This document shows positions 1 through 64,000 of a DNA stretch of 64,000 bases, piece after piece. Each line of letters starts with the position of its first letter. Within the stretch, counting starts at the first letter, position 1. A program made the position numbers and the translations under genes. This DNA comes from an uncultured Rhodospirillaceae bacterium (lineage in GTDB: Bacteria; Pseudomonadota; Alphaproteobacteria; UBA8366). The DNA is taken from assembly GCA_913043025.1 (NCBI GenBank), contig CAJWLM010000006.1, positions 93,757-157,756 on the forward strand. The letters are read 5' to 3'. The notes under the pieces were generated by a model. It was not told the origin of the DNA, did no database searches, and saw nothing but the letters and a program-made list of their open reading frames with translations.

Positions 1-821
1 GAATAACTTGATGGGCCATGATGCGCAAACCCAAAGAAATCAATTCCCTCTCGTGCGCCCTCATACAACGCTAAATAACCCATATTTTCAAAATGAGTTG
101 GATGGTAAAAATCAACCACCGATGCCCCTGTTTGTAGACTTGTAAAAACGGAACTCCCGGAACTGCCGGCCCACCTGGAACCCAAGCCGGGGCTTATTGA
201 TTTTTTGTCAAACGGAAGAAACTTAAATGAGATGGTGTCGTCATCAATGAAATAATTTAACGCCAGGTGCCAAACACCTAACTCTGTTGTCGATGACGGA
301 TCGCTTCCGTCCCACAAACCAAATCGATCAGAGGGAGAATGAAGCTCGAGCAATCCCATAGATATAATATCTTTGCCAAGGATTAACTCATAATCTTCGG
401 CCTCATATTTTAGCCAAGCTGCAGTTAGGTCGGCGTAACGAATTTTCCGGTAGTGCTGATTAGGCCCGTTAAACCAACCCTGCACTGTATCCTGATCCGT
501 AGATAGAGAAAAATATCCCTTCATGCCGATTGAAAACTCTTCGTTTAGACTTGCCTCCGTTTCCCCTTCAAGTCTTGGGCTAAAGATAACGTAGTCATCG
601 CGGATTGAGCTATCGTCGATTTTGGTAACAAAACCAGAAAAAGAAGCACTAGCTGTACGCTTAAAATTGGTTGCAAGATCAACGAGCACCTTATTAACTG
701 GCGCGATAATGGCTTTCTTAATTTTCGCGTCGACTTCTGGGCCAGCCTCGGCCGAGCCAATAGCTATATGAAGGCATATGCCCAAAACCATTGCAAAAAC
801 AGCTTTAACATTCTTATTCAT
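1..821 (-). CDS. Putative outer-membrane beta-barrel/porin-like protein of an RND exporter locus (partial, C-terminus beyond window edge)
   Basis: Read by me on the minus strand; open from ATG at 821 to base 1 with no stop, so absent from the ORF track. Starts MNKNVKAVFAMVLGICLHIAIGSAEAGPEVDAK (signal peptide). Sits downstream of MMPL and LolA-like genes, a common three-gene arrangement. Confidence 0.7.
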   Translation of the reverse strand, partial: MNKNVKAVFAMVLGICLHIAIGSAEAGPEVDAKIKKAIIAPVNKVLVDLATNFKRTASASFSGFVTKIDDSSIRDDYVIFSPRLEGETEASLNEEFSIGMKGYFSLSTDQDTVQGWFNGPNQHYRKIRYADLTAAWLKYEAEDYELILGKDIISMGLLELHSPSDRFGLWDGSDPSSTTELGVWHLALNYFIDDDTISFKFLPFDKKSISPGLGSRWAGSSGSSVFTSLQTGASVVDFYHPTHFENMGYLALYEGAREGIDFFGFAHHGPSSY

Positions 822-826
822 GAAAG

Positions 827-3661
827 TTAATCTCGAGTGCTAAGCTGCTCGCCCATATTTGCAAGCCTACCGGCCAAAATAGCACTAATATTACGGTTCA
901 AAAGAGCATGGATGCGTGGGTATGACCGCATGGCTGATGCGACGCGCTCCTGCTCCAGCATAAGTACCTTGAGAGGTTCTTTTGAATTGCCCGGAACGCG
1001 CACAGTAGCTGTCCTGGCGACATTCCCGGCATAAGCAGCTTCACCAAATATCTCTGAAGTCCCCAGCGTAGCTAATAAAGTCTCTTTACCGTCTTTTACA
1101 CCAAGCACCACCTCTGCTTTACCCGAGAGAATTACGTACATGTTTCGATCCGTGGAGCCCTGAAGAAACACGTCCTCACCAGGTTCAAACTCTTTTGCAT
1201 AAGACAGTAATATTGTTTTACGCATTTGATAAGCAGTCATGCCTTTGAACACCTCGCTATCCGCCAAAACTTGTTGATTAAGCTTAAGCGATGCAATGTC
1301 CCAAAGACTGACAAGCCTAAATCGTTTCAACAGAATGGGCGTTATTAACAAGTCTGTAATCAATGCCATCACCATCGTTACAGCACATAAAAGCCCGAAT
1401 TGTATGATGATTGTAAAATCTGATAAAAGCAACGAAAGGAAAGCAAATGCCAAAGCCAACGACGTTGACACAACCGGTATTGCTTCCACGCGTACTGCTG
1501 CTCTTGCAGCGACCGTTTGATCTGGATTAATTTTCAATTGATCATTGAAGTTCGTTAACAAATGAATGGTATCATCAATAGCTATACCTATTGCAATAAC
1601 TGATACCAAAGTTGTGCCAGCGTTGAGCGGCACCCCAAACAGTCCCATAATGCCAAACATAGTGATAACCGGTATTAGGTTAGGCACCAAAGAAACAAAG
1701 CCAGCAGTGAAAGAGGTATACAGCAAACACATTAGCACGAAAATAATAGCCACCAGTAAAATAATAGACGTGCTTTGGCTCTTGATCATTGTTTCAGCGC
1801 CATTGTTGATCAAAATGTTTTTACTCGTTATGTGATAAACTGTTTTAGGACCAAGAATTTCAGCGATTTTCTCTCTAAGGTCATCTAGGTATTCTTTTAG
1901 TTCGTAAGAATTCGATATGTTATGTCGTACCATTAGATTTGCGCGCGTGGCATCTGCGTTGATAAATCGCTCAACGTCTGGTCTCGCAAAAAGTAAGAGA
2001 TATTGTTCTGCCAATGCCCGTGTCTTCGGCATTACATAAAATGCTTTATTCCCCTGGTTCATCTCCTGATTTACGAGTTTCAAGTAATCAGCAATTGATG
2101 TGACTTTGTCATATGCGCCTTGCTGCCTCATTACATTTTGTATTTTGTCAACTTTTTGTAACCATTTCGGATCTTTAAAATCCTTACCGGAGTCTGCATT
2201 AATAGACAGGTAAAACACTTGCATCCCTGCCAAATCATTGTGCAAGGTATCAGCATCAAGCCTTACCGAATTATCTGGTTTAAAAAATGACAAAGGGTCA
2301 TTGCTTGTTTGAACTTTAGTCGCGAAGCCAGCAAAGATAGTTGCCGCTAATAAAACTACGACAACCACTCTCCGCTCATAACGCCCTCCGAGGATATCCA
2401 GGATAGACAGCACTTTTCCGGCCAGCCCACCAACATTTTCACTATCACCCTGTAATTTAGACTTACGCGGCCCAAAAAATCTCAACAATAAAGGAAGCAT
2501 TAAAATGGTTACAATTAAATTTGCCACCATCGCGTAGCCAGCGGTAATCCCGAAATGCTGGACCATTATCAGATCACTCGAGATATTTGCCATGAAGCCA
2601 ACGGCCGTGGTGAAGGAAGTTATAAAAATCGGCAGACCCACATGAACTGCCATGAAACGGACAGCATTCATCCGATTTGGAGGGTCATCTTTAGACAAAC
2701 CCTCCAAATATGCAGTTAGCATGTGAGTATCTTCTGTTGAGCCAATTACGATTACCAAAGCTGGCAAGATTGCTGTCAAAAGGTTTAAAGGTATACCGGC
2801 AAAGCCCATAAAACCTGCGGTCCACAGAATACTCATTCCGGCAGTAATTAATGGCAAACCGGCAGCAACTGGAGTCCTCAGTTGGCTCAACAATATGACC
2901 ACCAGAAGCACCGCACCAATCGGAGTAAGTAACCCGATATCGCTGAACAAACCCCTTTCAATCGCTACATTGATGCGAGGCGCCCCCATTACAAAAACAT
3001 CTTCAAATTCACCACGTATATTTTTGAGGCGATTGTTTATTTCAGCTGCTGCTTTACGATTAAAAGATGGATCTCCCTCGATATTCTGTAATGTAACCAC
3101 CACAGTCGTCTTCATTGCGTCGTCGGAAATGTAAGTCCCGCGCATTATTGGACTATAAAGCGCATCTTCGCGGGCTTTTGCTATCTCTTGAGCCGTTTCA
3201 GGAGTAGCATCCATCAATGGGTTCATGTCTAACCCATCCGGCCCCGCGCGAATATTTAATGCAGTAAACAAGCTTTCTTGTTTTTCAACGTATTTCACAT
3301 CCTCTAAACCGAACGCAAACTCTTCAATGAAGCTCAGTTTTTTCTTTGAAAATAGATTCTTATCCTTAAAATAAACAAGAACGATGTTGTCTGAACCAAA
3401 CTCGGCGACTGTCTCCTGATACGGAGCGTAGCCTGGGTCATTTTTGCTGTAAAGAATATCAAAACTGCCATCGACAGTAAGATTCAGGGCTCCAAAAACT
3501 GATATGACAGTAATGATAGCAGCTAAAAGAAAACTGACGACCGGCCTGCGAGCCCCAAAAGTCATTGCTACTTCATACCACGGCTTCTTTTTTACGTTAT
3601 TCTCGCTCTCCTCTCCACCGCTGTCATGTTGCGATAAGGATTTTACATTGCCTTCTGCCAT
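827..3661 (-). CDS. RND/MMPL-superfamily exporter with C-terminal cyclic-nucleotide-binding domain
   Basis: 944 aa, two repeats of a multi-TM RND/SSD-like architecture, then a C-terminal cNMP-binding-like segment (FEPGEDVFLQGSTDRNMYVILSGKAEVVLG...GTSEIFGEAAYAGNVARTATV). Confidence 0.9.
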   Translation of the reverse strand: MAEGNVKSLSQHDSGGEESENNVKKKPWYEVAMTFGARRPVVSFLLAAIITVISVFGALNLTVDGSFDILYSKNDPGYAPYQETVAEFGSDNIVLVYFKDKNLFSKKKLSFIEEFAFGLEDVKYVEKQESLFTALNIRAGPDGLDMNPLMDATPETAQEIAKAREDALYSPIMRGTYISDDAMKTTVVVTLQNIEGDPSFNRKAAAEINNRLKNIRGEFEDVFVMGAPRINVAIERGLFSDIGLLTPIGAVLLVVILLSQLRTPVAAGLPLITAGMSILWTAGFMGFAGIPLNLLTAILPALVIVIGSTEDTHMLTAYLEGLSKDDPPNRMNAVRFMAVHVGLPIFITSFTTAVGFMANISSDLIMVQHFGITAGYAMVANLIVTILMLPLLLRFFGPRKSKLQGDSENVGGLAGKVLSILDILGGRYERRVVVVVLLAATIFAGFATKVQTSNDPLSFFKPDNSVRLDADTLHNDLAGMQVFYLSINADSGKDFKDPKWLQKVDKIQNVMRQQGAYDKVTSIADYLKLVNQEMNQGNKAFYVMPKTRALAEQYLLLFARPDVERFINADATRANLMVRHNISNSYELKEYLDDLREKIAEILGPKTVYHITSKNILINNGAETMIKSQSTSIILLVAIIFVLMCLLYTSFTAGFVSLVPNLIPVITMFGIMGLFGVPLNAGTTLVSVIAIGIAIDDTIHLLTNFNDQLKINPDQTVAARAAVRVEAIPVVSTSLALAFAFLSLLLSDFTIIIQFGLLCAVTMVMALITDLLITPILLKRFRLVSLWDIASLKLNQQVLADSEVFKGMTAYQMRKTILLSYAKEFEPGEDVFLQGSTDRNMYVILSGKAEVVLGVKDGKETLLATLGTSEIFGEAAYAGNVARTATVRVPGNSKEPLKVLMLEQERVASAMRSYPRIHALLNRNISAILAGRLANMGEQLSTRD

Positions 3662-3739
3662 GCTGTTTTCCTATATTTAAAGAGCCAGTAAACCGTGGTC
3701 TTGGGTTACAACTACGTTTCAGAAAGAAATTTCGCCCCA

Positions 3740-4588
3740 TTAACGCGCTAGTTTGCCGGAGGTAATGGTTTTTTTTCTGAAGTTCTTTGAGGGCGCATCA
3801 GCCTCCTTGAGGCTACGCTCGACTACCTCTGTGACTGTTTTATGTTTATTCTTCAGATGTTCCATAGTTGAGAGATTTGCTCGCCATGCTTTTCCTTCAA
3901 CATTCACCCACTTGTCGGTGGTTTGACGCTTTATAAGCTTGCCTCTGCGATTGAAATAATCCGTTCTTATAATGTTAAAATGCTTCTGCCCCACCCAAAG
4001 AAGCCTGAATTTGTATCCAGTATCTTTCTTTAGCTGTTTGTCGTTAGCCATAGCTTTTACAACAAATGCATTCTCACCATTCAGCTTTTCATCTGCTTGT
4101 CTGTCGTATGAAAATTTCTCCTTAGCTTCAGACACCAGATCTTCGTAAGTGTAATCTGTGCCCATGAAGTAATTGCGTTTACCTCCTTTCGCAATTCTTT
4201 TGAGTTTTTTCCCCTGCGCAGGCAAATACAACCATTGATCATCAGCCTTACTATCATTCTGCCAAGTCAGCATAGCCGTACCTTTTATGCCAGAAGGAGA
4301 TCTGAATATTGTAAGATACCGAGTTTGGGACTTATCTTTTTCGCGTGTGAACCTCCGCACATCACGCACTTCTTTTTTGCCTGACTTGTCGACCAAGGTC
4401 ATTTTTTGTATTTCAAACTCGAAGGGTTTGTCGTGACGGGCTTCAACCTCATCCATAATTTGCCGGCCAGAAAGGCTTTTCGTGTCGGCCATAGTCACCG
4501 AGGGAAGCAATGATAAGGCAAGGCTTACGACTATCATTAATGGCGTTTGGCGTACAAGAGTCATAACTACATCTCCAGAACAATGCAT
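3740..4588 (-). CDS. Outer membrane lipoprotein-sorting protein (LolA-like)
   Basis: 282 aa with signal peptide; motifs FTREKDKSQTRYLTIFRSPSGIKGTAMLTW, DDQWLYLPAQGKKLKRIA, FMGTDYTYEDL typical of the LolA-like family next to MMPL exporters. Confidence 0.88.
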   Translation of the reverse strand: MHCSGDVVMTLVRQTPLMIVVSLALSLLPSVTMADTKSLSGRQIMDEVEARHDKPFEFEIQKMTLVDKSGKKEVRDVRRFTREKDKSQTRYLTIFRSPSGIKGTAMLTWQNDSKADDQWLYLPAQGKKLKRIAKGGKRNYFMGTDYTYEDLVSEAKEKFSYDRQADEKLNGENAFVVKAMANDKQLKKDTGYKFRLLWVGQKHFNIIRTDYFNRRGKLIKRQTTDKWVNVEGKAWRANLSTMEHLKNKHKTVTEVVERSLKEADAPSKNFRKKTITSGKLAR

Positions 4589-5168
4589 AATTGAAATTCT
4601 AGACCGACAATTTTTGAAGCGGGCTAGAGATGGAGGATACGAAAAAACTAGGCCGAGAACAATGGCAGAGATGAGAAAAAAGATTTTTTTAAAGGGTGAA
4701 TAACCAATTAAAACATATACTTAATGATAAGTAATTGTTAAAATTATTTATTACTTTTACGTTTTTTTGATTGTCATAAATGGTATTCGAAAATAAAAAA
4801 CATTCCCATCCGGGATTCCTATAAATATTTATATGGTAAATACACAAATTTATTTTATAAATATTATTAAGTACATCCGCTACGCTTCATCAAATTAAAA
4901 AACACAAATAAGACAATTTTAATAAATAAAACTTACATTGGTGCTTGTGTAATGATTCAAAAATTATCAAACATTTTTTTAATGAAACGGCGAGTATATT
5001 CAAACAATCGGTCCAACTGTCTCTGCCTTTTCTGCGATCAATGCCTAGTATTGAGCGACTTGAAAAATATCTATTTTACCAGGGCTTTATTAACCTCTAT
5101 TCTCTGATTTAATAATGCTTATTCAGTGAATGTAAGCTTAACTCTCTTTTGGTGGTTACAACGGGCAA

Positions 5169-5627
5169 ATGAAAAATCCTTTAGAAAAAATCATAGACAG
5201 TTTTTTTTCAGGCGGCACAGTAAATCGTCGGCTACATTGGACGACTTTAGTTAGTGAAAAGGCCCTTTTGGCTTTTATTGGCGCACTTACAATGGTTGCT
5301 GTTGGATTGGAAGTAATCAATATATGGGAAAAAAAAGAAATCCAGTTAGCAGACCTTTTTCTATTTTTCATTTACGCAGAAATTATAGGTATGATTGGAG
5401 CATTTTATGCTAGCAGTCGTATACCGGTCACACTCCCCATCATTATTGCTATCACGGCACTGTGCAGGTTGTTGATTGCTCAGGGCAAAGAAATCGAATA
5501 TTCAACACTGTTAAGTGCTGCAGCTGCTATCCTTCTATTAGCAGGAGCCGCCTACGTCATGAGTTTGAAAGACAAGTTAAGTTTGGAAAAGGAAGATTTA
5601 CGAAAAAAACGCCCTAAAAAAAAATAA
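5169..5627 (+). CDS. PsiE-like phosphate-starvation-inducible family membrane protein
   Basis: 152 aa, four predicted TM segments; FLFFIYAEIIGMIGAFYASSRIPVTLPIIIAITALCRLLI resembles the PsiE family. Confidence 0.75.
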   Translation: MKNPLEKIIDSFFSGGTVNRRLHWTTLVSEKALLAFIGALTMVAVGLEVINIWEKKEIQLADLFLFFIYAEIIGMIGAFYASSRIPVTLPIIIAITALCRLLIAQGKEIEYSTLLSAAAAILLLAGAAYVMSLKDKLSLEKEDLRKKRPKKK

Positions 5628-5679
5628 ATAGGTTTTTTAGTTATAGGCAAACCGCGACCAACTTTTTTTGAGCAGAGTT

Positions 5680-7176
5680 TTACGTACAGGTGTGTTTTTC
5701 AATAAAGTTTTCAGCGGCACTGAAAATAATGTGTTTACGCTCTGCTTTCATTTTTTCTAACATTTTTACTTGAAATGAAAGCCGGGGGTTTGTTTGATAA
5801 AAAGCCTTATGTTTCATGATGAACCTCCAATAAAGCCCATCCACCACATCGCACCAATCTCCCCGTTTGTAATTGCTCATTTTAAGAATGTAGTTGGAGC
5901 TGCAAGTGTATGGTTTGGTTGACATTAATCCACCATCTGCGAAAGTTGCCATACCGAACACGTTGGGCACCATTACCCAATCAGAAGCATCTATGTACAT
6001 TTCCATAAACCATTTATAAATGGCCACTGGATCAATCTCACTGAGATTCATTAAATTAGCAATCACCATCAACCTTGGAATGTGGTGGCTGTAACCGTCT
6101 TTGAGTGCTGAGTTAATACAATCGTCCAAGGGCACAATGCCAGTAGAACCATCATACCAACTATCAGCCAGACTGCGTTTGTGTTCCCAAAAGTTGCTCT
6201 TATACTGTTCATCACCCTTCATCTGATATATTCCGCGTATGAATTCCCGCCAACCCAATACCTGCCTTATGAATCCCTCTGCAGAATTGATGGGCACACC
6301 GCCTTTTTTGAAAAGCCCAAAAACCTTTTCAATAATGATATCTGGTGTAATTAAACCAATATTGAGGAATGGACTTATGCAACTGTGAAATAGAAAGTTT
6401 TCATCGACCCGCATAGCATCCTCATAAACTCCGAAGTTAGAGAGTTTATTGAGCAAGAAAAATTCTAACTGCTCCTCTACACCTCGACGTTCAACAGGAA
6501 ACCAAATATTGTCCAAACTACCGAAGTGACCGGCAAATCGTTTGTGTATTAAATCTACGACCTTATCGTGGTACTTGGACAGAGGCGGCGCGCTTGGTTG
6601 GGGAACAGAAATGTTTGCAGGGATTTTTTTCCTATTTTCCTCATCGAAAGACCATTTGTTGCCTATTGGTTCGTTACGTTGGTTAACTAATATCCCGAAT
6701 TTTTTTCTTCCAGTTTTATAGAAATTTGCGAGCCGAAATGTTTTCTTTTTTCCCTGTACTGCAATGAATTCGTCGCGAGAAAACATAAACATAGGAGAAT
6801 TAAAAAACTCAATAGCCAATCCATTGCTTCTGACCCCCCTAAGAATGGATTCTTCAAAGTTCTTATCCTCGATTTCAAAGAAATTTAGACGATCAATTCT
6901 ATTCTTTTTGGCAAAACCAAGAAGGAAGTCAACGTAGTCGAGCCCATCGTTTCTGTCTTCCAGAGAAAAATATGAGACTTTAAACCCGCTTTGCTCCAGC
7001 TCATCCCTGTATTCTCTCATTGCGCAGAGAAATAAATAAATCTTCTTTTTGTGATGTTTTTGGTAAGTGCAGAGGCCAAGGTCTTCCGCCATAAATACGT
7101 GGTTACACCCATTTGCCCGCAAAAAACAGGGATCAAACAATTGATTCCCAAGTATGACAAAAGTTTTATTTTTCAT
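5680..7176 (-). CDS. Cryptochrome/deoxyribodipyrimidine photolyase-related protein (DPRP family)
   Basis: 498 aa; N-terminal KTFVILGNQLFD and C-terminal GWREFIRGIYQ, KPYTCSSNYILKMSNYKRGDWCDVVDGLYWRF. Confidence 0.88.
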   Translation of the reverse strand: MKNKTFVILGNQLFDPCFLRANGCNHVFMAEDLGLCTYQKHHKKKIYLFLCAMREYRDELEQSGFKVSYFSLEDRNDGLDYVDFLLGFAKKNRIDRLNFFEIEDKNFEESILRGVRSNGLAIEFFNSPMFMFSRDEFIAVQGKKKTFRLANFYKTGRKKFGILVNQRNEPIGNKWSFDEENRKKIPANISVPQPSAPPLSKYHDKVVDLIHKRFAGHFGSLDNIWFPVERRGVEEQLEFFLLNKLSNFGVYEDAMRVDENFLFHSCISPFLNIGLITPDIIIEKVFGLFKKGGVPINSAEGFIRQVLGWREFIRGIYQMKGDEQYKSNFWEHKRSLADSWYDGSTGIVPLDDCINSALKDGYSHHIPRLMVIANLMNLSEIDPVAIYKWFMEMYIDASDWVMVPNVFGMATFADGGLMSTKPYTCSSNYILKMSNYKRGDWCDVVDGLYWRFIMKHKAFYQTNPRLSFQVKMLEKMKAERKHIIFSAAENFIEKHTCT

Positions 7177-7341
7177 AACCCACGCGGTGCAATGAACACT
7201 AAAAACCCTAGAGGTAGCTTTTTTGCTGCCTTATTCAATAACAACTAATTTTGTAAGTTTGAAAGTTTTATCGGCAATAGCTTGCAAATACGCGGTTTTC
7301 CAAGCAGACCCAGACTTTATTTTTTGTCTTTATTGAAGTTT

Positions 7342-8181
7342 TTATGTAATTGGAATGTTGTTTTTTTTATAAAAATCGAAATATGTTTCGGAGTCCCATT
7401 TGTCTTGAGGAGACTTGATTCTTATTAGATTTCCCAACGGAGCATTGTCTTCTGGGACAGCTACAACATTCATATCACCTGTTCCACCAAAAATATTATC
7501 GCTAACTTTGTTTCTATTGTTAACTCTGTACCAAAAAGCAAAATGCCAATAACAAACCCAGCCGTTTTCCATAAACCAGGTCAAATATTTTTCGGTTCCC
7601 TCTATTTCTTTTTTTGCTTCCAAGTAAACTACGGGTTGGTGCTGGGTTAAAAAATTATCTCCACCTTGAACAATATTCCACTCGTGACCTTCCACATCAA
7701 TCTTCACAAATGAACATTTATTTATAGGAAATTCGTTGAGGTGTATCGCTTGTGCAGGAGTTCCATCGTTGGCTATACCAACAGACCCGTAACGTCCTGC
7801 ACCCGAATGCTCATGGTCGTTTATTAGTACCCAACCTGTTTCGGAAGATACAGCTAATGAAAATACGTCAACATTCTTGATGTTGTTGAGGACTAAATTT
7901 GCGTTCAAGCATTGTGACATCAACTGTTGAGGCTCAAAGGCATATACCTTTCCTGTTGCTCCAACCCTTTTGGACAATGATATTACTGTCGTGCCGATGT
8001 TTGCGCCGATATCTAGAACAGTGTCTCCCGGTTCAACAAACTGCGACATAATTATATTTTCGCCCTCAGACCATTCACCATACAAAGGCAAACTCTTACC
8101 GACCACGGCGTCGTTTTCAGGAAAAATCATTTTCCCATACAACGTATCTGCCACTTGTAATTTTTCTAATTTTATATTCAT
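7342..8181 (-). CDS. FkbM family methyltransferase
   Basis: 279 aa; VEPGDTVLDIGANIGTTVISLSKRVG...VYAFEPQ, FVKIDVEGHEWNIVQGG. Confidence 0.92.
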   Translation of the reverse strand: MNIKLEKLQVADTLYGKMIFPENDAVVGKSLPLYGEWSEGENIIMSQFVEPGDTVLDIGANIGTTVISLSKRVGATGKVYAFEPQQLMSQCLNANLVLNNIKNVDVFSLAVSSETGWVLINDHEHSGAGRYGSVGIANDGTPAQAIHLNEFPINKCSFVKIDVEGHEWNIVQGGDNFLTQHQPVVYLEAKKEIEGTEKYLTWFMENGWVCYWHFAFWYRVNNRNKVSDNIFGGTGDMNVVAVPEDNAPLGNLIRIKSPQDKWDSETYFDFYKKNNIPIT

Positions 8182-8400
8182 GATTTTAACCTATCGATTG
8201 CCTCAGGAGACAGGACGATTGTTTTATGCATTAGCCTCTGGTCAATTAGATAGATTTTATACGAATTTTATGCGACTAATATTAACTTAAATATCAATTA
8301 TTTAACTGGCTTTACCTCAAGCTTACCTGATTCTCTGCTTAAACTAACAGAATTTCTCGGGGTTTAATGTTGTTGTTCAACTGAATAAGAGTGCATCATT

Positions 8401-9777
8401 ATGGATTTTCAATTTCTGGGTTGGGCCGTTTTCCTGGGTGGTCTCTCTGCAGCATCTCTTCCATTGGGCTCATTATTGGGGTTGGTCTGGACACCGAGTA
8501 ACCGCATAGTTGGGATGATGACTGCCTTTGGTGGCGGGGCGTTGCTCGCTGCACTAGGGATAGAATTAGTTGCACCAACTGCAATGGATCTCGTCAGTGC
8601 CTCAACCGCTAAGGCAAAAGATGAGGCCGCACACCATCTCGTTAATCTATTATTAGGTGCAGCCGGCGGCGGTGTTGTATTCGTAGTTCTTGACGAAATC
8701 ATAAATTCAAAAGGTGGTTTTTTAAGAAAAACATCTTCCACCATTGAATATTTCACCAACCGTAAAGCCGCACGTCGAAGAGAGATTTTAGAACACCTTT
8801 CAATAAGCGAGCTAATTCGGCACCTCCCGCTCGAAGCTGTCGAAGAGATGGTAACAAGGGTGAGTGAGAGGTCCTTCGAGGCTGATGAAATAATTTTTCA
8901 AGAAGGGGATAATGGGGATGAGGTTTTTTTCCTAGAGACGGGTAGCATAACCGTTTTACGTGATTCTCAAGAGATTGCCCTCTTGACGAGTGGCGACGTA
9001 TTGGGAGAGATAGCTCTTGTAACTGGAGCACCAAGAACCGCGGCAGCAATAGCAGCGGAAACCGCAACAGCATTTTCTCTCCCCAAAAGGGATTTTGACA
9101 CTTGGCGATCAAGATATCAAAAATTTGAGGAAGCGGCGACCTTACTATCCGCAAGCCGCCTCAAGGAGCTTCAAGCCCGTGATAGAACTAATAGCAATAC
9201 AAATGCATGGGTCGAGAGTGTAATGAATTCATCAGTGGAAACTTCTATTGTACCCACAAAATCCCAACTGAAAGAAGTTAGTGAGGAGCATGATGGGGCA
9301 CCGCTAGCTATCTGGCTCGGCATAATGCTAGACGGCATCCCCGAGAGCTTTGTAATAGGCTCTGCACTGTTAGTTGCGATCTCAACCTTGATTGCACAAA
9401 CTGGACCTGAAGCAGTCACATTAGGATCTGTAATTCCCTACACGCTCATTGCGGGGTTATTTCTGGCTAATTTTCCAGAAGCAATGAGTAGTTCTATTGG
9501 AATGAAAAAGCAGGGTTGGGGAAGTACCAGAATCCTACTTATGTGGTTGAGCCTTACGGTTATGACAAGCATCGGTGCCGGCGCAGGGTTCTGGTTCGGC
9601 GGTATGTTAGGTCACGGTGTTCTTGTATTAGTAGAAGGGTTTGCCGCAGGTGCAATGTTAACCATGATCGCCGCTGCTATGATTCCGGAGGCCATCCACC
9701 TAGGCGGAAGAAATTCGACTGGACTAGCTACACTGGTGGGATTTTTATCAGCCGTGGCGTTCAAACTTCTTGAGTAG
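8401..9777 (+). CDS. ZIP-like metal/cation transporter with inserted cyclic-nucleotide-binding domain
   Basis: 458 aa; N-terminal TM segments, central cNMP-binding domain (ADEIIFQEGDNGDEVFFLETGSITVL...GDVLGEIALVTGAPRTAA), C-terminal ZIP-like TM segments (IMLDGIPESFVIG, NFPEAMSSSIGMK, MIPEAIHLGG). Confidence 0.85.
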   Translation: MDFQFLGWAVFLGGLSAASLPLGSLLGLVWTPSNRIVGMMTAFGGGALLAALGIELVAPTAMDLVSASTAKAKDEAAHHLVNLLLGAAGGGVVFVVLDEIINSKGGFLRKTSSTIEYFTNRKAARRREILEHLSISELIRHLPLEAVEEMVTRVSERSFEADEIIFQEGDNGDEVFFLETGSITVLRDSQEIALLTSGDVLGEIALVTGAPRTAAAIAAETATAFSLPKRDFDTWRSRYQKFEEAATLLSASRLKELQARDRTNSNTNAWVESVMNSSVETSIVPTKSQLKEVSEEHDGAPLAIWLGIMLDGIPESFVIGSALLVAISTLIAQTGPEAVTLGSVIPYTLIAGLFLANFPEAMSSSIGMKKQGWGSTRILLMWLSLTVMTSIGAGAGFWFGGMLGHGVLVLVEGFAAGAMLTMIAAAMIPEAIHLGGRNSTGLATLVGFLSAVAFKLLE

Positions 9778-9826
9778 GCGGTTATTGGCAAAATATAATA
9801 AAAAGCAAACTACACTTTCTCTTAAA

Positions 9827-10351
9827 TTAATCTGCTCTTGAAATTAATTCGGCAAATTTTTTAACGCTTCCCCAGTTAGTGAATTCATAACACCGAGAAA
9901 CGTCAGTTGGCCCTTTAGTCAGATACATGATGAATCGTATTATATTTTTGTCTAAAAAATTGTATTTTGGATAATTCACCATCCCGGCAAATACCTCAGT
10001 AAAGTCTGGTTTCCAGCTAGTCTTCTCCAAAAATTTTATCATATATGGATTTGTGGCTGGCGTGTTTTTGTCAGGCTTGCGTGCAACAACATTTACAGAG
10101 AAAAAAAAGGTTTCTTTTTCCTCAAGAGTCTCCCTTTGTGATTTCACGAAGTCGAAAACTTCAGGCTTGTGTTTTCCATATCGAATACTGGCCCCTAACA
10201 CCACCTTATCGAAATTAGTCAATTCCAATTCGTTTGCACGGGAAATTGATGATATTTCAACATCACTACCCCCTAATTCAACCTTAATGTATTCAAGTAT
10301 CCTCTTCGTTTGTCCGTCGGTCGTCGAATAGATCATTACAATTTTAGACAT
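9827..10351 (-). CDS. hemG: Flavodoxin-domain protoporphyrinogen IX dehydrogenase
   Basis: 174 aa; MSKIVMIYSTTDGQTKRI flavodoxin motif, SIRYGKHKPEVFDFV, C-terminal YLTKGPTDVSRCYEFTNW typical of HemG. Confidence 0.88.
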   Translation of the reverse strand: MSKIVMIYSTTDGQTKRILEYIKVELGGSDVEISSISRANELELTNFDKVVLGASIRYGKHKPEVFDFVKSQRETLEEKETFFFSVNVVARKPDKNTPATNPYMIKFLEKTSWKPDFTEVFAGMVNYPKYNFLDKNIIRFIMYLTKGPTDVSRCYEFTNWGSVKKFAELISRAD

Positions 10352-10666
10352 TACGTTCCTTTCCCACCCATTATTGGATGAAGTACGACGCCTCGTGTAT
10401 TTCGAATTTATTTCACAAAGGTTCAGACTACTTTTGAGGATAAAAGCTAATTGCTTTTTTGAATCCTCTAAATAACTTTTCTAGTTACCTTGTTTAGCAG
10501 TTATCGCGTCACCTTTTAGCGTCTATACCACTTCAGAAACTCCATCATTAAGTTTACATGTGTATGTACCGATCCGAAACAGGTGTTCTTGTTAAAATAC
10601 ACGTCATTGACATATCTGAAAAACATCCAATATCAACGATATGAAATTTAAGTTTGGAGTAATGAT

Positions 10667-11599
10667 ATGCGTAGAGTTCTGTTAAGTTGCCTGGTATTGT
10701 TCACGCTGTGTGCAGCGGGCACACCCAGCTTCTCTGGCAATGGATCTTTCGGTCCAATCATTACCTCAGACAATTTAGAAAAACTACTTGATACTGATAA
10801 AGCTCTGATTTTAGATATACGTGGCAACAACGTTAGAGACGGATACATTCCTGGTGCAATCAGCGTCAGTTACAGTGCTTTTAGAGGCCCGAAAAGTAAC
10901 CCTGGGCAGTTAGTAACTAATGGCCATTTAACATCCTTGTTTCAAAAACTTGGTATTCATCGAGACAAACCGGTCGTAGTAGTGTTTCAAGGGAGAGATG
11001 CGACAGATTTCGGTGCTGCTGCTCGCGTATACTGGACTCTAAAGTCAGCGGGCATAACTAAAATAGCTATTTTGAATGGTGGAATGAATGATTGGATTGG
11101 TAGTGGGAGACGGGCGACAAGCGCTACTCCGTCTAAACCTAAAAAAAGCGAAATAGTAGTAACCCTCAGTGACGATTGGTTGGCAAGCCGTGACGATGTC
11201 CTAGCCGTTGTAAACGGAACTAGTAATGGAACGTTGATTGATGCAAGGCCAGAACCATTTTATGAAGGTAAAAAACAACATTCTGCCGCAGCTCGGCCGG
11301 GAACGCTGCCACGGTCTGGTATTTTCCCGCACACGCAATGGTTTCAAACCGGAGCCACGCTGCACAAGGCATCAAAAGCTGATAAAATTTTACAAGCGGC
11401 AAATTTCAAATCGGCTAAAAAAATTGTATCTTTTTGTAACACTGGTCATTGGGCTGCGACCAATTGGTTTGCTTTAAGCGAGTTAAGTGGATTGAAAGGC
11501 GTCAAACTTTATCCAGAATCAATGGTTGGTTGGTCTAATGCAGAACTGCCAATGGACAACACGCCCAGCCTTTGGCAGAATTTATTGGACAAATTCTAG
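10667..11599 (+). CDS. Periplasmic sulfurtransferase with two rhodanese domains
   Basis: 310 aa with signal peptide; DIRGNNVRDGYIPGAISV, DARPEPFYEG, C-terminal active site SFCNTGHWAA. Confidence 0.9.
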   Translation: MRRVLLSCLVLFTLCAAGTPSFSGNGSFGPIITSDNLEKLLDTDKALILDIRGNNVRDGYIPGAISVSYSAFRGPKSNPGQLVTNGHLTSLFQKLGIHRDKPVVVVFQGRDATDFGAAARVYWTLKSAGITKIAILNGGMNDWIGSGRRATSATPSKPKKSEIVVTLSDDWLASRDDVLAVVNGTSNGTLIDARPEPFYEGKKQHSAAARPGTLPRSGIFPHTQWFQTGATLHKASKADKILQAANFKSAKKIVSFCNTGHWAATNWFALSELSGLKGVKLYPESMVGWSNAELPMDNTPSLWQNLLDKF

Positions 11600-11637
11600 C
11601 GCCAGTCTACGGGCCGGTAGCTGCGGACTTTACTACT

Positions 11638-12777
11638 ATGGCCTTAAACCCATCATTTTTGTCGCAAGCACCTAGAATTATTGGTTTCACAGTAGTGCCA
11701 GCTGTTCTCGTAACAATTTCTGCTTTGTTATCATTATTTGTTGGTGTGAGATTTGGCCTGATTTTTATCCTTGGCCTTGCGCTAGGTATGACGTTTGAGG
11801 CTTTCAGGTTTGGCTTTGCAGGGCCGTGGAGAGCCACGATAATGCGTCGTGAGCCTGCAGGTTTTGTAGCGCAGTTAATTTCGATTGGTTGCGTTTCCAT
11901 CATTGCTTTTCCGTTAATTACGATAAATAGCTCTGAATTGGTAGGGGCACATGCTCCCATTGGCATAGCGATGGTCGGAGGAGCATTTTTTTTCGGTTTA
12001 AGCATGCAATTAGTACTTGGCTGCGGTTCAGGGACATTAATAAACGCAGGAAGCGGCAATACAGTTGCATTGATAGTTCTGCCATTTTTTGCAATAGGAA
12101 GCTTCGCAGGGGCGTACCACCTAGATTGGTGGATTAACTTCGGAACTACACAAGCGCTGACCCTTCCTAATCTACTCGGACCTACGTTAGGACTCGCTGT
12201 AAATCTGCTTGGCCTTTTGGCAGTCGCAATAGCTGCTCTGGTTTGGGCCCTTCCTGAGAATAGGAGGATTCCTCGCAAACTTTGGATTGCGGCACTAACA
12301 ATAGCTGTTTTGGCTGTTCTTCACTTAAGTATCTCTGGCCAACCATGGGGAGTAGTTTATGGATTGGGTTTGTGGGCCGCAAAAACTACTCAGGCTTTAA
12401 ATATTGACTTAACGAATTCAATATTTTGGTCCTCTGAAGCCCAACAAATACGACTGTCGCAAACAATATTTTCAGATGTAACGTCACTTACCAATATTGG
12501 GTTAATTCTCGGGGCGTTCGCGATCGCTAATTGGCGGGGCGATCTAAGTCGTGAACGGGCTTATCTCCCATTAGTTGGGTGGTGTACTGCAATTTTTGCG
12601 GGTTTGATGATGGGTTACTCTTCTAGGTTAGCATTTGGGTGCAACGTTGGTGCATTTTTCAGTGGAATTTCTACAGGCAGTCTACATGGCTGGGTATGGC
12701 TCATTTCTGCCTTCGTTGGATCTATTTTTGGTATTCGCCTTCGTCCACTCCTTGGTCTCGAGCAGAGAGTAGCATGA
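11638..12777 (+). CDS. YeeE/YedE family (thiosulfate/sulfur transport) membrane protein
   Basis: Multi-TM, signatures GCGSGTLINAGSG and FGCNVGAFFSGISTGSLHGWVW. ORF track starts at TTG 11572; ATG 11638 is in frame and preferred. Confidence 0.9.
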   Translation: MALNPSFLSQAPRIIGFTVVPAVLVTISALLSLFVGVRFGLIFILGLALGMTFEAFRFGFAGPWRATIMRREPAGFVAQLISIGCVSIIAFPLITINSSELVGAHAPIGIAMVGGAFFFGLSMQLVLGCGSGTLINAGSGNTVALIVLPFFAIGSFAGAYHLDWWINFGTTQALTLPNLLGPTLGLAVNLLGLLAVAIAALVWALPENRRIPRKLWIAALTIAVLAVLHLSISGQPWGVVYGLGLWAAKTTQALNIDLTNSIFWSSEAQQIRLSQTIFSDVTSLTNIGLILGAFAIANWRGDLSRERAYLPLVGWCTAIFAGLMMGYSSRLAFGCNVGAFFSGISTGSLHGWVWLISAFVGSIFGIRLRPLLGLEQRVA

Positions 12778-12971
12778 AAACGAGGAAGTCTATCGCCCTG
12801 ACCGCAATCGGATTTTTATTATTAATAACGGCTATGGACCTAGCAGTTAGTCAAGCTCCAAATCCGTATCTTCAACCCTCTATTATATCGTTGGGTAGCG
12901 GTAAAGCACCGTCTGGTCAATTATGCACATCGGCAGTGCGTGAAGGTTCACCGAGGTCACAATCCAATTGA
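12774..12971 (+). CDS. Small predicted secreted protein translationally coupled to YeeE
   Basis: ATGA overlap with the YeeE stop; 65 aa MKTRKSIALTAIGFLLLITAMDLAVSQAPNP... with N-terminal signal-like segment. Confidence 0.5.
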   Translation: MKTRKSIALTAIGFLLLITAMDLAVSQAPNPYLQPSIISLGSGKAPSGQLCTSAVREGSPRSQSN

Positions 12972-13241
12972 GCAAATTATGAGTTCTTTAAAATCTCGGG
13001 AATATGAAAATATTTTTAAGATTGTGGAAGCTATAGTACGCCTTCATCTACGAATTATGTGCTATCCGATGTTAGCTCGGAATTGTTTTACGGAATTCAA
13101 TGACATGCGAAATTCGTATGGATATGTAAAATTACATTAAAATAGATATTTTTTTCAAAATATATAGGCTTTAGCATTAATAAATATGAACAATTTATTT
13201 GTAATTTTTTTACATTTTCATTTATTTCAAAGTAAATATTA

Positions 13242-13261
13242 ATTTTTTATTTATAAAAAAT
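13242..13261. repeat. AT-only hairpin in AT-rich intergenic region
   Basis: ATTTTTTAT-TT-ATAAAAAAT, perfect 9-bp arms. Confidence 0.5.
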
Positions 13262-13514
13262 AATTTTTATGAATTAATTCAATTTAATTATTTGTTTGTA
13301 TTGATTTAAACTTAGAAATGATCGCTGTTACATGTATAACTCGCACACGTAATTGGCCAACCTTCGTATCAAGAACCTCACTGATGTATCTTTCAGACCT
13401 ACTCAGCCAATTCCAATCATTTTTTGCTCATTTTAACGGCATTTATTTCCATGTCAGAACGGTATGTATCTTTTACACCTTCGGCAATTTATTAACAAAG
13501 AAGCGAAGTGAAAT

Positions 13515-14813
13515 ATGAAGGATAATTTTGAACAGGCACTGATTATCGCCGTCGAAGAGTCAATGGAGCGTGCCGATCAGTTTTTCCTAGAAATAGAAGA
13601 TAAAACAAAGGATGGACCGGGTGTCACTCGTGTTGCATGGGGCGAAGGAGAACAAATAGGTCACGACATGTGCGAGGCATGGGCAAAGGAACTCGGGATG
13701 GAAATCTCAGGGGACAGTGCCGGCAACCTATATATGACATTTCCAGGCGAAGATCGCGAAGCGCCACCTTTCATAGTAGGCTCCCATATGGACACCGTGC
13801 CCTGCGGTGGCAATTATGACGGTGCCGCCGGAGTTATTTCAGGGCTTGCCGCCATTCAAGCATTTCAAGCAGCCGGCATCACTCCCGCCCAGGATACCAT
13901 TGTGATGGCAATCCGCGCCGAAGAAGCCGGCAGCTGGTTTTCAGGCCTACACGGTGGCCATCTTGGCAGTCGGGCAGCGCTGGGCCGATTTATGGAAGAT
14001 GAATTGAATACCGCCCACCACAACTATTTCGATAAATCACTCTATGAGGTGATTAAGACGGCTGGTTTTGATCCCGACGCTATTGCTAATAATCCGCCCC
14101 ATCTGAACCCGCAAAAAATTAAAGGTTATTGCGAGCTTCATATTGAACAAGGACCTATATTAATAGCTGAGAACAAACCGGTCGGTGTGGTCAGCGGCAT
14201 TCGCGGGAATCGGCGCTTTCGAAATTGCAAAGCATTAGGCGAATACAATCATGGTGGCGCCACTCCACAATCTTTCAGAAAGGACGCAGCACTGGGCGCT
14301 GCTGAATTTCTTTATAAATTTGAGCAGGTGGGTCTACAAACACTGGCCGACGGTGGCGATCTAGTTTTTAATCCCGGAATCATCCATACGGATCCCGATG
14401 TTAACGGGCTTTCCAAGGTTTGTGGTGAAGTCAATTTCACTTTGGACATGCGGAGCGAAAGTTCGGAAATATTAGACACGATGAGAAAAACGGCAGAGGG
14501 TATTGCAGCAGAAATTTCGGAACAAAGGGGCGTTAATGTCGATCTCGGGGCATTTTCGGTATCCGTGCCCGCCGCTCTCCAAAATGATGAGAAGCATCGC
14601 ATGCTAAAGGGCTGTGCCGCGATGGGCCTCGAGGCAACCAGCCTTGCCAGCGGCGGCGGTCACGATGCAGCTGAGTTTCATCACGAGGGCGTACCCTCTT
14701 CAATGATCTTTATTCGTAATGAAAATGGCAGCCATAATCCGGACGAAGCAATGGAGATGGAAGATTTTTGCGAGGGTACAAAAATCCTCGCTTGGATGAT
14801 GGCGACCGCTTAA
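13515..14813 (+). CDS. M20-family Zn-dependent amidohydrolase (hydantoinase/carbamoylase, allantoate amidohydrolase-like)
   Basis: 432 aa; VGSHMDTVPCGGNYDGAAGVISGLAAI, HIEQGPILIAENKPVGVV, ASGGGHDAAEF. Confidence 0.9.
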   Translation: MKDNFEQALIIAVEESMERADQFFLEIEDKTKDGPGVTRVAWGEGEQIGHDMCEAWAKELGMEISGDSAGNLYMTFPGEDREAPPFIVGSHMDTVPCGGNYDGAAGVISGLAAIQAFQAAGITPAQDTIVMAIRAEEAGSWFSGLHGGHLGSRAALGRFMEDELNTAHHNYFDKSLYEVIKTAGFDPDAIANNPPHLNPQKIKGYCELHIEQGPILIAENKPVGVVSGIRGNRRFRNCKALGEYNHGGATPQSFRKDAALGAAEFLYKFEQVGLQTLADGGDLVFNPGIIHTDPDVNGLSKVCGEVNFTLDMRSESSEILDTMRKTAEGIAAEISEQRGVNVDLGAFSVSVPAALQNDEKHRMLKGCAAMGLEATSLASGGGHDAAEFHHEGVPSSMIFIRNENGSHNPDEAMEMEDFCEGTKILAWMMATA

Positions 14814-15180
14814 CAACAATTTGAAAGCAACTAGAACCTGCGTCACAAACCATTGACGTAACTACTTTCGGGGACAGTTCTCTCCTACCGTTCCAAAAGT
14901 GTAACGCTACATTCACTCAAGCGGAAATCTAGCGATCATTGATAAAAATCTAAAATTTGTGGAACTACTCCCACTCAGCGGTTCTAGTGGAAATATAACA
15001 ATTATTTCATAGCGTTATTTTTGCTATGTACCAATTACGTACGAAGTTGTTTTTAGAAAGAAAATCAATGACTTTCTAACTGTCTAATTTTGAACGATTC
15101 CTACCGACTCCATTTTCAAGCTACGTACTGCTCAATGTTGCCCAACTACTGCCTATTAAACCGCATGCAAGAGGCGATAT

Positions 15181-15345
15181 TTAGGCCAACGAAGCAAATT
15201 TATCTGAAAAACAGGCTGCCTCGTCATTAGGAAACAAGTTAGGTGCAAGCTGCGTATCCTCGTCACCGCGTTCGGCGACAAGCCGCGCAACTGTCCCAGT
15301 TTCGAGATTTTCCCGCGTTATGCGCACCAATTTTTCACCTGTCAT
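15181..15345 (-). pseudogene. Small ORF overlapping the mscS stop by one base, probably a truncated gene fragment at a composition boundary
   Basis: ATG at 15345 shares a base with the mscS TGA; MTGEKLVRITRENLETGTVARLVAERGDEDTQLAPNLFPNDEAACFSDKFASLA. Composition shifts to AT-rich inside the ORF. Confidence 0.4.
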
Positions 15346-16244
15346 CAGCCGCCGTTTTCCCCTGCGCTGCCGGACCTGTCGCCCAAATGACGGACAACCC
15401 GCTGCGGGAAGGGAATGTCGATGCCATGGTCATCGAGAACGCCTTTCAGCCGTCGATTCAGGTCCCAGTAAAGATCAAAGAAATCATCGTAGCTTGCATA
15501 GGCGCGAAGCCGGACATTGATGGCGCTGTCGCCATAGCTGACAACCAGAAAGCGTGGTGCCGGATCGGCAAGCACGCGGGAATCGGCAGCCAGACTCATC
15601 AAGGCAGTCTCGGCCGTATCGAGATCGCTGTCATAGCCGATCCCGATATCCAGATCCATGCGCCGTGTGCCATAGCGCGCATGGTTAATGATGTTTGACG
15701 ACCAGATCGACGAGTTCGGAATGCTGATAAACACATTGTCAAACGTATCAATCGTCGTTGTGAACAGACCGATTTCGCGCACCGACCCCGATACACCTGC
15801 AGCCTCCACCCAGTCGCCGATCCGGAACGGCCGCAGGAACAGCAACATCAGGCCCGCGGCAACATTCGACAAGGTGCCTTGCAGCGCCAGGCCGACGGCA
15901 AGGCCGGCCGCACCCAGAACGGCAATAATCGATGTTGTCTCGACCCCGAAATTGCCAAGCGTGACGATGATGGTCAGGGTCAGGCCGGCATAGCGGACCA
16001 ATGCCGCCATAATCGGCACCAATGTCTTGTCCAGCCGGTTCAGCCGTGACAGCCATTCGCCTGTAAGCCGTGACGCCCTGCGCGACAGCCAGATGCCAAG
16101 GGCCAGCGTAAAGATAGCCGCCAGAAAATTCATACCGTAAGCCGTTGCCAGTGCCAGAAATTGCTCGATGGCAATGCTGGACACATTCAAATATGTGGCG
16201 ATATCAGTTGTCAGTTTGCCGTCCATCGTTTCCACACTCACCAT
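15345..16244 (-). CDS. Mechanosensitive ion channel, MscS family
   Basis: VLGAAGLAVGLALQGTLSNVAAGLMLLFLRPFRIGDWVE, TIDTFDNVFISIPNSSIWSSNIINHA. The ORF extends to 16304; ATG at 16244 is a plausible start. Confidence 0.92.
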   Translation of the reverse strand: MVSVETMDGKLTTDIATYLNVSSIAIEQFLALATAYGMNFLAAIFTLALGIWLSRRASRLTGEWLSRLNRLDKTLVPIMAALVRYAGLTLTIIVTLGNFGVETTSIIAVLGAAGLAVGLALQGTLSNVAAGLMLLFLRPFRIGDWVEAAGVSGSVREIGLFTTTIDTFDNVFISIPNSSIWSSNIINHARYGTRRMDLDIGIGYDSDLDTAETALMSLAADSRVLADPAPRFLVVSYGDSAINVRLRAYASYDDFFDLYWDLNRRLKGVLDDHGIDIPFPQRVVRHLGDRSGSAGENGG

Positions 16245-16382
16245 TCCTGCCGGTTGCACTGGCCGCGTGGCAGGCTGTCTTGCGCTTTCGTGGCATTGTG
16301 CCACAAATGCGGGTTCGATGGGTGAAATAAAGCGTTTACAGCGTTGAATTTGTCCGCGGGTTGCACGATATAGTGCCGCGCC

Positions 16383-16571
16383 ATGAATCTGACCGTGTCA
16401 CATTCCTGCGAAATCTTGTGCTGGAGCGTCGGCGACGCACCTCTGGCGCGTGGTGACATGGTGGCCGCTATCGGTAATTTCGATGGTGTTCATCTTGGTC
16501 ACCAGAAGGTGATAGACACAGCGCGCAAGGCAGCAGCCGAACGTGGCCAGCCGATTGGTGTGGAGAAATAA
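16383..16571 (+). pseudogene. ribF: Truncated N-terminal fragment of bifunctional riboflavin kinase/FAD synthetase
   Basis: GDMVAAIGNFDGVHLGHQKVIDTARKAAAERGQPIGV matches the N-terminal nucleotide-binding motif of RibF, then stops abruptly (VEK*). Confidence 0.85.
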
Positions 16572-16576
16572 ATGAG

Positions 16577-18130
16577 TCACTCCCACTCAATAGTCCCTGG
16601 AGGCTTGGATGTAGAATCGTAAGTTACTCGATTGATACCCTTCACCTCATTTATGATTCTAGTCGAAACGTGAGACAGAAAATCATGTTCAAAGGGATAA
16701 AAATCGGCCGTCATCCCGTCAGTCGATGTAACAGCTCGAAGCGCACAAGCGTACTCGTAGCTGCGAGCATCACCCATCACACCAACTGTTTTGACGGGAA
16801 GCAGGACGGCGAAAGCCTGCCAAATTTTATCATAAAGCCCAGCCTTACGGATTTCATCAAGGTATATTGCATCAGCTTGCCGTAACGTATCTAACTTTTC
16901 TTTGGTTATAGATTGACCCGGGATACGTATAGCGAGGCCTGGCCCCGGAAATGGGTGCCTTGCAATAGCAGCTTCCGGCATACCTAGCTCTCGCCCTAGA
17001 GCACGAACTTCGTCCTTAAAGAGATCGCGTAAGGGCTCCACTAATTTCATATTCATGCGATCGGGTAGCCCACCAACATTGTGGTGAGACTTAATTGTTA
17101 CGCTTGGTCCACCATCAAATGAGACAGATTCAATAACGTCGGGATATAGAGTGCCTTGGGCAAGAAATGCAGCTCCTCCAAGCTTTTTTGCCTCCTCTTC
17201 GAATACATCAATAAAAAGGCCGCCAATGATTTTCCGTTTAATTTCCGGGTCAATCACATTTGCTAATTGGCCCAAGAAAAGATCGCTAGCATCACGATGC
17301 ACCAGTGAAATACTGAAGTGATCGCGAAACATCGAAACTACATCGTTAGCTTCATTCAAACGCATGAACCCGTGGTCAACAAGAATGCAAGTGAGTTGTT
17401 CCCCAATCGCCTCATTTAGAAGCACGGCTACAACCGACGAGTCGACGCCACCAGAAAGACCGCAAATAACTCGCCCATCGCCGACCTGATTTTTAATTCG
17501 TGTCGTTACCTCTGACCTGAAGGATGCCATTGACCAATCACCGCTACATCCTGCAATGTTGTGCGTGAAATTTTTCAAAAGCGCGGCTCCACCAGGCGTA
17601 TGAACAACCTCTGGATGGAATTGCACTCCGTAGTACTTGCGATTATCATCCGCAACAATCGCATTGGGAGCCCCTTCGCTAATGCCAACAGCTCTGAATC
17701 CGGGGGGCAAATGCGTAACCCGATCACCATGGCTCATCCAAACCTGGTTAGAGGTACCCACATCCCATGTGTCATCGAGTAAAGTGCATTCTTCTGAAAC
17801 TTCAACCATAGCTTTTCCGAATTCGCGATGGTCATGAGGCTCGACAACACCACCCAATTGATTACACAAAATTTGCTGACCATAACAAATGCCAAAGATT
17901 GGCAAACCACTCTCAAATACAGCCTCAGGAACCCTAGGTGCCTTATCTTGAATTACACTAGAGGGACCTCCTGAGAGAATTACGCCATTGGGCTTATAAG
18001 ACGCGAGATAGATGCGATCGACACGATTGTAAGGATGAATTTCGCAATAAACACCACTTTCACGAACTCGCCGAGCAATGAGCTGTGTAACTTGACTACC
18101 GAAATCAATTATTAAGATATTATCTGTCAT
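16577..18130 (-). CDS. guaA: GMP synthase (glutamine-hydrolysing)
   Basis: 517 aa; [45 protein letters not shown]-terminus [10 protein letters not shown]. Confidence 0.98.
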
Positions 18131-18194
18131 AATTACCGTTAATAGCTGACAAAAGTTAGACTCTACAAGTTTGGAACTTAAAAGCGATTACTTG

Positions 18195-19493
18195 TCATTT
18201 AATGCGTTTAAGAACAGCTGTAAAAAAACCATCACTTCCATGATGATAGGGGGTGAGTCGCAGGTAATCTCCGCTAAATGAAAAAGAGCTACCGAAGACA
18301 GATCTCCACACATCCCCAATTGGAATGACGACAAAACTGCCCGAATCCAATAAGAATTTCTGGATTTGCTCCTCATTCTCCTTTGCGAGAAAAGAACAAG
18401 TAGCATAAATCAACTGCCCATTAAGCGCTACCAAACGTGAGGCATGTCTCAGTAATTTTCCCTGTAGACGGGTCAGTTCACTGTATCGGCTTTGAGTAAG
18501 CGTAAAGCGTCTCTCTGGGTGTCTCCGCCAAACGCCTGACCCTGTACAGGGCGCGTCTAGCAAGACTCTATCAAAGACACCCATAGAAGAAAGTTGTGAG
18601 GGATTTTGATCAGGGTTTATTATTTTTAATGTACAATTGCCCACACCTGCACGTCTAAGTCGGACTGATGCACGGTTCAGGCGATTTTGATCAATATCAC
18701 ACAGCGTGATTTTACCTTTGTTTTCCATGATTGCGGCTAAAGCAAGGCTTTTGCCTCCCGCACCTGCACATAAATCAAGAACATTCATGTACTTTTGAGC
18801 CGAGCAAAGATGTGCAATGATCTGAGAACCTTCATCCTGAATCTCAATGCAACCATTTTCAAACAATGGCAGCCGCTCAATTGATTGCGGCGACATGAGG
18901 CGTAAGCCACTGGGTGCATATTTCGTTTTTGAAACTTCAATACCCGAGGCGCCAAGGGTCTCCTCAGCGTGGCCTCGATTCATTTTGAGTTCATTAACGC
19001 GAAGATCTATGGGTGCCATCGTATTAAGCGCAGCGAGTTCCTGTTCCACGTTACCCTCAAAAACTCGCACTGCCTCATCATACAACCATCCGGGCAGGTT
19101 ACACCTGACTGCGTCCGGCTGAATTGGGGAGAGATAACCATCACCACTCTTAAGCTTTCTTAATTTTTGCATCTCGCTAGGTGTCAGAGGCTTGGGTCTA
19201 TATTTTTGCCCGTCACACCATCCAACGAGATCTTCCATGTTTGTATTCCCTGACAGTATGCTAGCAGCCAGCGTCAGCGATCGAGCCGATGTGTCTTCTC
19301 CCGTCCACCAAGCAAGTTGATAATAATTACGCAGTACCTCGTACATAAGGTTTTTTATAAAAACCCTATCCTTTGAGCCCGCATATCTTCTTTTACGAAA
19401 CCAACGCGCAAACAATCGATCTGCCGAGTGACTGCCAGATATCAGCTCATCAATTAGTTCAATGGTTTCTTGAATTCGCGCGCCTGGCGTCAT
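18195..19493 (-). CDS. RsmB/NOP family 16S rRNA (cytosine-C5)-methyltransferase
   Basis: 432 aa; IQDEGSQIIAHL, VLDLCAGAGGKSLALA, VLLDAPCTGSGVWRRHPE, LIYATCSFLAKENEEQI. Confidence 0.92.
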   Translation of the reverse strand: MTPGARIQETIELIDELISGSHSADRLFARWFRKRRYAGSKDRVFIKNLMYEVLRNYYQLAWWTGEDTSARSLTLAASILSGNTNMEDLVGWCDGQKYRPKPLTPSEMQKLRKLKSGDGYLSPIQPDAVRCNLPGWLYDEAVRVFEGNVEQELAALNTMAPIDLRVNELKMNRGHAEETLGASGIEVSKTKYAPSGLRLMSPQSIERLPLFENGCIEIQDEGSQIIAHLCSAQKYMNVLDLCAGAGGKSLALAAIMENKGKITLCDIDQNRLNRASVRLRRAGVGNCTLKIINPDQNPSQLSSMGVFDRVLLDAPCTGSGVWRRHPERRFTLTQSRYSELTRLQGKLLRHASRLVALNGQLIYATCSFLAKENEEQIQKFLLDSGSFVVIPIGDVWRSVFGSSFSFSGDYLRLTPYHHGSDGFFTAVLKRIK

Positions 19494-19520
19494 AACTCAA
19501 CTGGATGGTCGGAAGGTATA

Positions 19521-20993
<1,473 letters not shown>

Positions 20994-21109
20994 TTATGAG
21001 CAATTACGCGACATCATACACATTGGATTTTTTCAGCCAAGACTAATTCCACATTTGATTGGAGTTTTTTAACGTAATAAAAAAAAAGAGCTACATAACA
21101 AAATCTTTT

Positions 21110-21805
21110 TTATTCCTTTATATGCGAGCCCATCGCCACCATATACATCTCTGCAGACCGGACCCTACTTGATTTAGGTTTTGCGTGCCGCACTTTAGCA
21201 AAATCGCGTTTCAACATTTTAAGCAAGTCACGATCGGCACCACCTTGGAACACCTTGGTCACAAATGTGCCCCCCTTAACCAAACGAGGCCTTGCAAAAT
21301 CATAAGCCGCCTCAGCTAATGACATGATTCTGAGATGATCTGTAGCAGCATGCCCCGTGCTGGGAGCAGCCATGTCACTCAACACAACATCGACCTGAGT
21401 ACCAATCTTTGACTCAAGCAATGATTCTGACTGTTCACTAAAGAAATCAGCCTCTACTATATTTACGCCAACCAGAGGCTCAATCGATGCCAGATCGAGC
21501 GCTACAACCAATCCGCTTTTTCCTACACGGTCTTTTGCGACCTGGCTCCACCCTCCAGGTGCTGCTCCCAAGTCAACAACCCGCGCACCCTTTTTCAAGA
21601 ACCCAAATCGGTCATCAAGCTCCAATAATTTGAACGCTGCCCTACTACGGTAACCAAGCCGCTGTGCTTCCCTTACAAAAGGATCATTAAGTTGTCGCTG
21701 TAACCAACGAGTAGACGAGGTTTTGCGACCCCGCGCAGTTTTAACGCGAACGTGTTTGCCACGACCATAACTGCGGGTACCTTTTCCTTGTCCTTTGGGC
21801 ACCAT
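21110..21805 (-). CDS. rlmE: 23S rRNA (uridine2552-2'-O)-methyltransferase (FtsJ)
   Basis: RLGYRSRAAFKLLELDDRFGFLKKGARVVDLGAAPGGWSQVA, VLSDMAAPSTGH. Preferred start ATG at 21805 (ORF track starts at 21859). Confidence 0.93.
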   Translation of the reverse strand: MVPKGQGKGTRSYGRGKHVRVKTARGRKTSSTRWLQRQLNDPFVREAQRLGYRSRAAFKLLELDDRFGFLKKGARVVDLGAAPGGWSQVAKDRVGKSGLVVALDLASIEPLVGVNIVEADFFSEQSESLLESKIGTQVDVVLSDMAAPSTGHAATDHLRIMSLAEAAYDFARPRLVKGGTFVTKVFQGGADRDLLKMLKRDFAKVRHAKPKSSRVRSAEMYMVAMGSHIKE

Positions 21806-21815
21806 TAATGTCCCT

Positions 21816-22892
21816 TTATTTATTGCCAGGTTTGTCCAAAGAACCGCAATGCACTTCACGATCTGCCCCAGCCATCAATTCGCGCAGAATCCCCTCGCGA
21901 ATACCTCGATCAGCCACGCGAAGTTTTCCAACTGGCCAACGCCTGCACATTGCCTCTAGCACCGCACAGCCAAAGATTACCAATTCGGCCCTATCTTTAC
22001 CGATACAAGGTACTTTTGATCGTGTGCTGATGTCCATGCGGCGCAGGTCATTACAGAGTTTACGTATCGCTGCGAAGGTGAGAGTGGCACCATCAACCCG
22101 TTTACGATCATAATACTTCAAATTTTTTTCAATACCGGCAAGCGTTGTGACTGTTCCGGAAGTGCCAACCATTTGCACCTGTCCAGCGATAGCGTGCTCA
22201 GAAATATCATGAGAGGCGCAAAATGCAGAAAGCTGTTCTCCAACTTCATCTATGATCTGTTGATACAATTTTGGATGAAGTGTTTCGGCACCATATTTTT
22301 CACTCAGTGTAACCACTCCAAACGGTACCGAAGTTGTTTCACATGGTAAATCTTCTTGACTGTCGAGTGAAAGCCACGCCACCTGCGTGCTGCCGCCACC
22401 AATATCAAACACCACTGCAAAGGGCTCCGGCCCATTGAGGAGAGCACGACAACCAGAAACGGCAAGTCTAGCCTCTTCTCTTTGAGTTATAACCTCGATG
22501 TTTATTCCAGTACGCTCCAAGACATCATCAAAGAATTTTTGCGCATTTGTAGCGCGCCTACAGGCTTCAGTCGCGACGCTACGAAAGCGATTGACACTAT
22601 GTCGCCTCATTTTTTTTTCACATATTTCCAGCGCACACAGAGTACGTTTCATCGCTTGTTCAGTGAGCTCGTTGCCTGACCCAAGCCCTTCACCAAGCCT
22701 CACTGGTTTTGAAAAGGAATCAATCACATGGAACCCATTTTTATTGGGCCTCGCCACTAATAAACGACAGTTGTTGGTCCCGAGGTCTAGCGCCGCAAAA
22801 GTTTGACCCCATCGGCCATCCTGCAGTTTAAGATACCCTTCGCGTGGTTTTCGCATTGGAGCGTATCTTGCCATAAATATTCCCCCCACCAA
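21816..22892 (-). CDS. Ppx/GppA phosphatase family protein
   Basis: 358 aa; ALDLGTNNCRLLVA, VVFDIGGGSTQVAW, MVGTSGTVTTLAG. Confidence 0.93.
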   Translation of the reverse strand: MVGGIFMARYAPMRKPREGYLKLQDGRWGQTFAALDLGTNNCRLLVARPNKNGFHVIDSFSKPVRLGEGLGSGNELTEQAMKRTLCALEICEKKMRRHSVNRFRSVATEACRRATNAQKFFDDVLERTGINIEVITQREEARLAVSGCRALLNGPEPFAVVFDIGGGSTQVAWLSLDSQEDLPCETTSVPFGVVTLSEKYGAETLHPKLYQQIIDEVGEQLSAFCASHDISEHAIAGQVQMVGTSGTVTTLAGIEKNLKYYDRKRVDGATLTFAAIRKLCNDLRRMDISTRSKVPCIGKDRAELVIFGCAVLEAMCRRWPVGKLRVADRGIREGILRELMAGADREVHCGSLDKPGNK

Positions 22893-23128
22893 GACATTGA
22901 CGTCCGGTGGTACTTTTACCTTTTGCTGTCATCTTATCTTAAATGAGCTGCATTTCCATAAACTTTGTGTCCCCAAATTTCTTCTTAGGCAAAAAATATA
23001 AATTGAGTACGAATTAATATTTCATATTATTTGATTTCACTAATATATTATTGTCATCACGCCAGTAAGTTTTGCCGCTTTAAAAGTACTGATAACTTCA
23101 AACTCTTCCGCGCCTTGGGCAATCTAAA

Positions 23129-23770
23129 ATGACTGAGACACCCATCTTTGACGATGATTTTCGATGCCAGTTAAATGAATTGTTAACTTGGCGGCGAGAT
23201 GTCAGGGAATTCAGCGTCGAACCTCTACCGGGAGAAATTGCAGAGAAATTAATTTCCGCAGCTTGTCTTGCTCCGTCAGTTGGTTTGAGTGAACCATGGC
23301 GGTTTGTAATTGTTGAAGATCCCGCCCGAAGATCGGCGTTACGATGCAATTTTGAGGAAGCGAATAAAGATGCACTTAGCGATTATACCGGTGATAGGGC
23401 ACAATTATACGCAAACCTGAAACTTTCAGGCATGAACACAGCGCCTCTACAAATAGCAGTATTCGCAGATCAGCATACGATACAGGGACATGGTCTTGGA
23501 CGCCAAACTATGCCAGAAACCGCGGCATACTCGGTGGTAACTGCTATTCACACTATTTGGATCACTGCGAGATCTGAAGGGCTGGGTTTGGGTTGGGTGT
23601 CTATTCTTGACAAAACTCGCGTAAATGAGGATTTGGAGGTTTCACAGGATTGGCAGTTTATCGCCTATCTGTGTATTGGCTTACCGATAACGAGCTCATC
23701 TACCCCAGCGCTGGAAAAATCTAAATGGGAACAAAGGGGAAAAGTGCCAAACTTTATTTTTCGGCGCTAG
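23129..23770 (+). CDS. bluB: 5,6-dimethylbenzimidazole synthase
   Basis: 213 aa; LLTWRRDVREFSVEPLP, SAACLAPSVGLSEPWRFVIV, GLGLGWVSILD. Confidence 0.92.
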   Translation: MTETPIFDDDFRCQLNELLTWRRDVREFSVEPLPGEIAEKLISAACLAPSVGLSEPWRFVIVEDPARRSALRCNFEEANKDALSDYTGDRAQLYANLKLSGMNTAPLQIAVFADQHTIQGHGLGRQTMPETAAYSVVTAIHTIWITARSEGLGLGWVSILDKTRVNEDLEVSQDWQFIAYLCIGLPITSSSTPALEKSKWEQRGKVPNFIFRR

Positions 23771-24048
23771 TTTTTAACACAGGCAGAAAGAATAGGATGG
23801 TCGTCATTCTCTCACTTGCAAGGGACCTTTTATTCTTCTGGAGATATCAACCACAATGCCAAATTAAAAGCTCACTGGACATCAAAAAATATCTTCCCCG
23901 AAGCACCTAACAAGTTGTAACTACCCCTAGCCTGTTCGTTTGGCTGAAACAAAGATTGAATGCCGAAACCCATTTGCATAGCAAAAACACAAAATGAAAG
24001 ATCTTTTAAAATGTTAAAGGTAAGTCATTAACCATTAGAGAGAATTTC

Positions 24049-25026
24049 ATGGCGATTGATACACACGCCCACTTTATTCCGCAGGCTATGCTTGAGGACC
24101 TTCGTAATCGGATTTCTGATTTTCCCAATATAGACCTAGTCGAACAATCCGGCAGTTTCCAACTCGCTTTTGCTGGAGGAAGCCCGAGCCGCCCTATCAT
24201 GGGGCGACTGCGCGAAACTGAAGACCGCAATGCCTGGATGAAACAAAATGGATTAGATGTTCAAATTACTGGCGGTTGGGTCGATGCATTTGGCAACCAG
24301 CTGCCTGCTGATGAAGGAGCAGAGTGGGCGCGCTACTGTAACAAATGGCTGATCAAGACATGTGGAATGGGTTCTGGCATCATACCGCTAGCTATTCTCC
24401 CAACGCAAAGTGGTAAGCACGCGGCAGAGGTAATGCAAGATGCATTAGATGATGGCTTTAAAGGCTTCATGATTGGTGCCCAAACAAAAGGTGTTGGGGG
24501 CACGCTAGATGATCCTGATCTCGATCCTTTTTGGACGAAGGCCCATGAAACAGGTGCCGTTATTTTAGTGCACCCCGTTTTTGACGCGTCGGACCCTCGA
24601 GTACTAGATTTTGACATGGTAAATGCCGTCTCAAGAATCAATGATCAGACAATTGCGCTGGCACGGATCCTTTTCACTGGGCATTTAACTAAATATTCTG
24701 GCGCGAAAGTTATCGCTTCAACAGGTGGTGCGGCATTGCCATATGCACTCGGTAGATTGATTCGAAACTTTAAGGCTCACCCCGGCAAATATTCCGACCC
24801 AAGGGAGGGCTTCTCGCAACTTTATTTTGACAGCATAGTTTTCGAACCAGAAGTTTTAGATTTTCTTGTTGCGCGGGTCGGGGCTGAGAGAGTGCTGCTT
24901 GGCTCGGATTGGCCGTTTCCTATTGGAGACTTAGAGCCATGTGAAGTTGTAAAAAAATCATCATTAAGCTTAAACAGCAAAGCACGAGTTCTAGAGACAA
25001 ATGCGCAAACTTTATTCGGACTTTAA
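24049..25026 (+). CDS. Metal-dependent amidohydrolase (ACMSD-like, amidohydrolase 2 family)
   Basis: 325 aa; IDTHAHFIPQ, AVILVHPVFD, VLLGSDWPFPIGDLEP. Confidence 0.88.
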   Translation: MAIDTHAHFIPQAMLEDLRNRISDFPNIDLVEQSGSFQLAFAGGSPSRPIMGRLRETEDRNAWMKQNGLDVQITGGWVDAFGNQLPADEGAEWARYCNKWLIKTCGMGSGIIPLAILPTQSGKHAAEVMQDALDDGFKGFMIGAQTKGVGGTLDDPDLDPFWTKAHETGAVILVHPVFDASDPRVLDFDMVNAVSRINDQTIALARILFTGHLTKYSGAKVIASTGGAALPYALGRLIRNFKAHPGKYSDPREGFSQLYFDSIVFEPEVLDFLVARVGAERVLLGSDWPFPIGDLEPCEVVKKSSLSLNSKARVLETNAQTLFGL

Positions 25027-25254
25027 TGACCTCGGAACATTACTTGTTAAAATATCCTTCGACACAGGAAGTATATTGGGTTCCATATCAAAACCCCCAA
25101 AATACTTATTTACCTAAATGCACCGCAAACAGATTGAAATAAAGGCCCACGATATTGAATGTGCAGCATTAGTTGAACTTCATCAGCATCACAAAAATAG
25201 CCGCGCCCAGCGCTGCTATGGTCTTACCCAATGTAATGCGCCACGAGATAATCA

Positions 25255-26355
25255 ATGATAGAGGTGACCGGTGCCCGAGTTCATATCATACCCGTAAACC
25301 ACCGTGGTAATTGGGTGTTAGTGGAGGTCGAGAGCGCTGACCACCATAGGGGCTGGGGGGAAGCATCCGATAGCAAAAACGACAGCGCTTGCATTGAAGC
25401 AATTAGGCGCTGCGTCGAAGATTTAAAAGGCAAGGATATCGATCCCATCGCTACCGCCGATACGTTAATAGAAGGCGTGCCAAATGAGCGCCTTTCGCGA
25501 ACAGCACCGAGCGCAATATCACAAGCTCTCTACGATCTTTCTTGTCGCAAAGAAGGGATCTCTGTAGCAGAAAAGCTTTCCCAAGGGCATCAGATACCTA
25601 ACACCGTTAAATTCTATTGTAACATCAATCGGAAAAGCAGCAGTCGCGATCCTGCCAGTATTGCGGCCGCAGGTTGTGGGGCATTAGAGGCGGGTTGCAC
25701 CAATATAAAAATAGCACCATTCGACGAAGTCTCTCCACGACATAATCCAGCTGACGTGAAAAAGCTTGTGGGACCGGGTGTTGCCAGATTGCGAGCCCTT
25801 CGCGACGCGGTTGGAGCGCGGGCACAGCTGATGATTGACTGTCATTGGCGTTTCACAAAAGAAACAGCACCACTGCTTGCCGCAATTTGTAAAGATTTAG
25901 AAATTACTTGGATCGAAGATCCGCTCCACAATTGGGATAAGTCTGCATGCGATGAGCTGCGAGCCATATCAGGCGGCCGCATTTGTGGGGGCGAGAATTT
26001 TTACACTCATACTGAATTGGAAAATCTAGCAAAATCAGGTTGCATTGATGTTCTGATTGCTGATGTAAAATTTACCGGAGGACCCGGAAGACTAAATGAA
26101 ATTTGCAAGATGGCCGCCACTTATGGCCTCAAATTTGCCCCACATAATCCGTCTGGCCCGATTTGTACTGCGGCAAGCGCTCAGGTGACCGCCGCTAACC
26201 GCAATGCTGAAATACTAGAATATGCATTTGGAGAAGTTCCTTGGCGACTGCCATTCGCAAAGGGTGAGAATCCGTTGGGCACCGAAATTGCTGTAAAAGG
26301 ACCCGGACTAGGAATTGATATAGATTTTGATTCCCAGGGAAAACCAGCGCACTAG
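25255..26355 (+). CDS. Mandelate racemase/muconate lactonizing enzyme family (enolase superfamily)
   Basis: 366 aa; LMIDCHWRF, ITWIEDPLHNWD, ICGGENFYT, DVLIADVKFTGG, FAPHNPSGP. Confidence 0.88.
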   Translation: MIEVTGARVHIIPVNHRGNWVLVEVESADHHRGWGEASDSKNDSACIEAIRRCVEDLKGKDIDPIATADTLIEGVPNERLSRTAPSAISQALYDLSCRKEGISVAEKLSQGHQIPNTVKFYCNINRKSSSRDPASIAAAGCGALEAGCTNIKIAPFDEVSPRHNPADVKKLVGPGVARLRALRDAVGARAQLMIDCHWRFTKETAPLLAAICKDLEITWIEDPLHNWDKSACDELRAISGGRICGGENFYTHTELENLAKSGCIDVLIADVKFTGGPGRLNEICKMAATYGLKFAPHNPSGPICTAASAQVTAANRNAEILEYAFGEVPWRLPFAKGENPLGTEIAVKGPGLGIDIDFDSQGKPAH

Positions 26356-26512
26356 ACGGTTCCGGATATTCTTTGCTAGACAATTAGATAGATCAATACC
26401 TTAATTTTTGAAGATAAGCACAGCTCTTATTTTAAAAAACATCAAAGTTAATAAACGGGCCCGTGCTGTTTTGCGGTTATTCACTCTATTAATTAAAAGG
26501 GGGCAAGAAATC

Positions 26513-27370
26513 ATGGCCATGTCAATCAAACCTCTTGGCGACGGATTTGCATCAGAAGTCACCGGACTAGATCTGCGTCATACTCTTGAAGAGGACCTAA
26601 AAATCGCTCTTTACCGAACCTTTGCGGAACAATCCGTCTTAGTAATAAGGAACCAAAAATTGGAACCTACCGACTTTCTTGAATGTGCTCGCATATTCGG
26701 TAGCCCGATGATGCAAAGCCTAGAGCAGTTCCGCATTCCAGACTGCCCACTTGTTGGTTTCATCTCGAGCCAGGACAAAGGTTCGAACGGTAAAGTAATA
26801 ACGAGGGGCAGCAACTGGCACACCGATCATTCGCATACAATTCGGCCTCCAAAGGCCACTATGCTTCATGCCATCACTCTACCTAACCACGGAGGAGATA
26901 CCCAGTTTTGCTCAATGCACCTCATGTATGACGCGCTATCCGAAAAATTGAAAAAGCAAGCTGATAAAATAAATTGTCTGCATATATGGATGAGCCGTCG
27001 GTGTCCCCGCCCTATGGCTCCAGCTGAAGAGGGCTTTGATCCGCGCGTTTGGCACCCATTGGTTCGAGTAAATCCAGATACTAATCGTAAAGCAATCTAC
27101 ATCAATACCGCTAGAATAGACGATTTCCAGGGCGTTGATGCGGAGGATGGATTTGACCTTCTCGATGACTTTATGGAAATGGCCGATCAATCAACATTTG
27201 AATATCGCCATAAATGGGAAGACGGTGATGTCGTTATTTGGGATAATCGTTCGGTTCTACATCAGGCAAATGGCGATTATGGTGACGAATATCGCCACCT
27301 GTATCGCATTATAATCGAAGGGGAGCCCGTGTTGAATGCAAATGGCGAGCAGATGGAGTCAGCTGCATGA
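26513..27370 (+). CDS. TauD/TfdA family Fe(II)/2-oxoglutarate-dependent dioxygenase
   Basis: NWHTDHSH and VIWDNRSVLHQANGDY facial-triad motifs. ORF opens at 26408; ATG 26513 preferred. Confidence 0.88.
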   Translation: MAMSIKPLGDGFASEVTGLDLRHTLEEDLKIALYRTFAEQSVLVIRNQKLEPTDFLECARIFGSPMMQSLEQFRIPDCPLVGFISSQDKGSNGKVITRGSNWHTDHSHTIRPPKATMLHAITLPNHGGDTQFCSMHLMYDALSEKLKKQADKINCLHIWMSRRCPRPMAPAEEGFDPRVWHPLVRVNPDTNRKAIYINTARIDDFQGVDAEDGFDLLDDFMEMADQSTFEYRHKWEDGDVVIWDNRSVLHQANGDYGDEYRHLYRIIIEGEPVLNANGEQMESAA

Positions 27371-28353
27371 CCAGATATAAAATTGCCATTTTAGACGTGT
27401 GGGCCGAAGCCGTAAGAGATCAAACCCGCGCTGTTGCACCAGAAAATTTCGATTTACACTTTGCCGAAAGCTACGATGAAGATCATCAAATTAAAATAGC
27501 CCAAGTATGCGACTTTATTGTATGCGGAACTGCACCAATTTCCCGACGTTTGTTGGATGCGGCACCAAGCATTAAATTTATCCAGAAATGGGGCATAGGT
27601 TTTGATAAAGTAGATCTTGATGCCATTCGTGACCATGGTCTCGGCCTTTGCAATACAGCCGGGGCGAATAGCTCAGTTGTAGCAGAACATACAATCTTAT
27701 TGATTCTAGCAGTTTATCGCCACCTTCTTGAAATTGATGCAAGATTAAGGAATGGGGAATGGTTAGATATCAAAATTATGCTAAGAAATAATGCCTTACA
27801 GATGCGCGGTAAAACTGTTGGAATTTTGGGTTTTGGGAATATTGGCCGTGCTGTAGCACAACGCCTTATCGGCTTTGAGACAAATGTGATTTATCATGAC
27901 ATATCACGAGCAACCGGGGAAATAGAAAGTAAATTTAATTCAAACTATGTGAGCTTGGAGCGCCTTTTCAAAGAATCCGACATATTAACAATACATACGC
28001 CGTTAAATGAATCGACGCGCGATATAGTTGACGCTACATCCATAAACCAAATGAAGGATACAGCGATTATTATCAATTGTGCTCGAGGTGGTGTCTTAAA
28101 TGAAAAAGCTTTATTTGACGCGATTAAAGCAGGAAATATTCGCGGGGCCGGGATCGATGTGTGGGAACCCGAACCTACCAAGCCTGAAAATCCACTTTTT
28201 ACATTGGATAAAGTTGTCGTTACACCACACGCCGCCGGATCAGCATTCGATAACGTAGGCAATGTGTCGAAACACTGTTTTCAAAATATTCAGTTATTTT
28301 TGGATGGTAGGCCATTGCCAGAGCCTGACGTGATCATCCCGATACCCGAGTGA
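27367..28353 (+). CDS. D-isomer-specific 2-hydroxyacid dehydrogenase
   Basis: 328 aa; VGILGFGNIGRAVAQRL, INCARGGVLNEKAL, GIDVWEPEP, VVTPHAAGS; ATGA overlap with the upstream dioxygenase. Confidence 0.9.
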   Translation: MTRYKIAILDVWAEAVRDQTRAVAPENFDLHFAESYDEDHQIKIAQVCDFIVCGTAPISRRLLDAAPSIKFIQKWGIGFDKVDLDAIRDHGLGLCNTAGANSSVVAEHTILLILAVYRHLLEIDARLRNGEWLDIKIMLRNNALQMRGKTVGILGFGNIGRAVAQRLIGFETNVIYHDISRATGEIESKFNSNYVSLERLFKESDILTIHTPLNESTRDIVDATSINQMKDTAIIINCARGGVLNEKALFDAIKAGNIRGAGIDVWEPEPTKPENPLFTLDKVVVTPHAAGSAFDNVGNVSKHCFQNIQLFLDGRPLPEPDVIIPIPE

Positions 28354-28463
28354 AGCCCCCGATGGTTCTCAAATAGCAAAAAAATTAATCAATATGATAA
28401 AAAAATAGGCGAATTTAATAAATACTTGTTGAAACGCGGCCAAACGCCCCCCATAATGCTGGT

Positions 28464-28498
28464 TCGGACCTTGCTTAACAAAAATAATTTTGGTCCGA
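28464..28498. repeat. Inverted repeat in ABC operon leader
   Basis: TCGGACC (28464-28470) and GGTCCGA (28492-28498), perfect 7-bp arms. Confidence 0.5.
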
Positions 28499-28510
28499 GT
28501 AGGGAGGCAT

Positions 28511-28520
28511 GTGTATACAC
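28511..28520. promoter_or_regulatory. Perfect palindrome GTGTATACAC upstream of the ABC importer operon, candidate operator
   Basis: 10-bp perfect palindrome with GTATAC core in the about 435-bp leader before the substrate-binding protein. Confidence 0.35.
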
Positions 28521-28788
28521 CATCACGCAATAGTTGTGCTTGCAGCAAAATTCCTGCGCTGTATTCGGGTAGTGATGTTGCTTGGTCGGTTCATGTGCGA
28601 ACTATCGAATTACAGAAAACTCAAGATCGTTAATACGGGTTTCATGAAAAGCCCACAAATAGGTGTGCCCGTTAGCAAATGTTGACGGCATGCGCAACGA
28701 ACGCTGGCTCCACTCAATGCTTACAAGTTAGCGTTTAAAGATGCGAGACATAAAGATTATCTCGCGAACAGGGAAGGAGACATAGTTA

Positions 28789-30537
28789 ATGGCTTCGAGA
28801 AAATTATTGGCCGCTTTCGCATTAGGAACAATCCTAATCTTTGGCGGCACAGCCGCGGATACTTCAGCAAAACAGCCAGTTCGTGGCGGTACACTAAATT
28901 ACGTGGTTGGAAGTAAAATCCCATCACTCGATCTTCATCGGGAAACTACGTTCGGCGTTGTCCATCCAGTGCGGCCCTATTACAGCGTCCTCATGAGGGT
29001 CAACCCTGATAACCCACAGTCAACCACTGACTTTGTGTGTGACATTTGTACTGGCGGCATTCCAAAACCGACAGATGGAAGCAAAACCTACACATTTAAA
29101 ATTCGTAAAAATGCAAAATTTTGGAATGACTTCAAAGCCGGCGGCAAAAGCATCAATGATAAAGACTTTAACACGAAGCTGTTAGGCGGCAAAGTAACAG
29201 CAAGTGATGTCAAAAAGGTACTTGGCACTACCGTGAACGCGTATGATGTCGCGTACAACTTTAAGTTGATTATATTTCCGCCAAAGGGAGTGCCAAGCGC
29301 ACGCAAAGCTTTCTTCCGAATGGTTAAATCGGTTGAGGCAGTCGATAAAGATACCGTGGTATTTAAACTCAACTTCCCGTCAGGCGCGTTCCTGCCTGCC
29401 GTAGCACTTCCGTTTAATGGGATTTATCCGAAGGCCTTACTTGAAAAGGATCCAAATTTCTTTACTAAGAATATATACGGCTCTGGTCCTTTTATGTTTG
29501 ATGAATATTCACCCGGCTCATTCGTTAAGGGTGTTCGAAATCCGACATACCACCATGTAGGTAGCGATGGAAAACAACTGCCATATCTTGATGGGGTACG
29601 ATCAATTAGCGCTCCAAAAATGGCCATTCGTTTAAATGCAATTCGTGGTGACAGAGCTGCTATTGAATTTCGTGGATTTCCACCAAAAGCTCGTGACGAT
29701 CTCAAAAAAGCACTCGGTGATAAGATCACAGTGCAAGAGAGTAACTGGAATTGCGGGCTAATGTTTATCGGAAACCATAAACATAAATTCTTCGGAAAAC
29801 CAAAGGTTCGGCGGGCTCTCTCGTTAGCAGTCGATCGCTGGGGTGGGTCTAAGTACCTCTCCAAAATTGCTATTGTAAAAACCGTTGGGGGCATTGTTTT
29901 CCCGGGCGATCCGTTAGCTGCGACTGAAGAGGAACTCGTAAAGATTCCTGGGTTCCACAAGGATTTGAAAAAATCTCGTGCAGAAGCCAGAAAATTATTG
30001 AAGGAGGCGGGTGTGCCAGATGGTTACACCTTCAAATTCAATAACCGTGGCGTTGACCAACCCTATAAAATCGTCGGTACGTGGTTAGTCGGTCAATGGA
30101 AGAAAATCGGGTTAAACCCAAAACAGTCGGTTCAACCATCGGGGCCTTTCTATGCGTCTCTGCGAAAGAAGAAGGACTACGATGTTTCCATAGACTTTAA
30201 TTGTCAGTCCGTTATCAATCCTTTGGCAGATGTCTCAAAATACATCTCTGACGACCTTGCCGGTAATAACTACGCAAATTACCAAGACCGCGAAGCCGAC
30301 AGACTGTACGATGCCATGTTGAGAGAAGCGGATCCTGTAAAGGTAAGGAAAATGATGCGCAAGTATGAGTGGCACACACTGGCGAAGGAAGCCCACGTAG
30401 GGCCTACACCATGGTGGTATAAAATTAATCCACATCGCTCGTATGTACAAGGTTGGAAAGTTGCACCAAGTCACTACCTAAACCAAAGCCTGGAGCAAAT
30501 CTGGTGCACAGGTGGCAAGTGCAGTCATTCTAACTAA
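28789..30537 (+). CDS. ABC transporter substrate-binding protein (peptide/nickel/opine family 5)
   Basis: 582 aa, signal peptide, GGTLNYVVGSKIPSLD, GSGPFMFDEYSPGSFVKGVRNPTY, ARKLLKEAGVPDGYTFKF. Confidence 0.92.
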   Translation: MASRKLLAAFALGTILIFGGTAADTSAKQPVRGGTLNYVVGSKIPSLDLHRETTFGVVHPVRPYYSVLMRVNPDNPQSTTDFVCDICTGGIPKPTDGSKTYTFKIRKNAKFWNDFKAGGKSINDKDFNTKLLGGKVTASDVKKVLGTTVNAYDVAYNFKLIIFPPKGVPSARKAFFRMVKSVEAVDKDTVVFKLNFPSGAFLPAVALPFNGIYPKALLEKDPNFFTKNIYGSGPFMFDEYSPGSFVKGVRNPTYHHVGSDGKQLPYLDGVRSISAPKMAIRLNAIRGDRAAIEFRGFPPKARDDLKKALGDKITVQESNWNCGLMFIGNHKHKFFGKPKVRRALSLAVDRWGGSKYLSKIAIVKTVGGIVFPGDPLAATEEELVKIPGFHKDLKKSRAEARKLLKEAGVPDGYTFKFNNRGVDQPYKIVGTWLVGQWKKIGLNPKQSVQPSGPFYASLRKKKDYDVSIDFNCQSVINPLADVSKYISDDLAGNNYANYQDREADRLYDAMLREADPVKVRKMMRKYEWHTLAKEAHVGPTPWWYKINPHRSYVQGWKVAPSHYLNQSLEQIWCTGGKCSHSN

Positions 30538-30584
30538 GCGCGTATTCATGACTTAACGATAAGCGTTTAGATGCGAAACATTAT

Positions 30585-30620
30585 TTCCGCCCGTTGCCAC
30601 AATAATGGGAACGGGCGGAA
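30585..30620 (+). other. Strong intercistronic stem-loop between the ABC binding protein and permease genes
   Basis: TTCCGCCCGTT-gccacaataatggg-AACGGGCGGAA, perfect 11-bp arms. Confidence 0.8.
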
Positions 30621-30670
30621 TGATTTATCACTTTTTGCTTTTAGTCCATTGAGTTTGCTTGGGAAATATC

Positions 30671-31642
30671 ATGTATAAATACACTGCAAAACGCATTTTA
30701 TTGATGATACCTACACTTGTTGGCGCTGCCATCTTGGTTTTTGGATTATTGCGTTTAATCCCAGGCGATGTTTGTGAACTACGGCTCGCGGGTTCAGGCA
30801 CTTATGTCGACCCGGATGCGATTAGAGATTGTCAACTTAAACTCGGAATGCTGGATCCAATATGGAAGCAATTTTATGATTTTATGATTGGCTTGTTTAC
30901 TTTTAACTTTGGCGACTCCATGTGGACCGGGCAGCCGATCACACATGAAATCAAACTCAGGTTTGCCCTTTCGCTGCAAGTTGCGATCATGGCCACCATT
31001 GTAAGTGTAGCGATTGCAATACCGATGGGCACGATATCAGCAGTAAAACAGAATACATGGCTGGATTATGTTGTCCGGGCATTCTCAATTGCTGGAATTG
31101 CAATGCCGTCTTTTTGGTTGGGTATCCTTATAATACTTGGACTGCTTATTTATACGCAGGCTTGGTTTGGTCAGCCATGGATGCCACCAATTGAATATGT
31201 TGATCCTTTCACAGATCCTATCGGTAATTTCTCGCAATTAATTTGGCCCGCGATTGCAACTGGTTATAGATATTCTGCGGTTGCTACAAGGATGATGCGT
31301 TCGGCACTGCTTGAAGTGTTACGTGAAGATTTCATACGGACTGCCCGAGCCAAGGGTATAAAAGAAAAAATAATTACACAGCGCCATGCTTGGAAGAATG
31401 CTTTGCTGCCTGTAGTTACCGTTATAGGAATAGAATTTGCCTTCTTAATGGGAGGCCTCGTAGTAACTGAGCAAGTTTTTAACTTAAATGGCTTGGGAAA
31501 ACTTTTCGTAGAATCGGTTACAAATCACGATTACACCATGACACAGGCCTTAGTGATGCTTGTTGCTACAATCTTTGTTATAACAAACTTTGTTGTGGAT
31601 CTTTGTTACGCGTGGCTGGATCCACGAATACGGTATAGTTGA
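30671..31642 (+). CDS. ABC transporter permease, DppB type
   Basis: MYKYTAKRILLMIPTLVGAAILVFGLLRLIPGD, VLREDFIRTARAKGIKEKIITQRHAWKNALLPVVTVIG. ATG 30671 preferred over the ORF-track start 30659. Confidence 0.92.
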   Translation: MYKYTAKRILLMIPTLVGAAILVFGLLRLIPGDVCELRLAGSGTYVDPDAIRDCQLKLGMLDPIWKQFYDFMIGLFTFNFGDSMWTGQPITHEIKLRFALSLQVAIMATIVSVAIAIPMGTISAVKQNTWLDYVVRAFSIAGIAMPSFWLGILIILGLLIYTQAWFGQPWMPPIEYVDPFTDPIGNFSQLIWPAIATGYRYSAVATRMMRSALLEVLREDFIRTARAKGIKEKIITQRHAWKNALLPVVTVIGIEFAFLMGGLVVTEQVFNLNGLGKLFVESVTNHDYTMTQALVMLVATIFVITNFVVDLCYAWLDPRIRYS

Positions 31643-31657
31643 GGGGGGAGACACACT

Positions 31658-32581
31658 ATGGCAACTGTCGATAATACTACCCTTGAAACTGAACTTGAAG
31701 AATTACGCGACTCAAGAACCTTCACGGCCAAAGCATGGGATACATTTAAAAGAATGCCCCTTGGTGCATTTGGCGCACTGGTGGTAATTTTAATGATCCT
31801 GGCAGCTATATTGGCTCCCTGGGTATCTCCTTATGACCCGGAATTGAACAACTTCGAAGCGATGCTCTCACCCCCTAGCTGGGAGTATTTACTGGGCACG
31901 GACCAATTCGGACGCGACCTTTTCACGCGAATAATTTATGGAGCTCAAACCGCACTCTTTGTTGGTTTTTCATGTGCCTTCATTGGTGCGACTGCGGGAC
32001 TGGTTCTTGGAGTTATGAGCGCTTATTTTGGTGGTACGTTTGATTTGATATTTCAAAGAATAATGGATGTTTTTTTAGCTTTTCCTTTGATAATTCTCGC
32101 GCTAGCTGTGGTCGCGACCTTTGGTACTAAAGGAATCTTTTTCGGTACGCCTTATGAAAATGTTATAATTGCTATAACAATTCCCTTCATTCCGAGATGT
32201 GCCCGGGTTGTGCGTTCGAATGCCCTTTCAATACGGGAAATTCCCTACGTGGATGCAGCACGAGCACTTGGCTTCAATCATGCTAGGATAATTTTGCGCC
32301 ATATGGTTCCTAATGTCATGGCTCCCTATTTGATAATGCTTACTGCTTTTGTAGGACAGGCCATACTTTTGGAAGCCTCACTTTCATATCTTGGTCTTGG
32401 GGTGCAAGAACCGACACCTGCGTGGGGATTGATGCTGCAGGGTGGTGCAGAAGAATACGCAGAAAGTGCACCGTGGGTGCCGATATACCCAGGACTCGCA
32501 ATAACTGTTGCAGTATTTGGATTCAATCTTTTCGGTGATGCGGTACGCGATATCCTTGACCCGAAACTTCGGCAACAATGA
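31658..32581 (+). CDS. ABC transporter permease, DppC type (copy 1)
   Basis: 307 aa; LLGTDQFGRDLFTRIIYGAQTALFVGF, YVDAARALGFNHARIILRHMVPNVMAPYLI. Confidence 0.92.
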   Translation: MATVDNTTLETELEELRDSRTFTAKAWDTFKRMPLGAFGALVVILMILAAILAPWVSPYDPELNNFEAMLSPPSWEYLLGTDQFGRDLFTRIIYGAQTALFVGFSCAFIGATAGLVLGVMSAYFGGTFDLIFQRIMDVFLAFPLIILALAVVATFGTKGIFFGTPYENVIIAITIPFIPRCARVVRSNALSIREIPYVDAARALGFNHARIILRHMVPNVMAPYLIMLTAFVGQAILLEASLSYLGLGVQEPTPAWGLMLQGGAEEYAESAPWVPIYPGLAITVAVFGFNLFGDAVRDILDPKLRQQ

Positions 32582-32648
32582 GAAAAAACAATCAGTCCGC
32601 TGCTGTATCAACTTGGTACGGTAAGCACAGATAATTCTGAGATTGCTG

Positions 32649-33548
32649 ATGGCCGGTACAAAAAAAGAATACAAAGATATATTAGCGGAATTGGGAGACC
32701 AACGTTCTGCGTTTCGTAAAGCTGTTGATCTTGTGAGAAATCACGGACTTGGCGCTACCGGAGCAATCATCATTCTCTCAATGATGATTATGGCAGCGCT
32801 TGCAACATACCTTGCCCCTTACGACCCTGAACTCAACAATTTTGCATCCATGCATGAAGCGCCAAATGCTTCGTACTGGCTAGGAACTGATCAGTTTGGG
32901 CGGGACCTGTTATCACGTTTAATCTATGGCGCTCGAACAGCATTATTTGTCGGATTTGTCGCTGCCTTCTCTGGCGCCACCATTGGATTAGTGCTTGGGG
33001 TTACTAGTGCTTACCTTGGTGGAACATTCGACCTAGTTTTTCAGCGTTTTATTGATGTGCTGATAGCCTTTCCAACAATTATAATTGCACTCACAATGGT
33101 TGCGATCTTTGGGACCGAACTTCACCACGTAATAATCGCTATTTCTATTCCATTTATGCCTGACGCAGCCCGAATTGTTCGGTCCAATGCCCTTCAGATA
33201 CGTCAAATCGCTTTTGTTGATGCAGCACGTGCGTTAGGGTTTTCCAATAGACGGATTATTCTTCGCCACATGCTTCCAAATGTGATGGCCCCTTACCTAG
33301 TCATTCTTACCGCCAATATTGGACAAGCAATACTCCTAGAGGCGTCATTATCCTATCTTGGCTTAGGGGTCCAAGAACCTACGCCATCTTGGGGGCTTAT
33401 GTTGCAAGGGGGAGCAGAGGAGTACGCTGAAAGTGCCCCATGGATAGCATTTTTTCCTGGGCTCGCAATAACACTGGCAGTTTTTGGTTTTAATTTATTC
33501 GGAGACGCTATTCGCGACGCACTTGATCCAAAATTGCGCCAACAGTAG
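32649..33548 (+). CDS. ABC transporter permease, DppC type (copy 2)
   Basis: About 300 aa; WLGTDQFGRDLLSRLIYGARTALFVGF, FVDAARALGFSNRRIILRHMLPNVMAPYLV; nearly identical C-terminus to copy 1. Confidence 0.92.
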   Translation: MAGTKKEYKDILAELGDQRSAFRKAVDLVRNHGLGATGAIIILSMMIMAALATYLAPYDPELNNFASMHEAPNASYWLGTDQFGRDLLSRLIYGARTALFVGFVAAFSGATIGLVLGVTSAYLGGTFDLVFQRFIDVLIAFPTIIIALTMVAIFGTELHHVIIAISIPFMPDAARIVRSNALQIRQIAFVDAARALGFSNRRIILRHMLPNVMAPYLVILTANIGQAILLEASLSYLGLGVQEPTPSWGLMLQGGAEEYAESAPWIAFFPGLAITLAVFGFNLFGDAIRDALDPKLRQQ

Positions 33549-33564
33549 GCAAGAATAACACACC

Positions 33565-34437
33565 TTAGGCTACGAGCCTCCCTTCTGGAACTATGTGAAT
33601 GTCCGAGGGCAGCCGAAGGGTCGTTCGTTTGAGAAGCCTATTGGACGCAGGATTAAAGGAGTCACGACGGTGCATTAGAAAGCCATTATCCCAAAGAACC
33701 ACATCACCAATATTCCAATGATGGCAGTAAACAAACTCTTTGTTTTCGGAGTGATCAACCAATTCTTTGAACAACTCATCGCTTTGAATTTTGCTCCACC
33801 CCATAATTTGAGATGCAGTACTCGGATCTAAGTACAACGATTTCAAACCGGTCACAGGGTGAGTGTTAACAAGCGGATGGATCACTGGCGGAGTTTTGTT
33901 CCTAAGCTCAGCTGACATTTTAGGCTCATCATCATATTTAGATTGGCGCACGAAATAATCATAAATAACATCCAAGCCATCGACTTTTTGTTTAATGCTA
34001 GTTGATAATCCCTGGTATGCAAGCTGGAGGTTAGCCCAGTAAGTTCGTGGCGGTTCTTTCGGCATCTCAACCATATATAGCAGGCTGCCGGTCGCCGGAA
34101 CACGGACGTAGCTCTGGTCGCAATGCCACTCTAATTCACCGGAACCCAGCCCACCTATGGATTTGCCCTGATTGTCTCTCATATTAGAAATTTGTATGAT
34201 TTCTGGCTGATTCTCAGACTTCCAATCGTCACGCACAATTTTTTCCGGATGGCCAAAATTTCTACTGAATACGACTAACTCACTCTCACACAAAGCCTGC
34301 CGTTTAAAAACCAGCACGCCTTGCTGCGATAACACTGTCGCCAATCTTCCCCTTATTCCGGGATCAAGTTTTTGCCAAAGCTCGAGATTTTCCACACACA
34401 CAGCAAACTTTCCGAGTTTGATTGTCTTAACCGTCAT
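33565..34437 (-). CDS. TauD/TfdA family Fe(II)/2-oxoglutarate-dependent dioxygenase (second)
   Basis: 290 aa; EWHCDQSYVRVPATGSLLYM, VVLWDNGFLMHRRDSF, LLKRTTLRLP. Confidence 0.88.
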   Translation of the reverse strand: MTVKTIKLGKFAVCVENLELWQKLDPGIRGRLATVLSQQGVLVFKRQALCESELVVFSRNFGHPEKIVRDDWKSENQPEIIQISNMRDNQGKSIGGLGSGELEWHCDQSYVRVPATGSLLYMVEMPKEPPRTYWANLQLAYQGLSTSIKQKVDGLDVIYDYFVRQSKYDDEPKMSAELRNKTPPVIHPLVNTHPVTGLKSLYLDPSTASQIMGWSKIQSDELFKELVDHSENKEFVYCHHWNIGDVVLWDNGFLMHRRDSFNPASNRLLKRTTLRLPSDIHIVPEGRLVA

Positions 34438-34528
34438 CTACTACCCTTCCCAAAATGGAGTGCCGAGGTTATTTATTAAAAGCTTTTATCAATTAAACGC
34501 CCAAACTAAATTTAGTAGAGAAGATTCA

Positions 34529-35752
34529 ATGTCTCATAATCAGCACGAAAATAGCACTGAAAATATGCCCCTTCACGGCATTAAAGTAGTCGACTTGGCA
34601 AATTTTCTCGCCGGGCCTATCTCATCAATGTTCCTAGCTGACTTTGGTGCAGAAGTGATCAAAGTTGAGCGACCTGGGTCGGGCGACGAAGTTCGGTATT
34701 GGGGAAATAATAAAAATGGCGTTGGTCTTATGTATAAGCTGATAAACCGTAATAAAAAATCAATTACGGCTGACCTGAGAAGCCCTACTGGTGTTGAGAT
34801 AGTTAAGCGACTGGTCAAGGATGCAGATATTGTTATAGAGAATTTTAGAAAGGGCACATTGGAAAAATGGGGTATTGGTTACGATACACTTAGCGATATT
34901 AATCCCAGCCTCATAATGGTCCGGATTACTGGATTTGGACAAACAGGACCTAACAGCCATCGCCCGGGATTTGGCACTCTGGCCGAGGGCTATGCTGGCT
35001 ACGCCTACATTACAGGGTATCCTGATCGACCACCTTTGCTTCCTGGCTTTGGTCTAGCAGACGATAGTGCCGGGTTAATGGGTGCATATTTGGCAATGAT
35101 AGCATTACAAGCCCGTCAACAAAACGGGGGCAAGGGCCAGATTGTAGACTTTGGCATATACGAGCCCCTGTTTACCCTTCTTGGCCCGCAAGTCGTCGAT
35201 TATGATCAATTAGGGATTGTACAAGAGCGAAACGGCAGTAGGTTGCCTTTTACTGCGCCACGTAACACATACCAAACAAAAGATAACAAATGGGTATCAA
35301 TATCGGGAAGCGCCCAATCTACTTTCGAACGCATGTGTGATGCATTAGAGGTTCCTGACCTTGTTAAAGACCCACGGTTTTTAGATAATAGGAAACGAAT
35401 TGAGCACGCCATAGAGTTAGACGAGGCATTGCAGACCGCAATTTCAAAATTCGACCGAGACCGATTAATTCAACTTTTCGACCAGTTTGATGCGGCCGCC
35501 GCGCCTTGTAACAATATCGCAGAGATTTTTGAAGATCCTCACTTTGCCGCTCGCGAGAACATTGTATCAATTGAAGATGCCGAGCTTGGAGGACCAATAA
35601 AAATGCAAAATGTAGTTGGAAAACTATCCAAAAATCCGGGTGCAGTCCGGCATGCGGGGCCTAAGCTTGGATCGAGTAATGCTGAAATACTGATTAACCG
35701 GTTGGGCTTTAATAGAGAGGAGCTCGAACGAGAGGGATATGACTTAGATTGA
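34529..35752 (+). CDS. CaiB/BaiF family (class III) CoA-transferase
   Basis: MPLHGIKVVDLANFLAGPISSMFLADFGAEVIKVERPGSGDEVR; GFGQTGPNSHRPGFGTLAEGYAGYAYITG. ATG 34529 preferred. Confidence 0.92.
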   Translation: MSHNQHENSTENMPLHGIKVVDLANFLAGPISSMFLADFGAEVIKVERPGSGDEVRYWGNNKNGVGLMYKLINRNKKSITADLRSPTGVEIVKRLVKDADIVIENFRKGTLEKWGIGYDTLSDINPSLIMVRITGFGQTGPNSHRPGFGTLAEGYAGYAYITGYPDRPPLLPGFGLADDSAGLMGAYLAMIALQARQQNGGKGQIVDFGIYEPLFTLLGPQVVDYDQLGIVQERNGSRLPFTAPRNTYQTKDNKWVSISGSAQSTFERMCDALEVPDLVKDPRFLDNRKRIEHAIELDEALQTAISKFDRDRLIQLFDQFDAAAAPCNNIAEIFEDPHFAARENIVSIEDAELGGPIKMQNVVGKLSKNPGAVRHAGPKLGSSNAEILINRLGFNREELEREGYDLD

Positions 35753-35767
35753 AGGCGCGCTTGGCCA

Positions 35768-36616
35768 TCATGGCGGTGTTTTAATATCTTGTCCGGGTTT
35801 TGTATCATCCGAATTTAGAAAACCATCGCCCTCTTGTATGTGCGCTGCCTCAGCCTCTAATCGCCTACGAGTTAAAAACGCAAATGGAATTGTTGTGATA
35901 TAAATACCAGCAACAATGCTTAGTGTGAGCCATGGATTGATAACGAGAGCAGCTACAACCAATCCGCCACAAGCCAGCACTGGTAAAACGAAGCCATGTG
36001 GCACTTTAAAACTTTTGAATGAATAAGTTGGTAAATGACTTACCATACAAATTCCCACTGTAATAATCCACACACCAACTATCCATTGTTCGCGGACAAG
36101 ACTATCGCCAAACTGAAATGTGAGCACCATGGGCAATATACACATGCACGCACCCGCCGGGGCGGGCATTCCGATAAAATAGTTGTATGCATATGGGGGT
36201 AATTCGGTGATGTTGAAGCGCGCTAAACGCAGAGCACAACAGACCGTAAAAAACAGGCCTGCAACCCAGCCATAATCACCAATATCCTGCAATGCCCACA
36301 GGTAAACAACAAACGCTGGCGCCACCCCAAAAGCAATCACATCTGATAATGAATCTAATTCAGCGCCAAACTTACTTGCAGCTTTCAAAAGTCGAGCCAT
36401 CCGCCCATCCAAGGCATCTAAGACAGCAGCAACCAATATAGCAGTAACTGCTTGCATCCACTCACTCATGATTGCAAATCGCACCGCTGTTAACCCTGCT
36501 GCGAGAGCACAAATCGTAATGAAATTCGGCACCATCCTATTTATAGTCTGGCCTTTAAGGCGCGGTATTCGACGGAAATGTCGTCGCCGGACCACCTTCT
36601 TGTGTTTCCGTGTCAT
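35768..36616 (-). CDS. pssA: CDP-diacylglycerol-serine O-phosphatidyltransferase
   Basis: 282 aa; CDP-alcohol phosphotransferase motif DALDGRMARLLKAASKFGAELDSLSDVIAFG. Confidence 0.93.
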   Translation of the reverse strand: MTRKHKKVVRRRHFRRIPRLKGQTINRMVPNFITICALAAGLTAVRFAIMSEWMQAVTAILVAAVLDALDGRMARLLKAASKFGAELDSLSDVIAFGVAPAFVVYLWALQDIGDYGWVAGLFFTVCCALRLARFNITELPPYAYNYFIGMPAPAGACMCILPMVLTFQFGDSLVREQWIVGVWIITVGICMVSHLPTYSFKSFKVPHGFVLPVLACGGLVVAALVINPWLTLSIVAGIYITTIPFAFLTRRRLEAEAAHIQEGDGFLNSDDTKPGQDIKTPP

Positions 36617-37320
36617 TATTGTATTTTCCCTTCCCGCGCACCTCCCGCATCTTGAAGGTCAGCTATTACGGTTTCTCCCGCAACAGCCCTTTGGCCCTCA
36701 ATCACTAGAATTCTTGACTTGGCCGGCACAAAAACATCAACACGACTTCCAAACCGAATCATACCTATTCGTTCACCAGGGTTCATCTCTTGGCCCTCAT
36801 CTACCTCGCAAAGAATGCGACGTGCAATAAGGCCCGCAATCTGGACGCACCCAATCTCGACTCCGTCAGATGTCTCAAATAAAAGGCCGTGCCGTTCATT
36901 GTGTTCACTGGCCTTGTCGAGACTGGCATCAAAAAATTTTCCTGGACGGTAAGCCAAGCATTTGATTGTTCCTGCAACGGGAGCTCGGTTCACGTGAACA
37001 TCAAATACATTCATGAAAATACTAATCCTAGTCCAAGGTCCTACACCCATTGACAACTCTGGTGGCGGTTCGACATCAACTATGGCCTGTACGACACCAT
37101 CGGCAGGCGCGATCACTAGTCCGGCACCCAGCGGCGTTACTCGCTTGGGATCTCGGAAGAAAAAAACACACCATGTTGTCAGAATTATTCCAACAAATAA
37201 AAGCGGTGTCCAAATCCACGTCATAAAAAGTGTCAGAAGTACGAATATTGCGACAAAAATCCGCCCTGCCCTATGAATGGGGAATAATACAGACTTTATG
37301 GTAGCCAGGTGTATACTCAT
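36616..37320 (-). CDS. psd: Phosphatidylserine decarboxylase
   Basis: 234 aa; FFRDPKRVTP, APADGVVQ, MNVFDVHVNRAPVAG, GMIRFGSRVDVFVP (processing GS site); overlaps pssA. Confidence 0.93.
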   Translation of the reverse strand: MSIHLATIKSVLFPIHRAGRIFVAIFVLLTLFMTWIWTPLLFVGIILTTWCVFFFRDPKRVTPLGAGLVIAPADGVVQAIVDVEPPPELSMGVGPWTRISIFMNVFDVHVNRAPVAGTIKCLAYRPGKFFDASLDKASEHNERHGLLFETSDGVEIGCVQIAGLIARRILCEVDEGQEMNPGERIGMIRFGSRVDVFVPAKSRILVIEGQRAVAGETVIADLQDAGGAREGKIQ

Positions 37321-37451
37321 GGCTTAATCACATCCTTCCATACAGCGGGACAGAAAAGGCATCGCAAAGCCCACTCCACTGCACATTAGTCATAGCATTA
37401 ACGATGTTTTTGCAAAAACAGTAATAATAAAAAAAAGTACCTATTGGCCAG

Positions 37452-38474
37452 CTAATTAACCTTGGGAATTTCCAAAATTTGGCCTGGGAAGATTAAGTTT
37501 GGATCTAAAACCTTTTGCTTATTAGCCTTATAGATGACCGTGTACCGTGCCCCACCCCCCAGCTCACGCCGGGCTATTCGCCAAAGGGAATTTCCCGGCT
37601 GCACTATCACAAACTCTTTTGCCTTATTTTCAGGCGGCTTTTCTACCTTTACAAATGGTACTTCGATACGCATTTTAACATCGTTTCCAAAACATTGATC
37701 AACTCGTAGGTTATGGGCACCTGGAGACAGTTTATCTTTAAGCTGAACTATCCACTCACCAGCATTATTCACCTTACCCTCTCCCAAGTTTTGGTTGTCA
37801 GCATAAATTCTAATCACGTGACCGATTTCGCCCATACCAGCCATAATCGTATTTCCTTGATCATCATAATCAACTGATTTGAATATCAATTTCCCTTTTT
37901 GAAAAGCGAACTCAGGTGTGTTGTTTTGTAAAATTCTAGCAGTGCCTTTTGGTTTGCGCGGCAGAAGCACGACCAAGGGCTCTACGTTGCTATCTCTTTC
38001 TGGAACTTTCAAAACTACTACATGATCTGCCCTGACTTTCGCTCTTCCAAGCTGCTCGCTTTCAACCCTGAGCTCAGTGTCACCTGGGGTTAGGGGCATA
38101 TCAGGAACCAGCACCCATTCACCCTGCCTATTCGCAGTAACAACGCCAATCACCTGCCTGTCATTGGAAACAGTAACTTTTGCTCCCGGTGAGGCGCGGC
38201 CAGCCAATACTGCAGATCCATCCTTTGTAATCCTTACAACATCAAATTGCGGCAACGCCATCTCCGAATTTACGGGATTTTCTTGTTGATCTGTTCCTGC
38301 TGATTCCTTGATTGGAAGTTTGACTACGCCCTTTTCACGGGGCGCACTATTCTCGACGTTCTCAACGGTGCTAACCGCCGTAAAGCGCGAATAGGCATAT
38401 ATACTGCAAATCACAGCCACGCTTATTAATACGAATAACCAAAATAGGCCTACTTTAGAGAGGGGGCGTGTCAA
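37452..38474 (-). CDS. LysM-domain envelope protein with Ig-like repeats
   Basis: 340 aa; N-terminal TM, C-terminal FVIVQPGNSLWRIARRELGGGARYTVIYKANKQKVLDPNLIFPGQILEIP. Confidence 0.85.
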   Translation of the reverse strand: MTRPLSKVGLFWLFVLISVAVICSIYAYSRFTAVSTVENVENSAPREKGVVKLPIKESAGTDQQENPVNSEMALPQFDVVRITKDGSAVLAGRASPGAKVTVSNDRQVIGVVTANRQGEWVLVPDMPLTPGDTELRVESEQLGRAKVRADHVVVLKVPERDSNVEPLVVLLPRKPKGTARILQNNTPEFAFQKGKLIFKSVDYDDQGNTIMAGMGEIGHVIRIYADNQNLGEGKVNNAGEWIVQLKDKLSPGAHNLRVDQCFGNDVKMRIEVPFVKVEKPPENKAKEFVIVQPGNSLWRIARRELGGGARYTVIYKANKQKVLDPNLIFPGQILEIPKVN

Positions 38475-38618
38475 TTTATTTTCTTTTCCAATAAATTATT
38501 ATTAACTGTTTTTAATAATGTATTTGTCTTTTCATAATTCAGATTTCCGATTTCTAGCCAGCACATCGAATATTGCTAATTTATAACGATCAGAACTAAA
38601 CCGTAGCGGGAGTATACC

Positions 38619-39176
38619 ATGATTGCAGTCGCAAACATTTGCATATTTTGTGGATCATCCAACGCAGTATCACAAGATTATCTTGATTATGCATCTAGGT
38701 TGGGTCGCCTTTGTGCAGACGCCAGCGTAACCGTCATTTACGGGGGTGGGTGCATAGGTCTGATGGGGGCTCTTGCTGATGGAGCAGTGGGTGCTGGCGG
38801 TGCCGTAATTGGGGTGATACCAGATTTCCTCAATAGGAAGAACATTGCACATTCTGGCATCTCGGAAATGGTAATAACTTCAGACATACATCAACGGAAA
38901 GCAAAAATGGCAGAATTGGCAGATGCTTTCGTAGTACTGCCAGGAAGCATTGGCACGCTGGAGGAAATGTTTGAGGTCTTTGCATGGAAACAGCTAAAAC
39001 GCTTTGACAAGCCTATAATATTAGCAAACGTAAATGATTATTGGACGCCAGCCCTTGATCTCCTCGACCATATGGTCAGCGAGTCTTTTTTAAGCCAACA
39101 CCATCGTAATTTATTGCATGTTGTTGACCACATAGATGCCGTTTTACCCGCCCTTGGCATTCGACCTGTCTCATAA
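38619..39176 (+). CDS. LOG family protein (TIGR00730 type)
   Basis: 185 aa; ICIFCGSSNAVSQDY, VIYGGGCIGLMGALADGA, ALPG-like VVLPGSIGTLEEMFEVF. Confidence 0.92.
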   Translation: MIAVANICIFCGSSNAVSQDYLDYASRLGRLCADASVTVIYGGGCIGLMGALADGAVGAGGAVIGVIPDFLNRKNIAHSGISEMVITSDIHQRKAKMAELADAFVVLPGSIGTLEEMFEVFAWKQLKRFDKPIILANVNDYWTPALDLLDHMVSESFLSQHHRNLLHVVDHIDAVLPALGIRPVS

Positions 39177-39290
39177 TAATGAATGGACTGTAAGCACAAC
39201 ACGATGCTTGTCGAAATTGACGAGCCTGCTATTGTGGGATCAAAATCGTCGTGATGAGCAATAATTTTTACAATACCGGGGAATTTCGAC

Positions 39291-41531
39291 ATGGTGGACA
39301 GTAGTTCCGAACCGAATATAGTTTACACCAAAGTAGACGAAGCGCCAGAATTAGCGAGCGCGTCCTTTTTACCAATAATCAAATCGTTTACGAAATCGGC
39401 AGATATCACAATAGGGCGTCGAGATATTTCACTTGCCGGCCGTATCCTAGCAAATTTTCCCGAAAATATTACGGATAGACAGAAACAATCAGACGATTTG
39501 AGTATTCTAGGAGGAATGGTTGAGGACGCTGGAGCCAATGTCATAAAGCTACCTAATATCAGTGCTTCTATTCCACAATTACAAGCAGCAATACTCGAAT
39601 TGCAGGAAAAGGGCTTCGATATACCCGATTATCCCGAGGATCCTAAATCTCCGGAAAAGAGAGTAATTCAGAACAAGTACAACATAGTTCTGGGTAGTGC
39701 TGTAAATCCCGTTTTACGGCAAGGAAATTCCGACCGTCGCGCACCAAACGCAGTTAAAGCTTATGCAAAGAACAACCCGCACTCCATGGGCACCTGGGAT
39801 AAGGAGTCAAAAACCGAAGTGACCTCGATGCCCGGCGATGATTTTTTTGCAAATGAAGTTTCCACAACACTCGATGCATCACAAACGGGTATGGGCCGGA
39901 TCGAATTTCAATCTACAGATGGGAGTGTCACGATACTTAAAAATGAAGTCGTCTTCGAGCTTGGCGATGTTATAGATGCAACCGTTATGAGAGCCTCACC
40001 GTTACGTTCTTTTCTTGAACACGAAATTGCAGACGCCCAGAAGAAGGGCATTTTATTCTCAATGCATGTCAAAGCGACAATGATGAAAGTTTCTGATCCC
40101 ATTATATTTGGACACACTGTCGCCGCTTATTTTAATGAGGTTTATGAAAAGCACTCTGATATTTTCCAAAAACTCGGAATTGATCCAAATAATGGCGTGG
40201 GCGACATCGCTTCGAAGGTAAAAACCCTGCCCATTGAAAAACAGAGAGAAATTGAGGCAGACCTGACATCGTGTTACGAAAAACAAGCTGATTTATATAT
40301 GGTGAATTCTGACCGGGGTATAACCAATCTACATGTACCTAGCGATGTTATCATCGATGCCTCTATGCCGGCATTGATACGTGCCGGGGGCAAAGGCTGG
40401 GACGCAAAAGGGAAACCAGTAGATACGAAATGTGTCATTCCAGATAGGAGTTATGCGGGCATATATGACGAAACCATTAATTTTTGTAAAGCTAATGGCG
40501 CCTTTGATCCAAGCACAATGGGTGGCATATCAAATGTCGGATTAATGGCACAGAAGGCAGAGGAATATGGCTCTCATCCATTTACCTTTGAGGCACCGGG
40601 ACGAGGCAACATCCGCATTATGGATGGTAATAATAACGAAATCCATTGCCACTCTGTTAATATTGGCGATATTTGGCGTATGTGCCAGACCAAAGATGCT
40701 CCAATACGTGATTGGGTGAGCTTAGGTGTTCGACGTGCCCGCGCAACTGGAGTACCTGCTGTGTTTTGGCTCAATCAAAGGCGCGCTCATGACAAACAGC
40801 TTATCAAAAAAGTCGAGAATTATCTTCGCGATCATGATACGACCGATCTTGAACTTCTTATTAAATCTCCACGAGATGCGACTCGCTTCTCTCTCGAACG
40901 TATGAAAAATGGGTTTGATACGATTTCGGTAACCGGCAACGTGTTACGAGATTATTTAACAGATTTATTCCCAATTCTAGAACTTGGTACCAGTGCAAAG
41001 ATGCTATCAATAGTGCCATTAATGAATGGTGGTGGTTTATTCGAGACAGGCGCCGGTGGCTCAGCTCCAAAACATGTACAGCAACTTGCTGAGGAAGGCC
41101 ATTTGCGGTGGGATTCGCTCGGTGAGTTCGCAGCATTAGGAGCATCGCTAGAACATTACGCTGGCTATGCAGAAAACCACGAAGCTAAAGTCCTGGCCGA
41201 TTGCTTAGACAAGGCGATTGAACAGGTTTTGATAAATGGCAAATCGCCTAGTCGCAAAGTTGGTGAGCTTGATACAAGAGGAAGTCATTTTTATTTGGCC
41301 CTCTATTGGGCAAAAGCATTGGCAGCACAAAATGATAATTCAAACCTCAAAGAGCATTTCAAAAATATCGCTGATTCCCTTACCACAAATGAAACCCAGA
41401 TTGTGGAAGAACTGAACTCTGCTCAAGGGACGAAAGTAGATCTGGGAGGTTACTTTCTTACAGATCCAGCTAAAACCGCAGTTGCGATGCGCCCTAGCGC
41501 CACATTCAATGCTATAATTGACGGCATGTGA
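39291..41531 (+). CDS. icd: NADP-dependent isocitrate dehydrogenase, monomeric type
   Basis: 746 aa; [59 protein letters not shown]. Confidence 0.95.
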
Positions 41532-41592
41532 GAAAATTCCGCATCACGTAAACTTAAAATACTGTGCCATGCATCCTTGAAAACCGTCTAAG

Positions 41593-41919
41593 TCATGGTG
41601 TCGGCGCAACACATAGAAAAGTTACGCGCGCTTTGGAAACCACTGGACACTCATTCAATATAAGGTCGTGCGAAAAAATTCTAACGTTTGCGCCGGGCAG
41701 CAGACAATTCTTTTTTGCGATCTCTACTATTGTGCCTCGGTCCGTATTGTCTGCATTATAGCATATCGAGACATACTTTTGGTTTTGCAAACGAGGGAGA
41801 TATTCTGGTTCTTTAGTGATAAACGGATGTCCTCCGACATTCATTTTAGTTGTGCAACTAGCCAACATGAGAATACCTCCGACTAGCAAAATAAGCGCAC
41901 ATAACCGTTTAAAATGCAT
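41593..41919 (-). CDS. Small predicted lipoprotein of unknown function
   Basis: MHFKRLCALILLVGGILMLASC lipobox, then a short Cys-containing domain. Start ATG 41919 preferred over 41940. Confidence 0.65.
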   Translation of the reverse strand: MHFKRLCALILLVGGILMLASCTTKMNVGGHPFITKEPEYLPRLQNQKYVSICYNADNTDRGTIVEIAKKNCLLPGANVRIFSHDLILNECPVVSKARVTFLCVAPTP

Positions 41920-41936
41920 AACTATTCGGCCCCCAA

Positions 41937-43115
41937 TCAACTTATCGCACGCATAGCTTCATCTAGCCCCTCAATAGTGAGAGAGTACATTCTGTTTCCC
42001 ATAATCTCACGCATAATCCTAATTGAGTCATAATAATCCCATGTTCTTCGTCCTTGGGGATTTAACCAGACAGCGCTCGGGTATGCCGATAGCAAACGTT
42101 GCATCCACACCCCGCCAGGTTCTTCATTCCAATGCTCTACACTTCCTCCAGGATACGTTATCTCATAGGGGCTCATTGTTGCATCACCTACGAATATAAC
42201 TTTGTAGTCAGACGGGTAGGAACGCAGCAATTCTAACGTAGATAGACTTTCAGAATGACGGCGCTTGTTATCGCGCCACACTCCCTCATACAAGCAATTA
42301 TGAAAATAAAAAAATTCTAAATTCTTAAATTCGCTACGCGCTGCTGAAAACAGCTCCTCGCAAACTTTTACGTGATCATCCATAGATCCGCCAGCATCCA
42401 AAAATAATAGAACCTTGACTGCATTTCGACGTTCCGGAACCATTTGTATATCGAGATAACCGCCGTTTTGCGCCGTGGACTTAATGGTTTTGGGCAAATC
42501 AAGCTCACTCGCCGCACCATCGCGGGTGAATCTCCGTAACCGCCTCAGCGCGACCTTTATATTACGAGTACCAATTTCAATGGTGTCATCGAGGTTCCTA
42601 TACTCGCGCCGGTCCCAGACCTTGACTGCACGGCGATGGCGTGATTTGTCCTGGCCGATCCGAATTCCCTGTGGATTATATCCATAGGCACCATACGGTG
42701 ACGTTCCAGCAGTACCGATCCACTTACTTCCCCCTTGGTGGCGACCTTTCTGTTGTTCAAGCCGTTTTTTCAAGGTCTCCATAAGCTTTTCAAAGCCGCC
42801 CATCCGTTCGATTTCGGCCTTTTCTTCCTCGGTTAGGTGGAGTTCTGCTAATTTCGCAAGCCATTCCTCTGGCAAAGACGTTTCTATATCCTCACTTCCA
42901 CCCTCTAAACCCTGAAAACATTGACTAAAAACACGGTCAAACCGGTCTAGGTACCTTTCATCCTTTACAAGTGCCGAACGACTAAGGTAGTAAAATTTAG
43001 TCACTTCATAACACGCTACGTTGCGGCTCATGGCCTCTAGTAGCGTCAGGTGTTCTCTCAGTGAGACGGGAATTCCAGCGTTCTTGAGCTCAAAGAAAAA
43101 TCTTATAAACACCAA
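41937..43115 (-). CDS. VWA-domain protein, CoxE-like
   Basis: 392 aa; VKVLLFLDAGGSMDDHVKVCEELFSAARSEFKNLEFFYFHN; immediately downstream of a MoxR ATPase. Confidence 0.88.
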   Translation of the reverse strand: MVFIRFFFELKNAGIPVSLREHLTLLEAMSRNVACYEVTKFYYLSRSALVKDERYLDRFDRVFSQCFQGLEGGSEDIETSLPEEWLAKLAELHLTEEEKAEIERMGGFEKLMETLKKRLEQQKGRHQGGSKWIGTAGTSPYGAYGYNPQGIRIGQDKSRHRRAVKVWDRREYRNLDDTIEIGTRNIKVALRRLRRFTRDGAASELDLPKTIKSTAQNGGYLDIQMVPERRNAVKVLLFLDAGGSMDDHVKVCEELFSAARSEFKNLEFFYFHNCLYEGVWRDNKRRHSESLSTLELLRSYPSDYKVIFVGDATMSPYEITYPGGSVEHWNEEPGGVWMQRLLSAYPSAVWLNPQGRRTWDYYDSIRIMREIMGNRMYSLTIEGLDEAMRAIS

Positions 43116-43219
43116 TAACCTCTACAACGTTTACAATATCAAATGTCAACCTGCCCTTGAAGAAACTACCTTGGCAGCAAATTCTTTATATTGTACTCGG
43201 GGAAGAGCTCCCCTTGTTT

Positions 43220-44083
43220 TTATGTCTTGCTTTTCTCTCGTCGTGCGATGAAAGCGAGTTGTTCAAATAACTGCACATCTTGCTCGTTTTTCAATAAAGC
43301 ACCATGTAACGGTGGTATTAACTTTTTTGTATCGCTGTCCCGAAGCGCATCTGCGGGTAAATCCTCTGCCAAGAGTAATTTAAGCCAATCAAGAAACTCC
43401 GAAGTTGACGGTGGTTTTTTAATACCGGGTGTATCCCGAAGTTCGTAGAAAATTTTTAATGCATCGCGGACCAAGAAACCTGTCAAATCCGGAAAATGAA
43501 CATCGATAATAGCACGCATCGTATTCTCATCGGGAAAAGATATGTAGTGAAAAAAACATCTCCGTAGAAATGCATCTGGTAATTCTTTCTCATTATTTGA
43601 TGTAATAATCACGATCGGCCTTTGTTTAGCTACAATACGTTGCTGCGTCTCGTATACAAAAAATTCCATGCGATCGAGTTCGAGAAGGAGATCATTCGGG
43701 AATTCGATATCTGCCTTATCAATTTCGTCTATCAAAAGTACCGGGCGAGCCTTTGCAGTAAATGCATCCCACAGCTTTCCACGTACTATATAGTTACTAA
43801 TCTCGTGCACTCGCTCGTCACCGAGCTGACTATCGCGGAGCCGCTTCACAGCATCATATTCATACAAGCCATGTTGAGCCTTAGTAGTTGATTTGATATG
43901 CCATTCTATAAGGGGTGCCCTGATAGAGCCAGCTACCTCGTGGGCAAGTACTGTTTTCCCTGTGCCGGGCTCTCCCTTTATGAGCAGAGGTCTTTCCAAA
44001 GTTATAGCTGCATTGACTGCCACCATGAGATCTTCCGTTGCGACGTATGTGTCTGTTCCTTGAAACTTGGTTTGTTTCTTCAT
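43220..44083 (-). CDS. MoxR-family AAA+ ATPase
   Basis: 287 aa; [46 protein letters not shown]. Confidence 0.93.
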
Positions 44084-46746
44084 TTTTTTTCTGCCTTACT
44101 TAATGCGCTTTCAATATCGGCAAGGGCTTGCGCTGCCCCAGCACCAATTGGGCCACCTGTCTGCGCCATGTCAGGTCGACCACCACCTGCTTTCCCTCCG
44201 ATTGCGGATGCACCTGCACGAACCAAATTTACCGCGTCTACTCGATCCACAAGGTCTTTAGTTACCCCTACTACCAACGATGCCTTTGAGGAATTAACTC
44301 CGGCGACAGCAATGATGCCAGAGCCCACTTGGATTTTTAATGTATCGACCAGGGATTTTAATTCCTTAGCTGGAATTCCCTCTATCACTTTTGCTACGAA
44401 TTCCATTCCGTTAATAGTTTTGCTATCAGAGACACCGCCTCGTGCTTTTCCCTCTCCGACAGCTATTTTTTGGCGGAGTTGTGATAATTGCTTTTCGATT
44501 CTGCGTCGCTCCTCAAGCAACCCTGAAACGCGCTCCGGAATATCACTAGGACTTACTTTAAGCACCGTTGAGGTCTCTGTAAGCAGCTGTTCCTGCCTCG
44601 TTACATATTGTAAAGCCGCAGCACCTGTGCAGGCCTCAATCCTACGAACTCCTGCAGCAACCGCACTCTCTCCGAGAATTTTAAAGAGCCCAATGTCTCC
44701 TAACCTTTGTACGTGCGTCCCACCGCATAGTTCTCTGGAAAAGATTCGGCCTTCTGAGTCAGTGTCGCCCATTGAAACAACTCGAACTTCGCTTCCATAT
44801 TTTTCCCCAAATAACGCCAAAGCACCAGTCTCCACAGCATCATCTGGCGTCATCAGTAGTGTATTTACACATCCATTACCGCGAATTTGCTTATTAACCG
44901 ACACCTCAACTAGTCTAAGCTCATCACCTTCCACAGGTTTTTGATGGCTAAAATCAAATCGAAGGTACTCTGCCGCAACCAAGGAACCCTTTTGCATAAC
45001 ATGCACTCCCAGTGTTTCTCGGAGTGCACTATGCATCAAGTGTGTAACCGAGTGGTTAACACTTAGTTTTTTACGGCAGGCCTTATCAACCTCCAGATCG
45101 AGTACAGCACCAACAGATATTTCACCATGCACAACTTTCGCGCTATGTAGGTGCATGTCATCAAGTTTTTTCTTGGTATCAGTAACTTTTAATTTTGCAC
45201 CAAACGCCCCCATAGCAATGCCGCGATCACCCTTTTGCCCACCTGATTCAGCGTAAAAAGGTGTCTGATTCACAATGAGTGTTATTTCATCACCCTCCTT
45301 GGCAATATCGGTTGTTTCACCATCGATAATGATCGCAGAAATGATCCCCTCGGTACGCTCTGCGTCGTAGCCTAAAAACTCGGTTGGACCGATTTTCTCG
45401 CGAAGGTCAAACCAAAATGTTTCTGTTAAAACATCCCCGGATCCCATCCATGCTTTTCGGGCGGTTTCGCGCTGATTAGCCATGGCGATATCAAACCCGT
45501 TAATATCTAGTTTTTGATTTTGTCCCCGAAGAATATCTTCCGTGAGATCGCGCGGAAATCCGTATGTGTCATAAAGTTTAAAAGCTACGTCCCCCGGCAG
45601 CTGACCCCCTGAGGGTATTTGGGCTGATTCCTGATCAAGCAACTTTAAACCTCTGGCCAGCATTTCCCTAAACCGCTCTTCCTCGAATCTTAATGTTTCC
45701 CCGATCAATGCCTCAGCACGAATTAGTTCAGGGTATTGTTGCCCCATCGCCAAAACTAGGTTCGGGACTAACTTACTCATCAACGGATCCTTACAGTTTA
45801 ATAAATGAGCGTGGCGCATTGCACGTCTCATAATTCTCCGTAGAACGTAGCCTCTCCCCTCATTAGAAGGTAACACTCCATCAGCAATTAAAAAGCTGCA
45901 AGCCCGGAGGTGATCAGCAATTACCCGGTGCGAAGTTGCCGCCGCTCCGTCGGGATCTGTACCACTTGCCTTTGCAGAGGCTTCTATCAAATCGCGTAAT
46001 AAATCTATGTTATAATTATCATGTGTACCCTGAAGAACGGCAGCTATGCGTTCAAGCCCCATACCCGTGTCAATAGAAGGTCGAGGTAAGTTAATCCTCT
46101 CACCTTCAGACACCTGATCGTATTGCATAAAAACTAGATTCCAAATTTCTACAAATCGGTCTCCGTCCTCATCGGCTGTTCCGGGCGGTCCTCCCGCTAT
46201 ATGTTCCCCGTGATCATAGAATATTTCTGAACACGGTCCACATGGGCCAGTATTACCCATTGCCCAGAAATTATCCGAACTTGAGATTGGAATTATTTTA
46301 CTATCGGGAAGGCCGGTTATTTTTCGCCAAAGATTGAACGCCTCTTCATCCTCATTATATACGGTTACTAGCAAGCGTTTCTTCTCAATCCCATATTCTT
46401 TAGTTATCAACGACCAAGCACAATCAATTGCATGCTCCTTGAAATAATCGCCAAATGAAAAATTACCAAGCATTTCAAAAAATGTGTGGTGCCTAGCGGT
46501 GTGCCCAACATTTTCTAAATCGTTGTGCTTACCACCGGCACGAACACATTTCTGCGATGTTGTGGCTCTTGAAAATGTAAGTGGCTCGACACCCGTAAAT
46601 ACATTTTTAAATTGCACCATTCCTGCATTAGTAAACAACAATGTAGGATCGTTCCGCGGAACTAACGGCGAGGATTTTACAACCTCATGACCATCTTTGC
46701 GGAAAAATTCTAGAAATGCAGTTCTTATTTCGTTTGTGCTAGTCAT
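44080..46746 (-). CDS. alaS: Alanyl-tRNA synthetase
   Basis: [41 protein letters not shown]-terminal DHHA1-like [16 protein letters not shown]. Start 46746 (MTSTNEIR) preferred over 46794. Confidence 0.97.
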
Positions 46747-46899
46747 CTCTCTCATTAAACAAAAGATTCGGCATAAAAACACACACTCTGCCAAAGTCGC
46801 GTTTTAACTTGAGAAAAGCAGCCTGTCCAGCTTATCCGACCATTACTTGTAGTAACCGTAATAGAATGACTTAGCAATATCCAAATAAAATTAACAATT

Positions 46900-46920
46900 A
46901 AAATGATTATTTGTCATTTT
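46900..46920. terminator. Stem-loop in the recA-alaS intergenic region
   Basis: AAAATGA-ttatttg-TCATTTT, perfect 7-bp arms, AT-rich flanks; possible terminator downstream of recA. Confidence 0.35.
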
Positions 46921-46979
46921 AATAAATAAAAATTTACTCTAACTACAAATAAAAAGTATTTTTTATTTTGTCATTTTAA

Positions 46980-48107
46980 CTATTTAATATCATTTTGTTC
47001 TATTTCTGGAAGAACTAAGCCATTGTTTTCTTGTTCTGTATCATTTTCGTCATCGTTATTGCTACCCTCAAGCATCACTTCCTTTAAAATACCAGCGTTT
47101 TCTCTAACCTGACGCTCAATATCCAATGCGATATCGGTATTTTCTGACAAAAAGGTTTTTGCATTCTCACGGCCTTGCCCAATGCGTTGATCCCCATATG
47201 AAAACCATGAACCAGACTTTTCCACAATACCTGCATTGACACCAAGGTCTAGCAATTCGCCAGTTTTTGAAATGCCCTCGCCATACATGATATCAAACTC
47301 AACAACTTTAAAAGGCGGCGCAACCTTATTCTTCACTACTTTTACACGTGTTTGATTTCCAACAATATCGTCTTTATCCTTAATTGCACCAATTCGTCTA
47401 ATGTCTAGCCGCACGCTAGAATAAAACTTGAGTGCGTTTCCTCCAGTTGTAGTTTCGGGGCTACCAAACATCACACCAATTTTCATACGGATCTGGTTTA
47501 TAAAAATTACCATAGTTTGAGAACGAGAAATTGAACCTGTTAGCTTACGAAGGGCTTGACTCATAAGCCGCGCCTGAAGGCCAACATGGGTGTCTCCCAT
47601 CTCTCCCTCTAACTCTGCCCGGGGCACCAAAGCAGCAACCGAATCCACAACTAAAACATCTATTGCGCCGGAACGTACCAACGTATCCGCAATTTCAAGT
47701 GCCTGCTCGCCTGCATCCGGTTGGGAGATAAGAAGCTCATCAAGACTCACTCCTAGCTTTTTTGCATAAGATGGATCAAGAGCGTGCTCCGCATCGAGAA
47801 ATGCACACGTTCCACCTTCTTTCTGAGCCTCAGCGAGTACATGTAATGCCAACGTTGTCTTACCAGAACTTTCAGGCCCGTAGATCTCTACAATTCGACC
47901 TTTGGGTAATCCGCCGATACCAAGAGCAATATCAAGCCCAAGCGAACCTGTTGAGACTTCCTCAATATCTACTGCCTGATCCTGTTGACCCAACTTCATG
48001 ATCGAACCTTTCCCATAGGAACGTTCAATCTGGCCTAACGCCGCTTCAAGAGCTTTTTGCTTATCCATGGTATCCTTTTCAACAAGACGCAATGCCGATT
48101 GCGACAT
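46980..48107 (-). CDS. recA: Recombinase A
   Basis: [62 protein letters not shown]. Start ATG 48107 preferred over 48185. Confidence 0.98.
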
Positions 48108-48238
48108 GATAATTTTCCTTTCTCTTATTTCACAGCGATCTCTGACTGGCAACCTAAGCCCAATAAATGCCGAGACACTCTGCAAAGTTAAACCATCAAC
48201 TGTGAATACAAATGTACCTTATTTGTTCTTTCTTGCAA

Positions 48239-48253
48239 GTTCTATTTTTGTTC
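48239..48253 (+). promoter_or_regulatory. Candidate LexA (SOS) box, alphaproteobacterial type, upstream of recA
   Basis: GTTC-TATTTTT-GTTC = GTTC-N7-GTTC, 132-146 bp upstream of the recA start. Confidence 0.7.
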
Positions 48254-48487
48254 TTTTTTATAAAAAATTTGTCCAATGGAAACAATGTTGTATAGGTACT
48301 ATTTTCTAACGCAGATTTTTTGTAACCTTTTAAAAATAAAAAAATATTATTTTTAATAGTTTCCCTACCAATATGGACAAGTGAAAATTTATTTAGCATT
48401 TGAAAATTGATCACAGTATGCCATTTTCTGTTCTCGATTCTCTAAAATGGTATGGCAGACTTCCATTTGGATTTTGTAATGAGCAGC

Positions 48488-49579
48488 CTACTGGGCCAAG
48501 CCCTCCGTTTCCATCTTCCCTCTTCGGAGTCCCCAAACATAACTAATTACCTCTGCAACCGCCTGGTAATGTTCAGGGGGAACCTCATCGTCTAAATCAA
48601 CAGCTGCAAAAAGAGCTCTGGCCAATGGTGGGTTTTCGACAATCGTAATGGAATTTTCTTCCGCTATTTCGCGAATGCGTTGTGCAATCAAGTCTTGCCC
48701 CTTCGCAACGACTTTAGGAGCCTCCATTTCATCTGAGTCATATTTAAGTGCTACTGCAAAGTGAGTTGGGTTTGTGATTACTACATCTGCATCAGGAACC
48801 GCTGCCATCATGCGCTGACGAGCACGGTCCTGGCGAATTTGGCGTAATCGCTGCTTTGCGGTTGGATCACCTTCAGCTTGTTTGTGTTCTTCCTTTACTT
48901 CCTGTTTTGTCATTCTCAGTTGTTTTTTATGCCGATGACGCTGGAAAATTAAATCAGCTATTGCTATCGCTGCGAGAACAGCTATCACCGCCACTAGCAT
49001 TTTCAAAAGAGTGTCATGCAAAATAATCAAAAAATCTTGCATGGAGTAGGAGGTTAGGGAATCAAGCCCTGGGATTAGGGGCAAAACTGGAAGTGCCCCA
49101 ATAATTGCTACTATGCATATTTTTAATATTCCTTTTGCAAACTCATTAAGTTGATTGCCCGAAAAAAGCCGCTTTGCACCTTTTGTAGGGCTGATTTTTT
49201 CAAACTTAAATCCTACTGCTTTTGGAGAAAATACGGGCCCGTTTTGGATCAATGGGCCTGCAATTGCCACCAAGACGATAATCAACAAAACCCAAGCCAA
49301 TGCGCTTCCAACATTTAAAAGTGTGTTGGCAAACACTGCGAACAAATCACCTGGCTGCATTATAAACAGATGAGGAGCCTCGACAAATGGGATCAATGCG
49401 AGCTTTACACCACGCAACGCGGAGGGGAATGCAAAAGTGATTAGAAGGCTCCCTGCAAGCAACATCAACCACGTATTGATTTCCCGGCTGACGGCTATGT
49501 TGCCTCTTTCACGGGCTTCAATCAGCTTTTTCGGTGTCGGTTCTTCTGTTTTTTGAGATTCATCGGCCTGTTCGGACAT
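48488..49579 (-). CDS. flhB: Flagellar biosynthesis protein FlhB
   Basis: 363 aa; EEPTPKKLIEARERGNIAVSREI, conserved autocleavage motif VVITNPTHFAVALKYD. Confidence 0.96.
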   Translation of the reverse strand: MSEQADESQKTEEPTPKKLIEARERGNIAVSREINTWLMLLAGSLLITFAFPSALRGVKLALIPFVEAPHLFIMQPGDLFAVFANTLLNVGSALAWVLLIIVLVAIAGPLIQNGPVFSPKAVGFKFEKISPTKGAKRLFSGNQLNEFAKGILKICIVAIIGALPVLPLIPGLDSLTSYSMQDFLIILHDTLLKMLVAVIAVLAAIAIADLIFQRHRHKKQLRMTKQEVKEEHKQAEGDPTAKQRLRQIRQDRARQRMMAAVPDADVVITNPTHFAVALKYDSDEMEAPKVVAKGQDLIAQRIREIAEENSITIVENPPLARALFAAVDLDDEVPPEHYQAVAEVISYVWGLRRGKMETEGLAQ

Positions 49580-49609
49580 CGAACTTTCCTTTTGAGACAG
49601 ATTCTCGCG

Positions 49610-50380
49610 CTACGGCGCTAAAAAACGGCCCATATTGAATTGAAAATAATCGAGAAACCACATTAAGGCAGCTGGAAATGCTACCATCATTACAAATAGT
49701 CCGATCCAAATCTGTACAGGAAGTGCCACGAAAAAAACTGGCAGTTGTGGGTTCAATCGAGCAAGCAAACCAAGCCCAGTATAAAAAAGAATTCCAACGA
49801 ATAAAAATGGAGTAGCGATTTGGAAGCCGAGAACAAAACTGCGGGCCACAAACTGAACAAATGTTTCAGCTAGGTCTCCAAACTGCGGCACCAATCCGGG
49901 CACGAATAAACTGTAACTATCTACCACTCCCATCAACATGAGGTGATGAGTATCCGTTATAAAAATCAGCAGCAGTCCAAGTATCGACAAGAAAACCGCT
50001 GGTAATCCGCCAGTATCGGAAAGCAGTGGATTAAAAAGTAAAGCATTTGCGAAGCCCGCATAAAACCCAAGAATTGTTCCGGCTGTTGCTAACCCCGAAA
50101 TCAGCACTCTAGCGATACCACCGATAAAGAAACCGATCAGCATCTCACCGATAACAAGCATAATCAAAGAAAATGGATTAGTAGGAGCCGGGGGGAGATT
50201 TGGCTCCAAAACAGGAGCTAAAACGGCAGTTATCATCAATGCTGCCAGAAGCCTAATGCGAGCCGATATATAGACTTCGCTAAATCCTGGCATAACAGCC
50301 AGAGCAGCGCCCACTCTGGTAAAAATCAAAAAAAACGCGAAGGTCTCGGCTGGAAGAAGTTCCTGCAGATAAGGAGCCAT
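49610..50380 (-). CDS. fliR: Flagellar biosynthetic protein FliR
   Basis: 256 aa multi-TM; FTRVGAALAVMPGF, gene order with fliQ and flhB. Confidence 0.94.
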   Translation of the reverse strand: MAPYLQELLPAETFAFFLIFTRVGAALAVMPGFSEVYISARIRLLAALMITAVLAPVLEPNLPPAPTNPFSLIMLVIGEMLIGFFIGGIARVLISGLATAGTILGFYAGFANALLFNPLLSDTGGLPAVFLSILGLLLIFITDTHHLMLMGVVDSYSLFVPGLVPQFGDLAETFVQFVARSFVLGFQIATPFLFVGILFYTGLGLLARLNPQLPVFFVALPVQIWIGLFVMMVAFPAALMWFLDYFQFNMGRFLAP

Positions 50381-50383
50381 GTT

Positions 50384-50650
50384 TTATGAAATGCCTACTA
50401 TTCGATCGACAATTCCCTCCATATATTTAGTCATAGTTTCAAACATGAAAGGTAACAAAACGATCAAAGATACAAAAACAGCGAGGATTTTAGGGACAAA
50501 TGTAAGTGACATTTCCTGTATTGAGGTTAGAGCTTGAAATATTGCTACCGCTAACCCGACGACTAAACCAATAAGCATCACTGGCGATGCAACGGTCAGC
50601 ATAACCAAAACCGACTCTCTAGCAAATTGAAGGAATTGTGTTTCGTCCAT
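50384..50650 (-). CDS. fliQ: Flagellar biosynthetic protein FliQ
   Basis: 88 aa; SPVMLIGLVVGLAVAIFQALTSIQEMSLTFVPKI. Confidence 0.95.
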   Translation of the reverse strand: MDETQFLQFARESVLVMLTVASPVMLIGLVVGLAVAIFQALTSIQEMSLTFVPKILAVFVSLIVLLPFMFETMTKYMEGIVDRIVGIS

Positions 50651-50677
50651 GCACCAAAAACCACATAGTCTGCACTA

Positions 50678-50986
50678 TTAAATTGGCATTCGAAGAATTT
50701 CCTGATAGGCGGTAAGCACTCTATCTCTTACCGCAACGACAGTCTGCAAAGTAGTTTGAGCATTATTGAGCGCCATAACTACATCGGTCAAATCGGCTTT
50801 CCCAGCAACTGCATCAACGGTCGCTTTTTCTGCCTCACGACTACTCTTCACCATCTGCTTGGTTGCCGAACCAACCATATCTGCAAAGGTACCAGTTTTT
50901 GGGGACTCAGGAGCTGAAATGCCTGAACCGCTGAGGTTCTGAGCTCGTTTAAAAGCATTGATTGCATCGGTCGGATTAATTGCCAT
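50678..50986 (-). CDS. fliE: Flagellar hook-basal body complex protein FliE
   Basis: 102 aa; DVVMALNNAQTTLQTVVAVRDRVLTAYQEILRMPI. Confidence 0.93.
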   Translation of the reverse strand: MAINPTDAINAFKRAQNLSGSGISAPESPKTGTFADMVGSATKQMVKSSREAEKATVDAVAGKADLTDVVMALNNAQTTLQTVVAVRDRVLTAYQEILRMPI

Positions 50987-51029
50987 TTTAATTCCTTTTC
51001 AGACTTTTACGCAGGCGCAACTCTAACAG

Positions 51030-51443
51030 TTAGCGCAACAGATCTATGGTTCGTTGAATCATGCGTTTGGACGAGTCAATCATACTTAAATTCGCTTGAT
51101 AGGAACGCTGCGCCTCACGCATATCAACCATCTCTATCAGGGTATTCACATTGGGCATCTTAATGTAACCATCTTTATCGGCAGCTGGATGATTTGGGTC
51201 AAATTGAAGTCTGAATGGACTTTTATCTTTGAATGGGCCTCTCATTTTCACTAAATCTGCCTCAAGAGTTCGATCAAAAACATTCTTAAAGGTTACAACC
51301 CTTCGACGATATGGATCATCGCCCACCTTCTCTGGGCCCGAATTAGCATTTGCCAAATTCTCGGATATAGTACGCAGTCTAGCTCCCTGCGCGCGCATGC
51401 CAGAAGCCGATACATACATCGAGGTTTTAAGATCGGAGGGCAT
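51030..51443 (-). CDS. flgC: Flagellar basal-body rod protein FlgC
   Basis: 137 aa; SASGMRAQGARLRTISENLANANS, GYIKMPNVNTLIEMVDMREAQRSYQANLSMI. Confidence 0.95.
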   Translation of the reverse strand: MPSDLKTSMYVSASGMRAQGARLRTISENLANANSGPEKVGDDPYRRRVVTFKNVFDRTLEADLVKMRGPFKDKSPFRLQFDPNHPAADKDGYIKMPNVNTLIEMVDMREAQRSYQANLSMIDSSKRMIQRTIDLLR

Positions 51444-51468
51444 TAATTTTCTCCTTCAAGCTAAATAA

Positions 51469-51879
51469 CTATCGGCCCGCTCCACGGCCAAGCGCGATGC
51501 GGAACAACGACATATGCTTTCGATATAAACTAGTAACTAGCTGGTGGTCGCCTGCGTTTTGAGTGGATTTCAACATCTGCTCTTCAAGCACAACACTATT
51601 ACCCGACGGGTTTATCTCGTAATCTGCGTTTTCACGATTAATGCGAAAAGACTGATCAGTGCCAGAACCTTTTATGTGTCCTTCGTGTGTTCTACTTAAC
51701 GCGCTGCTAAATAACTTGTTGGAAGGCAACTTTCTAAAATCTATCTGCTTCAAATCTTGAGCTCGATAGTTAGGAGTATCGGCATTTGCGATATTCTCCG
51801 CTATCACCCTCTGCCGCTGATTTAACCAGCCCAACTTTTGTTTCATCATACGAAAAACAGGAAAATCGCCTAAATCCAT
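51469..51879 (-). CDS. flgB: Flagellar basal-body rod protein FlgB
   Basis: KLGWLNQRQRVIAENIANADTPNYRAQDLKQIDF. Start 51879 (MDLGDF) preferred: AGAGG just upstream and a sigma-54 site at 51936-51951. Confidence 0.93.
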   Translation of the reverse strand: MDLGDFPVFRMMKQKLGWLNQRQRVIAENIANADTPNYRAQDLKQIDFRKLPSNKLFSSALSRTHEGHIKGSGTDQSFRINRENADYEINPSGNSVVLEEQMLKSTQNAGDHQLVTSLYRKHMSLFRIALGRGAGR

Positions 51880-51935
51880 TTCCGCCTCTATTTGATCAAT
51901 ACTACCAAACATACACCAGCACGACTTTGACGTGC

Positions 51936-51951
51936 TGCACGACCCGTGCCA
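51936..51951 (-). promoter_or_regulatory. Candidate sigma-54 (-24/-12) promoter for the flgB operon
   Basis: Minus strand TGGCACGGGTCGTGCA; exact 10-nt GG-to-GC spacing, near-consensus TGGCACG-N4-TTGCA. Confidence 0.7.
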
Positions 51952-52358
51952 GGCCCAAAAGTAAAGTTTACCACACAACCTTGAAACGAAAATACTATAG
52001 CATACAAGGACTACGAAGTGTTTGCGCTTAATTATGCAATTATTATAAAACTTTTACAAGTATAAGGTCAAAGTTATTATTTGGTTTTATTTAATTTCTT
52101 TTAGCGAGTGTCAAACGAGGTCTGCTCATTTCACATTATTTTTTCTGCATATTCACCCCAAAAAGGTAACCAGCATTTTTACGATTCTATGTTTTTGAGG
52201 GCATTCTCCTCGTTCGCATCAATGCGTAAGTTAATTTGACAGGTTCGGAAGCCCTGCTGGCTGTATGAGAAGGTTTACGGCCAAAAGATAAATCACTGAT
52301 TTTATTGAATTATTTTTTCAATACGGCACTGGAACTGAGTTGCACCTAAATATTAAAG

Positions 52359-52844
52359 TTGTTTTTTAGGTCAGAGAGAAAATCTTTGTTAAGACCGCGA
52401 GCACAGGGTAGGTTGTTATTGCATGACACTTGGCCATCGCAGGCAAGACTGAGGAATATTTTGCGTCACAAACAATCCGAGAGAAGTAAATCTAATTTCG
52501 AACCGGTAAAAAAACGCTCCGGTGCAACAAAGACTTTAAATAGGGCAAAATCTGCCGCCGCTGAAAAAGTAGCAGTTGCTCTCTCATACGATCCAAGTGA
52601 TGAGTACAGTGCTCCAGAGGTTGTAGCGACTGGTCGTGGACACATCGCAGAGCAGCTTCTTAAACTAGCTCTCGAATATGGAGTTAAAATACACGAAGAC
52701 GCCGATTTAGCAGAAATACTTCACGCACTGGACATAGGCGACGAAATACCCGTCGAAGCTTTCGTCGCTGTAGCTGAAATATTACGCTACATCTACGATA
52801 ATGAGGGCGTCCAACCACCGGAGATTGCCGCTAATGCCGAGTAA
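52359..52844 (+). CDS. FhlB-like protein (FlhB C-terminal-domain homologue)
   Basis: AVALSYDPSDEYSAPEVVATGRGHIAEQLLKLALEYGVKIHEDADLAEILHALDIGDEIP aligns by eye with the FlhB C-domain. No in-frame ATG at the N-terminus, so the start (TTG?) is uncertain. Confidence 0.82.
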   Translation: MFFRSERKSLLRPRAQGRLLLHDTWPSQARLRNILRHKQSERSKSNFEPVKKRSGATKTLNRAKSAAAEKVAVALSYDPSDEYSAPEVVATGRGHIAEQLLKLALEYGVKIHEDADLAEILHALDIGDEIPVEAFVAVAEILRYIYDNEGVQPPEIAANAE

Positions 52845-53193
52845 ATCAGACCTTCTTAATGACATAAATGCCATGGCTACCGAAGTAGGCACAGCAATGG
52901 AAAAACTTCAAGCTAATGAGATGGTAACCCTCGATGGGATCGAACCAAGGATCCGTGAAGTTATGGAGGCTGTTGCCGACTTGCCGCCTGATGACGCAGT
53001 AGAGATGCGACCCGCGCTTGTATCACTCCTCGAAAAAATGGAAACTTTTTCAAGTTCATTACAGGAAAAAATAGATCAGCTGAGAATTATGGAAGCAGAT
53101 ACATCCCAAAATCCACCTACTCCAGATTTAGAATCCACCGACATTACAGAAGACAAGAAAAATCTAGATGAAGATGTAAAGGCGAAAGATTGA
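52834..53193 (+). CDS. Flagellar-cluster protein of unknown function
   Basis: 119 aa, MPSKSDLLNDINAMATEVGTAMEKLQANEMVTL..., overlaps the fhlB-like gene; helical, charged. Confidence 0.7.
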   Translation: MPSKSDLLNDINAMATEVGTAMEKLQANEMVTLDGIEPRIREVMEAVADLPPDDAVEMRPALVSLLEKMETFSSSLQEKIDQLRIMEADTSQNPPTPDLESTDITEDKKNLDEDVKAKD

Positions 53194-53248
53194 GAGCAAA
53201 ACACACTGCATATGACTTGGTTTCAGCTTTATCTAGAGAACAGCCTAA

Positions 53249-53605
53249 ATGATAGAATTAGACTACTCCCGGTTCGTTTTGGCACTCATGATTGTCGTGG
53301 GGCTTATCGGCATATTCGCTTTTGTGCTCCGCAGAATAGGGTTTGGCAACATAAGAACGAGCTCGAGCTCCAGACAGCAAAGGCGCCTGACAATCCAAGA
53401 AGTAGCATCCATTGATGCGCGTCGGAAGTTAGTTTTAGTCCGCAGAGACGATACTGAACACCTCGTTTTGCTTGGCCTATCACAAGATTTGCTTATCGAA
53501 AGTGGAATTCCCGTTTCTGATAGCGATAAAACCATAACAAAAAACATAAAGAGAGACAGTGCATTCAAAAGGGTGATTACAGACGTGCTGAGTAAAACAA
53601 AATGA
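53249..53605 (+). CDS. fliO: Flagellar biosynthetic protein FliO-like
   Basis: 118 aa, one N-terminal TM, QRRLTIQEVASIDARRKLVLVRRDDTEHLVLLG; immediately upstream of fliP. Confidence 0.85.
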   Translation: MIELDYSRFVLALMIVVGLIGIFAFVLRRIGFGNIRTSSSSRQQRRLTIQEVASIDARRKLVLVRRDDTEHLVLLGLSQDLLIESGIPVSDSDKTITKNIKRDSAFKRVITDVLSKTK

Positions 53606-54390
53606 CCATGCAGTCACGCTTTCCCTATGATGACCAATTAATTCGGAAAAGTTTTAGCCTTATTGTAATCGTGGGTGTGCTGATTTTGTCCTGTAAGACG
53701 TCATTTGCACAAAACGTCACAATGGATTTTGGGCAAGGCGGTGCGGCCGCAGGTCGAATCGTGCAACTAGTGGCTCTATTAACGGTCATTACGCTGGCGC
53801 CCTCTATCTTGGTGATGGTTACATCCTTTGTCCGCATTGTTGTAGTGCTATCACTTCTACGTACTGCTCTTGGCACCCAAGGCACACCCCCCAACACAGT
53901 CATTATTAGCCTCGCGCTGTTTATGACCTTTTTCATAATGCAACCCACACTTGAGAAAGTTTACGATGATGGAATATCACCACTTATTTCTGAAAGTATT
54001 ACTGAGGAGCAAGCATTCGAACGATCTGTAGCACCGCTGCATGCATTTATGATTAGACATGTACGCGACAAAGATTTGACACTTTTTTTGGAAATGGCAA
54101 ACGTGCCAAAAGTAGAGGAACCAAAGAATACGCCACTACGTGCGCTCATTCCTGCTTATATGATATCAGAATTACGGCGTGCCTTCGAGATTGGCTTTTT
54201 AGTATTCGTACCCTTTTTAATCATCGATATGGTTGTAGCCTCAGTGCTCATGTCCATGGGCATGATGATGCTGCCTCCGGTTATGATCTCCTTACCCTTC
54301 AAACTGATTTTCTTTGTGCTAGTTGACGGCTGGTACTTGATCACAGGAAGCCTCGTAAAAAGCTTTAATATTGGTGCGCCTATTAGTTAG
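53602..54390 (+). CDS. fliP: Flagellar biosynthetic protein FliP
   Basis: 262 aa; TLAPSILVMVTSFVRIVVVLSLLRTALGTQGTPPNTVI, LIPAYMISELRRAFEIGFLVFVPFLIID. Confidence 0.97.
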   Translation: MTMQSRFPYDDQLIRKSFSLIVIVGVLILSCKTSFAQNVTMDFGQGGAAAGRIVQLVALLTVITLAPSILVMVTSFVRIVVVLSLLRTALGTQGTPPNTVIISLALFMTFFIMQPTLEKVYDDGISPLISESITEEQAFERSVAPLHAFMIRHVRDKDLTLFLEMANVPKVEEPKNTPLRALIPAYMISELRRAFEIGFLVFVPFLIIDMVVASVLMSMGMMMLPPVMISLPFKLIFFVLVDGWYLITGSLVKSFNIGAPIS

Positions 54391-54508
54391 CCTCGGCAAA
54401 CTAAGCTAATTTTTTCATGTAAGTTGTTTCACTTTTCCCCCTTTTAAACCAAAGGGTGGCATTTAAATTTTTGATTATCCGTATTCTCATTATTCACTTG
54501 ATACATGC

Positions 54509-57500
54509 TCAATCAGTTTTTTTCGGCTCCCTTTTCAACAGGCGCTTTCGGTAATTGTTTAAAAAGGCTTCAAAGTTATCAATCTCTGTGATTTTTTTGG
54601 ATATGCCTTCCATGTCACCCGTCACTGTCTGACGTGGACTGGCTATATACGAAAAAGAATCACCCAAGGGACTATTTTTCATTGCAGGACCGTATAGCTC
54701 CCGCGCCAGTTTAAGCCCTTGTTCGTCTTCATCAAGACGCATCGCTACGGCCCAATTAAGGACCCTTTGCGCTCCTTTAAGGTCGTATCGGTCTGTTGTT
54801 AAAGGCTCACCTGCTAACCGCTGCAATACCTTACCTGCCTCGCGATAATTCTTGCCTCTCCAATAGATATCTGCACGCAACTGATCAGCAGCAATACTCA
54901 CATCGCCAGCAAGAAGTGCTATTGCCTCGTCATTTTTGCCGAGCTCGAACATAGCCTTAGCACGGATCCGTCGCCTATCATCTTGATTATTTTGTGACAA
55001 CCCCGGACTAAAAGTAGCCCTGAGCGTCTGAAGAGCCTCACGTGGCTTCTGATTTATCAGGTGAACGAGCGCTAACTTAGTACCTGCTTGTGACCTCTTG
55101 ACACCTTTGAGCCTAAAGCGGATGTGATGACTTAGCAGATCAGTCGCACGATCCAAAAGATCTACATCCACCAACCTGTCGGCAAGACGTCCAATCATAA
55201 AATCCCCATCCGGCCCAGCGGGCGTAAGCTCTCGGTATTCGTCAAAAATAGCCAATGATGTGAGTGGTTGTAACTTGTCCGCTTCCCCATCTAAAAAAAG
55301 TTTCCTAAAGGTTTTTGTCATTCGCTTGGCTATATCAACAGTACGTTTATTTTTGGGGAAATAGCTCATCGCAACGCGCAAGCGCAGAAGACCCTTGCTA
55401 TACTCGCCTTTATCAAGATAGTGATTTCCAAGTGTCTCTAAGACGTTCAATTCGAGCTCGTCGCCACGCCAACGATAGCGAAGCCGCTCTAGACGCTCTA
55501 TGGCCTGATCTCTCGTCACTATTTCTTGTTTTATCCCTAAATTAATTAAGGCCAATTCGCTTCGCGCTCCGCTAAACGGATCTCCACTGTCCTTAGACTG
55601 CCGCCAAAATGCCTCTGCGCTATCTAAATCGCCATTTGCCCTTGCAAGAAGTCCCAAACTATATGTGAGCCGAGCCTGATGATCCCGACGCAGCTTCTTT
55701 TCATTCTGTTTGACCAAGTCCACCCAATCTTTTGCCGACTCTGAATTAAATGAACGAAGTGCCGCCTCAATTCGCTCTAGACCAATTATGGTTTTCAATG
55801 GCTCGGGATAAGTTCTGAGCACCGTATCACTATTGCGAAAATCAGCCGATGCCTGTTTCCATTCGCCACGCTTTGCATTCAAAAAGCCACGCCAGAGTTT
55901 GGCTTCACGAAATTTGGTTAAACGCGGATCATCAAGATCCTCTCTTGCAAGAACTAGCCGATTAGAAAGCACCCGAGATGCCCCCCGCAATGCGATAAAT
56001 TCTGTTCTCAGCGTCATTTTTGGGTTGGCTCGCTCCAGAACACGAAGAATTCCCAAAGCTTCAGGCCCAAGGCCCCTAGCAAAGTAGAAACGTGCGAGGT
56101 TCAGTCGAGCCTGCTCGCGCTGCGCATCAGGCACTTCAACTACACTCAGTAAAGCTGCCTGACGTTCAGGTATAAAATCAGCCTCTCCGCCGTTTATCCA
56201 AACCTGCGGTTCGAAAAGTCTCTCGCCAAGCAATGGATCATTCCGGGTTCTATTTTCCTCAGGAGAAATGGCTGATACAAACAAACCGCCATCAGCGGCC
56301 ACGAGTATACCCCTGCCCCGCGAATTTTCTAGGCTCAATCGATCTGACAGAGGAATAAGTGCTACTCCTTGGCTTGATGCCAACACCTGAAATTCAGGAT
56401 AGATATGCTTTTCCCCTATACCCCTTCCAGGAGCCGCCATGGGCGCAACCTTTATCGAGTCACCAATGTCAGGATCCTTAATTGTAACTATGCTGTCAGC
56501 TGCAACACCAGCAAAAAGGAGCTGAGCACCCCCTCCTTCATCAGCTGTAAACTCAAGCGGTATCGGAATGTCGGGGGTGATGGGCCAGCGACCAAAATTA
56601 AGCTCCCAATTAGTGCCGATTTGGCTCACCTTAGGGTTAATTCCTGCCTTGGTTTTGAAGCGCAACACCGTGGCTTCAGTTGCAGGAACCTGTACGATAT
56701 CACTTACAAGCGATTTACCAGCTGACCTAAGAGAATCAAGCTCGAGCGGCTTTTCGCGGTCGAAAACCACCCAAACAAAATCTCCTCGCCGAAACACCGC
56801 GGCACCGACAGGTTCTGGCCAACCAAAGACAAGACTGACAGACTTTGATGGAGGTTCATTATCAACACTACTCGCTTTGTTATTAGATTTAACCGACGAC
56901 CCTGGAAATCCTTCAGCCTTATTCCTCGCAATGAGTTTAGATTGTGTTACTTGGGCTGCTTCTTTGTCTGCCTTCGGAGACAGTGAAGGTGATGATTTGG
57001 AAGCGACTTCAATCGCTGGATCCGGTAATAATTTTGGTAGTGTTTCAACCTTTGGCGTGGGAGCCGCCCGCGGCGTTATATCAGGCACCACTTTAGCTTT
57101 TACATCAGCATTTGCGCTCGGCAAGCCTACTGAGGCAGCTTTGTCATTAGCTGCCGCAGCTATGGTAGAGTTTTGAATGATCTTACTTTTGTTCGCAGTA
57201 TTTTCTAGCGGTTTTTTGGGTCTGGCCAGTGGTTTTAAACCGGAATCCTTTTTCACGCTTTTCCTATCAACCAGTTCAGGTTTTGATAAAGCCAACCCTT
57301 TCGATTCTTCTGAATTAGGCTGCGTGGAACCCCCAGGAATATTCGCCGATTCTGTGATTTTTGTATCCGAGGGTACACTTGAACCTTTTTCTTTCTTACG
57401 TGGCTCAACACGACTAATTTTTGACGGGACGATCCGCGTAGCACTCTTTTTTGCTGGAGGTTTGGGATCATAGATATCCAATATAATACGATTACCAGCA

Positions 57501-58183
57501 CGAAAACTGCGCGATGCTCGGTTTGGGGATTTCTCAACAGAGAATTCTAGTCGCCCCGCGAGATTTAAAGCGGCGGGATTCGTTATGCCTGTTGGCAAAC
57601 GTTTTTTTAGCTTGGGTAAATCAATGATAGCCTCTTGATCAAAACTAAGCGAAACCTTTGCGGGCACAGTGCGAACACGGTAGTTAATTCTACGTTTCCA
57701 ATCGAAAACCAAGCGTGTAAACCCTGTGTTGCTGCCTACCCTAACGTTAACACTAGGTCGCGCCTCAGGTTTAGAAACGGCCAGCCTCTTCGCCTCGACG
57801 TCATTCACTCCTAAACGTCTCAGGTCTAGGATAATTGAATTGCCCCGGGGGTATGTTCGAAGCTGAAATTTACCTCTCAAACCGAACCTCGCCACCCGTC
57901 CTTGGCCGGAGACTGCACCTTCAACAAGGTAATCTTTAAGCGTTATTAGTAACTGTTTTAGATCAGAATTGAACTGGCGTTCAAAACTAACAATTAAGTC
58001 GCTACCTTTTATCACCGCCTGATATTTAACCGGCAGTGGCCAATCGAAAACAATTCTTCCGAAACTTTCGCGCGCCCACCCTTGAACTGCTACTTTCTCC
58101 TGGGCTGACAACGGAGCGATCAATGTTGTTCCATAGATAGCCGCTGCATATACCACAACCCTACAAATGAGTGTGAGCCTCAT
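54509..58183 (-). CDS. Large exported protein with N-terminal AMIN-like repeats and C-terminal TPR-like region (flagellar/motor-associated by context)
   Basis: 1224 aa, signal peptide; three repeats starting FGRIVFDWPLPVKY / FTRLVFDWKRRINY / VSLVFGWPEPVGA; helical TPR-like C-terminal half. Confidence 0.75.
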   Translation of the reverse strand: MRLTLICRVVVYAAAIYGTTLIAPLSAQEKVAVQGWARESFGRIVFDWPLPVKYQAVIKGSDLIVSFERQFNSDLKQLLITLKDYLVEGAVSGQGRVARFGLRGKFQLRTYPRGNSIILDLRRLGVNDVEAKRLAVSKPEARPSVNVRVGSNTGFTRLVFDWKRRINYRVRTVPAKVSLSFDQEAIIDLPKLKKRLPTGITNPAALNLAGRLEFSVEKSPNRASRSFRAGNRIILDIYDPKPPAKKSATRIVPSKISRVEPRKKEKGSSVPSDTKITESANIPGGSTQPNSEESKGLALSKPELVDRKSVKKDSGLKPLARPKKPLENTANKSKIIQNSTIAAAANDKAASVGLPSANADVKAKVVPDITPRAAPTPKVETLPKLLPDPAIEVASKSSPSLSPKADKEAAQVTQSKLIARNKAEGFPGSSVKSNNKASSVDNEPPSKSVSLVFGWPEPVGAAVFRRGDFVWVVFDREKPLELDSLRSAGKSLVSDIVQVPATEATVLRFKTKAGINPKVSQIGTNWELNFGRWPITPDIPIPLEFTADEGGGAQLLFAGVAADSIVTIKDPDIGDSIKVAPMAAPGRGIGEKHIYPEFQVLASSQGVALIPLSDRLSLENSRGRGILVAADGGLFVSAISPEENRTRNDPLLGERLFEPQVWINGGEADFIPERQAALLSVVEVPDAQREQARLNLARFYFARGLGPEALGILRVLERANPKMTLRTEFIALRGASRVLSNRLVLAREDLDDPRLTKFREAKLWRGFLNAKRGEWKQASADFRNSDTVLRTYPEPLKTIIGLERIEAALRSFNSESAKDWVDLVKQNEKKLRRDHQARLTYSLGLLARANGDLDSAEAFWRQSKDSGDPFSGARSELALINLGIKQEIVTRDQAIERLERLRYRWRGDELELNVLETLGNHYLDKGEYSKGLLRLRVAMSYFPKNKRTVDIAKRMTKTFRKLFLDGEADKLQPLTSLAIFDEYRELTPAGPDGDFMIGRLADRLVDVDLLDRATDLLSHHIRFRLKGVKRSQAGTKLALVHLINQKPREALQTLRATFSPGLSQNNQDDRRRIRAKAMFELGKNDEAIALLAGDVSIAADQLRADIYWRGKNYREAGKVLQRLAGEPLTTDRYDLKGAQRVLNWAVAMRLDEDEQGLKLARELYGPAMKNSPLGDSFSYIASPRQTVTGDMEGISKKITEIDNFEAFLNNYRKRLLKREPKKTD

Positions 58184-58902
58184 CTAAAATCGCCTTTTTC
58201 GGGATGGATTATTATATCAACACGTCTCGCCAACTTATCTCGCCAACCAGAGGAGAAACGTTCAACAAGTAACTGAGAATGCGACGCACCATGCCCTAAC
58301 ACTACAAGTCTTTTGTTATAACCACTTTTTTCAAGTTCAGTTGAAACTGCCAATGCTCGGGCCAATGACAGCTTCCAATCAGACGCTAAAATCTCATTAT
58401 GATCTCCCTTCGTTGCAGTGTGCCCCTCAAGATCAATTCGATTTCCAAGTGCCGAAATCACCCCGCCCAGGTTGAATAGTATTTTCTTAGCTTGGCTGGA
58501 CAAATCAGCTTCTCCAGCCTTAAAAAGAGCTTCATCGGGTAACGACACAATCAAGGAATTTTGCAACTGGTAAACACCTGTTGTTTTCAATATTGGATCT
58601 GCCTTGAATGTCTCCTCTAATACTTCACCGAGATAACTAAGTGGCAATGCAGCTACACGCTCTCTTGAAGGTGGTGCAGTATTCCTGCCTGTAATTGGCT
58701 TCTCCTTTTCAAAAATGGTATTGGATAAAGCCAGCCCAGGGACTAATTCTTGCCATTTTTCTGATTGTAATGTTGACATGGAAAACAGCAGGACAAAAAA
58801 AGTTGTCAATATTGCAGTGAGGTCTCCGAAACTTAATAGCCATGAAGGAACCGCACCTTTTTCTTTTTTGCCGTGAACCTCAAAGTTGTTGAAGTTAACC
58901 AT
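58180..58902 (-). CDS. MotB-like flagellar motor protein (OmpA family)
   Basis: 240 aa; PSWLLSFGDLTAILTTFFVLLFSMST keeps the TM Asp typical of MotB; C-terminal OmpA-like LEGHTATKGDHNEILASDWKLSLARALAVS. Confidence 0.85.
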   Translation of the reverse strand: MVNFNNFEVHGKKEKGAVPSWLLSFGDLTAILTTFFVLLFSMSTLQSEKWQELVPGLALSNTIFEKEKPITGRNTAPPSRERVAALPLSYLGEVLEETFKADPILKTTGVYQLQNSLIVSLPDEALFKAGEADLSSQAKKILFNLGGVISALGNRIDLEGHTATKGDHNEILASDWKLSLARALAVSTELEKSGYNKRLVVLGHGASHSQLLVERFSSGWRDKLARRVDIIIHPEKGDFR

Positions 58903-59583
58903 CTACTGCACCAGTCGTTGTAATTTGTATTTCAGCTGACCGATGCCATTTATTCCAAATTTTACTATTACCGAATTTTCTTTGCCTTTATATAATCCTA
59001 CCGAAACTCTAGATGCCGGAGCACCAAAATCTATAATTCTCTGAGCTAGCACCTCCGCACGCTTGATGGCTAATTCTGTGCCATGCTGCATTCGTGTGCT
59101 GGATTCGTCCCCAAAGCTAAAGATTAATTGAATGTAGCTCGCAAATCCTGGCGTCTCAACACCCAACGCACCTGCCGTCCGACTAAGCAAGTCGTGACGG
59201 TCGCTCCTTAGTTGTGCCTCACCGCCAAGAAAAAGTTCATTTGCTGAAAGAATGATCTGTACGTCGTTCGGCATACGCGAAGTTATGAGATTTTCTTTTT
59301 CTACAAAGCTCACCCACAAATGTGTAATTTTCGACAGAAATACATCTGGTGAAAGCACATCCCCAAAGACGGGTAAAGTAGACAGACCAGGACCATCAGA
59401 ATAATCTTTCGCTTGGAAGGTCTCTGCGAGTGAAATCAACACACCCCTGACTTTACTCTCTTCTAATTTTGCCGTGGCATTGAGAAGTATAAAAAAAGCT
59501 AGCAGCAACAGAAAAAGGCATATCAACAAGTAAGGGGCCTTGTCTTTTGGAAGAGGTAATTTCTGTTCGTAATCTCGATTCAT
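58903..59583 (-). CDS. Divergent MotB/OmpA-like membrane protein lacking a TM aspartate
   Basis: 226 aa; single N-terminal TM APYLLICLFLLLLAFFILLNATAKLEESK, OmpA-like C-terminal region (HGTELAIKRAEVLAQRIIDFGAPASRVSVGLYKG). Confidence 0.7.
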   Translation of the reverse strand: MNRDYEQKLPLPKDKAPYLLICLFLLLLAFFILLNATAKLEESKVRGVLISLAETFQAKDYSDGPGLSTLPVFGDVLSPDVFLSKITHLWVSFVEKENLITSRMPNDVQIILSANELFLGGEAQLRSDRHDLLSRTAGALGVETPGFASYIQLIFSFGDESSTRMQHGTELAIKRAEVLAQRIIDFGAPASRVSVGLYKGKENSVIVKFGINGIGQLKYKLQRLVQ

Positions 59584-59628
59584 CTAAAAACCATGGCTCC
59601 GTAATGCAAAAAACAATCTGACATAAAG

Positions 59629-60015
59629 TTAAAAATCACCCACTAATTTTACTAATTTGCATTTTAATTCTGCCACATTGAAGGGTGTTTGAATGTTGGT
59701 GCAAAATCTAGCAACTGAAGGATCAGTGTTTTCAAGTTTTTTGCCTTGGCCAGTCATCAGAAAAAAGGGGGTGTCTTTCAATTTACGGTCCGTAAAAATT
59801 TGATTAATCATATCCAGTCCTCCCATGTTAAACAGGTTATCATCTGCTATAACCAAGCCGTATTTCTTACGATGTAGCATTTCCATCGCCATTTTACCGC
59901 CAAGGGATTGATCAACATTCTTAAGACCCAGCTGCTTAAGTAAATTACGAACAATCTGGAGCATTTCCAAATGATCATCGATAATTAAGATGGGCATATT
60001 CAGATCAACATTCAA
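59629..60015 (-). CDS. CheY-like single-domain response regulator, divergent
   Basis: 128 aa; ILIIDDHLEMLQIVRNLLKQLG, LVIADDNLFNMGGLDMI, FFLMTGQGK. Confidence 0.85.
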   Translation of the reverse strand: MNVDLNMPILIIDDHLEMLQIVRNLLKQLGLKNVDQSLGGKMAMEMLHRKKYGLVIADDNLFNMGGLDMINQIFTDRKLKDTPFFLMTGQGKKLENTDPSVARFCTNIQTPFNVAELKCKLVKLVGDF

Positions 60016-60109
60016 CTTCGCCGCGCCTCCTGAAGATTACAAAATTCTACCTCAAACCGCCCTGAACCCTACCTACGATCCCTCGAGCGTAATTTCGGCC
60101 AACTCTCCA

Positions 60110-60787
60110 TCATTTTGGCAAAGAAAATGGTTTCTTTTGCTCAGCTAGCTCGCGCGTTACAACACGGGCTTTCTTAACTTCCATAGCTGAAATGATCATT
60201 GCCACCTTCCGAACACTCATTTTGGCAACAACTCCCATCAAAACAGTCATATCAAGTTCATTAAAAATTCGCGCAGCATCTTTTGGTTTCATGCTCTCAT
60301 AAATTTTTACCAAATTCCGTAACCGAGCTTTTTCTTTCTCATCGGCCGCACCCAACAATGATTTAATATCCTGACGTATCTTTTTTAATTCGCCCTGCTT
60401 GGTGACTAATTTCAATTCTGCAGCTTGCAACAAACCCTCTCGACGCGTTATTTGCCGTTCCCGACGATCCAATGTCTTGCGACGTTGAGACAATTCTTGA
60501 AGTATCAAAATTTCGGAACGACTGAACTCTAAGGGGTCGATATTTTCTTCCTGACCTTTTTCGCCAGGCTGATTTGGTACAGGCGATTCTTCCCCTTTTT
60601 TTGTCTTTTTCTCACCTGATTTTTTTACCTGTGGGTCGAGCTGCGTCGTCTCTTGCGCTAGCGCTGTTTGCACTTCAATACCCCCCTCAATATCACCGAA
60701 CTCAACCCAAATGGAGCCTGCTTTTAAAGTCAGAATTAAAGTGGCAACAAAAATAAATACCGGCAACAAACGAACACGACTAAGCAT
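60110..60787 (-). CDS. MotE-like protein
   Basis: 225 aa; N-terminal TM, coiled coil, C-terminal YESMKPKDAARIFNELDMTVLMGVVAKMSVRKVAMIISAMEVKKA (MgtE_N-like). Confidence 0.85.
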   Translation of the reverse strand: MLSRVRLLPVFIFVATLILTLKAGSIWVEFGDIEGGIEVQTALAQETTQLDPQVKKSGEKKTKKGEESPVPNQPGEKGQEENIDPLEFSRSEILILQELSQRRKTLDRRERQITRREGLLQAAELKLVTKQGELKKIRQDIKSLLGAADEKEKARLRNLVKIYESMKPKDAARIFNELDMTVLMGVVAKMSVRKVAMIISAMEVKKARVVTRELAEQKKPFSLPK

Positions 60788-60791
60788 TTTT

Positions 60792-61292
60792 TCACCTCAT
60801 GCCTTCAAGAGCTTTAAGAAGGTCTGATTTTTTTTCCTGGCGCTTGCTCTCGGGGTCGATACCGTCATCCTGTTTTACGTTAAGCTCCGAAACACTCTCG
60901 TCATCTACAGCAGCGGCCAAAGGCTTATCTTGTGATCTGCCATAACTCTTTAATTGAGATCGGCGACCAGTATTAATTGCGGACTCTAACCTGTCAGCCA
61001 TTTCATTGGCTCGCTCTACCATAAATGATAATTCATCGCGCAACGTAACTGCTTTCACTACCTTTTCTTCCAATACCTCCACCGTTTCACTAGCCTTACT
61101 TTTGAGCCGCAAGATACTATCTTCAGCGCGCTCCGTGGATGCAGCGAATGTCGTCAGCAATTTCTCCAACTCAAACTTATCGTTTCTTAAATCACTGAGC
61201 TTCTCATTCAGGCGCCAAGCGTAATAAATCATCATTGCCAACATACCGACAAGCAACAACTCAAATAGGATGGAGATTTCGGGAAACATCAA
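60792..61292 (-). CDS. DUF6468-type membrane protein of flagellar cluster
   Basis: 166 aa; N-terminal TM, YYAWRLNEKLSDLRNDKFELEKLLTTFAASTERAEDSILRLK. Confidence 0.7.
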   Translation of the reverse strand: MMFPEISILFELLLVGMLAMMIYYAWRLNEKLSDLRNDKFELEKLLTTFAASTERAEDSILRLKSKASETVEVLEEKVVKAVTLRDELSFMVERANEMADRLESAINTGRRSQLKSYGRSQDKPLAAAVDDESVSELNVKQDDGIDPESKRQEKKSDLLKALEGMR

Positions 61293-62366
61293 TTACGTCT
61301 CCATATCAGTTTCAACACGAACCGCGATATTGCCATCTCTTTGTCCCATTGACGCATGGAACATCAGCAATTCACCACAATGTAGGGAAATCAAAGATTC
61401 TGGCGTCGCCTGCAATTGAAGTCGCGAACCTACCCGCCAGTTAACAACATCGTTGAGTGTGACAGTTACCTCGTCGAGAACCGCTTGCAACCCAACTTCG
61501 GTATACCAGACTTCAGTTGCCAGATGATTTTCCCATATGGGATCACGACCAAACTTTTCACCCATGAACATTTGCAGCAAAAGCTCGCGCACTGGCTCTA
61601 TCGTCGCATACGGCAGTAATAGCTCGAGATGCCCCCCACGGTCCTCCATATCAATGCGAAGTTTTGTTACAATAGCTGCATCAGTAGGTCTCGCAATCGT
61701 AGCAAAACGAGGATTTGTCTCAAGCCTGTCGAATTGAAAAGCAACTGAGCTGAGCGGATCAAAAGCCGCTGATAAATCAGTAAGGACGACCGCAAGCATG
61801 CGCTCTACTAGGTTACGCTCGATAGTGGTGTAGGGCCGCCCCTCGATCCGCATAGCTGCGGTACCCCGGCGCCCGCCCAGCAGCACATCAACAATCGAGT
61901 AAATTAGCGTACTATCAACCGTAATGAGACCAAAGTTATCCCACTCCTCCGCCTTGAAAACACCAAGCATAGCAGGGAGAGGCAATGAGTTGAGATACTC
62001 ACCAAAGCGGATCGATGTGATGCTATCGAGGCTCACCTCTACATTATCCGAGGTGAAATTGCGCAAACTTGTGGACATCATTCGCACCAAACGGTCAAAA
62101 ACCACCTCAAGCATGGGGAGCCGTTCATACGACACCATCCCACTGTCGATGATGGCCTTAATCCCCGTTTTTTGAATTGCGCTGTCGCTGCCCTCATTGA
62201 TTCCAAGGAGACTATCTATTTCATCTTGATTAAGAACTCGCGACGCAGCGTCAGGGCCATCGCTATTCCCGCTTGGCTCCTCTTTCTCTTCGCCGCCTTT
62301 TTCTTGCGCCGAAGCATCTATTTCTTGCTCGACTTCTGTCTCCAGATTTTCGTCTTCATCAGCCAT
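61293..62366 (-). CDS. fliM: Flagellar motor switch protein FliM
   Basis: 357 aa; LNQDEIDSLLG near the N-terminus, LEVVFDRLVRMMSTSLRNFTSDNVEVSL, C-terminal GSRLQLQATPESLISLHCGELLMFHASMG. Confidence 0.96.
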   Translation of the reverse strand: MADEDENLETEVEQEIDASAQEKGGEEKEEPSGNSDGPDAASRVLNQDEIDSLLGINEGSDSAIQKTGIKAIIDSGMVSYERLPMLEVVFDRLVRMMSTSLRNFTSDNVEVSLDSITSIRFGEYLNSLPLPAMLGVFKAEEWDNFGLITVDSTLIYSIVDVLLGGRRGTAAMRIEGRPYTTIERNLVERMLAVVLTDLSAAFDPLSSVAFQFDRLETNPRFATIARPTDAAIVTKLRIDMEDRGGHLELLLPYATIEPVRELLLQMFMGEKFGRDPIWENHLATEVWYTEVGLQAVLDEVTVTLNDVVNWRVGSRLQLQATPESLISLHCGELLMFHASMGQRDGNIAVRVETDMET

Positions 62367-62453
62367 GCCATCGACCCTTCAGTTTTCCGGCCTTTCCCCA
62401 ACAATAACAGCCAAAGCTCATCCACCACTTTCAAGCATGTAGAAAGCACGCCG

Positions 62454-62960
62454 TCACTGAACTAGCATTTCCTTAAATAAAACATCTTTAATTTTTACTG
62501 GGTGTGCAGCAGCATTCACTCGTGCAAGCAACTCCTCCTTAACCCTGTACAGACCATGTGAGCCTTGCAATTCCTCGATCCGAAGCTCGCGCAGAAACAC
62601 CTGAAAGTTATCTACGATCCGCGGCATAACTTGCTCTATTCGCGTTTGATCGCTAGCTTTTTGCAACTCCAGGTTAATTCGCATTTTGAGGAAGCTTTGT
62701 TTGCGTCCTGGACCAGCACTAAGTGTCACGACCATTTCGTCTAGTTCCAAATAACTTCCGGGCTCGTCCGCTTCGGCAGGATCAGTCGCAATTTCTGTCT
62801 TCTCAGCCTCCTCGCTTGAAGCAGAACTAAACATACCAGAAAAATATGCGCCGGCTCCGCCACCTATTAACAGCACCAAAGGAACCACCACAAAAAGAAT
62901 GATTTTTTTTCCGCCTTTTTTGCCTTCAGCGCCATCAGCTAAATCGTCATCTTCGGCCAT
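62454..62960 (-). CDS. fliL: Flagellar basal body-associated protein FliL
   Basis: 168 aa; GKKIILFVVVPLVLLIGGGAGAYF, FLKMRINLELQ, LRELRIEELQGSHGLYRVKEELLARVNAA. Confidence 0.93.
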   Translation of the reverse strand: MAEDDDLADGAEGKKGGKKIILFVVVPLVLLIGGGAGAYFSGMFSSASSEEAEKTEIATDPAEADEPGSYLELDEMVVTLSAGPGRKQSFLKMRINLELQKASDQTRIEQVMPRIVDNFQVFLRELRIEELQGSHGLYRVKEELLARVNAAAHPVKIKDVLFKEMLVQ

Positions 62961-63321
62961 TTACGTTTTCCTTAACGATCCTGCGAGTACTTATCATGAT
63001 ATTTACAAATAAAATCAATAATTACAAATAAAATCTTTAAAAAAACATAGTGAATGCAGTCAAATATAATAATAGTAAATGATTAGAACAGTTAAAAACA
63101 AGTCAATATAAGTGAAAAACAAATTCAAAAAATTAAATATTTTTACATGATTTTCCACTTTCATATCAAAATCATTCAACCAGCCACAGATACTTTTCCA
63201 TGTTGTGAAAGCCAATGGCGCGGCAGAAAATACCCGGCAAAGCCTGCCAGACACCGACTAATTGATTGATATAGTGAAGGATATATAATGACAAAGCATT
63301 GAAAAATAACATTAAAAATTA

Positions 63322-63337
63322 TGGCACAAGGCATGCA
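63322..63337 (+). promoter_or_regulatory. Candidate sigma-54 (-24/-12) promoter for flgF
   Basis: TGGCACAAGGCATGCA; exact 10-nt GG-to-GC spacing, 52 bp upstream of the flgF ATG. Confidence 0.65.
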
Positions 63338-63388
63338 CCATAAATATCACGATTGGCAAACAATTAACCAAGGGTCACCAAACGCACT

Positions 63389-64000
63389 ATGGAAAACTCC
63401 ATCTACATTGCGCTTTCTAGTCAAATGGTCTTGCGGCGCCAATTGTCCATGGTGGCAAACAATTTAGCCAACGTAAATACGCCTTCATTCAAAGGCGAGC
63501 AAATGCTGTTTTCTGAGTATTTAACAGACGCAAAAAATACAACACTTGGCTCAAATGATTCAAAATACCATTTTGTTCAAGCAATTGGGAATATGCGCGA
63601 TCTTGCCGAGGGGCCAATGAACCGAACAGGTAACGAGCTCGACGTTGCTATTGATGGCGAGGGCTATTTCATCGTCAATACAGAAGAAGGCAAACGATAC
63701 ACACGCCATGGCCGATTCCAACTTAATCAAAATAATGAGCTCATTACGGCTGCGGGCCACATTGTGCAATCTGAGAACGGCGGGCCCATCACGATACCAG
63801 TCGAAGCTGTGAACATATCTATCTCAACGGATGGCACCGTGGCCAATGGTAACGAAATTATTAGTAAGTTGGCATTAGTAACCTTCGAAGATCAGCAAAA
63901 ACTCGAACGAGGGCCAAACAACTTGTATAAAACGGATCAAATTGCGAAGCCGCCGGAACGAAGCAACATTGTTCAAGGAATGCTTGAGCAGTCAAATGTC
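63389..64000 (+). CDS. flgF: Flagellar basal-body rod protein FlgF (partial, runs off window)
   Basis: Read by me from ATG 63389: MENSIYIALSSQMVLRRQLSMVANNLANVNTPSFKGEQMLFSEYL...DVAIDGEGYFIVNTEEGKRYTRHGRFQLN; open to window end. Confidence 0.92.
   Translation, partial: MENSIYIALSSQMVLRRQLSMVANNLANVNTPSFKGEQMLFSEYLTDAKNTTLGSNDSKYHFVQAIGNMRDLAEGPMNRTGNELDVAIDGEGYFIVNTEEGKRYTRHGRFQLNQNNELITAAGHIVQSENGGPITIPVEAVNISISTDGTVANGNEIISKLALVTFEDQQKLERGPNNLYKTDQIAKPPERSNIVQGMLEQSNV

Follow-up and report, generated by a model that had tools for sequence, protein, structure and literature searches.

We found that a piece of chromosomal DNA from the SAR116 clade lies in the genome assembly of an uncultured Rhodospirillaceae bacterium, inside a 1.6-kb insert that starts right behind an intact guaA gene and is bounded by direct repeats of TGAGTGGGAGT containing the core GAGTGGGA. 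The window is the whole stretch of 64,000 nucleotides that was analysed; all sequences compared are draft assemblies, probably MAGs. Our best explanation, to which we give about even weight, is a recent transfer from the SAR116 clade, now lying in a small insert that lacks an integrase and follows the 3' end of guaA, the repeats most likely being att sites of a P4-type integrase. The features are listed in Table 1.

Table 1. Features of the guaA 3'-end insert and its flanks (positions in the window).
Feature	Position	Strand	Evidence or remark
Native left flank, M20-family hydrolase	13515..14813	+	PF01546, E=2e-20; 95% identical protein in same-genus G002, contig C5
Degenerate att-like site TTGAGTGAATGTAG	14907..14920	-	MAFFT alignment opposite G002 TTAAGTGGGAGTAG; weak alone, 3/14 differ from query motif
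Distal direct repeat TGAGTGGGAGT, putative att	14967..14977	-	Exact copy in genome
AT-rich stretch inside insert (38% GC, 267 bp)	14978..15244	.	Without match in searches
Chimeric 54-aa ORF	15181..15345	-	First 34 chaC codons fused to non-SAR116 tail
SAR116-derived block	15245..16562	-	98.0% nt identity to L024, 88% to L025, 77% to L026
Intact mscS-type mechanosensitive channel gene	15345..16304	-	PF00924 (E=5.6e-24), PF21082, PF21088
ribF 5' fragment	16383..16571	+	60 SAR116 codons, then EK and stop; PF06574 positions 6-42 of 158
14-bp linker, SAR116 edge to guaA stop	16563..16576	.	Alignment
Native right flank, intact guaA (GMP synthase)	16577..18130	-	PF00958, PF00117; 94% identical in G002, contig C19
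guaA 3'-end direct repeat TGAGTGGGAGT, core GAGTGGGA	16579..16589	-	Exact copy in genome

The block originates from the SAR116 clade. Its edges were set by alignment to the SAR116 MAG CPC65_55 (L024, NYTO01000001.1), to which 1293 of 1320 positions are identical, and homology to this MAG drops off sharply at both edges. A sequence-only reading of the window had placed sharp steps in composition at about 15.24 and 16.565 kb; the steps are real, and the alignment refined them to 15245 and 16562. The G/C richness that it described, including third positions, was also borne out. GC content of the block is 0.570 (57.0%), 4.6 sd above the window, where the other 1318-bp stretches have a mean of 0.441 (44.1%), an sd of 0.028 and a maximum of 0.504, and GC3 is 0.66 in mscS and 0.58 in the ribF fragment versus 0.40 in guaA and 0.47 in the M20 hydrolase gene. 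The tetranucleotide L1 distance of the block is 0.28 to SAR116 and 0.58 to the host, and none of 92 host windows is closer to SAR116 than to the host. Best match, composition and gene order are thus all those of a SAR116 chromosomal fragment, and two further SAR116-like MAGs (L025 and L026) match it as well. When polarised with L025, the differences between the block and L024 fall on both branches; therefore, the actual donor was probably another SAR116 strain, about 2% away from L024. A phage-borne origin was rejected, as phage records gave weak similarity to mscS alone, in two Salmonella-labelled records.

The gene order in L024 is chaC, mscS, a divergent ribF and ileS, and of these the block retains the whole of mscS, 34 codons of chaC and 60 of ribF. 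That mscS is the one intact gene in the block agrees with the sequence-only reading; its start is probably internal, near 16226. The 54-aa ORF on the left, in which a midway change of character had been noticed, consists of the beginning of chaC (PF04752 in the donor gene, E=1.3e-35) and of sequence foreign to SAR116. On the right, RibF was correctly read as cut after GQPIGV: the fragment is 62 aa and ends GQPIGV-EK*, whereas the SAR116 protein runs on as GQPIGV-VTFDPHP... and the donor gene encodes 327 aa. A full-length ribF is present on another contig of the same genome (G000:C12:62851-63282), and one other mscS-family gene lies elsewhere in this genome. On the window side, mscS has acquired 4 nonsynonymous and 2 synonymous codon changes, which are too few for judging selection. 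Because the gene is intact and the donor's mscS-ribF intergenic region is preserved with it, the transferred mscS may be expressed.

Both flanks are native, since the same-genus genome G002 carries each of them, without the block, on two contigs (DNA identity of 90% for the left flank on C5 and 86% for the right flank on C19). The block was not found in G001 or G002, and no relative was found with the guaA and M20 flanks joined and empty. The right edge does not lie directly on the guaA stop codon (16577-16579), as had been thought, but is separated from it by the linker. At neither join does the flank share sequence with the SAR116 MAG. The AT-rich stretch between the left edge of the block and the distal repeat had no match in 15 genomes, SAR116 and relatives, or in phages, and no special fold was found in it.

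That the block sits within a larger insert bounded by direct repeats is new here. The 3.08-Mb genome holds exactly two copies of TGAGTGGGAGT, which are identical over 11 bp, share one orientation and lie 1612 bp from each other. None of 20000 Markov-shuffled versions of the region contained the sequence. In no other of 385 class-wide genomes does the contig that bears the guaA end show another exact copy close to it. Only G148 and G245 had other close same-strand repeat pairs, and these were rejected as guaA-site parallels because no recognisable guaA end was found there. An 18-mer of the guaA end was not found in viral contigs. GAGTGGGA is experimentally supported as the crossover core for guaA-site P4-type integrases (PMC9376610; PMC7775301): the GIsul2 integrase recombines both GIsul2 itself and the CR2-sul2 unit at GAGTGGGA (PMC9376610), and ICERspD18B inserts at the guaA site (PMC7775301). 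P4-type integrases are described as typical of guaA-site islands in the passage of PMC7775301 that cites Song et al. 2012. The two repeats are most likely att sites and may be functional ones.

No integrase was found in the insert, whose gene contents are chaC', mscS and ribF' only, so the link to guaA islands rests on the site, not on gene content. Elsewhere in the genome there are XerC/D-like genes, a fragment and, on C48, the sole P4-type integrase found, a protein of 413 aa about 25% identical to plasmid relatives. GAGTGGGA was not found near this gene, nor was any tie to guaA. In L126 (G000:C48, 5252-7744), the P4-type integrase gene is followed by a zinc-ribbon primase-like gene and adjoins a large subtilase-like protein; this region belongs to a mobile element of the genome.

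The guaA site of G002 bears different DNA. On C19, guaA is followed by AT-rich foreign DNA where a 144-aa ORF starts, and C5 holds a 93%-identical copy of this AT-rich DNA, with an AT-rich foreign guaA end on one side and the M20 flank on the other. Two near-copies of the site (5147, 5255) lie ahead of the M20 flank on C5, and the degenerate site of the window aligns with the innermost one. G002 and the window have similar sites in matching order, which suggests a common skeleton with differing cargo. This support is provisional, because the end of C5 has a chimeric-looking inverted repeat of guaA fragments. The inverted repeat (L060, G002:C5, 2615-4653) consists of two partial AT-rich guaA genes, 89% identical, near the contig end, and probably reflects either chimeric assembly or an unusual palindrome. 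The AT-rich 144-aa ORF is of secreted type and stands directly behind two different guaA genes (L060, 4657-5091; L061, 1-241) in copies about 93% identical. It belongs to phrog_4895, a family of unknown function, and was not found in viral contigs or, in a weak search without positive control, in 385 alphaproteobacteria.

In the explanation that we prefer, the insert would owe its position or its boundaries to a guaA integrase of P4 type that worked in trans or has meanwhile been lost. Site-specific recombination by itself does not account for the capture, since neither SAR116 edge coincides with a repeat. With one edge 14 bp and the other 267 bp inward of the repeats, the SAR116 piece may have entered by a non-homologous event, in which the fragment chaC'-mscS-ribF' would have become linked to AT-rich element DNA either ahead of integration or afterwards. 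The sequence-only reading had proposed a donor fragment inserted by illegitimate recombination. The donor fragment stands, with both edge genes cut, edges that look illegitimate and SAR116 as the clade; the proposal was incomplete in that the fragment lies within an insert bounded by guaA-core direct repeats. The position of the edges, the missing integrase and a repeat identity of only 11 bp are points against our explanation.

A somewhat unlikely alternative is a false join, in assembly or binning, of co-sampled SAR116 sequence between two host contig ends at a guaA hotspot that is hard to assemble. The G002 assembly is broken at the same place and its C5 end looks chimeric, the guaA contigs of G002 and G005 stop about 0.2 kb beyond the gene (244 bp and 211 bp, respectively), and the SAR116 genome that gives the direct donor match is likewise a MAG. 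The guaA gene of G005, a genome of another genus of the family, lies 211 bp from its contig end (L074, G005:C42, 1-211), like that of G002, and the 3' side of guaA may be a recurrent assembly break. However, such a chimera requires two independent false joins, neither with shared sequence and with correct native DNA on both sides, and false joins of this kind would be expected only rarely from k-mer assemblers. The window has no ambiguous bases, and the direct repeat that frames the block would have to be coincidental. A junction 20-mer was not found in viral contigs, a result that is uninformative for a chimera.

It is unlikely that the insertion is real but came to adjoin guaA by plain end joining or transformation, with the repeats arising by chance or from an unrelated old scar. 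The shortness of the repeat core and the distance of the SAR116 edges from the repeats, with no repeats of their own seen, would fit such an event, but the absence of an exact same-orientation 11-bp copy from all shuffles, the conserved order of similar sites in G002 and the same core at a known hotspot argue against it. Native host DNA of unusual composition is extremely improbable and a native high-GC origin was rejected: nothing but the intact mscS favours it, against 98% SAR116 identity with sharp loss at both edges, a cut ribF while a full-length copy sits elsewhere, and absence of the block from G001 and G002.

If the transfer is real, housekeeping DNA from a named donor has recently moved between lineages of marine alphaproteobacteria at a defined site. 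The guaA hotspot, which is known for large islands that bring their own integrase, would then also take in very small inserts without one in ocean bacteria. Should it instead be an artefact, the case cautions that marine MAGs break and are misjoined at guaA ends. A wider idea, which we regard as quite improbable, is that small, exchangeable cassettes without an integrase and with GAGTGGGA sites at their borders land at the guaA 3' end in this genus, bringing SAR116 mscS DNA in one species and the 144-aa ORF in another. This would imply an integron-like exchange site in marine alphaproteobacteria that could move ordinary chromosomal fragments across lineages.

Compared with the chaC-mscS-ribF-ileS locus of SAR116 (Puniceispirillales) CPC65_55, the window copy shares 1.32 kb with equal gene order and spacing, but its chaC and ribF are truncated and its flanks come from another alphaproteobacterial lineage. 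With guaA-site genomic islands that carry P4-type integrases (GIsul2; ICERspD18B), the insert has in common its position at the intact guaA 3' end, the flanking direct repeats and GAGTGGGA. Unlike these islands, which have their own P4-type integrase and usually alpA, it is only 1.6 kb, lacks integrase, alpA and transfer genes, and bears housekeeping DNA of another alphaproteobacterial clade. The CR2-sul2 unit (PMC9376610) differs in having the CR2 transposase and a resistance gene, whereas the window insert has foreign edges off the repeats. Both, however, are without an integrase of their own; the CR2-sul2 unit is att-bounded and movable in trans at guaA, and the window insert is bounded by putative att sites.
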